Assembly (NCBI GenBank): GCA_013697005.1
Contig: JACCXM010000094.1
Coordinates: 1 to 40,078, forward strand
Reading direction: 5' to 3'
Length of the DNA: 40,078 nt
Origin: Chloroflexia bacterium
Lineage (GTDB): Bacteria > Chloroflexota > Chloroflexia > Thermomicrobiales > UBA6265
The position numbers and the translations under genes are program-made. Below are positions 1 to 40,078 of this stretch, piece by piece; positions within the stretch are counted from its first letter, which is position 1; every line of letters begins with the position of its first letter. The notes below the pieces were generated by a model that worked only from the letters and a program-made list of their open reading frames with translations, did not search any database and was not told the origin of the DNA.

Positions 1-341
1 GCAGCGGCGTCGCTGCCACAGGACGACGGACTCTCATAATTGTTGGACCAACCAACGGGGGCAGGTCACAATATCACGTTCTGTTGGAATACGCGGAACG
101 TTTCATTGGGTTTGACGAGACTGATCAACAACTGGCGGGTTACATACTCGCTAGACTCATTGGCTTAGATGAAATCGCTGCCATGCTGGAACATGGAGGG
201 CTGTTGACACCAGCCGTTCTTGAAACATCGTTTCAAACACTAATGTTGGATTCGGAAGTTAGCGAACATGCGAATGCTTATATTACCTCGCTAAATCGCC
301 TCAAATCGGCAATGCTCAATTTGGCAAGCCTTCCTCTGTGA
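1..341 (+). CDS. Hypothetical protein, 5' end outside window
   Basis: Reading in the frame that begins at base 3, the sequence stays open from the window edge to a TGA at 339-341, so this is probably the C-terminal part of a longer protein and not a short gene starting at the TTG at 84. No convincing ribosome site precedes that TTG. The visible part contains a hydrophobic beta-strand-like segment (residues reading LIIVGPTNGG) followed by mostly helical sequence rich in Leu, Ala and Glu. I do not recognise a family. The stretch 85-330 is clearly richer in A and T than the rest of the window, which hints at recent acquisition. It converges with, and overlaps by 26 bp, the minus-strand gene at 316-579. 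Confidence 0.45.
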   Translation, partial: SGVAATGRRTLIIVGPTNGGRSQYHVLLEYAERFIGFDETDQQLAGYILARLIGLDEIAAMLEHGGLLTPAVLETSFQTLMLDSEVSEHANAYITSLNRLKSAMLNLASLPL

Positions 342-579
342 ACTGGTGCGGCGGTTGCTCCGTGGCGTCGTGATCGCCGCCAATGTGCCCGGTGATGTGC
401 AGTCCGCTGCAATCGCCAATGCGATAGAGATACTGAAGGTAGCTCAATGGCCAGAATCGCGCCGTAGGCGGGAGCTTGCTCGGGTCGAATGGTTGCGGCC
501 CATAGACGCCTGCGGCGTCCATTTCTTCGATGCTCGGTATTGGCGGAAACTTGCCGGGTGAGTCGGGATTATCGACCAC
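316..579 (-). CDS. Hypothetical 87-aa protein
   Basis: The gene starts at a GTG (577-579) with a good ribosome site: GGAG about nine bases upstream, directly after the stop codon of the broken dprA. The protein is proline-rich at the N-terminus (motif PSIEEMDAAGVYGPQPFDPS) and has a central aromatic block (FWPLSYLQYLYRIGD). No signal peptide, membrane segment or metal motif is visible. I do not recognise it. Its position right after the foreign-looking tail of dprA suggests that the two belong to the same acquired or rearranged segment. It converges with the partial gene at 1-341. Confidence 0.5.
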   Translation of the reverse strand: MVDNPDSPGKFPPIPSIEEMDAAGVYGPQPFDPSKLPPTARFWPLSYLQYLYRIGDCSGLHITGHIGGDHDATEQPPHQFTEEGLPN

Positions 580-598
580 GATTCGTTACTCCGTTCAG

Positions 599-1420
599 TC
601 AGCCGCGAGCGAAACCGGCTCTAAATCCGTTGACAGTATGCGGATTTTGATAGCGATATTGTTGAGCGCCACGTCGACGTGGCGCCTCGACGACGACGAC
701 GCCAAGCGACATCCCGGAAATGATCCGGTTGCGCGCGGGGAAATTTTGCGCATCTGGCTTGGCGCCCGGGGGAAACTCGGAGATGACGGCGCCCTGCGCG
801 GCGATCTTTTCCGCCAGCAGGCGGTGTTCACCTGGATAGATCACGTCCAGACCCGATCCCAGCACCGCGATCGTCCGCCCGCCGGACTCCAGAGCCGCCC
901 GATGGGCAACGCCATCGACGCCGCGTGCCAGACCAGAGATCACGGTGACTCCCGCCTGAGCCAGTTCCGCGCCGATCCTGCCAGCGCACTGCAGACCGTA
1001 CGGTGTTGCCCGCCGGGTGCCAACAATGGCTACTGACGCGTCGTCGTCGGTGACGATCTCACCGCGGACGTACAAAATGGAAGGCCGACCCGAAATCTCA
1101 GCCAGCAGGCGGGGATACTCGCGATCTCCGGGATGGGTCACGCGCATCCCTAGCGCTGTGATGCGCTCCAGTTCGCGCTGGGGGTCGGCACGGGCGCGCA
1201 CCGCCAGGAGCTCGGAAAGTGGTTTTGGCTCGAGCACCGCAAGCAGTGCTTGTCTCGGTGCGCACCAGGCTACTTCGAGGCTGCCAAACCGCTCCACGAG
1301 CCGCGCGATCCGGGCCGGGCCGATGTGCGGCACGCGGGAAATCGCGAGCCAGAATGCTGCATCCGTTGCTGGCACTTCCGCATCGCGAAGCACGTCATCT
1401 GGCGCGATCGCCTCGGGCAC
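599..1420 (-). pseudogene. dprA: DNA processing protein DprA, C-terminally truncated
   Basis: DprA binds single-stranded DNA and loads RecA during natural transformation. The 273-residue product has an N-terminal helix-hairpin-helix/SAM-like part (SRVPHIGPARIARLVERFG) and most of the Rossmann-like DNA-binding fold, with the conserved blocks VAIVGTRRATPYG, VISGLARGVDG, AVLGSGLDVIYP, SEFPPG and FPARNRIISGMS. Family members continue past VVVEAP with about 100 more residues, including the last strands of the fold and usually a winged helix. Here the similarity ends at about base 665 and 20-odd unrelated residues lead to a stop. Start GTG 1418-1420 has a GGGGGGAG ribosome site. Truncation inside the core fold makes loss of function likely; an assembly join is an alternative. 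Confidence 0.8.
666..685. repeat. 20-bp perfect palindrome at the dprA breakpoint
   Basis: GCGCCACGTCGACGTGGCGC reads identically on both strands. It lies exactly where recognisable DprA sequence stops. To its right the sequence is dprA; to its left a different reading frame (stop at 595-597) reads like the natural tail of another protein. Confidence 0.8.
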
Positions 1421-1585
1421 TGACTCTCTCCCCCCTCATCTCTCCCGTGCGGATTGTAACGGCACAATTGACCTGATTCGCCAAGAGTGACTCATGAATG
1501 AACGCGCTTGGATAGAATGGCGAGCATCATGGAGTCGCCAACCCGCCGGCTCTGCGAAAAATCCGCGCGAATCAGTGGAGGTCTG

Positions 1586-2350
1586 ATGAGGCTCAATAAT
1601 CCGGTCAAAGACATGATGCGCAATGGCGGGACGGCCATCGGCGTCTTCATCCCGATGCCCTCGCCCGACATCGTCGAAATCATCGGGCTTGCCGGTTTCG
1701 ACTTCGCCTTGCTCGATGCCGAGCATGGCCGGATAACTCCCGACGATGCGTACCCGATGATTCTTGCCGCCGAGGCGCGCGATATTCCGGCCATGATCCG
1801 GGTGGGCGAGAACGACCGGCAGGTTGTCCTCAAATATCTGGACCTGGGCGTCTCCGGTGTCATGATTCCACAGACCAACTCCGCCACCCTGGCGCGGGAG
1901 GCGATCGAGGCGATGCGCTATGCTCCGGCCGGGCTGCGCGGACTGGCCGGAGGCCGCACCTTCGATTACGGCCAAGGTGCGGCGATGGCCGAACTCGTAC
2001 CGGCGATCAACGACCGCGTCTTGAGCATCATTCAGTTCGAGCACATCGACGCCCTGGCGCACCTCGATGAGATTCTCAGACTGCCGGGAATTGATGTGCT
2101 GTTCGTTGGGCCCACTGATCTCCATCAATCGATGGGCTTCGGTGGCCAACTGGGAGTTCCTGAAGTTGAATCGGTGATTCAGCAAGTGGTCGACAAAGCA
2201 AAGGAGCGAGGCGTGGCACTCGCCATCGTCGCCCCCGACGCCGACACGACAAACCGGCGAGTTGCTCAGGGATTCCAGATGATCGTCACCAACGTTCCGT
2301 CGCTGCTCTTGCGCGCCTCCAAAGAACTGCTCGGAGCGATCAGCCGCTAG
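1586..2350 (+). CDS. HpcH/HpaI-family aldolase
   Basis: A class II, metal-dependent aldolase of the HpcH/HpaI (2-keto-3-deoxy-acid aldolase) family, which cleaves 4-hydroxy-2-oxo acids to pyruvate (or a related oxo acid) and an aldehyde in the cytoplasm. Visible family blocks are FDFALLDAEHG (catalytic His), the Arg in MIRVGEND, the metal Glu in IIQFEHIDAL and the metal Asp in LFVGPTDLHQSMG. With the ATG at 1586 (GGAGGT four bases upstream) the protein has 254 residues, the usual length; an open frame reaches back to 1508 but adds non-family residues. It is divergent from dprA and stands alone. The true substrate cannot be read from sequence; citramalyl-CoA lyase is unlikely because the protein is closer to the HpaI branch. 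Confidence 0.85.
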   Translation: MRLNNPVKDMMRNGGTAIGVFIPMPSPDIVEIIGLAGFDFALLDAEHGRITPDDAYPMILAAEARDIPAMIRVGENDRQVVLKYLDLGVSGVMIPQTNSATLAREAIEAMRYAPAGLRGLAGGRTFDYGQGAAMAELVPAINDRVLSIIQFEHIDALAHLDEILRLPGIDVLFVGPTDLHQSMGFGGQLGVPEVESVIQQVVDKAKERGVALAIVAPDADTTNRRVAQGFQMIVTNVPSLLLRASKELLGAISR

Positions 2351-2401
2351 ATCGTTTGTGTTGCTGCTGATCGGTTCGTTGTGCAGTACGGTCAACACTT
2401 A

Positions 2402-2430
2402 TTGAGCGCGGCATCGTCCTGTGGTATCCT
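2402..2430 (+). promoter_or_regulatory. Candidate sigma70-type promoter of oppDF
   Basis: TTGAGC at 2402-2407 and TATCCT at 2425-2430 are separated by 17 bases. It sits in the 242-base gap before oppD, giving a leader of about 155 bases. I see no convincing ORF in the rest of this gap. Confidence 0.45.
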
Positions 2431-2592
2431 CGGCGGCCAGCAGATGTTCGAATTACACAAGTTTGGGCTCCTCGCGAAACGCGATTCGCCGCAGTGCATG
2501 GTATCGCACGCCGCGTTGGGCAGTAACTCGCTAGTCGGGAAACGTCCACGCCGGTCAGCGTCGGCGCGCCGGTGACCGGGAGAGGAGCCAGC

Positions 2593-3795
2593 ATGGTCAC
2601 GAAGCGGAAAGCGACCGGTCATTTGCCAAAAGATACTGGCGGCAACGGGCGGGTCGGTCCCATCCTCGAGGTGCGCAATCTCCAGACGCAATTCCAAACG
2701 CAGGATGGCGTCGTCAAGGCCGTCGACGACGTTTCCTTTTATGTCATGCCGGGCGAAACACTCGGTGTGGTCGGAGAGTCCGGCTGTGGCAAGAGCATGA
2801 CCGGGCTCTCAATCATGCGTCTCATCCCGAGTCCGCCGGGCAAGATCGTTGCTGGTGAAATTCTGTTCGAAGGCGACGACATCCTGCGCATGACTGACGA
2901 GCAGGTCCGCTCAATTCGCGGCAATGACATCGCCATGATCTTTCAAGATCCCATGACCTCGCTCAACCCCGTTTTGACCATCAACCGCCAGATCAGCGAA
3001 GCCCTGCAACTGCATATGAATATGAACAAGGGTCAGGCGCGCGAGCGGACGATCGAGCTGCTGAAAATGGTCGGCATCCCCAACGCGGAAGAGCGCATCG
3101 ACCAGTACCCGCACCAATTCTCGGGGGGCATGCGCCAGCGCGTGATGATCGCGATGGCGCTTTCCTGTAACCCGAAGCTGCTCATCGCCGATGAACCAAC
3201 CACCGCACTCGATGTGACGATCCAGGCCCAAATCCTCGATCTCATGCGCGTTCTGCAAACAGAGCGCGATACCGGGGTCATTCTCGTCACGCACTCGATG
3301 GGTGTCGTGGCTGGCATGGCCGACCGCATCCAGGTCATGTACGCTGGGCATATTGTCGAGACCGCATCCACAGAAGAAATCTTCGCCAATCCACGTCATC
3401 CCTACACGGTCGGTCTGCTCAAGTCGATTCCGCGGCTCGATGCGCAGCGAAAGGAAAAGCTCGAGCCGATTCGGGGATTGCCGCCTGACTTGATCGATCT
3501 TCCCGACATGTGCCCCTTCGTGCCTCGCTGCAATTATGCCCGCGAGAAGTGCGAGCAAAATAATCCGCCGCTGCTCGAAGTCAATCCCGGTCATTGGTCG
3601 GCATGTTGGTTCTGGGAAGAAGTGAGCAAGGAATCCGATCAGGATCTGGTCGCACTGCGCCATGGCAAGCCGCTGCCATCCAGCGACGTGGATTACTCAT
3701 TCGAGACAGTCGTGCCCGGCTCCCATGGCGTCCTCGATTTGGACAACCCAGGGTTGCCTGGGGCGCCGCCCAATCTCGATACCAACGCGGTCTGA
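2593..3795 (+). CDS. oppD: Oligopeptide/dipeptide ABC transporter ATPase, OppD-type
   Basis: Cytoplasmic ATPase subunit that powers uptake of peptides or similar solutes (the family also includes nickel transporters). The 400-residue protein shows Walker A GESGCGKS (about residues 60-67), Q-loop [12 protein letters not shown], signature FSGGMRQRV, Walker [13 protein letters not shown] and the switch His in LVTHSMG, followed by the oligopeptide-transporter C-terminal region with its Cys motif ([14 protein letters not shown]). About 55 extra residues follow this region, longer than typical. The ATG at 2593 has AGGAG five bases upstream; the in-frame TTG/ATG positions further up lack support. 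The partner oppF follows after 13 bases. No binding protein or permease gene is present on either side. Confidence 0.92.
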
Positions 3796-3808
3796 CAGGA
3801 GGCATCTC

Positions 3809-4927
3809 ATGATGGCATCGGAATTGACCAGCGCCTCCGGGACCGCAACCCAGCCTGTGCAACCCCAGCCAACAGGAAATGGCGTCAGCAGCAATGGCGC
3901 TGGCGAAGCGCTCCTTTCGGTCAAGAATCTGGTCATGCATTTCCCGCTGACTCGCGGAATCATCATTCAGCGAAAAGTCGGCGCGGTGCAAGCCGTGGAT
4001 GGCGTCTCATTCGATGTCAAGCCGGGCGAAACACTTGGTCTCGTCGGCGAGTCGGGTTGTGGGAAATCGACCACCGGCCGGGCCATCCTTCAGCTTTATA
4101 AGCCGACCGCCGGTGAGGTGGTGTTCAAAGGGAAAGATCTCACCAAGCTCAATGGCGGTGACATGCGCCGGATGCGGCGTCACTTGCAGATGATCTTTCA
4201 GGATCCCTACGCCTCACTCAACCCCCGGATGACGGTCGGCAACATCGTTTCCGAACCGATGCAGATTCACAACCTGGTACCTAAGAAAGAGCGCACTCAG
4301 CGCGTGCAGGAGCTGCTGGAGACGGTCGGCCTGAATCCCTATTTCGCCAATCGCTATCCGCATGAGTTTTCCGGTGGCCAGCGGCAGCGGATCGGAATCG
4401 CGCGCGCACTTGCGGCAAATCCGGACTTCATCGTTGCCGACGAACCGGTTTCGGCGCTTGACGTTTCCATTCAGGCGCAGATTGTCAATCTGCTCGAAGA
4501 TCTCCAACAGCGTTTCGGTCTGACGTATCTGTTCATCGCGCACGATCTTTCGGTGGTCAAGCACATTTCCGATCGGGTGGCGGTCATGTATCTCGGCAAA
4601 ATCGTCGAGATGGCTGAGCGCAATGAGCTCTACGCCGATCCACTCCACCCCTACACCAAGGCACTCCTTTCGGCGGTGCCCATTCCCGATCCGGTCATTG
4701 AGAAGCGCCGCGAGCGGATCATTCTTCCCGGTGACGTACCCAGTCCGATCAACCCGCCTTCGGGTTGTCATTTCCATTCGCGCTGCCCCTACGCCATGGA
4801 AGTCTGTCGTCAGGTCGATCCAGTTTTTGCCGATCAGGGCAACGGTCACTTCGTCGCCTGCCATCTGTATGCTGGCTCTGGCGCCGAGCAGGCTCCCGGC
4901 GGCGCTGCCAAGTTCAACGCTATTTAG
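3809..4927 (+). CDS. oppF: Oligopeptide/dipeptide ABC transporter ATPase, OppF-type
   Basis: Second ATPase of the peptide importer, forming a heterodimer with OppD. The 372-residue protein has a Gln/Asn/Ser-rich N-terminal stretch of about 35 residues, then Walker [13 protein letters not shown]-loop [12 protein letters not shown], signature [15 protein letters not shown], Walker [13 protein letters not shown], switch FIAHDLSVV, and the C-terminal Cys motif [14 protein letters not shown]. Start ATG 3809 has AGGAGG six bases upstream; ATG 3812 directly follows and is an alternative. It is in one operon with oppD. Because the permease and substrate-binding genes are elsewhere, these ATPases may serve one or several permease pairs. 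Confidence 0.92.
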
Positions 4928-4953
4928 ATGCCAAATCCCGCCGTCTCCGGCTG

Positions 4954-5619
4954 ATGTCAGGCTTCGGGGATTTCGACCCGCGTTATATCATCGCGATCAT
5001 CGTCACGTTTATCGTCGCGATCACCGTCCATGAGTTCATGCACGCCTGGACCGCGTGGGTACTCGGCGATGATACCGCCCGCCTCCTGGGGCGAATCAGC
5101 CTCAATCCCACCGTTCATTTCGATCCGATCGGTGCTCTCATGTTCTTGTTGATCGCCTTCGGATTCCCCGGGATCGCGTGGGGAAAGCCGGTTCCGGTGA
5201 ACGACTACCGGCTGCGTCCGGCGGGACGATTCGGCCGCCAAGGAAGCATGGCGCTCGTCTCCCTGGCGGGTCCGCTGTCCAATGTCGTTCTCGGCGCAGT
5301 GGCGGCGGGGATCTTGCGCTTCTCGTCGATCACGGGATCGAGCGTTGCTGTCATCACCGAGTTTCTGCAGCTATTCATGATTGTGAATTTCAGCTTGGCC
5401 GCGTTCAACATGATCCCATTGCCTCCCCTCGACGGATCGCGCATCCTCATCGCGCTATTGCCGCCATTTTGGCGGCCAGTCTTAGCCCCACTCGAGCGCT
5501 ACGGTGTCGCCATTCTGCTGCTTCTACTCCTGCTCGGCGGTGGGCTGGGGAGCAGCATCATTGGCGCCATTACGTCACCCGTCCGCGATCTCCTCTTCCG
5601 CATTTTCGCTGGAAGCTAG
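4954..5619 (+). CDS. Site-2 protease family membrane metalloprotease (M50)
   Basis: Integral-membrane zinc metalloprotease related to S2P/RseP, of the short group without PDZ or CBS domains (YwhC/Rip-like). The first membrane helix carries the zinc motif HEFMH, and the third zinc ligand lies in NMIPLPPLDGSR of a later helix. Several hydrophobic segments are visible, including a nearly pure Leu/Ile helix near the C-terminus. Length is 221 residues with the ATG at 4954; the ribosome site is weak. It follows oppF by 26 bases and precedes scpA by 4 bases. Placement just upstream of scpA-scpB is common in several phyla (established knowledge), although the substrate of this protease group is unknown. 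Confidence 0.85.
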   Translation: MSGFGDFDPRYIIAIIVTFIVAITVHEFMHAWTAWVLGDDTARLLGRISLNPTVHFDPIGALMFLLIAFGFPGIAWGKPVPVNDYRLRPAGRFGRQGSMALVSLAGPLSNVVLGAVAAGILRFSSITGSSVAVITEFLQLFMIVNFSLAAFNMIPLPPLDGSRILIALLPPFWRPVLAPLERYGVAILLLLLLLGGGLGSSIIGAITSPVRDLLFRIFAGS

Positions 5620-5623
5620 CCCG

Positions 5624-6415
5624 ATGGCGACGCCGCCCACCAGCGTTTCGACGCTCGACCGGTATCAGCTCCGGCTCCCCGTCTTTGAAGGGCCACTGGA
5701 CGTTTTACTGCGATTGATCGAACGCGAGCAATTGGAAATCAGTGAGGTTTCGTTGATCTCGGTCTTCGATCAGTTCGTCACTTTTTTGCAGACCCTCGAT
5801 TCGCCACCCGTCGTTGTTGCTGAATTTCTTGCGGTCGCCGGCAGACTTTCGCTGCTCAAGTCGCGCGCGCTCTTGCCGAAACCTCAAATGCTTGTGGAGG
5901 AGCCAGATGAATTTGATCTGGTTCAGCAACTGGAGGAGTACCGTGTCGTCAAGGCGGCGGCGGATGTGTTGGCCGGACGCCAGCGAGATGGATCGGGCAT
6001 ATTTGGCCGAGGCGACGGGATTGCTTCGCCGAACCCGGCACCACCACAATTCGCGCCGCAATCGCCGACGTCGTTGGCGAATGCCGTTGGGCGATGGCTG
6101 ACTCGCTTCCCGGTACAACCCACGGTGATGGCGAGCCGGAGCACTGTCTCTCTGCGCGTGATGATCGGCCGAATCTCGGCCGCCTTCGACGAGAGGCGCC
6201 GGGTTTCATTCGAGGAAATCGTCGGAAGCTGCTCCTGCCGGCAAGAAGTGGGCGTCGCGTTCCTCGCCGTACTGATTCTCCTGCGGCGCCAAGCTGTCCG
6301 TGCGTCGCAGGCTGAGATTTTCGGTGCCATCCTGCTTCAACGGTCTCAGGCCCCCAGGGACTATCCGGTGGAGACACTGCAAATTGAGCGACAATTGCTC
6401 GATGGTAGACAGTGA
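5624..6415 (+). CDS. scpA: Segregation and condensation protein A
   Basis: ScpA is the kleisin that bridges the two Smc heads in the bacterial condensin complex. The 263-residue product starts with the typical block RLPVFEGPLDVLLRLIE, continues through LLKSRALLPKP and an acidic EEPDEFDLVQQLEEY stretch, has a variable linker, and ends with a C-terminal winged-helix part (RRVSFEEIV, then VGVAFLAVLILLRRQAVRA) that contacts the other Smc head. The ATG at 5624 follows the protease stop by 4 bases. The 3' end overlaps the start of scpB by 14 bases, so the two are translated together. Length fits the family. Confidence 0.92.
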   Translation: MATPPTSVSTLDRYQLRLPVFEGPLDVLLRLIEREQLEISEVSLISVFDQFVTFLQTLDSPPVVVAEFLAVAGRLSLLKSRALLPKPQMLVEEPDEFDLVQQLEEYRVVKAAADVLAGRQRDGSGIFGRGDGIASPNPAPPQFAPQSPTSLANAVGRWLTRFPVQPTVMASRSTVSLRVMIGRISAAFDERRRVSFEEIVGSCSCRQEVGVAFLAVLILLRRQAVRASQAEIFGAILLQRSQAPRDYPVETLQIERQLLDGRQ

Positions 6416-7067
6416 TTCGCTGACCGGCACCAGCATCCCGCCGGTGCAGCGTGGCTTTTCTGATGACTGCGAAGTCAACCCGAATGACCTCTCCGCGCTC
6501 ATCGAAGCACTTCTTCTCGTCGCACCGGAGCCAGCAGATCTGCGTGCACTCGCCACCGCCGCCGGCGTTTCCATTCACGCTATCGAAGAGACTTTGGCAG
6601 TGATGCAAGCCGATGAAACGCGCGGTCTGGTCGTCGTCCGCCACCAGGAGACGGTGCACCTTGCTTCCGCACCGCGCTTTGCGCCGGTGGTCCGCCGCTT
6701 CTTGCGACTGGAACGAGAGGCGAAACTCACCGGGGCGGCACTGGAGACGGTTGCCTTGATTGCCTACCGTCAGCCAGTTACGCGGGCCGAAATCGAGTTT
6801 CTGCGCGGCGTCGATTGCTCTGGAGTTCTGGCGACACTTCACGCCAGGGGGCTAGTAGAGGTGGCGGGGAAACTTCCGACCGTTGGCAACCCGAATCAGT
6901 ATGTGACGACAGTCGAATTTCTTCGCCAGTTCGGTCTGCGATCGCTCACCGAGCTGCCGTCCCTGGCAGAGCTAGCCGGCGGCGCTACGGACCGTCTGTT
7001 CGAGGGATTGGCCACATCTCGACCCGGCGACGATCATCATCTCACGGGACACGTCACTAGACCGTAG
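6402..7067 (+). CDS. scpB: Segregation and condensation protein B
   Basis: ScpB is a dimeric winged-helix protein that binds the ScpA linker in the Smc-ScpAB complex. The 221-residue product shows the family blocks LSALIEALLLVAPEP, TGAALETVALIAYRQPVTRAEI and GVLATLHARGLVEVAG, and the strand GNPNQYVTTVEFLRQFGL. The start at ATG 6402 overlaps scpA by 14 bases. The 3' end overlaps the convergent cysteine desulfurase gene by 11 bases. The N-terminal 30 residues are not part of the conserved fold, so a slightly later start is possible. Confidence 0.92.
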   Translation: MVDSDSLTGTSIPPVQRGFSDDCEVNPNDLSALIEALLLVAPEPADLRALATAAGVSIHAIEETLAVMQADETRGLVVVRHQETVHLASAPRFAPVVRRFLRLEREAKLTGAALETVALIAYRQPVTRAEIEFLRGVDCSGVLATLHARGLVEVAGKLPTVGNPNQYVTTVEFLRQFGLRSLTELPSLAELAGGATDRLFEGLATSRPGDDHHLTGHVTRP

Positions 7068-8253
7068 TTGGCGCGAGGGAGCGTGCGCGAGCGACCGACT
7101 CGACAATCGCGTCGATGGTGGCGTCGATCTGCGCTTCGGTATTCCCGCGTCCCACTGTGAACCGCAACGCGGAACGGCAGGCATCGTCGCTGAGACCCAT
7201 GGCGCGGAGGACATGGCTCGGCTCGGTGCTTCCCGTCGTACAGGCCGACCCGGTGGATGCCGCGACGCCGTGCATATCGAGGCTGAGCAGCATCGTCTCA
7301 CCCTCAACCCCCGAAATCGACAGATTGAGGTTGTTTGGCAGCCGCAGCTCAGGAACAAGCGGCCCGTTCACGGTGACATGGGGGACGGACTTCAGGATGC
7401 CGCTCCAGAGACGGTCGCGGAGCGTGGCGCAGTGACGCCGGTAGTCGAACATCTGATCATCGGCTCGGTCCAGTGCGGCGCCAAGACCGACGATGCCCGG
7501 CACGTTTTCGGTGCCGCCGCGACGGCCCTGCTCTTGCCCGCCGCCCTGCTGATGGAAATCGACAACCGTTCCCTGACGAACGTAAAGTAGACCAACGCCT
7601 TTCGGACCGTAAAACTTGTGCGCCGAGAGCGAGAGAAGATCGACACCGAGATCATCGACGTGCAACGTCGCCATGCCTGCCGCCTGCACCGCATCGGTGT
7701 GGAACAGGATTCCGCGCTCACGCGCAATCGCCGCGATGTCCCGCAAGGGTTGAATCGCACCCGATTCATTGTTGGCATACATCACTGAGACCAGACAGGT
7801 CTCTGGTCGAAGGGCGGCGGCAACGGCGCCCGGATCGACTATCCCCTGACGATCCGCTTGGACGAACGACAGCGAAAACCCCTGCCGTTCCAGAGCAAAC
7901 GCGGTGTGCAGTACCGCATGATGCTCGATTTCGGTGGTGACAATGTGTGGCCGCGGCGATATGCCGCGTCTGGCGAGACGGGCGCCCCACGCCACCCCGC
8001 GCAACGCGAGGTTATCGCTTTCCGTCGCCCCGCTGGTAAAGACGATCTCACCAGGATTGCACTCGAGTACTCGTGCCGCCTGGGAACGAGCGTGATCGAG
8101 CGCCGCTCGTGATTCCTGTCCTTGGTGGTAGAAGCTGGACGGATTGCCAAACCGATCGGTGAAGTACGGCAACATCACCGCCAGCACGTCAGGATCAACG
8201 GGGGTTGTCGCCGCGTGATCGAGATAGATGAAATCGCCCGTTGCCGCCGGCAC
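7057..8253 (-). CDS. iscS: Cysteine desulfurase, NifS/IscS group
   Basis: PLP enzyme that removes sulfur from L-cysteine for Fe-S clusters and tRNA thiolation. The 398-residue protein starts YLDHAATTPVDP, has ASGATESDNLALRG, the cofactor Asp in FHTDAVQAAG, the PLP lysine in SLSAHKFYGPKG and the active-site loop with its catalytic Cys in STGSACTTGS. This loop length marks it as class I (IscS/NifS), unlike SufS elsewhere in the window. The GTG start at 8253 lies three bases after the rrf2 stop, so the two form an operon driven by the promoter at 8744-8772. No iscU or iscA follows, so the sulfur acceptor is unknown; MnmA or a distant scaffold are possible partners. Confidence 0.92.
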   Translation of the reverse strand: MPAATGDFIYLDHAATTPVDPDVLAVMLPYFTDRFGNPSSFYHQGQESRAALDHARSQAARVLECNPGEIVFTSGATESDNLALRGVAWGARLARRGISPRPHIVTTEIEHHAVLHTAFALERQGFSLSFVQADRQGIVDPGAVAAALRPETCLVSVMYANNESGAIQPLRDIAAIARERGILFHTDAVQAAGMATLHVDDLGVDLLSLSAHKFYGPKGVGLLYVRQGTVVDFHQQGGGQEQGRRGGTENVPGIVGLGAALDRADDQMFDYRRHCATLRDRLWSGILKSVPHVTVNGPLVPELRLPNNLNLSISGVEGETMLLSLDMHGVAASTGSACTTGSTEPSHVLRAMGLSDDACRSALRFTVGRGNTEAQIDATIDAIVESVARARSLAPTTV

Positions 8254-8256
8254 GGT

Positions 8257-8706
8257 CTAGTCCACCGCGACGTCTACCCTGGCAGGTTTCCTTGGGGAAT
8301 GACTGATCAAATCTCCGAGCGTATTGGAATCGAGCGTGCTGACGATCGCGTCTCGCATCTGAAGCCAGACAGGGCGAGTTTCACAGCCTGGAATCAGCGG
8401 ACAAACCTGCTCGGTGATGTCTTCTGATACGCACTCCATCGGCGCGACCGGACCTTCCATGACGCGGTAGACCTCACCCACCCGAACCTCATGCGGGTCC
8501 CGGGTGAGCTGATATCCGCCTCGCGCCCCGCGTGTGCTCGAGACGAGCCCCGCGCGGCGCAACGGCCCGATCAGTTGCTCCAGATATGGCATGGGAACGG
8601 AGGACGCCTTAGACACCGCGGCAACGGACATCGGACCTTGGCCATAATTCTTGGCCAGGGCCACCATAGCCCGAACGCCATATTCGCCGCGAGAGGAAAC
8701 TTTCAT
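8257..8706 (-). CDS. Rrf2-family transcriptional regulator (IscR-like)
   Basis: A 149-residue winged-helix regulator of the Rrf2 family, several members of which sense Fe-S status or control cysteine metabolism. It begins MKVSSRGEYGVRAMVALA, has the helix-turn-helix with PMPYLEQLIGPLRRAGL and the wing RGARGGYQL. Three cysteines (C-x9-C-x5-C, in ECVSEDITEQV to PGCE) occupy the place where IscR holds its Fe-S cluster, although spacing differs from E. coli IscR. ATG 8706 has an AGGAAA ribosome site; the open frame upstream runs into the promoter. The next gene is iscS, so control of that gene in response to Fe-S demand is the natural inference. Confidence 0.9.
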   Translation of the reverse strand: MKVSSRGEYGVRAMVALAKNYGQGPMSVAAVSKASSVPMPYLEQLIGPLRRAGLVSSTRGARGGYQLTRDPHEVRVGEVYRVMEGPVAPMECVSEDITEQVCPLIPGCETRPVWLQMRDAIVSTLDSNTLGDLISHSPRKPARVDVAVD

Positions 8707-8743
8707 GGATTTCCTGCCAGAGTGCGAGCCGAGGACCGAGCTG

Positions 8744-8772
8744 ATCGTAGCGCTCAGCGCGGCACTATTCAA
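8744..8772 (-). promoter_or_regulatory. Promoter of rrf2-iscS with dyad in the spacer
   Basis: On the minus strand TTGAAT (8767-8772) and TACGAT (8744-8749) are 17 bases apart. The 11-base dyad GCGCTGAGCGC (8750-8760) lies in the spacer next to the -10 box, where a bound regulator would block polymerase. The leader would be about 30 bases. Confidence 0.5.
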
Positions 8773-8814
8773 GGGAAACCCTGTTCTCGATGCGCCAGTG
8801 CCTCCTTGTTAGCC

Positions 8815-9966
8815 TTACCCGCGGAACTGTTGCAACGGACCCCTCTCGATCGCCGCACGGAGCGCACGCAACGGATCAGGCGCCACTTGGCGATAGATGT
8901 GCAGGAATCGGTCACCTGTAAACATGCCCCGATACATTCCGGCCTCGGTTACTGGCAGCGCCCAGCGCCCTTCGTCCCGCATCACCTGCTGCGCATCATG
9001 GATCGGCGTATTGATATCCACCGTGATGGGGTCGTGCTCCATGACCTGTCCGACAGTTCGTCCCGCCGCGGTCTGCGCCAACTCGACAAGCAGCGTATTG
9101 CGCCAAAGCATGCCGATCACCCGGCCATCCTTGGTTACGGCGATGTCGCGTGGGCCGCCCCGCAGTGCGTTCGCCAGCGGCTGATCCGGGGATATCCCTC
9201 CCATATCCCAGAGTGCGAACGGCCCAACGCGGAGCCGTCGCATCGCCGATTCCACCCGAACCGCGCGGTCTTCGGCGTAGGCCACAACCATGATAAAGAG
9301 TGCCAAGAGAGCCAGAATCACGCTCTGAACCACGATCAGGCTAAATACGAGCAACACGAGGGCGAACGCTTCTCCGACCAGGACGGCGATTCGCGTGGCC
9401 ACATCGCGGCCGAGGACCGTACTCAGGGCGGCGCGGAAAATCCTGCCTCCGTCCATCGGGAAAGCCGGCAGCAAATTGAAGACAATGATCAGCACGTTGG
9501 CATAAAGGAGCGTTGTCAAGAGACCGGACAGCGAAGGATCGAAAACGGTCAGCGCATACTCCTCCAGCGTCGAAAAACCGCGCGCGATGCCGGTCAGAAG
9601 CACCAATGGGGTCAGCGCCGTGACAAAGGCGAGATTTGCCGCCGGTCCGGCCAGAGCAACGAGCATCTCCACGCGGGGATCATCGGGAATCTCCTCCATC
9701 CGCGCGACCCCTCCGATCGCGGAAAGTGAGACATCGTGGACGACGATGCCATGTTGCCTGGCCATGAATGCGTGGCCGAACTCGTGGAGAAGAACGCAGG
9801 CAAACACGAGGAGAATGAGGAGAAGGGTAAAGACGACCGCGGCGGCACCGAGACCGGCGCCCAAGCGCCGCCAATCAATGATCACCCATAGGAACACCAA
9901 ACCAAACGTCGGGTGCAGCCGAACGTCGATTCCCCTTACTCGCCCAATGGTCAACGATCTCGTCAT
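8815..9966 (-). CDS. Site-2 protease with tandem CBS domains (M50)
   Basis: Membrane zinc metalloprotease of the S2P family with a C-terminal CBS pair, which often binds adenine nucleotides. About residues 1-200 form the membrane domain with the zinc motif HEFGH in a helix and the third ligand in FNLLPAFPMDGGR. The two CBS domains follow, with recognisable pieces DIAVTKDGRVIGML and ITVDINTPIHDAQQVM. Start chosen at ATG 9966 (MTRSLTIGRVRGI), which matches the usual N-terminus of 383 residues; an in-frame ATG at 10017 would add 17 residues. It lies upstream of rrf2 on the same strand, but rrf2 has its own promoter. Substrate unknown. Confidence 0.85.
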   Translation of the reverse strand: MTRSLTIGRVRGIDVRLHPTFGLVFLWVIIDWRRLGAGLGAAAVVFTLLLILLVFACVLLHEFGHAFMARQHGIVVHDVSLSAIGGVARMEEIPDDPRVEMLVALAGPAANLAFVTALTPLVLLTGIARGFSTLEEYALTVFDPSLSGLLTTLLYANVLIIVFNLLPAFPMDGGRIFRAALSTVLGRDVATRIAVLVGEAFALVLLVFSLIVVQSVILALLALFIMVVAYAEDRAVRVESAMRRLRVGPFALWDMGGISPDQPLANALRGGPRDIAVTKDGRVIGMLWRNTLLVELAQTAAGRTVGQVMEHDPITVDINTPIHDAQQVMRDEGRWALPVTEAGMYRGMFTGDRFLHIYRQVAPDPLRALRAAIERGPLQQFRG

Positions 9967-10114
9967 GAGATGAGGGTACCGGTGCGCCCCCGCATTCTCA
10001 AGCGCCCGCATGTCCATTTCTACCGGGACCGATCGCGCGCGAGCAAATGAAATCCCGAATCATTCAAGAGACCGCGAAAACTACGACCAACCCACGAAGT
10101 GATCGAAACGGCCA

Positions 10115-10123
10115 TGCTACACT
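10115..10123 (+). promoter_or_regulatory. Candidate extended -10 promoter
   Basis: TGCTACACT: a TG one base before TACACT (10118-10123), without a good -35 box. It lies about 65 bases before the SH3-domain gene in the divergent gap 9967-10186. Confidence 0.35.
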
Positions 10124-10186
10124 CTCGCATTCGATGATGATTGATGTATTGGCGCGCTTTTCCGTGTTGGTCGAGCCCCACTTGAC

Positions 10187-10711
10187 ATGACTGATTCCGG
10201 ACTGAGCACGCGGCTCCGCCAGCAATCGCGTCGAGCCGGACTGATGGTCGGGATCACGATGGTCCTGGCGATCGTCATACTGATATTCGGCGCGGCAGGA
10301 TTGTTCGCCTGGCTATCGCAACCGTTTTCGGACCTGATTCCCATTTCCGCGCCTGCCGCGAATGTCCCGGCGCCAAGCGATTCAGTCGACGGTGGCGGAG
10401 GTGTCGTCCCGACGGCCGCACCACAGGTCGCCGCTCAAGTGGAGGCAACCGAAGTCCCGGCGATCGAACCGACTCGTTCGGCGGATAGCTTCGAGCCTAG
10501 TCATCAGATTGCCTCCGGGTCTTCCATCAACTTCAGGACCGGTCCATCTGTTTCCGATGGGATCATCGAGGCCCTACCGCCAGGAGCGCCGCTGCAATTC
10601 CTTGATGAAGATGCAAACTCGGCAGACGGAGTGCGCTGGATGCGGTTTCGCAACGAAAATGGCGACGAGGGCTGGGTGCGCGAAATCGACACCGGGACGT
10701 ATCAACCATGA
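10187..10711 (+). CDS. Membrane-anchored bacterial SH3-domain protein
   Basis: The 174-residue protein has a short basic N-terminus, one membrane helix at about residues 19-43 (LMVGITMVLAIVILIFGAAG), a long Pro/Ala/Val-rich linker, and a C-terminal SH3b-type domain at about 105-170 (SINFRTGPSVSDGIIEALPPG, then WMRFRNENGDEGWVRE). Such domains sit outside the membrane and often bind cell-wall or other surface polymers; this is family knowledge, not proof of function here. Start ATG 10187. It is followed after 49 bases by tyrA, with which it may be co-transcribed. Confidence 0.75.
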   Translation: MTDSGLSTRLRQQSRRAGLMVGITMVLAIVILIFGAAGLFAWLSQPFSDLIPISAPAANVPAPSDSVDGGGGVVPTAAPQVAAQVEATEVPAIEPTRSADSFEPSHQIASGSSINFRTGPSVSDGIIEALPPGAPLQFLDEDANSADGVRWMRFRNENGDEGWVREIDTGTYQP

Positions 10712-10760
10712 CAATTTGCTGGAACACGACTGACCCAACACAGAAAGAAAGTGGCGGTCA

Positions 10761-11801
10761 ATGCAACGTATCCTGATCGTGGGGCTTGGTCTGATCGGTG
10801 GCTCCGTCGGTCTTGCGCTGCGCCGGTGGTCTGATGAGCGCAAAGTCGATGGGCGCAAGCCACTGGAAATCACCGGGTTTGACCCCAATCTCGATCACCA
10901 ACGCGCCGCCGAAAAGATGGGCGCCGTCGACCGCGGCGCCTGGGACCTGGTCAAAGCGGCGCGCGATGCCGACGTTGTCGTGCTCGCCACACCCGTGAAC
11001 GCGCTCAAAGACGTGATGCAGGATCTGGCGCCTCACTTGCGTCCGGAAACGATCGTTACCGATACCGGATCGACCAAGAGCCAAGCGCTGCGATGGGCCG
11101 CCGAGATCTTGCCGCGGTCGGTCCATTTCGTGGGCGGCCACCCGATGGCCGGCAAGACCCAGAGTATCGAAGGCGCCGACGCGGAACTCTTCGCCGGAGC
11201 GACATGGTGCATTTCACCGTCCGTCACCGCCTCGGAAGACGCGGTCCGCACCGTTCTCGGTCTGGTCGCGGCCGCTGGGGCCGAGCCGTTTTTCATCGAT
11301 CCAGAAGAACATGACGCGTATGTCGCGGGGATCAGTCATCTGCCATTTGTGGTCAGCACCGCGCTCATGAACGCCGTGTCACGCGATGCATCCTGGCGAG
11401 ATATGAAAAGTCTGACCGCCGGTGGTTTTCGCGACGCCACACGTCTCGCCTCGGGTAGCCCGGCCATGCATCGTGACATCCTGCTCACCAATCGTGAGTC
11501 GGTCATTCGCTGGATCGATGCTTTCACCGAATCGTTGGGTGACGTGCGGCGGACGCTCGCCGCGAATGATGAAAACACTTCAGCCGCACTCGACACGTAC
11601 TTTACGGACGCGAGGGAAGCGCGGGCTTTGTGGTCCACCCAGGTCACGCGGGACGGCGAGTTGCTCCAGGCAACAAGCGCCGAGCTCCAGCCCGAGAGCG
11701 TCTCCGACCACATGGGCCGCATGTTCCTGGGCGGTTTTGCCAAACGGTTACGGACTCCATCGACACGGGGCAGTTCGACGCCACCGGGGACGGAACGATG
11801 A
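10761..11801 (+). CDS. tyrA: Prephenate dehydrogenase
   Basis: Oxidatively decarboxylates prephenate (or arogenate) to the tyrosine precursor using NAD(P). The 346-residue protein starts with the dinucleotide-binding motif VGLGLIGGSVGLAL, then has the strand VVVLATPV, the conserved VTDTGSTKS and the active-site block FVGGHPMAGK with its His, and the helical C-terminal domain with GISHLPFVVSTAL and TAGGFRDATRLASGSP. There is no obvious ACT domain, so feedback inhibition by tyrosine would have to work differently. Start ATG 10761, with AAAG-type purine-rich sequence upstream. The stop overlaps the next start as ATGA. No other aromatic genes except aroQ, 3 kb downstream, are in the window. Confidence 0.9.
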   Translation: MQRILIVGLGLIGGSVGLALRRWSDERKVDGRKPLEITGFDPNLDHQRAAEKMGAVDRGAWDLVKAARDADVVVLATPVNALKDVMQDLAPHLRPETIVTDTGSTKSQALRWAAEILPRSVHFVGGHPMAGKTQSIEGADAELFAGATWCISPSVTASEDAVRTVLGLVAAAGAEPFFIDPEEHDAYVAGISHLPFVVSTALMNAVSRDASWRDMKSLTAGGFRDATRLASGSPAMHRDILLTNRESVIRWIDAFTESLGDVRRTLAANDENTSAALDTYFTDAREARALWSTQVTRDGELLQATSAELQPESVSDHMGRMFLGGFAKRLRTPSTRGSSTPPGTER

Positions 11802-12244
11802 ATGCGAGCGATCCCGGCGAGCGCTCGACCCGGGTCGAGCGCGAGATACTCGAGATTCTGGAGCGGGCGGATTCGGCGCAATCGCCTGTCGAAAATCTCC
11901 AGGCGACCGTGCGACGGCAACACGCCGTGGCACGGACCAAGGTAGCGAACCCAGGACGTTCCGGATGGTCATGGTTGGCAAGATCGCCTGATGTCATCAG
12001 AATTGGCGGCGCGCTCGTGCTGGCGGCCGCCGCGGCAATGATCGCCGGTGCGTCGCAGTTCGCGGCGATCATGCTTGCCATTGGCAGCGCGGCCGCCTTT
12101 TTATCCCTCTGGATGCCGGCGCGTCCGTCAGGGATCGGTGAAGCGCCGCGCTGGCGTGGCCAGCGGCTCGACGATGACGATCCTCCATTCGGATTCGGTG
12201 GCCGTGCCCCGTCTCGGCGCGGTCCGAAACGGCCTCCGCCATGA
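11798..12244 (+). CDS. Small membrane protein of unknown function
   Basis: The 148-residue product begins with a charged helical segment (RVEREILEILERADSAQ), followed by a basic stretch and two closely spaced hydrophobic helices at about residues 69-85 and 88-106 (GGALVLAAAAAMIAGA and AAIMLAIGSAAAFLSLW). A tail rich in Arg, Pro and Asp ends the protein. I do not recognise a family. The start overlaps the tyrA stop (ATGA), so translation is coupled. Confidence 0.7.
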   Translation: MNASDPGERSTRVEREILEILERADSAQSPVENLQATVRRQHAVARTKVANPGRSGWSWLARSPDVIRIGGALVLAAAAAMIAGASQFAAIMLAIGSAAAFLSLWMPARPSGIGEAPRWRGQRLDDDDPPFGFGGRAPSRRGPKRPPP

Positions 12245-12262
12245 ACGGCGCGACCGGTGTGC

Positions 12263-12291
12263 AACCCGTTAGCCATCGGGTTTCCTTCTGA
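12263..12291 (+). terminator. Weak intrinsic terminator candidate
   Basis: Inverted arms AACCCG (12263-12268) and CGGGTT (12277-12282) with an 8-base loop are followed by the T-rich TCCTTCT. It separates the tyrA group from the Nudix-like gene but is short. Confidence 0.3.
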
Positions 12292-12303
12292 GGGGGGTCG
12301 GTT

Positions 12304-12765
12304 TTGCCGTCACTGGTCTCCGATGCGGTCGATGCGTATGTGATTCGGCGGATCAATGCCAGATTGCAATTCCTGCTGTTGCAGCTTAGAGCCGATGCGC
12401 CGTTTGGCAGTTCCTGGCAAGCGATCCACGCTCGTGTCGGTCAGGACGAAACCGCCCTTTCGGCGGCAGAACGGGCTCTGATCGAAACAACGGGACTTGA
12501 AGCAGGAACGGTGTATAGCGCAGACTATGTCAACCAGATATTCGATCACGCGCGGGATGCGGTCGTCCTGATTCCCGTCTTCGCCTTCGAGGTCGAACCG
12601 CACGCAATCATCGCACCGGGCTCTGATTTTCTCGCCTTTGAGTGGTGCGAACGCGAGGAAGCGACCGCCCGTTTGCTCTGGGCAGGTCAACGCTGGTCTG
12701 TGCGGCACATTGACGATGTCATTGGAACAGGTGGTCCCGCCGCCGAGTTCTACCGAATCCAGTAA
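12304..12765 (+). CDS. Nudix-fold protein with degenerate Nudix box
   Basis: The 153-residue protein resembles NudB/dATP-pyrophosphohydrolase-type Nudix proteins: an N-terminal strand (DAYVIRRINARLQFLLLQL), a helix-loop-helix where the Nudix box belongs, and a C-terminal FEWCEREEATARLLW like the usual W-x-x-x-EA-x-x-L. The box reads ETALSAAERALIETTGLEAG. Against the consensus RE-U-x-EE-x-G-U the Arg and one Glu remain, while the Glu after Arg and the second Glu of the EE pair are Ala and Thr. Metal-dependent hydrolysis is therefore doubtful. The start is TTG 12304, supported by GAGGGGGGT upstream; no ATG or GTG is available early enough. Confidence 0.65.
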   Translation: MPSLVSDAVDAYVIRRINARLQFLLLQLRADAPFGSSWQAIHARVGQDETALSAAERALIETTGLEAGTVYSADYVNQIFDHARDAVVLIPVFAFEVEPHAIIAPGSDFLAFEWCEREEATARLLWAGQRWSVRHIDDVIGTGGPAAEFYRIQ

Positions 12766-12850
12766 CTCATTCTTCATATCGCCGGACTACAATCAGTGCT
12801 GAAACACCGCTCGAACGTCACCATGCGTTTCGGGCCCATGAGGAGCGCGC

Positions 12851-14857
12851 ATGCCCGATTTCAAGATCGTCGCCGACATCAGACCGACCGGGGATCAGCC
12901 CGCCGCAATCGAGCAGCTCGTGGACGGTCTGAACGCCGGTAAGCGGTTTCAGACGCTGCTCGGGGTCACGGGCTCGGGAAAGACCTTCACGATGGCTAAC
13001 GTCATCGAGCGGGTAAATCGGCCAACGCTTGTCCTGGCCCACAACAAGACGCTGGCCGCGCAACTCTATGCGGAATTCACGGATGTTTTTCCGAACAACG
13101 CGGTTGAGTACTTCGTTTCGTACTACGACTATTACCAGCCCGAGGCTTACGTCGCGCGCACTGATACGTTCATTGAAAAAGACGCGGACATCAACGAGGA
13201 GATCGACAAATTACGCCACGCCGCAACGCGGGCGCTGCTTACCCGTCGCGATACGATCATCGTCGCCTCGGTGTCCTGTATCTTCGGGCTCGGGTCGCCG
13301 GAGGAATATGGACAAACCGTGGTCTCGCTGCGTCGCGGTGGCCAGGCGCGGCGGGACAAAATCGTCCGCCATTTGATCGACATCCAATATGACCGAAATG
13401 ATATGACGCTCATTCGCGGCACGTTTCGTGTTCGTGGCGACACTCTGGAGATTTTTCCGGCCTATGAAGACTTCGCCCTCAGGGTCGAGTTCTTCGGCGA
13501 TGACGTCGAACGCATCGTCGAAGTGGATCCGTTGACTGGGGAGCTTCTCGTTGAACGACTGGAAGTCGACATCTACCCGGCCAAGCACTTTGTGACGACG
13601 GACGAGAAACTGAAGGCCGCGATCCGGGACATCGAGCTCGAGCTCGAAGAGCGGCTGCAGGAGCTGGACGGCGAAGGCAAGATGCTCGAGGGAGCGCGTC
13701 TTCGCCAACGGACGATGTACGATCTGGAAATGCTGCAGGAAACCGGATACTGCGCTGGTGTCGAAAACTATTCGATGCATTTGTCGCGACGGAAACCGGG
13801 CGAGCAACCATCGACCTTGCTCGATTATTTCCCGGACGACTTCCTCGTGATCATCGACGAGTCGCATATTTCCCTGCCGCAAGTTCGTGGAATGTACGGT
13901 GGCGATCGATCGCGCAAGGATGTCCTGGTCGAGCACGGGTTCCGCCTGCCCTCGGCGCGTGACAACCGGCCACTGACCTTCCCCGAGTTCGAGCGCATGA
14001 TCCGTCAGGCAGTTTTCGTTTCGGCCACCCCAGGACCCTACGAGCAGGAGCACAGCGAGCAGGTCGTGGAGCAAGTCATCCGGCCGACCGGTTTGATCGA
14101 CCCGGCCATCTCAGTGCGGCCCTCCAAAGGCCAGATCGACGATCTCCTGGGCGAAATCAACCAGCGGGTCGCGGCCGGGCAGCGGGCGCTCGTCACCACG
14201 CTGACCAAGCGCATGGCGGAGGACCTTGCCGACTATCTCAAGGAGATGGGTGTCCGGACGCATTATCTCCATAGTGAAATTGACACTTTGGAGCGGGTGG
14301 AAATCCTGCGCGACCTGCGGCTCGGCGTCTATGACGTGGTGGTCGGCATCAACCTCCTGCGGGAGGGTCTGGACCTTCCGGAAGTTTCGCTGGTGGCCAT
14401 ACTGGACGCCGACAAGGAGGGGTTCCTCCGCTCCGAAGGCTCCCTGATTCAGACCGTCGGCCGCGCGGCACGTCATGTCGACGGCCAGGTCATCATGTAC
14501 GCCGACACCATGACGCGCTCGATGCGGGCGGCAATCGACGAAACGTATCGGCGCCGCGACATCCAGATCGCGCATAACGAGCGAAATGGCATCGTGCCAC
14601 GCGGTATCGTTAAAGAAATCAAAGACATTACCGATCGCGTGCGCGCCGTTGCCGAAGAGCACGCCGGATATGTCGCTGATGGCAAACCCGGAATCATCGC
14701 CGAGATTCCCCGCGACGAGCTACTGCGGATGGTCAAGGAGTTGGAGAGTCAGATGAAGGCCGCGGCACGGGATCTCGAGTTTGAAAAAGCGGCTCTCCTG
14801 CGCGACCAGATTATCGAGTTGCGCCGGATTACGATGGTCGATCCGGTTCTCCATTGA
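12851..14857 (+). CDS. uvrB: Excinuclease ABC subunit B
   Basis: Damage-verifying helicase-like subunit of nucleotide excision repair; receives damaged DNA from UvrA and recruits UvrC. The 668-residue protein is full length: Walker [13 protein letters not shown], the beta-hairpin [24 protein letters not shown] box [11 protein letters not shown], helicase motifs [23 protein letters not shown] and QTVGRAARH, and the C-terminal UVR domain that contacts UvrC ([20 protein letters not shown]). ATG 12851 has AGGAG six bases upstream. The stop overlaps an in-frame TTG of the aroQ frame, and aroQ starts only 20 bases later, so uvrB heads the long run to 21041. No uvrA or uvrC is present. Confidence 0.97.
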
Positions 14858-14877
14858 CGAAGGCTCGAGGGAGCACG

Positions 14878-15372
14878 GTGAGTGACACCGATCTCGGAAA
14901 CGTGAGAAGCGAGCACTACGTGCTCGTGCTCAACGGTCCAAATCTGAATTTGCTCGGCGTGAGAGAACCAGCGACCTATGGGCTCGCCAGCCTGGACGAT
15001 ATCGTGGCCAGTCTCGCCGACGCCGCGCGGTCATCAGACAGGCCGCTCGCAATTCGGCACATCCAGTCCAACCACGAGGGAGCGTTGGTCGACGCCATTC
15101 AGGAGCACGGACCGGGCGCGGCGGGCGTCATCATCAACCCCGGTGCGCTCACGCACTACAGCATCGCGATTCGCGATGCACTGGCCGCGATCGCGACGCC
15201 GATCGTTGAAGTGCATCTTTCGAATATTCATGCCCGCGAAGAATTCCGGCATCGGTCCGTCACCGCCCCGGTGGTGACGGGGCAGATTGCCGGTCTCGGT
15301 GCCGAGGGTTATCGGCTCGCACTTCGGTTCTTGATCGCGCAACAGGAAGATATCGCAGCGGCGGCGCCATGA
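14878..15372 (+). CDS. aroQ: 3-dehydroquinate dehydratase, type II
   Basis: Third step of the shikimate pathway: 3-dehydroquinate to 3-dehydroshikimate, as a dodecamer of flavodoxin-like subunits. Family blocks present are [20 protein letters not shown] (catalytic Arg and Tyr), [13 protein letters not shown], the [17 protein letters not shown] segment and [18 protein letters not shown] with the catalytic His. Start GTG 14878 (GAGGGAG upstream) gives 164 residues; a TTG at 14854 overlapping the uvrB stop would add 8. The stop overlaps the next start (ATGA). Confidence 0.95.
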
Positions 15373-16445
15373 AAGATCGCATCGACCGCCTGCGCGAGGT
15401 CGCGGTTTCGCTTGGCGCTGACGCGACTATCGTCACGCACCCCGCGAACCGGCGCTACTTTTCCGGTTTCCCCGACACCGACTACGCGCCGGATGAATCT
15501 TCCGGCGTGCTCCTCGTCACCAATGAAAGCGCCGTGCTTTACATGAGTCCAACCAACCTGCCATGGGCCGAGAGCACAGTCCGCGCTCCCGTTGTGGTCC
15601 TCCCCCGGACCAGTCCCTGGCAGACCTTTCTCGGCGAATACCTCCGCGACAACGAATTGATGCGCGTTGCCTTTGAAGACCGCGCACTGACTGTCGCCGA
15701 TCACGCCGCAATCGTGGCGGCGGCACCCGCTGTCAATCTCATTCCGGCCGGCACCTCCTTCCATGCGTTGCGGGCGATCAAGGAACTCGACGAGTTGGCG
15801 TCAATTGCTAAAGCGGCGGGAATCACCGACGCCGCGTTTCTTGCCGCCACGACGCGACTGGTCGCTGGGGTGACCGAGCGCGAACTTGCCTGGCGGATCG
15901 ACCTCGCAATGCGAGAACTGGGAGCCGAAGGACCCGGATTTCCCACCATCGTCGCCGCGGGACCGCACGGCGCCCGCCCCCATCATGACCCGGGCGAGCG
16001 ACCCATTGCGGAAAGCGAGCCGATAGTGATCGATATGGGCGCCATGGTCGATGGCTATAGCGCCGATCTGACCAGAACGATCTGCCTGGGCCAGCCATCG
16101 CCCGAATACACCGCCAGATACGCTATGGTTCTCGCGGCGCAGCTTGGCGCGCTTGCTGGCATCCGGCCCGGAATGACCGGCCGCGAGGCCGATGCCATAG
16201 CGCGGGAGGCGCTCACCGCGTCAGAAGTCGAAGCCTTGTTCGTCCATGGACTTGGGCATGGCGTCGGTCTGTTAATTCATGAGTATCCCTCGCTGGGAAA
16301 AATCTCGGAGGATGTCCTCGAACCAGGCCACGTCCTTACCATCGAGCCGGGAATCTACTACGAAGGATGGGGCGGAATTCGAATCGAGGACCTCTGTGTT
16401 GTCACAGCGACGGGTCTCGACATCCTATCGAATGCGCCGAAGTAG
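15369..16445 (+). CDS. Xaa-Pro aminopeptidase/dipeptidase (M24)
   Basis: Cytoplasmic dimetal peptidase that removes residues N-terminal to proline. The 358-residue protein has an N-terminal creatinase-like domain ([15 protein letters not shown]) and a pita-bread catalytic domain with all five metal ligands: two Asp in [18 protein letters not shown], His in [14 protein letters not shown], Glu in [13 protein letters not shown] and Glu in [10 protein letters not shown]. The placement aroQ-pepQ-efp-accB is common in many bacteria, which supports orthology to the YqhT/PepQ group. Coupled to aroQ by ATGA and followed after 15 bases by efp. Confidence 0.93.
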
Positions 16446-16460
16446 GAGGATCACGATTCA

Positions 16461-17021
16461 ATGATTGATACCGGTGACCTCCGCAAGGGAGTGACGTTCG
16501 ATCTCGATGGCCGGCTCGTCAAGGTCGTCGATTTCGCCCATAACAAACAGGGGCGTGGCTCCGCCCAGGTGAGAATGACCCTCCGTGATCTCCGCACCGG
16601 ATCGCTGACCCAGCATACGGTCCAAGCCGGGGCGAAGTTCCCCCAGGTCCGGTTGGAGCGGCAGCATGTGCAATATCTTTATCCTGATGGCGACCACCGA
16701 CACTTCATGGATACCGATACATTCGATCAGCTCGTACTTAATTCCTCCACCGTTGGCGAAAGCGCCAGATTCATTCGGGAGAACGACGTCGTGGACCTGC
16801 TCACGTATCAAGGCGAACCGATCGACATCGAGCTGCCACCGGCCGTGACGCTCGCGGTGACGGAAACCGATCCGGGATTGAAAGGCGACACGGCGAGTGG
16901 AGCGACCAAGCCCGCGACCCTCGAAACAGGGTTGGTCGTCAGCGTACCGTTGTTTATCAACGTCGGCGACAAGCTCAAGGTTGACACGCGTTCGGGCGAG
17001 TACATCGAGCGAGTCAGCTAG
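16461..17021 (+). CDS. efp: Translation elongation factor P
   Basis: Binds stalled ribosomes between the P and E sites and speeds peptide bonds at polyproline stretches. The 186-residue protein has the three beta-barrel domains: N-terminal KOW-like (DLRKGVTFDLDGRLVKVVDF), middle (FMDTDTFDQLVLN) and C-terminal (VVSVPLFINVGDKLKVDTRS). The loop that reaches the P-site tRNA reads HNKQGRGSAQVR; most bacterial EF-Ps have KPGKG here with a modified Lys at the tip, whereas this one has Arg and lacks the Pro. ATG 16461 follows TAGGAGG. It lies between pepQ and accB, the usual setting. Confidence 0.95.
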   Translation: MIDTGDLRKGVTFDLDGRLVKVVDFAHNKQGRGSAQVRMTLRDLRTGSLTQHTVQAGAKFPQVRLERQHVQYLYPDGDHRHFMDTDTFDQLVLNSSTVGESARFIRENDVVDLLTYQGEPIDIELPPAVTLAVTETDPGLKGDTASGATKPATLETGLVVSVPLFINVGDKLKVDTRSGEYIERVS

Positions 17022-17504
17022 ATGGTGCGATCCGGGGACCTCACGAATTCTGGTTCTCCGTCTCCGGAACGGGTCGCGGAACTTGTGCAATCGCTTGCAT
17101 TGGTGATGCGTCAAACCGCGATCACCGAAATCGACCTGGAACTCGGTCCCTTGTCGGTCCGGCTGCGGCGCCCGGCGCTCAACAGCAACGAACGCGAAGC
17201 GTCGTCGGCGCTCGCGGCTGAAGAATCACGTGGCACGCTCGCTTCCAACGAGCACCTCATTACCGCCCCCATGATTGGTACGTTTTACAGCTCTTCCACG
17301 CCGGGGGGCGCTCCGTTTGTCAGCGAGGGAGACGAGGTTTTTATCGGACAGATCATCGGCATCATCGAGGCGATGAAAATCATGAACGAAATCTCCGCCG
17401 ACAGGGCAGGTACGGTGGAAAGCATCCTGGTCGGTAATGGTCAGCCGGTCGAGTACGGATCAGCGTTATTGCGCCTGGTGCAAACCGGAGCGGAGCGTCC
17501 ATGA
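17022..17504 (+). CDS. accB: Acetyl-CoA carboxylase biotin carboxyl carrier protein
   Basis: Carries biotin between the carboxylase and transferase parts of acetyl-CoA carboxylase, the first step of fatty acid synthesis. The 160-residue protein has an N-terminal helix (RVAELVQSLALVMRQTAITE), an Ala/Ser/Glu-rich linker, and the biotinyl domain with PMIGTFYSSSTPGGAPFV, the biotin-attachment motif EAMKIMNE and the closing strand. The start codon directly abuts the efp stop. accC, the usual next gene, is replaced here by xseA, so the carboxylase subunit must be encoded elsewhere. The stop overlaps xseA (ATGA). Confidence 0.95.
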   Translation: MVRSGDLTNSGSPSPERVAELVQSLALVMRQTAITEIDLELGPLSVRLRRPALNSNEREASSALAAEESRGTLASNEHLITAPMIGTFYSSSTPGGAPFVSEGDEVFIGQIIGIIEAMKIMNEISADRAGTVESILVGNGQPVEYGSALLRLVQTGAERP

Positions 17505-18724
17505 CTGCGCGCATCCTCCCTGTCGGCGCGTTTGTCTGCCTGCTGCGCGAGTCTCTGGAGCTCGACCCGTTCTACGCCAATCTCTGGCTGGAAGGTGAGA
17601 TCGGCGATTTCAGCCGTTCTTCGGCGGGGCATACATACTTCAGTCTCCGAGACGACGACGGCACGCTAAAGTGCGTGCTCTTCCGTAATCAGGCGTTGCG
17701 TCAGCATCATCCTCTCCGGCTCGGGGACCACGTCTCGGTTCATGGCGGACTCTCCATGTATGCGCGATCCGGATCTCTGCAGCTTGTGGCCGATCTGGTG
17801 CGGCCGGCAGGGTTCGGCGCGGCCTGGCTCGAGTTCGAGTATCTCCGCCAACGTCTCGCTGCCGAAGGGCTCTTTGACCCGTTGCGCAAACGGCCGTTGC
17901 CCCAATGGCCGCATACGATCGGGGTCGTAACTTCCCCACATGGTGCGGCGTGGCACGACATCCAGACCGTGGTTCGGCGGCGCTATCCCCTTGCCACGCT
18001 GGTGATCTCGCCCGCCCAGGTCCAGGGAGACGGAGCAGGCGAGAGTATCGTGGCGGCGCTTGACGCGCTTCAGCAGGAACCGGACATCGACGCCATCATC
18101 ATCGCTCGCGGCGGTGGCGGCAATGATGACCTGTCTGCATTCAATGATGAACGGGTTGTACGCGCGGTTTTTGCGTCGGCAGTTCCAATTGTTGCCGGCA
18201 TCGGTCACGCGACCGACCGGACGCTCGTCGAAGACACCGCGGATGCCTCCGCGCCGACCCCATCCGCGGCAGCGGAGATTTGCGTTCCCTCCGTCGTCGA
18301 GATCGCCGAACATGTGCGCTCGATCGCGGCGCGCCTCACCTGGACACTGGCCTCGCGCCGCGGAGAAGCTTCAGAGAGCGTCACGAGAGCCACCCGGCGA
18401 ATTCGCTTGCGCAATCCAGGTCTGGAATTACACCGACGTCATTCGCTCATCGCGGGCGCCAAAGATCGCCTGGCCCAGATGACGCGAGCCCAGCGTGGCA
18501 GTCACGCTCAGCGATTGGCGGCGCGGAGCGACGTTCTAACGGCACTCGACCCGAACGCCGTGCTGCGAAGGGGCTACGCGGTCCTTCGCCACAAGGCAGA
18601 CGATCGCCCGCTCTTCAGTATCACCCAGGTCGCGGAAGACGACGACGTCGTCGTTTCGATAGAAGGTGGTTCATTCGAAGCAACCGTGCGACAAGGAACC
18701 CTCTCGAGCGCGAGCATACGGTGA
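17501..18724 (+). CDS. xseA: Exodeoxyribonuclease VII large subunit
   Basis: Catalytic subunit of exonuclease VII, which degrades single-stranded DNA from both ends and limits unpaired DNA in repair. The 407-residue protein has an N-terminal OB-fold (LWLEGEIGDFSRSSAGHTYF, then CVLFRNQA and VSVHGGLSMYARSGSLQL), the catalytic region IGVVTSPHGAAWHDI, IIIARGGGGNDDLSAFNDE, GIGHATDRT and SAPTPSAAAEI, and a long helical C-terminal part that binds XseB. The common GHETD is GHATD here. Overlaps accB and xseB by four bases each. Confidence 0.95.
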   Translation: MTARILPVGAFVCLLRESLELDPFYANLWLEGEIGDFSRSSAGHTYFSLRDDDGTLKCVLFRNQALRQHHPLRLGDHVSVHGGLSMYARSGSLQLVADLVRPAGFGAAWLEFEYLRQRLAAEGLFDPLRKRPLPQWPHTIGVVTSPHGAAWHDIQTVVRRRYPLATLVISPAQVQGDGAGESIVAALDALQQEPDIDAIIIARGGGGNDDLSAFNDERVVRAVFASAVPIVAGIGHATDRTLVEDTADASAPTPSAAAEICVPSVVEIAEHVRSIAARLTWTLASRRGEASESVTRATRRIRLRNPGLELHRRHSLIAGAKDRLAQMTRAQRGSHAQRLAARSDVLTALDPNAVLRRGYAVLRHKADDRPLFSITQVAEDDDVVVSIEGGSFEATVRQGTLSSASIR

Positions 18725-19005
18725 ACGAGAAAGTCGACGATACGCCGTCTTCCGACGATTTCAGACGATTGATCGCCGAGGGCAGCTTTGAATCGGCGCT
18801 TGGTGCACTCGAGGAAGTTCTCGCGCATCTCGAACACGGCCGGTTGTCGATGGACGAATCGGTCACCTGGTATGAGATTGGACTCGGTTTGACCAAGCGC
18901 TGTTCCGATTTGCTCCAGCAGGCAGAGCTCCGGATCAGCTCGATCGAAGACCGCTTCGCCGTCACCGTCGGTGTCGAGCCTGACTGGGACGCGGATGAAT
19001 CCTGA
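18721..19005 (+). CDS. xseB: Exodeoxyribonuclease VII small subunit
   Basis: Small helical subunit that wraps the XseA stalk. The 94-residue product contains the family signature FESALGALEEVLAHLEHGRL, then MDESVTWYEIGLGLTKRCSDLL. Starts at GTG 18721 overlapping the xseA stop (GTGA). About 20 polar N-terminal residues precede the conserved region. Length is typical. Confidence 0.93.
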   Translation: MNEKVDDTPSSDDFRRLIAEGSFESALGALEEVLAHLEHGRLSMDESVTWYEIGLGLTKRCSDLLQQAELRISSIEDRFAVTVGVEPDWDADES

Positions 19006-19056
19006 GCTGAGGTGCGCCCACCGCGCTGCGACGGTCGCCGTAAGGGTGAAGCCGGC

Positions 19057-20118
19057 ATGAAGCCCGAACTCATGCTCGAGCCATTGCCTCCGGGCAAACT
19101 ACCGGCGTGGCTCCTGCACAAAGTGCTTCCCAGGTCGCCCATCGATCCGAACGTCATCGTCGGACCCGGTCTGGGTCGGGACGCGGCAGCCATGCTGGTC
19201 GGCGACCGCGTGATTGTCGCCAAGAACGATCCCATCACTTTCGCTTCGGAACATGGCGCGAAACATCTGGTCGAGATCAACGCCAATGATGTCGCATGCA
19301 TGGGCGCCACGCCGCGCTGGCTGCTCGTGACCGGTCTTTTGCCTCATGGTGTGACCCCGGCCGGCGTACTCAACCAGTTTGCCGAGTTGCGGGAAGCATG
19401 TAGCCGGCGCGCGGTCGATCTCGTCGGGGGACACACCGAGATCGTGCCAGGTTTGCAGCGGCCGATTCTGATAGGCATGATGCTCGGGGAGACCACGCCC
19501 GACGATTTGATCAAACCGGGCCAGGCACGCCCAGGCGACGTTCTACTCCTCACCAAAGGTCTCGCTATCGAAGGGACCGCGCTCCTCGCCAGAGAGCGCC
19601 GGGATGAGCTTTCAGCACGAATCGGGGAACGCGTGACCCAGACCGCGGAAGCGTTGTTGCGGCAACCGGGCATCTCGGTCGTCCGCGAAGCCATTGCGGC
19701 AAGGCGGGCCGGAGGTGTCACGGCATTGCACGATCCGACCGAAGGCGGATTGGCGACCGCGATTCGGGAGATCGGCGCTGTTTCCAACGCGGGCGCGGAG
19801 ATCGATGCCGCGGCGATTCCGATCCTCCCCGAAACGCAGGCAGTCGCGGAGGCATTGGGGCTCGATCCACTCGGTATGTTGGCCTCCGGTGCGCTGTTAA
19901 TAGCGGCTCGCGCGGAGGCGGTTGCCGCTATCAGGCGCGGCGTTGAAGCGGAGGGTATTCCGATCGCCATCGTCGGGCGGCTCACCGATGCGTCTGAAGT
20001 ATTTACGATGCGTTCCGGATCGTCACACCGGGAACTGCCGGAGTTTGCGGTCGATGAAGTGGCGCGCGAACTGGGGAAGTCCGCCGATACCCTCCGTTCG
20101 CAGCCGGAGTCTCAGTGA
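19057..20118 (+). CDS. AIR synthase-related (HypE/PurM-like) protein
   Basis: Member of the PurM/ThiL/SelD/HypE ATP-binding superfamily. The 353-residue protein has the N-terminal glycine-rich segment VGPGLGRDAAAMLVGD, the nucleotide-binding EINANDVACMGATPRWLL, VDLVGGHTEIVPGL, and the C-terminal AIRS domain with TALHDPTEGGLATAI and LGMLASGALLIAAR. It lacks the C-terminal cysteine that HypE uses for cyanide synthesis, and no hydrogenase genes are nearby, so it is not a hydrogenase maturation factor. The reaction is unknown; such stand-alone proteins are usually annotated only as AIR synthase-related. ATG 19057 has AAGGGTGA upstream. The stop overlaps the asparaginase start (GTGA). Confidence 0.85.
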   Translation: MKPELMLEPLPPGKLPAWLLHKVLPRSPIDPNVIVGPGLGRDAAAMLVGDRVIVAKNDPITFASEHGAKHLVEINANDVACMGATPRWLLVTGLLPHGVTPAGVLNQFAELREACSRRAVDLVGGHTEIVPGLQRPILIGMMLGETTPDDLIKPGQARPGDVLLLTKGLAIEGTALLARERRDELSARIGERVTQTAEALLRQPGISVVREAIAARRAGGVTALHDPTEGGLATAIREIGAVSNAGAEIDAAAIPILPETQAVAEALGLDPLGMLASGALLIAARAEAVAAIRRGVEAEGIPIAIVGRLTDASEVFTMRSGSSHRELPEFAVDEVARELGKSADTLRSQPESQ

Positions 20119-21041
20119 GCCTACTCCTCGTCGCCAGCACCAATGCGGGGATTGGCATGCAAGACGGCATGGCTGTTCTCCGTTCCGGAGGGGCGGCAGT
20201 GGACGCCGTCATCGCGGTCATCCGGCGCGTCGAAGCCAACCCGGAGGATCACTCGGTCGGGTACGGTGGATTGCCCAACCTGATCGGCGAAATCGAGCTC
20301 GATGCCAGCATCATGGATGGTCGCACACTGGCTACGGGAGCAGTGGCGGCGCTGCAAGGGCACCAGGACGCGATCGATCTCGCCCGCATCGTCATGAATG
20401 AACTGCCCCACGTTTTGATTGCTGGCAGCGGCGCCGCACGGTTGGCCGGGGATTCCGGCTTCCCGCGACGCAACCTCTTGACCTCAGAGGCGAAAGCGAT
20501 CTGGCAATCCCGAATCGAAACATCTGACAATGACGCCTATGGCGGAAAAATACGGGAGCTAGCACGAAAACTCAGCCGAGACCCGGAGCGTCCTCTGGAC
20601 GCGCACGGTACGGTGAACGTCATCGCGCGTGATCGCGCCGGTGACATCGCGAGCGGTGTGAGCACTTCCGGCTGGGCCTGGAAGTACCCGGGGCGAGTCG
20701 GCGATTCACCAATCATTGGCGCCGGGAATTACGCTGACAATCGATGGGGCGCCGCGGCCTGCACCGGACGCGGGGAAATAGCGCAGCGCTGCTGCACGGC
20801 CCATAGCGTGGTGACGTTCATGCGCTTCGGGTATTCACTTCACGATGCATTGCGGCTCGCCGCATGTGACCTTCACGGGCTCGACGACGCCTATCGCGGC
20901 GAGGTCAACATCATCGGGGTTGACCGAACGGGGCAGCACGCGGCAGCGTCGACGGTCGCCGGAAAAACGTACATAGTGATGACGGGTGCGATGCAGGAAG
21001 TCGCCGAGCACGAGCGCGAATTCGTGCCGGCGCCTGTCTGA
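20115..21041 (+). CDS. Glycosylasparaginase / isoaspartyl peptidase family (Ntn hydrolase)
   Basis: N-terminal nucleophile hydrolase that self-cleaves at a threonine and then hydrolyses N4-(beta-N-acetylglucosaminyl)-asparagine or related amides. The 308-residue precursor has AVDAVIAVIRRVEANPEDHSVGYGG in its alpha part (which continues to about residue 175), the predicted cleavage and nucleophile site in DAHGTVNVIA (Thr), and beta-chain blocks STSGWAWKYPGRVGDSPIIG, AGNYADN and CTGRGE. Closest in style to N4-GlcNAc-asparaginases; isoaspartyl peptidase activity is the alternative. Start is GTG 20115, overlapping the preceding stop. Last gene of the long plus-strand run; a small hairpin (GCTCC/GGAGC, about 21064-21080) follows without a T-tract. 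Confidence 0.85.
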   Translation: MSLLLVASTNAGIGMQDGMAVLRSGGAAVDAVIAVIRRVEANPEDHSVGYGGLPNLIGEIELDASIMDGRTLATGAVAALQGHQDAIDLARIVMNELPHVLIAGSGAARLAGDSGFPRRNLLTSEAKAIWQSRIETSDNDAYGGKIRELARKLSRDPERPLDAHGTVNVIARDRAGDIASGVSTSGWAWKYPGRVGDSPIIGAGNYADNRWGAAACTGRGEIAQRCCTAHSVVTFMRFGYSLHDALRLAACDLHGLDDAYRGEVNIIGVDRTGQHAAASTVAGKTYIVMTGAMQEVAEHEREFVPAPV

Positions 21042-21097
21042 GACCGGCCGTGACGACCCAGTGAGCTCCGCACTAAGGAGCCTCGGATTCGGCGTCA

Positions 21098-22864
21098 TTA
21101 AACGTCTCTTGTGAGCGTCTCCAGGAACTCGTCATTGGTTTGCGTCTTCGAGAGCCGGCTCAGGAGCAGTTCGGTACCCTCGCTGCCACCCAGCATTGAG
21201 ACCATGCGGCGCATAGTCCACACCTGACGCAGGGTCGCTTCATCGAGGAGCAGTTCTTCGCGGCGAGTTCCGGAACGTTGGATGTCGATCGACGGGTAGA
21301 TGCGTCGCTCGGCGAGCTTGCGATCGAGATGCAGCTCCATATTCCCGGTTCCCTTGAACTCTTCGTAGATGACATCGTCCATGCGACTGCCGGTGTCGAT
21401 CAAGCAGGTCGAAACCACCGTCAGACTGCCACCCCCCTCGATATTGCGGGCCGCTCCGAAAAAGCGCTTGGGTGGGTAGAGCGCGACTGGGTCAATACCG
21501 CCCGAAAGCGTCCGCCCACTCGGTGGCACCGCGAGGTTGTACGCCCGGGCCAGGCGTGTGATGGAGTCGAGCAAGATGACTACGTCGCGGCCGCCTTCGA
21601 CCAACCGCTTGGCGCGTTCCAACGCCATCTCCGCAACCTTGGTGTGATCCTCGACCGGCTCATCGAACGTCGAGGAGATGACCTCGCCGTCGATCGACCG
21701 TCGCATATCAGTCACTTCTTCCGGTCGCTCACCGATCAGGCACACCATCAGGTGAACGTCGGGGCAGTTGGTGCTGATGCCATTGGCGATGGCCTTCAGC
21801 AGCATTGTCTTGCCCGCCTTCGGCGGCGAGACAATCAAGCCTCGCTGTCCGCGTCCGATGGGCGCGACAAGGTTGAGCAATCGAGTAGAGAGGATGTTCG
21901 GCGCGGTCTCCAGGTTTATGAGCTCGAGCGGAAAGATGGGGGTCAGCGTATCGAAGGAAGGACGCCGGCGCGCCGTTTCAGGGTCGATGCCATTGACGGC
22001 CTCGACCCGCAACAGGCTGAAAAACTTTTCGTTGTCTTTTGGCGGCCGCACCTGTCCACTGATCCGGTCCCCGGTTCGCAGACCAAACCGGCGAATCTGC
22101 GACTGCGACACGTAAATATCGTCATGTCCGGGGAGGAATCGCTGGCCTCGCAAGAATCCGAACCCATCCTCGATGATCTCGAGAATGCCATCTCCGAAAA
22201 TTTGGCCATCTTTCTCCGTTTGCGCACGGAGCAGTTTCACCATCTGCTCCTGCCGCGGTAAACGGCTGAACGCCGGAATCTCCAGCTCACGCGCCATTTC
22301 GGCCAATTCCTCGGCAGACTTGGCTTCGAGATCCGGCACCGTCAGGTGAGGGGGACCAGTCCGGACTGGAGCAACGGCGGCATAGGGCGCCCCATTCCGT
22401 GGCCGTGGTTGACCGTAACCGCCTTGTCGTCCATCGCGGGAATCGCTGCCGAATCGCTCCGACCCATTCGGCCGATCAGTTGGCGTGGGCCGTGGCGCGC
22501 GCTCACGCCGCCCCCGCCCATCCCGGCTTCTTGGGCGCTGGCCGAACTCTCCGCGTCCGTCCGGCATCGGGTCCAATTGCAGGTGCATTGAGACGTCGCG
22601 AACGTCCGGAGGTGTGGTCACGGCAGGTGGTTCGCCGTTTCCCGCCGGTTCGACCGGAACGCTGGCGATAGCTTCGTGCGGTGTGGGAAGCTCCTCCAGT
22701 GGTGGAGCCGTCTCAATCGAATCGGTCTGGTCGGTCAGCTCAGTGGCGAGCGCGGCATCAACGCCGTTGTCGGCAAACTCATCAGTCGCCTTCGCTGCCG
22801 GTTTGGATCGCGTCGCGCGGCGGCGCGGCGCACGTTCGACTTCAACTGTCTCTTCGACCGTCAA
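21098..22864 (-). CDS. rho: Transcription termination factor Rho
   Basis: Hexameric RNA helicase that ends transcription at C-rich unstructured RNA. The 588-residue protein has an extra N-terminal region of about 190 residues that is Pro/Arg/Gly/Glu-rich and likely disordered, then the Rho N-terminal helix bundle ([19 protein letters not shown]), the RNA-binding cold-shock domain (GFGFLRG to [16 protein letters not shown]) and the ATPase with Walker [22 protein letters not shown], Walker [17 protein letters not shown], and [13 protein letters not shown]. The TTG at 22864 is the start: GGAGGG lies seven bases upstream. rpmE, a frequent neighbour, is absent. Transcribed from the promoter at 23121-23149 through a leader of about 250 bases. 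Confidence 0.95.
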
Positions 22865-23120
22865 CAGGTTACCCTCCAGGTATGTGCAATTGTTGTTTCG
22901 AGTTTATTCACTGAAAAACCAGGGGTCGATGCGTAAATCTGAGTCGCTTTTGCCTTCGCCGCAGTCTTCCCGAGCGTCACACGGCCATTCTGAATTGATG
23001 GTACGGCCCATAGACACTCGCGCGCAGGTGGAACCGGGCGACACAATGTCGAGCGCTCCAACGAGAAGTGAGAGAACTGCGGAGGGCGAGGATCGAGTTT
23101 GCCCCCGGCGTGGCATCGAC

Positions 23121-23149
23121 ACTGTAGCACTGTGCTGGATTCGCGTCAA
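23121..23149 (-). promoter_or_regulatory. rho promoter; long leader 22865-23115
   Basis: On the minus strand TTGACG (23144-23149) and TACAGT (23121-23126) are separated by 17 bases. The gap 22865-23199 (335 bases) holds this promoter and an untranslated leader of about 250 bases in which I see no convincing gene. In other bacteria rho is autoregulated through its leader (established knowledge), so this one may be too. A short direct repeat of CACTGT overlaps the -10 box. Confidence 0.55.
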
Positions 23150-23199
23150 CATGCGAATTTCTTAGTCTTTGGATTGGCATCCATCCGAGCGGGCCGAAC

Positions 23200-24183
23200 C
23201 TAATCCACGGGAATGCCATACAGGTCGAGTTTGGCGGGGCGATGGATCGCGTCGACTTTCCGAATCGTCCCAGTTCGCGACCGCATGACGATCGATTGCG
23301 TGGTCGCACCCTCACCGAAGTAATGCACTCCTTTCAGGAGCTCGCCGTCGGTGATGCCCGTGGCCGCGAAAAAAACGTCGTCACCGTGGACCAGGTCTTC
23401 TGCCGTGAGCACGCGCGTCGCGTCGATGTCATGCGCGCGCACCGCCGCCCACTCATCTTCGTTTCGAGGCCATAGCCGGCACAGCATTTGTCCCCCGATG
23501 CAGCGCAGAGCGCAGGCCGCGACGACGGCCTCCGGCGCGCCACCGATACCCATCAACACGTCGATCCCGGTCCCCGGCGTGGCTGCCATCACCGCACCTG
23601 CCACATCTCCATCCGTGATGAACCGAATGCGAGCGCCCGCATTCCGAACCTGATCCGCCAGCGCTTCATGGCGGGGCCTATCCAGCATCACGACCGCCAA
23701 GTCGCGCACGTCTTTGTCAAGCGCCTTGGCGATATTGGCCAAGTTGGTTTCGACTGGCGCATCGAATTCGATGACATGCGCTGCTGCCGCGCCTACGGCG
23801 ATCTTGTCCATATAGACCACGTACGGCGACTCGAACATCGACCCTCGTTCGGCAACGGCGACGGTGGCAATCGAATTCGCCATTCCTTGCGAGAGCAATC
23901 TGGTGCCATCGATGGGGTCAACCGCAATGTCGGTTTTTGGTTCTTCGGCACAGCCAAGGTGCTCGCCTTCGAACAGCATTGGGGCTTTGTCCTTCGCCCC
24001 CTCGCCGATGACGACGACACCGTCCATAGGAATCGTGTTCAACACCATCCGCATCGCGTCGACCGCCGCCTGGTCGGCGGACTCCTTCTGCCCGCGGCCC
24101 ATCCAGCGTCCGGCCCTTAGAGCGGCAGCCTCGGTCACTCGTACGAGCTCGAGGGCAATATCCCGGCCGATCTGGCGATCCAT
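23200..24183 (-). CDS. glpX: Fructose-1,6-bisphosphatase, class II
   Basis: Removes the 1-phosphate of fructose 1,6-bisphosphate in gluconeogenesis; lithium-sensitive-phosphatase fold with two metals. The 327-residue protein contains AALRAGRWMGRGQKESADQAAVDAM, the metal-binding VVIGEGAKDKAPML, the motif DIAVDPIDGTRL (DPIDGT metal site), FITDGDVAGAV and GIGGAPEAVVAACAL. Length is typical. It starts eight bases after the dinG stop and is the last gene of the unit M20 peptidase-dinG-glpX. No gluconeogenic partners are close by. Confidence 0.93.
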   Translation of the reverse strand: MDRQIGRDIALELVRVTEAAALRAGRWMGRGQKESADQAAVDAMRMVLNTIPMDGVVVIGEGAKDKAPMLFEGEHLGCAEEPKTDIAVDPIDGTRLLSQGMANSIATVAVAERGSMFESPYVVYMDKIAVGAAAAHVIEFDAPVETNLANIAKALDKDVRDLAVVMLDRPRHEALADQVRNAGARIRFITDGDVAGAVMAATPGTGIDVLMGIGGAPEAVVAACALRCIGGQMLCRLWPRNEDEWAAVRAHDIDATRVLTAEDLVHGDDVFFAATGITDGELLKGVHYFGEGATTQSIVMRSRTGTIRKVDAIHRPAKLDLYGIPVD

Positions 24184-24191
24184 GGCGTTCC

Positions 24192-27038
24192 TTACGTGCT
24201 TCCAGCGAACTGCCGCGCGGAAATCCGCTCGCGCTCCGCCGCTTCAAGCCATTTCCTGGCCGCATCCGGAAGATCCATCATGCTGCCGACCGCAACCGAA
24301 CACTCCGGAAGTGACTGCAAGAAGGTGGCCCCGTACCGTTTCGTCAGGATTCTCCTGTCAAGGACGGCGCACACGCCACGATCCTGACCAGATCGAATCA
24401 GCCTGCCGAATCCTTGCTTGAAACGCAGTACTGCCTGTGGCACGGCGTAGTCATTGAATGCATTGTCGAATGCTTCGCTGCGTGCGGCAAACACGGGATC
24501 GGTGGGCACACTGAAAGGCAATCTCGTGATCACCAGCAGGCTCAACGCATCACCCGCCACGTCGACTCCCTCCCAGAACGACGCGGTACCAAGCACGGCG
24601 ACATTGGACTCGCCCCGCAACCGTTCTGTCAACTGTTGCGGCGATCCGTCCCGCCGCTGCGCCAGCACCACGATTCCGGCGTCGTGAAGGGGCGCGGTGA
24701 TCGCCCTCGCCATGTCAGCCAGTAAGGCGTGAGAGGTGAACAGCACGAGCGCCCGGCCCTTGGTCGCGGCAATAGCCTCGATCAGCGTCCGCTCCAGCGC
24801 GTCGCGGTACTCTGGAAATATCGGCTCCGGCATATCGTCGGTGAGATAGAGCAAGACCGAGGCACGATAATCGAACGGCGAAGGCACAATGAGCGAAGAC
24901 GCATCGGGTATGCCAAGTCGCGATGCCAGGTAATCACAACGCCCGTCGACGGCCAGGGTCGCGGATGTCAACACCGTAGCCCGTGTTTGTTTGAACAGGC
25001 GCTCCCGGAGCAATTCACTGACGTCGAGCGGGGCGGATCGAAACGCGATCCGATTGAGAAGACCTTGCCGTTCAAGCCAGAAAACTCTGCCCGATTCCGG
25101 CGCGTCCAGTGCATTCGCGAACTTGGCCGCCAACTCCGTACCGGCACGAAGCGCGTTGCCGAGATCGCCAAGAAGCAACTCCTGGCGCTCCCCGGCCTCG
25201 GCGAGATCGGCCGCGGCGACATCATCGACCTCGGCAACGGCGGTGGCGAACCAGCGCAACGCGGTCTCTGCCTCGTGCAGACTCCCGAGCAACCGATCCC
25301 ACCCCGCTTCAACCGCTTGCCAGGCCGGCGCCGCGCGCGTCGCGGCGGTCACACGTTTCGCGCGTTCGGATGCGGCACCGCCGTTCTCCGCATCGAGATG
25401 CACGAATTCGAGTGCCGCAAACAGATCGCGGCCCGCGGTCCGCACGGTGTCCGCTGCCGCCCGCGCGGCGATCAATCGCTCCCGGCCGAGACGGGCGCGC
25501 CGCTGCGCCGCACTGTCGGCCGCGGCGCCAAGCAGAAATGCGATCGCTCCCGCCGTGACGCCGGATACCGCGTCCCCATCGCCACTGGCGACCGCGTCGG
25601 CGTATTCGGTGAGATCGCGCTCGGTCAACGTGACGGTGAACTGCGCCGTGGCCTGCGCTTCGAGATGATGTGCCTCATCGATCACGAGCGCGTCGTAATT
25701 GGGCAGGATGCCGTTACTCGACACCGCGTCCGTCAGCAGCAACGCGTGATTCACAACAACCAAGTGCGCGCTCCCCGCCGCGCGCCGCGCACGGAACAGA
25801 AAGCACTGCCCGCGTTGATGAAACACGCACGATCCGGGTTCGCACGCGCCTTCGTCTTCAGAAATCTGCCGCCAATGCACTTCTTCGCCGCCGGTCAATT
25901 GCAACTCCGCGCGATCTCCGGATGTCGTCCTGGGCAACCAGGCCAGCGCTTTTGCTTTCAGGCGTGACTCGTCGGGATCGACTGAAAGTTGACGTTCCCA
26001 GGGAAACCATCGTCGCAGGCAGAGGTAGTTCGCGCGTCCCTTGAGGGTGGCGACGCGAAGGCCCACATCGTCCTCGACATAGTTGAGTGCCGCGATAAGA
26101 TCCGGAACGTCCTTCCGTATCAACTGATCCTGCAACGCGAGCGTGTTCGTCGAGAGCACGACCGGTTCACCGCGCTCGCTCGCCGAAAGCGCGGCGGGGA
26201 CCAGATACGCCAGGCTTTTGCCCGTGCCGGTGCCGGCCTCGACCAGAATCTGCCCGCTTTCGTTGATCGCGGCCGCGACCGCCTCCGCCATTTGCTCTTG
26301 CTGGCGCCGTCGCTCAAATCCCGAGATGACCTTTGTCAGCGCGCCATCAGCACCGATCACCGCCCGCAGCGTTCGTTCGTCGACTGGTTCCATCGACCCC
26401 GTTGGTTCAAGCGGATCTTCGCGCGGCCGGTCTCGCAGAAACTGAATTTCCGGGGGTTGCAAACGGTTCTTCGCACGCGGATTGCCGGGACGTAGCGCGA
26501 AGAGATCGGCAAATGGCCACCCACCCTCGGACACATGGGTCGCCAGGCGATCGAGCGTGACATCGTCATACTCGGCGATACGGCCGAGCAACGCCACGAA
26601 CACGTCCGCGACGACGCCTGCCCTGGTGCGATCCGAGTCTGTCAGCACGGGATCGATGCCGAGCGCATTGGCAAGCGCGTCAAGATTTGTCGCCGCTAAT
26701 CCAGGCACGAGAATCGACGCCAGTTCCACGGTATCGATCGCCGTCCGGTTCAAACGAAGCCCCTCGGCGGCCATCACCGCCAGCGACCGCGCACTGTCGT
26801 GGACGACGACTGGCTGATCACGGATCAATGCACGGAGATCATTGGCGACATCCGGCCAGGGCGCAGCGGCGGGCGCCGACCCGGGGGTTGCCTCCATCGT
26901 CGCCCGTTCTCCGCTCGCGGCGACCGAAACGGCTGAAAGCGAGCAAACGCGATCACGCCGCGGATCAGATCCGGTCGTCGTCACCGATAATGCAACAAAT
27001 GGCGGGATCACGATGGGGCGGTGACCTTCTAGTGGCAA
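24192..27038 (-). CDS. dinG: DinG-family Fe-S helicase with inactive DnaQ-like N-terminal domain
   Basis: XPD-like 5'-3' DNA helicase for repair and resolution of unusual DNA structures. The 948-residue protein has an N-terminal DnaQ/exonuclease-like domain (about 1-180) and a superfamily 2 helicase: Walker A VEAGTGTGKSLAY, four cysteines in the Fe-S position (YLCLRRW, GACEPGSC, GQC), DEAH box VIDEAHHLEA, and C-terminal motifs LVLFTSHALL, GTASFWEGVDVAG and FKQGFGRLIRSGQDRG. The exonuclease motif DxET is SVTTTG, and the later Asp and His residues are also missing, so nuclease activity is not expected. Start uncertain: TTG 27038 overlaps the previous stop; GTG 27011 is the alternative and keeps the whole domain. 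Confidence 0.88.
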   Translation of the reverse strand: MPLEGHRPIVIPPFVALSVTTTGSDPRRDRVCSLSAVSVAASGERATMEATPGSAPAAAPWPDVANDLRALIRDQPVVVHDSARSLAVMAAEGLRLNRTAIDTVELASILVPGLAATNLDALANALGIDPVLTDSDRTRAGVVADVFVALLGRIAEYDDVTLDRLATHVSEGGWPFADLFALRPGNPRAKNRLQPPEIQFLRDRPREDPLEPTGSMEPVDERTLRAVIGADGALTKVISGFERRRQQEQMAEAVAAAINESGQILVEAGTGTGKSLAYLVPAALSASERGEPVVLSTNTLALQDQLIRKDVPDLIAALNYVEDDVGLRVATLKGRANYLCLRRWFPWERQLSVDPDESRLKAKALAWLPRTTSGDRAELQLTGGEEVHWRQISEDEGACEPGSCVFHQRGQCFLFRARRAAGSAHLVVVNHALLLTDAVSSNGILPNYDALVIDEAHHLEAQATAQFTVTLTERDLTEYADAVASGDGDAVSGVTAGAIAFLLGAAADSAAQRRARLGRERLIAARAAADTVRTAGRDLFAALEFVHLDAENGGAASERAKRVTAATRAAPAWQAVEAGWDRLLGSLHEAETALRWFATAVAEVDDVAAADLAEAGERQELLLGDLGNALRAGTELAAKFANALDAPESGRVFWLERQGLLNRIAFRSAPLDVSELLRERLFKQTRATVLTSATLAVDGRCDYLASRLGIPDASSLIVPSPFDYRASVLLYLTDDMPEPIFPEYRDALERTLIEAIAATKGRALVLFTSHALLADMARAITAPLHDAGIVVLAQRRDGSPQQLTERLRGESNVAVLGTASFWEGVDVAGDALSLLVITRLPFSVPTDPVFAARSEAFDNAFNDYAVPQAVLRFKQGFGRLIRSGQDRGVCAVLDRRILTKRYGATFLQSLPECSVAVGSMMDLPDAARKWLEAAERERISARQFAGST

Positions 27039-28210
27039 CGAACCTGTTCGGCACGCGCCAACAACAATTCGGATAACGCGAGTGTGAGCAACGCCAATTG
27101 CGCAATCCCATTCGGGATCGGAGCGAGATCAATGAACTCGTCCGGTCGATGCACGTTGCCGCCTGTCGTCAAGCCAATGCAGACAGCGGGAATTCCCGCC
27201 GCAATCGGGACATTGGCGTCAGTGCTCGAGGCGTCGAAACTCGGCTCCAACCCTAAAGCCGCCAGCGCTCCGGCGGCCATCTGAACGATTGGACTTTCGA
27301 TGGCGACCACGCCAGCGGGGCGGTCGCCTATTAACTCGGCGGTGACAACCAAAGCGTCGCGGTTGCTGCGCGCAACAAGACGTGTCACACGCTCGCTGAG
27401 CCGGCGCAGCGTCGGATCGTCCGTGGAGCGCAGGTCAAGCAAACATGATGCCACTGGCGCGATGGTGTTCACAGAGACGCCGCCGTCGATGGTGCCGACG
27501 TTGAGCGTCGTCTTTGGGGATCGAGGCAAAGGTATGGCGTCCAGTTCGGCGATGACCTTCGCCAGCCCTTGTATTGCATTGGGCCGTCCAAAGTCTCCCC
27601 AGGAATGACCGCCGGGACCCTCGGCGGTTATTCGGAATCTGCGGCTGCCGACCGCGACGTGCGTCACCCGGCCCAGATTGTGTCCTTCCAGTGCAACCAC
27701 GGCGCCAATCCCGGATCGAGTAGCCATGACTTCGCGTATTCCCCGCAGATTGCCAAGACCTTCTTCGCCGACATTGCCGGTGAGGAGAACATCGACCGCG
27801 GGCACCTCGCCCGCGACTCGGAAGAGTGCGGCGAGCGACGTCGCGGCCGCGACGGCAATACTGTTGTCACCGACACCGGGACCCACCATTTGGCTCTCCG
27901 AGCGGGCGATCGACAGTGGAGTCGGTAACGGGAACACGGTATCGATGTGCGCCGCAATCAGGAGAGTTGGCGCCCCCGGCGAGGCGCAAGGCCGGCCCGG
28001 AATGGTCGCGACGACGTCCCCGATGGCATCGCACACTGTGGCCAGACCTTCATTTTTAAAGAGCGATTCGACGAACCGTGATTTTTCCCATTCTCCGCCC
28101 GTTGGCGACGCAATCGCGGCGATCCGCGCCGTCAGGTCCACGACCAGTGGAGTCACCGCTTCGGCAGCAGCGCGCACCGCCTGAATGCGCTCGGGAGAGG
28201 CCAGGATCAC
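27029..28210 (-). CDS. M20-family metallopeptidase
   Basis: Dizinc peptidase/deacylase of the M20 (ArgE/DapE/PepT/CPG2) family. The 393-residue protein shows metal ligands in AAHIDTVFP (His), GVGDNSIA (Asp), the catalytic/metal pair GEEGLGN (Glu), the dimerisation-domain insert (GPGGHSWGDFGRPNAI) and a C-terminal segment with the last ligand region (GNVHRPDEFIDL). Start GTG 28210 has GGAG five bases upstream; the open frame runs back to 28255 without a better site. Substrate not readable; CPG2-like peptidase or tripeptidase is likely. Divergent from sdhA. Confidence 0.87.
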   Translation of the reverse strand: MILASPERIQAVRAAAEAVTPLVVDLTARIAAIASPTGGEWEKSRFVESLFKNEGLATVCDAIGDVVATIPGRPCASPGAPTLLIAAHIDTVFPLPTPLSIARSESQMVGPGVGDNSIAVAAATSLAALFRVAGEVPAVDVLLTGNVGEEGLGNLRGIREVMATRSGIGAVVALEGHNLGRVTHVAVGSRRFRITAEGPGGHSWGDFGRPNAIQGLAKVIAELDAIPLPRSPKTTLNVGTIDGGVSVNTIAPVASCLLDLRSTDDPTLRRLSERVTRLVARSNRDALVVTAELIGDRPAGVVAIESPIVQMAAGALAALGLEPSFDASSTDANVPIAAGIPAVCIGLTTGGNVHRPDEFIDLAPIPNGIAQLALLTLALSELLLARAEQVRCH

Positions 28211-28336
28211 ACAATCTCCGCTCTTGATTCGGGTAGGGCTCGTCGCCGCGCGCAACGCGTTGATCCCTCGAGAACGCGATCACGGCCATGTCCAGGCTGT
28301 ACCTGTCATGATAGCACCGGCGATGCCGGGAAATCC

Positions 28337-28365
28337 TTGACACTCCCCGCGCTGGGGACTAGGTT
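28337..28365 (+). promoter_or_regulatory. sdhAB promoter with dyad in the spacer
   Basis: TTGACA (28337-28342, a perfect -35 box) and TAGGTT (28360-28365) are 17 bases apart. The spacer carries an inverted repeat TCCCC-GCGCT-GGGGA (28344-28358), a possible operator. The leader to the sdhA start is about 85 bases. Confidence 0.55.
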
Positions 28366-28457
28366 TTGCTTCAGACCAGGCTTTACCAGACCACGTCTTG
28401 CGACCTTGCCGAACAGGCAGCACACCGAGGACGAAATCAACACGCGGAGGATCGAGA

Positions 28458-30188
28458 GTGGCATACCACCGGTATGACGCGGTCATTGTCGGAGCGGGCG
28501 GCGCCGGTCTCATGGCAGCCATCCAGATGGCTGGCAAAGCCAATATCGCCGTCGTCAGCAAGCTGTATCCAACGCGATCGCATACCGGCGCCGCGCAGGG
28601 TGGGATAAGCGCGGCGCTCGGCAACGTCGAGGAAGACCACTGGCAATGGCATATGTTCGACACGGTCAAGGGTGGCGACTATCTCGTCGACCAGGACGCC
28701 GCAGAGGTTCTGACGCGAGAGGCCATTGACGCGGTGCTCGAGCTGGAGCACATGGGGCTGCCCTTCAATCGTACACCCGACGGCCGTCTCGATCAGCGTC
28801 GCTTCGGCGGGCATACCAGAAACTTCGGCGAAGGTCCCGTTAAGCGCGCTTGCTACGCCGCCGATCGAACCGGCCACATGATTCTGCAGACGCTGTATCA
28901 GCAGGGAATCAAACACAACGTCAACTTTCTCGATGAGTTCCATGTCCTCGATCTTCTTGTCAGCGATGAAGGACATGCCTGCGGCGTGGTCGCCCTGGAA
29001 CTGAAGACGGGCGAAATCCACACCATTCACGCCAAGACCGTGCTCTGGGCCACGGGAGGCTTTGGCCGTATCTTCAGTGTCACTTCGAATGCGATGGCCG
29101 GCACGGGAGATGGTTTCTCGATTCCCTTCCGTCGCGGTGTTCCTCTAATGGACATGGAGTTTTATCAGTTTCATCCGACGGGAATCTACAAGTTCGGCAT
29201 CCTCCTTTCTGAGGCAGCTCGTGGCGAAGGCGGCATTCTGCGCAATGGTCTTGGCGAGGCATTCGCAGAACGATACGCACCGACGCTGAAAGACCTGGCG
29301 CCGCGCGATATGGTGTCGCGGTTCATCTATCAGGAGATCAAGGAAGGGCGCGGTGTCGACGGCAAGGATTATGTCTATCTCGACCTGACGCATTTGCCCG
29401 GCGACGTCATCGACCGGCAACTCCCCGATATTACTGATTTCGCCCGGACGTACCTCGGTATCGAGCCCAAGACCGATCTCATGCCGATCCAGCCCACCGC
29501 TCACTACGCCATGGGGGGGATTCCGACCGATCTCAACGGCCAGGTCTTACGCGACGCCAGCGCCACCACCATCCCCGGTCTCTACTCCGCGGGTGAGAAC
29601 GCCTGTGTCTCGGTCCACGGCGCCAATCGGCTCGGCACCAACTCCCTGGTCGACCTCGTCGTCTTTGGCCGGCGCGCCGGGCGGCACATGCTGGATTACA
29701 TCCGTTCGAACGATTTGCCACCGTTGCCAGTCGATCCCGAGTTCGTCGCCCGCGCCGAAGTCTCCGATGTCCTGTCGAGACCGAAAACGGAACGGGTCGC
29801 CGCACTGCGCCATGAGCTCCAGGTGTTGATGATGGACAAGGCCTCGGTTGTGCGGAACGTGGAAGGCCTGACCGAAGCGAAGCAAGGTGTGGCCCAGATT
29901 CGGTCCCGTTACGCACACGCCGGGATCGACGATCATGGCCTGACGTTCAACACCGATTTGACCGAGGCGCTGGAACTGGGTGCGATGCTTGATTGCTCCG
30001 AAGCGCTGGTGGAGGGCGCGCTAGCCCGCCAGGAGAGCCGCGGCGCTCATTACCGCACCGACTTTCCAGACCGCGACGACGAGAACTGGTTGAAACACAC
30101 CATGGTGCGCAAGACTTCGGGCGGTCTCGAGCTCACGAAGAAAAGCGTATCCATCACCGAGTTTCAACCAAAAGAGCGAAAATACTAG
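28458..30188 (+). CDS. sdhA: Succinate dehydrogenase flavoprotein subunit
   Basis: Oxidises succinate to fumarate at a covalently bound FAD (TCA cycle, respiratory complex II; cytoplasmic face of the membrane). The 576-residue protein shows the dinucleotide motif [13 protein letters not shown], the FAD-linking His in [19 protein letters not shown], the substrate-site FHPTGIY, the catalytic Arg region [27 protein letters not shown] and the C-terminal [19 protein letters not shown]. Start GTG 28458 has GGAGG seven bases upstream, which rules out the longer open frame from 28398. sdhB follows after 10 bases. Confidence 0.96.
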
Positions 30189-30198
30189 GTCAGGAGCG

Positions 30199-30900
30199 AT
30201 GGTGGACTATACGTTTCGGATAAAACGGTACAACCCCGACGTCGATGTCAAACCGCATTTTGAGGAATACGCGATCGGACTCGAACCGACCGACCGCGTG
30301 CTCGATGGTCTGAACGAAATCAAGTGGCAATTGGACGGAACCCTCACCTACCGGCGTTCCTGCGCCCACGGTGTCTGTGGGTCTGACGCCATGCGCATCA
30401 ATGGCCGTAACTACTTGGCCTGCAAGACGCTGATGAAAGAATTTGGCCACAAGATCACCATCGAACCTATGATCGGGTTCACGGTCATCAAGGATCTCGT
30501 CGTCGACATGGACCCATTTTTCGCTGGCTACAAGGCGGTTAAGCCCTATCTCATTGCCGGCGACGCGCCGGCATCCGCCGAGCGTAGGCAGACCCCCGAA
30601 CAGCTCGACCGTTTCGAAGAAGCGACCAAGTGTATTCTGTGCGCCTCATGCACGACCGCCTGCCCGATCACCTGGACGAACGAAAGCTTTTTGGGTCCGG
30701 CGGCGATCGTTAACGCCGCGCGCTTCATCTATGACAGCCGCGACGAGGGCGCCGCCGAGCGGTTACGCATCCTCAACACGCAATCCGGCGTCTGGCGATG
30801 CCGCACGGTGTTCAATTGCACCGAAGCTTGCCCAAGGGACATCAAAGTCACCAATATCATCGAGGACGTCAAGCGGACCTTGTTGTTGGAACAGTTGTAG
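30199..30900 (+). CDS. sdhB: Succinate dehydrogenase iron-sulfur subunit
   Basis: Transfers electrons from FAD to quinone through three Fe-S clusters. The 233-residue protein has the 2Fe-2S loop with CAHGVCGSDAM and a later Cys (NYLAC), the 4Fe-4S motif CILCASCTTACP, and the 3Fe-4S region CRTVFNCTEACPRDI. As in E. coli SdhB, the third ligand position of the 2Fe-2S cluster is Asp and not Cys. ATG 30199, AGGAG upstream. No classical sdhC/sdhD is adjacent; the next gene encodes a small membrane protein. Confidence 0.96.
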   Translation: MVDYTFRIKRYNPDVDVKPHFEEYAIGLEPTDRVLDGLNEIKWQLDGTLTYRRSCAHGVCGSDAMRINGRNYLACKTLMKEFGHKITIEPMIGFTVIKDLVVDMDPFFAGYKAVKPYLIAGDAPASAERRQTPEQLDRFEEATKCILCASCTTACPITWTNESFLGPAAIVNAARFIYDSRDEGAAERLRILNTQSGVWRCRTVFNCTEACPRDIKVTNIIEDVKRTLLLEQL

Positions 30901-30926
30901 TCCGCCAGCGCCTGGCAACGATAGCC

Positions 30927-31391
30927 GTGGAGTCGATCTGGGTCTGGCTGAACACCCCGCCAACCGTCGGGGACGTGATTGACCTGTTCTGCATCGTCTA
31001 TCTCGCCATCTTCGCGCTCGGGTTTCTGGCATCGGTGTATCTCGGCGGTTCCGGCGCTGAGCGTCTGGCCCCAAATGCGATTCAGCGTGATGGCATCCGA
31101 CACTGGGCTCGGGTCGGACAGTGGATCTTCGGAACGGGACTGTTCTTTTTCGGCGTTCGCGCCTTACAGATCAATCCGCTGTCATTCGGCGAACCGATCT
31201 GGTTGGTTGGCAGTCTGCTGGCGTTGCTCGTCGCAGCGATCCGTTGTGTGGATTGGTGGCGAACAACCTACAGGGCGCAATTGGAAGCTCACGACCCTCG
31301 GGACGAGATTCACGCGATCAACACAAAGAACGCCCCGCTCGTATCCGAGCGAGGCGTCCAAGATTGGCCGTGCACCCCTTGTCGATCCTGA
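30927..31391 (+). CDS. Three-helix membrane protein downstream of sdhAB
   Basis: The 154-residue product has three hydrophobic segments at about residues 16-38 (VIDLFCIVYLAIFALGF), 61-82 (WIFGTGLFFFGVRALQI) and 91-111 (WLVGSLLALLVAAIRCV), with a His (RHWARVG) just before the second. It starts at GTG 30927, 26 bases after sdhB, with a poor ribosome site. Its position makes it a candidate membrane anchor of the succinate dehydrogenase, but it does not look like SdhC or SdhD, and I do not recognise a family. Its last 23 codons overlap the terminator and 3' end of the SRP RNA gene on the other strand. Confidence 0.65.
   Translation: MESIWVWLNTPPTVGDVIDLFCIVYLAIFALGFLASVYLGGSGAERLAPNAIQRDGIRHWARVGQWIFGTGLFFFGVRALQINPLSFGEPIWLVGSLLALLVAAIRCVDWWRTTYRAQLEAHDPRDEIHAINTKNAPLVSERGVQDWPCTPCRS
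31323..31356 (-). terminator. Intrinsic terminator of the SRP RNA gene
   Basis: On the minus strand an 11-bp stem (CGCCTCGCTCG / CGAGCGGGGCG, 31331-31356, GATA loop, one G-T pair) is followed by TTCTTTGT. It lies inside the 3' coding part of the membrane-protein gene on the plus strand. Confidence 0.75.
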
Positions 31392-31632
31392 TGACCCGGC
31401 TTGTCGGCGATCGCTTGCTCCGGTTGGGCTTCCCCACGTCACCCGGGGAGGTCGGTTTACGGCTGCTACCTTCCGGTCCTGACCGGGTTCGCCGTTCCCC
31501 GCCGCGCGGGACCCTTCCATCGACACCGCGTGTCGTCGCCAGTCCCGAAGCACCGGACCTCGAAGAGGAATTCGACCCCGCTAAGGCGGATTGCGGGTAC
31601 AGGGCACCGCCAGCTCCCCATCTAGCACGACC
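31385..31632 (-). ncRNA. ffs: Signal recognition particle RNA, large type with Alu domain
   Basis: RNA scaffold of the signal recognition particle, binding Ffh. The minus strand contains the universal apical hairpin of helix 8: GGTCAGGACCGGAAGG followed by TAGCAGCCGTAA (31457-31484). Flanking arms pair outward, for instance CGGGGA with TCCCCG and GGCGA with TCGCC. Upstream, at 31560-31629, the minus strand reads GTGCTAGATGGGGAG, then GGCGGTGCCCTGTA, CCGCAATCCGCC and GAATTCCTC, the hallmark of the Alu domain in large bacterial and archaeal SRP RNAs. The transcript is therefore about 250 bases and not the roughly 100-base 4.5S type. The 5' end is inferred from the promoter; the 3' end (within about 15 bases) from helix 5 pairing, and is probably trimmed from the terminator. 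Confidence 0.88.
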
Positions 31633-31638
31633 AGCCGG

Positions 31639-31667
31639 AGTGTAGTTTTCCGTCAAGTTTGTGTCAA
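31639..31667 (-). promoter_or_regulatory. Strong promoter of the SRP RNA gene
   Basis: On the minus strand TTGACA (31662-31667, consensus) and TACACT (31639-31644) are 17 bases apart, the best promoter in the window and fitting for a stable RNA. Its -35 box contains the TGA stop of the upstream ferredoxin gene. Confidence 0.75.
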
Positions 31668-32050
31668 AACCGCTCCCGGTTATTCCCGGTTCCGTTCGAT
31701 CCGGAGGGACACTCCAGCGGCCATGATTCAGGTTGTGGTCCCGCATCACCCATGTCCGGATTGTCCTTGAGCCGGCGGAGAATGTTCACTGTCAGATCGT
31801 CGCAACAACGGACTTGACACGAGAGTCGCATGTTCTCCGGCAACTCGTCGAGCGTAGCCAGCTTGGCTTGCTCCGCTTCGGTCATTGGCCCAGGATCGCC
31901 CGCCATGATTTGCACCCGGCACGTCGTACAGCGAGCATTGCCGCCGCAGCGGTGCAGGATATCGACCCCCGCGTCCATGATCGCCAGCACGAGCCGTTGC
32001 CCATCCGGCGCGCTCGTGTTCCCGATCCCCCGCATATGAATCGTCGCCAC
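31664..32050 (-). CDS. 2Fe-2S ferredoxin
   Basis: Plant/adrenodoxin-type electron carrier of 128 residues. The cluster ligands are visible as C-x5-C-x2-C (HRCGGNARCTTCRV) with the fourth Cys in RLSCQ; TEAEQAKLA and LPENMRLSCQVR are typical of this group. The tail of about 30 residues after the domain is polar and Pro/Gly-rich. Start GTG 32050, AGGAAA upstream; ATG 32035 is an in-frame alternative. The stop codon lies within the -35 box of the SRP RNA promoter. The 109 bases upstream (32051-32159) hold nothing I can identify. Confidence 0.88.
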   Translation of the reverse strand: MATIHMRGIGNTSAPDGQRLVLAIMDAGVDILHRCGGNARCTTCRVQIMAGDPGPMTEAEQAKLATLDELPENMRLSCQVRCCDDLTVNILRRLKDNPDMGDAGPQPESWPLECPSGSNGTGNNRERF

Positions 32051-32159
32051 AGGGTGTTTTCCTTCCCAATGAGTTTCCGACCTGGTGTACTTCGCTAGAG
32101 ATGCTACCAGCCATCACACATGCAGCTCGCACCGTAGCAGTCGTCGTTGACGCGAGGCG

Positions 32160-32582
32160 CTACGCATGGAACCGGGGCCCGCCCACAAGGCGTTGGCGAA
32201 AACGTTCCGAGAACTCCGCCGCGTGCGGTCCCGCCAGGATCACCGAGCCGCTGTGGCCATGTCGCGACGTGCCCGTCACGAACGGATAGACGATCGCGCC
32301 TTCCACGAACCGGCGCTCACTGTAGAAGATCTCGATGCTGATCCGGGCAAAGATTTCAAACGCAACCCGATCGGCAGTCATCAGGTCAGAGATCGGACGA
32401 TCGACCCAGAACTGGAGTGTCACGTGGTACTCCTCGATCTCCGGCTCGCCGATCATGTGCGCATCGGTGATATTGGAGACGAGCCGCTCTGCCTCGATGG
32501 CGAAGCGAACGTTGGCCCCGGTGTCTCTCGCCCAGTCTTTCCCGTAGCGGGCACTGAGCGCCTCCACAATATCATCGACCAT
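32160..32582 (-). CDS. Conserved-looking hypothetical protein, 140 aa
   Basis: The product is a soluble alpha/beta protein with alternating strands (EYHVTLQFWVD, VAFEIFARISIEIFYSE) and a C-terminal stretch with HGHSG. No catalytic motif, membrane segment or signal peptide can be seen, and I do not recognise the family. The opposite frame is also long here, but this one has the more protein-like composition. Start ATG 32582, weak ribosome site. It is divergent from the zinc-ribbon gene; the gap between them holds a small dyad ACCAG-TT-CTGGT (32680-32691). Confidence 0.6.
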   Translation of the reverse strand: MVDDIVEALSARYGKDWARDTGANVRFAIEAERLVSNITDAHMIGEPEIEEYHVTLQFWVDRPISDLMTADRVAFEIFARISIEIFYSERRFVEGAIVYPFVTGTSRHGHSGSVILAGPHAAEFSERFRQRLVGGPRFHA

Positions 32583-32734
32583 GCGGACGCACCGTTTCTC
32601 TCGGCCTTCCCACGCGGAGTTTTCCGTCGCGGTACCAATACTAGACGCCGCGCGTTGCGCACGCGGGCGAACGCACTACACCAGTTCTGGTACGCTGGCG
32701 TCCGGTGTCAGCAATGCGGGGAGGAGCAGTCCGC

Positions 32735-33004
32735 ATGGTGCAGCGAGTTCTCGATTGGGTATTCAAACGAGAGCGAGAAGAACCTGAGGCACCAGTGTGC
32801 CCGAATCACCGAACTCCGATGCAGATGCGCGGTGTGGTTGGCCGGCCGACGCGGTTTAGCTACCAGACGGAAGAAACCTACACCGTGATCTACTTTTGTC
32901 CCATACCTGGATGCGCGGAAACCGCTGAAACGCAGATGGCGATGACCCAGATTCCGGTGCCTGGGGCAGCGCCGCGACGTCCTGACTACGCTCGGCGCGA
33001 TTGA
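32735..33004 (+). CDS. Small zinc-ribbon-like protein, 89 aa
   Basis: The protein has a short basic N-terminal helix (MVQRVLDWVFKRERE) and a candidate metal site made of CPNH and, 35 residues later, CPIPGC, plausibly a zinc ribbon or similar knuckle. Function unknown. Start ATG 32735 is supported by GGAGGAG eight bases upstream; the GTG at 32705 is not. The 3' end overlaps the convergent dUTPase gene by 19 bases. Confidence 0.65.
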   Translation: MVQRVLDWVFKREREEPEAPVCPNHRTPMQMRGVVGRPTRFSYQTEETYTVIYFCPIPGCAETAETQMAMTQIPVPGAAPRRPDYARRD

Positions 33005-33561
33005 CCGGGACGCTCCACAGGGAGATTCTCCCCCTGATACGCGCCATCGTAACCACGGATCGTCGGTTCATTGAGCGTGAGAAACACGAGCTGCATCAAT
33101 CGTGCATCGCGCTCGATCCGAATGCCGGCGAGGTTCTCCACGAGGAGCAATGCCGTCGATCTCCCTCGATATCCCGCATCCCATACGGCAGTGACGATCG
33201 TCGCCCCCGCTCGACAGAGACTCGAGCGAGGTCTTCCCAATGCCATGAGACTGTTTGGCAGCGCCACCGTTTCATTGAAAATGATCTGATATGGACCGGG
33301 ACGCAGGTCCAGCCAGCCGCTGCCGTCGAATGGAATCGGCTGCACTTCGGGCAACGTCCGGTTCGCGTTGGAGCGGCCGATCGCGCCGCCACCGGCAAAT
33401 TGCCCGACTTCGGCCAAGCTGAGGTCGAATCCGTTCGGCTGGAGCTGATCTTCCAGCGAAACGAATCCAGAAATGAGTGGCGCCGTTCCCTGGATACGAA
33501 CCAGCAGCTCTTCACGTCCGAGCGCGCCACCGACGCCAGAGTATTCGCTCGCCCCGCTCAT
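32986..33561 (-). CDS. dut: dUTP diphosphatase, archaeal/dCTP-deaminase-like type
   Basis: Hydrolyses dUTP to dUMP and pyrophosphate, keeping uracil out of DNA. The 191-residue protein has the Dcd/Dut trimer fold: LQPNGFDLSLAEV near residue 40, PGPYQIIFNETVALP, the phosphate-binding GRPRSSLCRAGA and the motif AVWDAGYRGRS with the catalytic Asp, then NARL-like ERDARLMQLVF. The Glu that dCTP deaminases use for deamination (in ITLEL) is Leu here, so this is a dUTPase and not a deaminase. The pattern closely recalls archaeal dUTPases. ATG 33561 shares one base with the stop of the Rieske gene (TGATG), so it is translationally coupled to the suf operon. Confidence 0.8.
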   Translation of the reverse strand: MSGASEYSGVGGALGREELLVRIQGTAPLISGFVSLEDQLQPNGFDLSLAEVGQFAGGGAIGRSNANRTLPEVQPIPFDGSGWLDLRPGPYQIIFNETVALPNSLMALGRPRSSLCRAGATIVTAVWDAGYRGRSTALLLVENLAGIRIERDARLMQLVFLTLNEPTIRGYDGAYQGENLPVERPGQSRRA

Positions 33562-33887
33562 CACGCGGGCCGTTTGGCAACGAACACGGCGTCTCCTTCG
33601 GTTTTCACCGCAAACGTCTCCACCGGCACCACGACCGGGAAGTTCGCCGGAAGCCCGGTGCGGACCTCGAAAGCGCCGCCGTGCATCGGACACTCAATCT
33701 CATCACCGATGATTTCGCCGTCCGACAACGACGCGTCCTGATGCGTGCACATGTCATGCAATGCAAAAAACTCGCCATCGAGATTGATGAGTGCAACGGG
33801 ATCGTTGCCAACTTCGACGTACATGACTTCGCCAGGGGCGAGATCGCTCGTCTTCGCGACCTCATGCCAGTTCAGGGTATCTGCCAC
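33561..33887 (-). CDS. Rieske 2Fe-2S ferredoxin-like protein
   Basis: A 108-residue Rieske-type small ferredoxin as in non-heme dioxygenase systems and many suf operons. The cluster ligands are CTH (MCTHQDASLSDG) and CPMH (IECPMHGGAF), two Cys and two His. Start GTG 33887 (VADTLNWHEVAK) with GAGGAG very close upstream; the longer open frame would overlap sufU. It lies between sufU and the dUTPase; electron delivery during cluster assembly is a reasonable inference. Confidence 0.87.
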   Translation of the reverse strand: MADTLNWHEVAKTSDLAPGEVMYVEVGNDPVALINLDGEFFALHDMCTHQDASLSDGEIIGDEIECPMHGGAFEVRTGLPANFPVVVPVETFAVKTEGDAVFVAKRPA

Positions 33888-33937
33888 GCGCTCCTCGAAC
33901 CTGATCCCTGCCGCCGTCGATCCCAAGCGTGCCCCGG

Positions 33938-34330
33938 CTACAGCGAATCGTCCGCCGGTGGGACACCATAGATACCGGCCTTGAGGACCTTGAGCCCGAG
34001 CATCGCGCATTTCATGCGTGCCGGACTGATCGGTACGCCCAGCTCCTCCAGAAGATCTTCGCGGCTAATCGCTTTTACCTCGTCCAGCGGACGGCCTTCG
34101 ACCAGTTCCATCAGGATCGACGCGGCGGCCTGGCTGATAGCACAGCCTCGCCCGGAAAACCGGACATCCGTCACCCGCTCTCCGTCCGTCCGCACATCGA
34201 TGCGAATCTCGTCACCGCAAAGCGGGTTCACATCTTCGTACGAGAAATCCGCCGGGTCGAGAGTTCCCTTGTTGCGGGGATTGCGAAAATGATCAAGAAT
34301 CGTTTCCCGGTAAAGACTGTCTGTCACCAC
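33938..34330 (-). CDS. sufU: SUF scaffold/sulfur acceptor SufU
   Basis: Zinc-containing partner that takes sulfur from SufS. The 130-residue protein has the three conserved cysteines (NPLCGDE, GRGCAIS, KCAMLGL), an Asp in GDE, and the insertion before the third Cys that separates SufU from IscU. It begins MVTDSLYRETILDHFRNP. GTG 34330 and GTG 34327 are alternative adjacent starts. It follows sufS by nine bases. Confidence 0.92.
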   Translation of the reverse strand: MVTDSLYRETILDHFRNPRNKGTLDPADFSYEDVNPLCGDEIRIDVRTDGERVTDVRFSGRGCAISQAAASILMELVEGRPLDEVKAISREDLLEELGVPISPARMKCAMLGLKVLKAGIYGVPPADDSL

Positions 34331-34339
34331 TCCCCCGCT

Positions 34340-35593
34340 CTAGGCCGCGAAGATCGCCTGCGCCCGCCGCAGACCAGAAACGAGGCGATCGACGTCATCT
34401 TCGTCGTTGTAAACATAGAAGGAGGCCCGGGTCGTCGCGACGAGTCCAAGCCGATCCATTAACGGTTGGCAACAGTGATGTCCGGCGCGCACCGCCACAT
34501 TCTCTTCGTTCAATATTGCGGCTACGTCGTGAGGGTGAATGTCACCAAGCGTGAACGAAAGCGTGCCGCCTCGCAACCCTGGTTTTTCCGGCCCGTATAG
34601 CCGCAGTTCCGGGATCCCCTGGAGTCGCTCGACCGCCAGTTGCGTCAAGTTGTGCTCGTGCTCTCCCACCTCAGCCATGCCAATCTGTTGCAGATACTCG
34701 ACCGCCGCGCCCAGACCGACCGCATCGGCGACGGACGGGGTACCCGCTTCGAACCGGGCCGGGACATCGGCGAAGGTCGATCGTTCGATCGAGACCTTTC
34801 GGATCATGCCGCCCCCGCCCATGAACGGCGGCATGTCCTCGAGCAGCGCCAGCTTCCCGTAGAGTGCGCCAGATCCCATCGGACCTAGCATCTTGTGCCC
34901 GGAGAAGGCGAGGAAATCAGTGTCCAACTCCCGCACGTCGACCGGCATGTGCGGAACGCTCTGCGCTCCGTCAACCACCGTCACCGCGCCAGCATCATGT
35001 GCCATCCGGACGATCTCCGCCGCGGGATTTATGGTGCCGAGGCTATTGGACACGTGGGGAAATGCGACAAGCTGTGGGCCCATTGCCAGCAACTCACCGA
35101 GGTGACTCATGTCGAGGCGGCCGTCGTCCGTGATGCGCACCGCTTCGATGCGAGCGCCCTTTTCGTCCGCCAGGAGCTGCCAAGGTACCAGGTTGGAGTG
35201 GTGATCCATCGTCGTCACCACGATCAGGTCGCCAGCCGCGATGTTGCGGCGGCCCCAGGTCTGAGCGACGAGATTGATCGCCTCCGTCGTGTTGCGGACG
35301 AAAACGATTTCGCGGGCAGAGGCCGCATTGACGAAATCAGCCACCATGTGGCGCGCTGCCTCGTACTGCGCGGTCGCCCGTTCCGAGAGGTCGTACACCC
35401 CCCGGTGGATGTTGGCGTTCGTCTCTCGATAGTAGCAGTCGACCGCGGCGATGACGGACTCCGGTTTCTGCGAGCTGGCGGCGCTATCGAGAAACGCGAG
35501 TCGCTGTCCGCGCGCATCGACAGAGTTCAATATCGGGAAATCATCCCGGATTTTCAGCCAATCTCGAGTTTTCTCAGTGACGGAGCTGACCAT
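34340..35593 (-). CDS. sufS: Cysteine desulfurase SufS
   Basis: Class II PLP-dependent desulfurase that passes sulfur to SufU. The 417-residue protein contains FLDSAASSQKPESVI, IHRGVYDLSE, TTEAINLVAQTW, DHHSNLVPWQ, the cofactor Asp in VVDGAQSVPH, the PLP Lys in FSGHKMLGPMGSG, and the catalytic Cys in RAGHHCCQPLM on the short loop typical of SufS. ATG 35593 with AAGGAAAA upstream. It lies between sufD and sufU. Confidence 0.95.
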   Translation of the reverse strand: MVSSVTEKTRDWLKIRDDFPILNSVDARGQRLAFLDSAASSQKPESVIAAVDCYYRETNANIHRGVYDLSERATAQYEAARHMVADFVNAASAREIVFVRNTTEAINLVAQTWGRRNIAAGDLIVVTTMDHHSNLVPWQLLADEKGARIEAVRITDDGRLDMSHLGELLAMGPQLVAFPHVSNSLGTINPAAEIVRMAHDAGAVTVVDGAQSVPHMPVDVRELDTDFLAFSGHKMLGPMGSGALYGKLALLEDMPPFMGGGGMIRKVSIERSTFADVPARFEAGTPSVADAVGLGAAVEYLQQIGMAEVGEHEHNLTQLAVERLQGIPELRLYGPEKPGLRGGTLSFTLGDIHPHDVAAILNEENVAVRAGHHCCQPLMDRLGLVATTRASFYVYNDEDDVDRLVSGLRRAQAIFAA

Positions 35594-35623
35594 GATCTTT
35601 TCCTTTTGTCCGGTGCGCCGCTC

Positions 35624-36982
35624 CTATATTCCGACCTTGCGCGCGATTGCCGTCTCCAGAAAGTGCTGAATCTCCTCGACGGGAACGCGGTCGATAATCG
35701 GGCGGAAAAACCCCTCGACTATCAGATTCTGCGCTTCGGAACGAGGCAACCCACGTGTCTGTAAGTAAAAAAGATGCTCCTCCTCGACCTGGGAAACGGT
35801 CGCGCCATGAGTACAACGCACATCGTTGGCGGCGATCTCCAGGTTCGGAATGGAATCCGCCCGCGCCGTGCGGCTGAGAATGAGGTTGCGGTTCTGCTGA
35901 TAGGCGTCGGTCTTTTGCGCTCCCTCGTCGACTTTGATCAAACCCGAGTAGACCGACCGCGCATTGCCCTTCAATGCCCCTTTAAACTCGAGGTCACTCG
36001 TGCCGAAGGGTGACTCATGAAGCTGCCACGTGTGATGATCGAAGAACTGGTCGCCATCGGCAAAGTAAATGCCCAGCATCTCAGCCAGCGTGTTCTTCCC
36101 GCGCAAGTGCGCCGCAATGGACGATTTGGAAAACTTCGCGCCAAGGGTGACGTGCAGCGAGTTCAGCGTCGCATCCTGACCGAGAATTGCCCGCTCGGTC
36201 ATAAAGTTCCAGACGTCACGACCCCAATCCTGAACCTGAACGTAGCGGAGCCTGGCGTCCTGCCCGACAATCAACTCGACCACGGCCGAAGCAAACGACT
36301 GAACGTCCTGCGATGGCGAGCGATAGGCATCGGCGACAAACGCTTGAGCCCCCTCTTCGAGCACCACCAGGGTATGCGAGAAGACCGCCGCGCCCGGTTC
36401 CGAGATCAGGCTGAAGGCGCGAAACGGCGCCTCGACCTTGACGCCCCGCGGGACGTAAAGAAACGAGCCCCCTTGCCAGAAGGCGGCGTGCAGCGCCTGG
36501 AACTTCCCCATCGACGGCAGAACCGCCTGGGTCATGAAGTATCGCTCGACAAGGTCCGCGTGCTCGCGGTACGCGGTCGCCAGATCGGTGAAGATCACGC
36601 CTTGCGCCGCGACCTCGGCGTCAAGCGTCGCCAGAATCGTTGCCGCGTCTCGCTGCACAATCACGCCGGCGTTGGGACCGAGCGCAATTTGCGCGGCCGC
36701 ATTCTCGACTCCGGCCTCTTCGAGCCCGGAGAGCGGGGATACACCCGCGGCTTCGACTCCGGCAGTTGGTCTGAGCCGATCGAGTTTCAGACCACGCAGA
36801 TCCGTTCTGCGCCATTCTTCATCTGTACGCTGCGGCATGGGGAGAGACTCGAACAGTTCCCACGCCCGCATGCGTGCCTCGCGACTGGCGCCGGTTTCTC
36901 GGTGCGCTCGCGAGATGACTGCGACACCCTCTCGCGAGAATCCCGTCGTCGCCACGTCGCTGACTTCAGCGATGGTGCTCAT
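35624..36982 (-). CDS. sufD: Fe-S assembly protein SufD
   Basis: Beta-helix subunit of the SufBC2D scaffold complex. The 452-residue protein has an N-terminal helical part with the conserved RTDEEWRRTDLRGL, the beta-helix core (GSFLYVPRGVKVEAPF) and the C-terminal signature CTHGATVSQVEEEHLFYLQTRGL, ending EIQHFLETAIARKVGI. The residues of this block that hold the cluster together with SufB are present. Start ATG 36982. The 84-base gap to sufB holds two overlapping hairpins. Confidence 0.94.
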   Translation of the reverse strand: MSTIAEVSDVATTGFSREGVAVISRAHRETGASREARMRAWELFESLPMPQRTDEEWRRTDLRGLKLDRLRPTAGVEAAGVSPLSGLEEAGVENAAAQIALGPNAGVIVQRDAATILATLDAEVAAQGVIFTDLATAYREHADLVERYFMTQAVLPSMGKFQALHAAFWQGGSFLYVPRGVKVEAPFRAFSLISEPGAAVFSHTLVVLEEGAQAFVADAYRSPSQDVQSFASAVVELIVGQDARLRYVQVQDWGRDVWNFMTERAILGQDATLNSLHVTLGAKFSKSSIAAHLRGKNTLAEMLGIYFADGDQFFDHHTWQLHESPFGTSDLEFKGALKGNARSVYSGLIKVDEGAQKTDAYQQNRNLILSRTARADSIPNLEIAANDVRCTHGATVSQVEEEHLFYLQTRGLPRSEAQNLIVEGFFRPIIDRVPVEEIQHFLETAIARKVGI

Positions 36983-37014
36983 GGATATGTAATCTCCCGA
37001 CCTGCTATGTATGA

Positions 37015-37048
37015 CCCGCTGCGGCTGCGGGCGACGCAGGCGTCGCCC
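37015..37048 (-). promoter_or_regulatory. Overlapping, mutually exclusive hairpins between sufB and sufD
   Basis: On the minus strand GGGCGACG-loop-CGTCGCCC (37029-37048) is followed by CCCGC-loop-GCGGG (37015-37031); they share the three C residues. No T-tract follows, so this looks more like an mRNA processing or stability element than a terminator. Confidence 0.4.
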
Positions 37049-37066
37049 TGCTACCAGTGCAGTCGA

Positions 37067-38467
37067 TTAACCGACGGAACCTTCCATTTCGAGCTGGATC
37101 AACCGGTTCAACTCGACCGCGTATTCGAGCGGCAACTCTTTCGCGATCGGCTCGATGAAGCCGTTGACGATCATGCTCATGGCTTCGTCCTGAGAGAGAC
37201 CGCGGCTCATCAAGTAGAAAATCTGCTCTTCGGCGACTTTGGACACGGTGGCCTCGTGGCCGATCGATGCCCGCTCTTCTTCGACTTCGATGTACGGATA
37301 CGTGTCGGTCTTGCTGGTTTCATCGAGGAGCAGTGCGTCACAGACCACGTTGCTGCGAACTTCCTCGGCGCCCTTGTAGACCTTCACCAGACCGCGATAG
37401 GAGGAACGGCCGGTTCCCTTGGAAATCGATTTGGAAATGATCTGCGACGATGTCCGCGGCGCGACATGGACCACCTTGCCGCCGGCGTCCTGATGTTGGC
37501 CGTCGCTGGCAAAGGCGACCGAGAGAATCTCGCCGCGGGCGCCCTCTTCCATCAGCCAGACCGCCGGGTACTTCATCGTCACCTTGGAGCCGAGGTTGCC
37601 GTCGACCCACTCCATGGTGGCGTTCTTGTAGGCTGCGGCCCGCTTGGTCACCAGGTTGTAGACATTTTTCGACCAGTTCTGAATCGTCGTGTAGCGGCAG
37701 CGTCCGCCTTCGAGCACGACGATCTCGACGACTGCCGAGTGCAGGCTGTTCGTGGTGTAGGTCGGCGCCGTGCATCCTTCGACATAATGCACATACGCGT
37801 CCTTATCGACAATGATCAGGGTCCGCTCGAATTGCCCCATGTTCTCCGCGTTGATGCGGAAGTACGCCTGCAAGGGTACGTCGATCTTGACTCCCGGCGG
37901 CACGTAAATGAACGAGCCACCCGACCAGACCGCCGAGTTGAGCGCGGCGAACTTGTTGTCGTTGTAGGGGATGATCGTGCCAAAATACTTCTTGACCAGC
38001 TCCGGATGTTCGCGCACGCCGGAATCCATGTCGAGAAAGATCACCCCGAGCTTTTCGAGGTCTTCGCGCAGCGAGTGGTAAATGACCTCACTTTCATACT
38101 GCGCGCCCACGCCGGCCAGGAACTTGCGCTCCGCTTCCGGGATACCGAGCTTCTCGAAGGTGTTCTTGATGTACTCGGGAACCTCGTCCCAGGTCTTGCC
38201 CTGCTTCTCGGCGGGGCGGATGTAGTAGAAGATCTCATCAAAGTCGATTCCGGACAAATCGGCGCCCCAGTTCGGCATCGGACGCTTCTCGAAGTGATCG
38301 AGCGCCTTCAACCGAAAGTCACGCATCCAGTCAGGTTCGTCTTTCATCGCCGAGATTTCTTCGACGGTTCCGCGGGTTAGTCCACGGCCGCTCTTGAATA
38401 CGTAATCTTCCTCGTCGCGAAACCCGTACTTGTACTCGCCGATGTCTACTTGTGGCGCAGCAACCAT
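37067..38467 (-). CDS. sufB: Fe-S assembly protein SufB
   Basis: Scaffold subunit on which clusters are built, with SufC and SufD. The 466-residue protein contains [41 protein letters not shown], the stretch [20 protein letters not shown] with a conserved Cys, [14 protein letters not shown], and the C-terminal block [20 protein letters not shown]. Full length. ATG 38467 has AAGGAG upstream. It follows sufC by 42 bases. Confidence 0.96.
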
Positions 38468-38509
38468 GACCGGTTTTCTCCTTGGCGCGATGCCCGCGCC
38501 CGCTCGTTC

Positions 38510-39334
38510 CTAACTGGCGCTCGTCTCAGCGAGACTGGCGCGAAGTCCTTCGTATCCTTTGGCTTCGAGCTCGTGCGCGAGCTCCGGGCCGCCGCTCTCC
38601 ACGACCCGCCCCTCCGTCATGATGTGAACGAAATCCGGCTTGATGAAGTTGAGCAGCCGCTGATAGTGCGTGATCAGCAACATGCCGACCTCGGGGCCAG
38701 AAAGATTGTTGACACCCTCGGAAACGACCTTGAGCGCATCGATGTCGAGTCCGGAGTCAGTCTCGTCGAGCACCGCCATCGTTGGCTCGAGCAGCGCCAT
38801 CTGCAGGATTTCAGCGCGCTTCTTCTCGCCACCGGAGAACCCTTCGTTGAGATAACGAGTGGCGAACGAGTCGTCCATCTTCAACAGTGCCATTTTCTCG
38901 CGCATCAATCGCCGGAACTCGCGCGGTGTGATGGACTGCGCGCTGCCCCCCTCGGCGGCGGCCGCCTCGGCGCGGGCGTTGCGCACGTTCGTCACCGCCA
39001 TGCGCAGGAAGTTCGCCATCGAAACACCGGGAATCACTGTCGGATACTGGAAGGCTAGAAAGAGCCCCTTCCGCGCCCGTTCATCCGGCGGCCACTCGAG
39101 AATGTCCTCGCCCTTGAAGCGAATGCTACCTTCGGTCACTTCGTAGCGCGGGTCGCCCGCGATGACGTAAGCGAGGGTGCTCTTACCGGACCCATTTGGT
39201 CCCATCAGCGCGTGAATCTCGCCTTGATTGACGGTTAGGTCGACCCCCTTGAGGATCTCTTTGCCATCGATCTCGGCGTGCAGATTGTCGATTTCGAACA
39301 TCGGCGTATTGCCGGTTCCATTGCGCCCGCTCAC
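38510..39334 (-). CDS. sufC: Fe-S assembly ATPase SufC
   Basis: ABC-type ATPase of the SufBC2D complex. The 274-residue protein shows Walker [12 protein letters not shown]-loop [12 protein letters not shown], signature [12 protein letters not shown], Walker [14 protein letters not shown] and the switch His in [10 protein letters not shown]. Start GTG 39334 has GGGAGGT upstream, slightly far; ATG 39301 ([10 protein letters not shown]) matches the usual family start but has no ribosome site. fur lies 67 bases upstream in the same direction. Confidence 0.95.
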
Positions 39335-39401
39335 CGTGACTCGTTACCTCCCATGCACTGGATACTCACCCATGTCGAAGTGATGCCTCCCAGCGTTCAT
39401 C

Positions 39402-39833
39402 CTAAGCCGACCGCCCCGCGCCAGTCTGAGCGATCGGGTTCCCGGCGTGCTTGCATCCTGGGCAAACCCCGGAAAAGACCGTGTGATGACTCGTGACGTC
39501 GAAGCCGCTCTGTTCTGCCGCAACGTGGCGCGCAATCAGGGCAACCGGGACATCGACATCCCACAGCACGCCACAGTGCAGGCAATGCACGTGATCGTGC
39601 CGCTCGACACGTCCATCGTATCGGCTGGCCTGGTCCGCGAATGTCAATTCCTGGATCAAGCCGTGTTCCGCTAGCAGATGCAGCGTGCGATAGACCGTTC
39701 CGTACCCGATCCGCGGATCACGCCGGCGAATGCGCTCGAAAATCTCACCGGCCGTCAAATGGCCCTCGGAGCGACGAACCTCGTCGAGAACTTCCGACCG
39801 CTGCGTTGTGTTTCTGAATCGAGTATCAGACAT
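39402..39833 (-). CDS. Fur-family metalloregulator
   Basis: A 143-residue winged-helix repressor of the Fur/Zur/PerR family. The DNA-binding part reads TAGEIFERIRRRDPRIGYGTVYRTLHLLAEHGLI; the metal part has HDHVHCLHCG and GVCPGC, two CxxC pairs forming the structural zinc site, plus His residues (RHD, TSHHTVF) for sensing. Which metal or oxidant it senses cannot be told from sequence. Position directly before sufCBDSU suggests it controls the SUF operon. Start ATG 39833; a 7-1-7 operator lies just upstream. Confidence 0.92.
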   Translation of the reverse strand: MSDTRFRNTTQRSEVLDEVRRSEGHLTAGEIFERIRRRDPRIGYGTVYRTLHLLAEHGLIQELTFADQASRYDGRVERHDHVHCLHCGVLWDVDVPVALIARHVAAEQSGFDVTSHHTVFSGVCPGCKHAGNPIAQTGAGRSA

Positions 39834-39852
39834 GCCACCACGCCATCGTTAC

Positions 39853-39886
39853 TGAGAATGAGTCTCACTAGCCTTGCTGAATAATA
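39853..39886 (-). promoter_or_regulatory. Fur-type operator and -10 box before fur
   Basis: TGAGAATGAGTCTCA (39853-39867) is a 7-1-7 inverted repeat with one mismatched pair, close to the TGATAATNATTATCA form recognised by Fur-family proteins. A TATTAT -10 box on the minus strand lies at 39881-39886, so the operator falls just after the expected transcription start. No good -35 box is seen. Confidence 0.5.
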
Positions 39887-40026
39887 CCACTGCTGACCAT
39901 GTGCCACCACCAGTTTCCATCGAAACGCAGTCGAGAATTCGGGAAGGTCGCACACAACGCCTCATCGCGAGAGAATAGTGAGAGGGCTAAAGCGAATGGT
40001 GAATTTCGATCGAAGGGGGGAGTCCG

Positions 40027-40078
40027 GTGGCCTCATCCTGGACAGTTGCGGTCACCCGCCAGATCCCAGAAGCAGGAC
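40027..40078 (+). CDS. Probable D-2-hydroxyacid dehydrogenase, N-terminus only
   Basis: GTG 40027 with GGGGGGAG just upstream opens a frame that runs off the window. The 17 residues visible read VASSWTVAVTRQIPEAG; the piece VTRQIPEAG matches the first strand and helix of glyoxylate/hydroxypyruvate reductases and related D-isomer-specific 2-hydroxyacid dehydrogenases. Too little is present to name the substrate. It is divergent from fur. Confidence 0.5.
   Translation, partial: MASSWTVAVTRQIPEAG

Follow-up and report, generated by a model that had tools for sequence, protein, structure and literature searches.

The window, by which we mean the whole stretch of 40,078 nucleotides analysed here, carries on its minus strand a gene for a large bacterial SRP RNA whose Alu domain is complete. 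Our main reading, to which we assign a probability of about 0.9, is that this gene yields a single large Bacillus-type SRP RNA of approximately 263 nt from its own promoter and terminator, and that this RNA would mediate an Alu-dependent delay of elongation as in Bacillus subtilis. At the level of sequence we regard as established the RNA and its complete Alu fold (through covariation), the matches to a promoter and a terminator, a gene for Ffh, and the gene's native origin in Chloroflexota.

Identity and extent of the SRP RNA gene

A search of the whole window against Rfam returned one match, to RF01854 (Bacteria_large_SRP), which places a 263-nt large SRP RNA gene of the ffs/scr type at 31630..31368 on the minus strand. 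The match covers model positions 1-256 of 256 and scores 175.8 bits (E 3.6e-29), against a curated cut-off of 60 bits that alone is insufficient to assign the large type: in other genomes, RNAs of the small type exceed it too. This end-to-end match bears out the preliminary description, which had proposed a large SRP RNA with an Alu domain. Of the extent first given, 31385-31632, the 5′ end lies close to the predicted transcription start, and the 3′ end falls 17 bases short of 31368. The two motifs then quoted, GGCGGTGCCCTGTA (31611..31598) and CCGCAATCCGCC (31596..31585), are found on the minus strand as claimed.

When the large and small Rfam models were run, as had been proposed, the outcome was not a match to the small model only. 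Taken alone, the small-SRP model RF00169 scores 67 bits over 31419-31518, or 100 of the 263 bases, and RF01854 prevails over it in clan competition. An annotation of the small type, which had been expected to miss half of the RNA, would in fact omit 163 of 263 bases (about 60%). The stretch recognised by RF00169 (31419..31518, minus strand) is the Ffh-binding core of the S domain, formed by helix 8 with its GGAA tetraloop and by distal helix 5. The helix 8 hairpin reported earlier, GTCAGGACCGGAAGGTAGCAGC, is present on the minus strand with the tetraloop at 31474..31471. The genome also encodes Ffh (TIGR00959, 594 bits), and searches with both the large and small models recovered the window RNA as its only SRP RNA, in single copy.

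Comparison with the B. subtilis scRNA (6S SRP RNA, RF01854) revealed RNAs of 265 nt there and 263 nt here, both matching RF01854 end to end and both possessing helices 1-5 and 8, no helix 6, a UGUAC motif and a five-pair L2/L1.2 pseudoknot (AGCGG/CCGCU in B. subtilis, GGCGG/CCGCC in the window). They differ in score (250.4 versus 175.8 bits), in the higher G+C of the window RNA and in location: the Bacillus gene lies between tadA and dnaX, whereas the window gene sits beside sdhAB and a ferredoxin gene. The small SRP RNA (4.5S type, RF00169) shares helix 8, distal helix 5 and the GGAA tetraloop, but is only about 100 nt long and lacks helices 1-4 and the pseudoknot. Archaeal SRP RNAs resemble the window RNA in helix 1, the loop-loop pseudoknot and a protein-free Alu domain (PMC8137916, PMC2905702); unlike it, they have helix 6 and SRP19. 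We found no helix 6 within the RF01854 match and no SRP19 gene in the genome, in a search that did return matches for archaeal controls. The initial label "archaeal/Bacillus-like" is thus retained for its Bacillus half and dropped for its archaeal half. The window RNA belongs to a known family, RF01854, and is unexceptional within it.

Alu fold, flanking signals and proposed function

The Alu domain is complete: it has helices 1-4, the UGU motif and, linking the loops of helices 3 and 4, a pseudoknot of five pairs. Its 5′ part occupies 31574..31630 on the minus strand, as delimited by the RF01854 alignment and by pair counts in 42 relatives. On the same strand, helix 1 joins 31625-31630 to a 3′ strand at 31368..31373, assigned from pair counts, and closes the ends of the RNA; helix 2 pairs 31620-31622 with 31574-31576, helix 3 pairs 31616-31619 with 31601-31604, and helix 4 pairs 31593-31597 with 31577-31581. 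The UGU motif lies between helices 3 and 4 (CCCUGUACC, the same in B. subtilis), with UGUA at 31598-31601. The helix 3 loop (L2, GGCGG, 31607..31611, minus strand) pairs and covaries with the helix 4 loop (L1.2, CCGCC, 31585..31589, minus strand), so that the pseudoknot joins RNA nucleotides 20-24 with 42-46. Alu RNAs of bacteria and archaea are characterised by five continuous loop-loop pairs and a helix 1 (PMC8137916); a second account describes the loop-loop interaction as well as the UGU motif (PMC2905702). The Rfam consensus for helix 3, with eight pairs and a three-base loop, was set aside, its inner part holding an A-G mismatch here; because these inner bases mismatch and can pair with the helix 4 loop, we adopted a four-pair helix 3 together with the pseudoknot.

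We assessed this fold in an alignment of 42 Chloroflexota RNAs made with MAFFT without structural information, counting the 48 pairs of helices 1-4, the L2/L1.2 pseudoknot and the distal 5/8 helices. Paired cells reached 98.3%, compared with 88.6% in shuffles and 37-46% when partners were slid; two-sided changes occurred in 28 of the 48 pairs, and none of 500 shuffles attained the observed value on any measure. Pairing was kept in 96.8% of cells in helix 2, 100% in helix 3 and 96.2% in helix 4, helix 3 being invariant in the relatives and therefore offering no evidence from covariation. The five-pair pseudoknot is possible in all 47 of 47 sequences, with compensatory changes, against a rate of 13% for the same five-pair search elsewhere in the RNA. 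Most relatives carry AGCGG/CCGCU. The window shares GGCGG/CCGCC with three members of its own family (L082, L096, L097) and with one locus of another family (L093), a distribution from which we conclude that this double change arose more than once on the tree. Other versions are AGCGA/UCGCU (L094), UGGGC/GCUCA (L147) and, with one gap shifted by hand, UGUGA/UCACA (L138).

Three loci (L138, L147 and L155) combine complete Alu domains with strong divergence and long branches on the tree; in L138 and L147 the pseudoknot has been rewritten through compensatory changes. Single-sequence energy folding of the window RNA was no better than shuffles (z +2.05), so the fold derives from comparison; a high G+C content and a pseudoknot make such a result unsurprising.

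The predicted promoter, a strong sigma-70-type match, consists of TTGACA, a 17-nt spacer and TACACT (31639..31667, minus strand; predicted start near 31632). It agrees with the consensus at 10 of 12 positions, where none was expected in 50 shuffles, and most relatives have a promoter-like pair 8-11 nt before the RNA. Downstream, a putative intrinsic terminator at 31328..31359 (minus strand) comprises a 14-pair stem followed by TTTGTGTT, with 0.3 such elements expected by chance. Several Thermomicrobiales relatives show G+C-rich hairpins 3′ of the RNA, their flanks having been read by eye.

These observations bear on an alternative in which the functional RNA would be of the small type only (about 100 nt) and the Alu-like sequence a relic or processed away. 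Targeting in many bacteria needs just the small type, and related Chloroflexota families live with it. However, the two outermost ends of the RNA are joined in helix 1 by six pairs kept in 100% of cells, three of them with two-sided, compensatory changes; the pseudoknot has covaried at least two times independently within the order (in the f1 clade and in L093); and 8 nt separate the promoter from the 5′ end of the Alu domain. We therefore regard a small-only RNA as very improbable.

Upstream of the RNA and on the same strand lies a 2Fe-2S ferredoxin-like gene (31664..32050, minus strand), whose NCBIfam matches are weak and all below cut-off. Its stop codon overlaps the -35 box, and the gene also neighbours the SRP RNA in four other loci (L079, L083, L096, L097). 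On the opposite strand, an ORF at 30798-31391 (+) that follows sdhB encodes a small membrane-like protein, conserved at 27-46% in Thermomicrobiales and without a match in NCBIfam; its 3′ end overlaps both the 3′ end of the SRP RNA and the terminator. A SUF iron-sulphur cluster operon (32986-38467, minus strand), with SufS, SufB and a SufU-like ORF, lies near sdhAB and two ferredoxin-like genes. Elsewhere in the window, 24192-27038 (minus strand) encodes a DinG/YoaA-like helicase of 948 aa whose N-terminal part appears exonuclease-like; its matches lie below curated cut-offs.

In the proposed mechanism, transcription would begin at the RNA's own promoter and stop at the intrinsic terminator, so that the mature RNA would measure about 263 nt. 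Ffh would attach to helix 8 and distal helix 5 and, at the ribosomal tunnel exit, recognise signal sequences and hydrophobic segments; helix 5 would span to an Alu domain kept shut by the L2/L1.2 pseudoknot together with helix 1. The B. subtilis Alu domain works by "dock-and-block", occupying the factor-binding site and so blocking elongation, with helix 1 taking over the stabilising role of SRP9/14 (PMC8137916), and ribosome profiling in that species shows pauses after the first transmembrane segment that fit Alu-dependent pausing (PMC4359368). By analogy, no extra protein should be required. Expression, ribosome docking and arrest by the window RNA are thus predictions, and we infer the arrest role from homology to B. 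subtilis and from selection on the fold.

A different possibility is that the full large RNA is made and its Alu domain contributes only to stabilising the RNA, to ribosome affinity or to the binding of an HU-like protein, without arrest. In eukaryotes the dedicated Alu-binding protein is SRP9/14, and HBsu has been proposed for that part in B. subtilis. Citations in PMC8230904 and PMC4359368 report binding of HBsu to the Alu domain of that species, and the window's genome encodes an HU-family protein. HU is near-universal and occurs also in Alu-less bacteria, so that the presence of its gene is no specific evidence of an Alu partner. Moreover, SRP reconstituted from B. subtilis Ffh and RNA alone binds stalled ribosomes (PMC8881573), and the conserved closed fold and pseudoknot are thought to be needed for docking at the factor site. 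We consider a non-arresting role unlikely and favour Alu-mediated elongation delay.

Native descent in Thermomicrobiales

The SRP RNA lies next to sdhA (succinate dehydrogenase flavoprotein; 28398..30188, plus strand; TIGR01816, 837 bits) and sdhB (iron-sulphur subunit; 30199..30900, plus strand; NF004616, 325 bits), both conserved neighbours. Most Thermomicrobiales loci preserve the arrangement sdhA-sdhB-(membrane ORF)-SRP RNA, in which the RNA gene lies on the opposite strand. A full-length large RNA was recovered in 36 of 41 genomes of the order (the window's own and 40 relatives), including all 22 of the 22 good-quality Thermomicrobiales genomes searched, and in the RNA tree the Thermomicrobiales RNAs form one clade (95/97) among those of Chloroflexota. 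Given the sdhAB linkage across the order and the grouping of the RNA with those of its relatives, the large SRP RNA is, on sequence grounds, native to Thermomicrobiales (Chloroflexota).

We also considered recent arrival from Bacillota or contamination of the contig, in favour of which stands a DNA identity of 71-75% with Bacillota SRP RNAs across some 170 nt. Both horizontal transfer and contamination were rejected: SdhB is 92-74% identical to that of Thermomicrobiales and Chloroflexi MAGs, the sdhAB synteny is shared across the order, the 22 good-quality relatives all carry the RNA, and the window RNA falls inside the Thermomicrobiales clade. Other Chloroflexota, furthermore, keep the RNA beside dnaX, as Bacillota do. 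A foreign source for this gene has almost no probability left.

Distribution and ancestry of the large type

The setting is non-Firmicute, as the preliminary description held (Thermomicrobiales, Chloroflexota); its implied unusualness does not stand, since many Chloroflexota have the large type and it occurs in Actinomycetota as well. Tallies of matches over the cut-off were rejected, as small-type RNAs also pass 60 bits (88-226 of the model in Longilinea, 111-211 in many others), and the large type was counted instead from E values <1e-13 or full 1-256 matches. By this measure, 226 of 400 Chloroflexota genomes (counted from the table) have a strong RF01854 match with E below 1e-13, and every listed Chloroflexota match down to 1.8e-28 spans 1-256. 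The whole-genome survey misses some true cases: the B. subtilis control went unmatched for RF01854, yet a B. subtilis copy scores 250 bits by cmscan, so these counts are lower bounds.

Negatives were rechecked by locating the small-SRP core and applying cmscan to its flanks. All 40 genomes so treated (36 with a weak RF01854 match or none) contain the core; cmscan prefers the small model in 35 of the 40, the large model in L127, L138, L147 and L155, which had been chosen as stronger cases, and the large model marginally in L149. Many Chloroflexota families thus have the small type only, as in Longilinea arvoryzae and Thermoflexales MAGs, and Sphaerobacter and Thermomicrobiales MAGs exemplify the large type. 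Because many related families live without it, the Alu domain is not essential across Chloroflexota. Large and small SRP RNAs also occur within single families (G167/G383 in f55; G102 and other f7 genomes; G108 and G047/G076 in f18), and this mixture of types points to recent Alu domain losses.

The large type extends to Actinomycetota. In a search of 297 genomes from the phylum to which Actinotalea solisilvae belongs (G464-G759), over 150 of the matches listed span 1-256 of RF01854, so that more than half of these genomes have the large type. Large SRP RNAs whose Alu domains are complete are common in this phylum, with loci L171-L175 as examples, in contrast to the published view that Actinobacteria are without them. 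WhiB, a family typical of Actinobacteria, is present in 3 to 10 copies in five large-type Actinomycetota genomes and in none of three Chloroflexota controls; its absence from the remaining genomes is compatible with Actinomycetota such as Coriobacteriia.

These data contradict the published distribution. According to a 2024 paper (PMC11431127), the large bacterial SRP RNA is limited to certain Firmicutes and a small number of Thermotogae; its 5′ domain has been said to occur among eubacteria in Endobacteria alone (PMC2837639), and evolutionary arguments have used a supposed loss in an ancestral actinobacterium (PMC1586193, PMC2837639). The wide spread of the large type may already be on record: existing Rfam models detect the RNA, and database curators may well be aware of where it occurs.

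Gene order provides further insight into ancestry. The RNA adjoins dnaX in four of the Actinomycetota loci (L171, L172, L174, L175) and probably in L173, as well as in eight from several Chloroflexota families (L107, L109, L110, L112, L115, L123, L125, L147); L115 displays tadA-SRP-dnaX, the order of Bacillus and Priestia. We favour common descent on account of this shared position beside dnaX, which argues for a large SRP RNA that was inherited vertically and would later have moved beside sdhAB in Thermomicrobiales.

Family f25, presumably Ktedonobacterales (L148, L149, L152, L176-L194; genomes of 4-14 Mb), has an SRP RNA of a third shape. A small-type core sits on a much longer helix 5, one 5′ hairpin directly follows the promoter, the helix 3/4 pseudoknot is absent, and helix 5 leads on its 3′ side into a U run resembling that of a terminator. 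The stem of the 5′ hairpin seems to covary (GTCCCA/TGGGAC, ATCCCA/TGGGAT, GTTCC/GGAAC), and the RNA adjoins dnaX in L148, L149 and L152. This architecture may represent a reduced Alu domain.

For annotation of the window the consequence is modest: the gene should be given 263 nt and not 100. Less ordinary than the RNA is the spread of its family beyond Firmicutes, Thermotogae and Endobacteria. We lean towards the view that an Alu-bearing SRP RNA beside dnaX is ancestral to at least Bacillota, Chloroflexota and Actinomycetota and was lost or reduced many times, once within Chloroflexota to the f25 architecture. If true, Chloroflexota would offer many natural Alu-plus/Alu-minus pairs for testing how cells make up for lost SRP-mediated arrest. 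The patchy loss within the phylum also allows the proposed trade-off of Alu arrest against pausing encoded in mRNA (PMC4359368) to be tested by comparing lineages.
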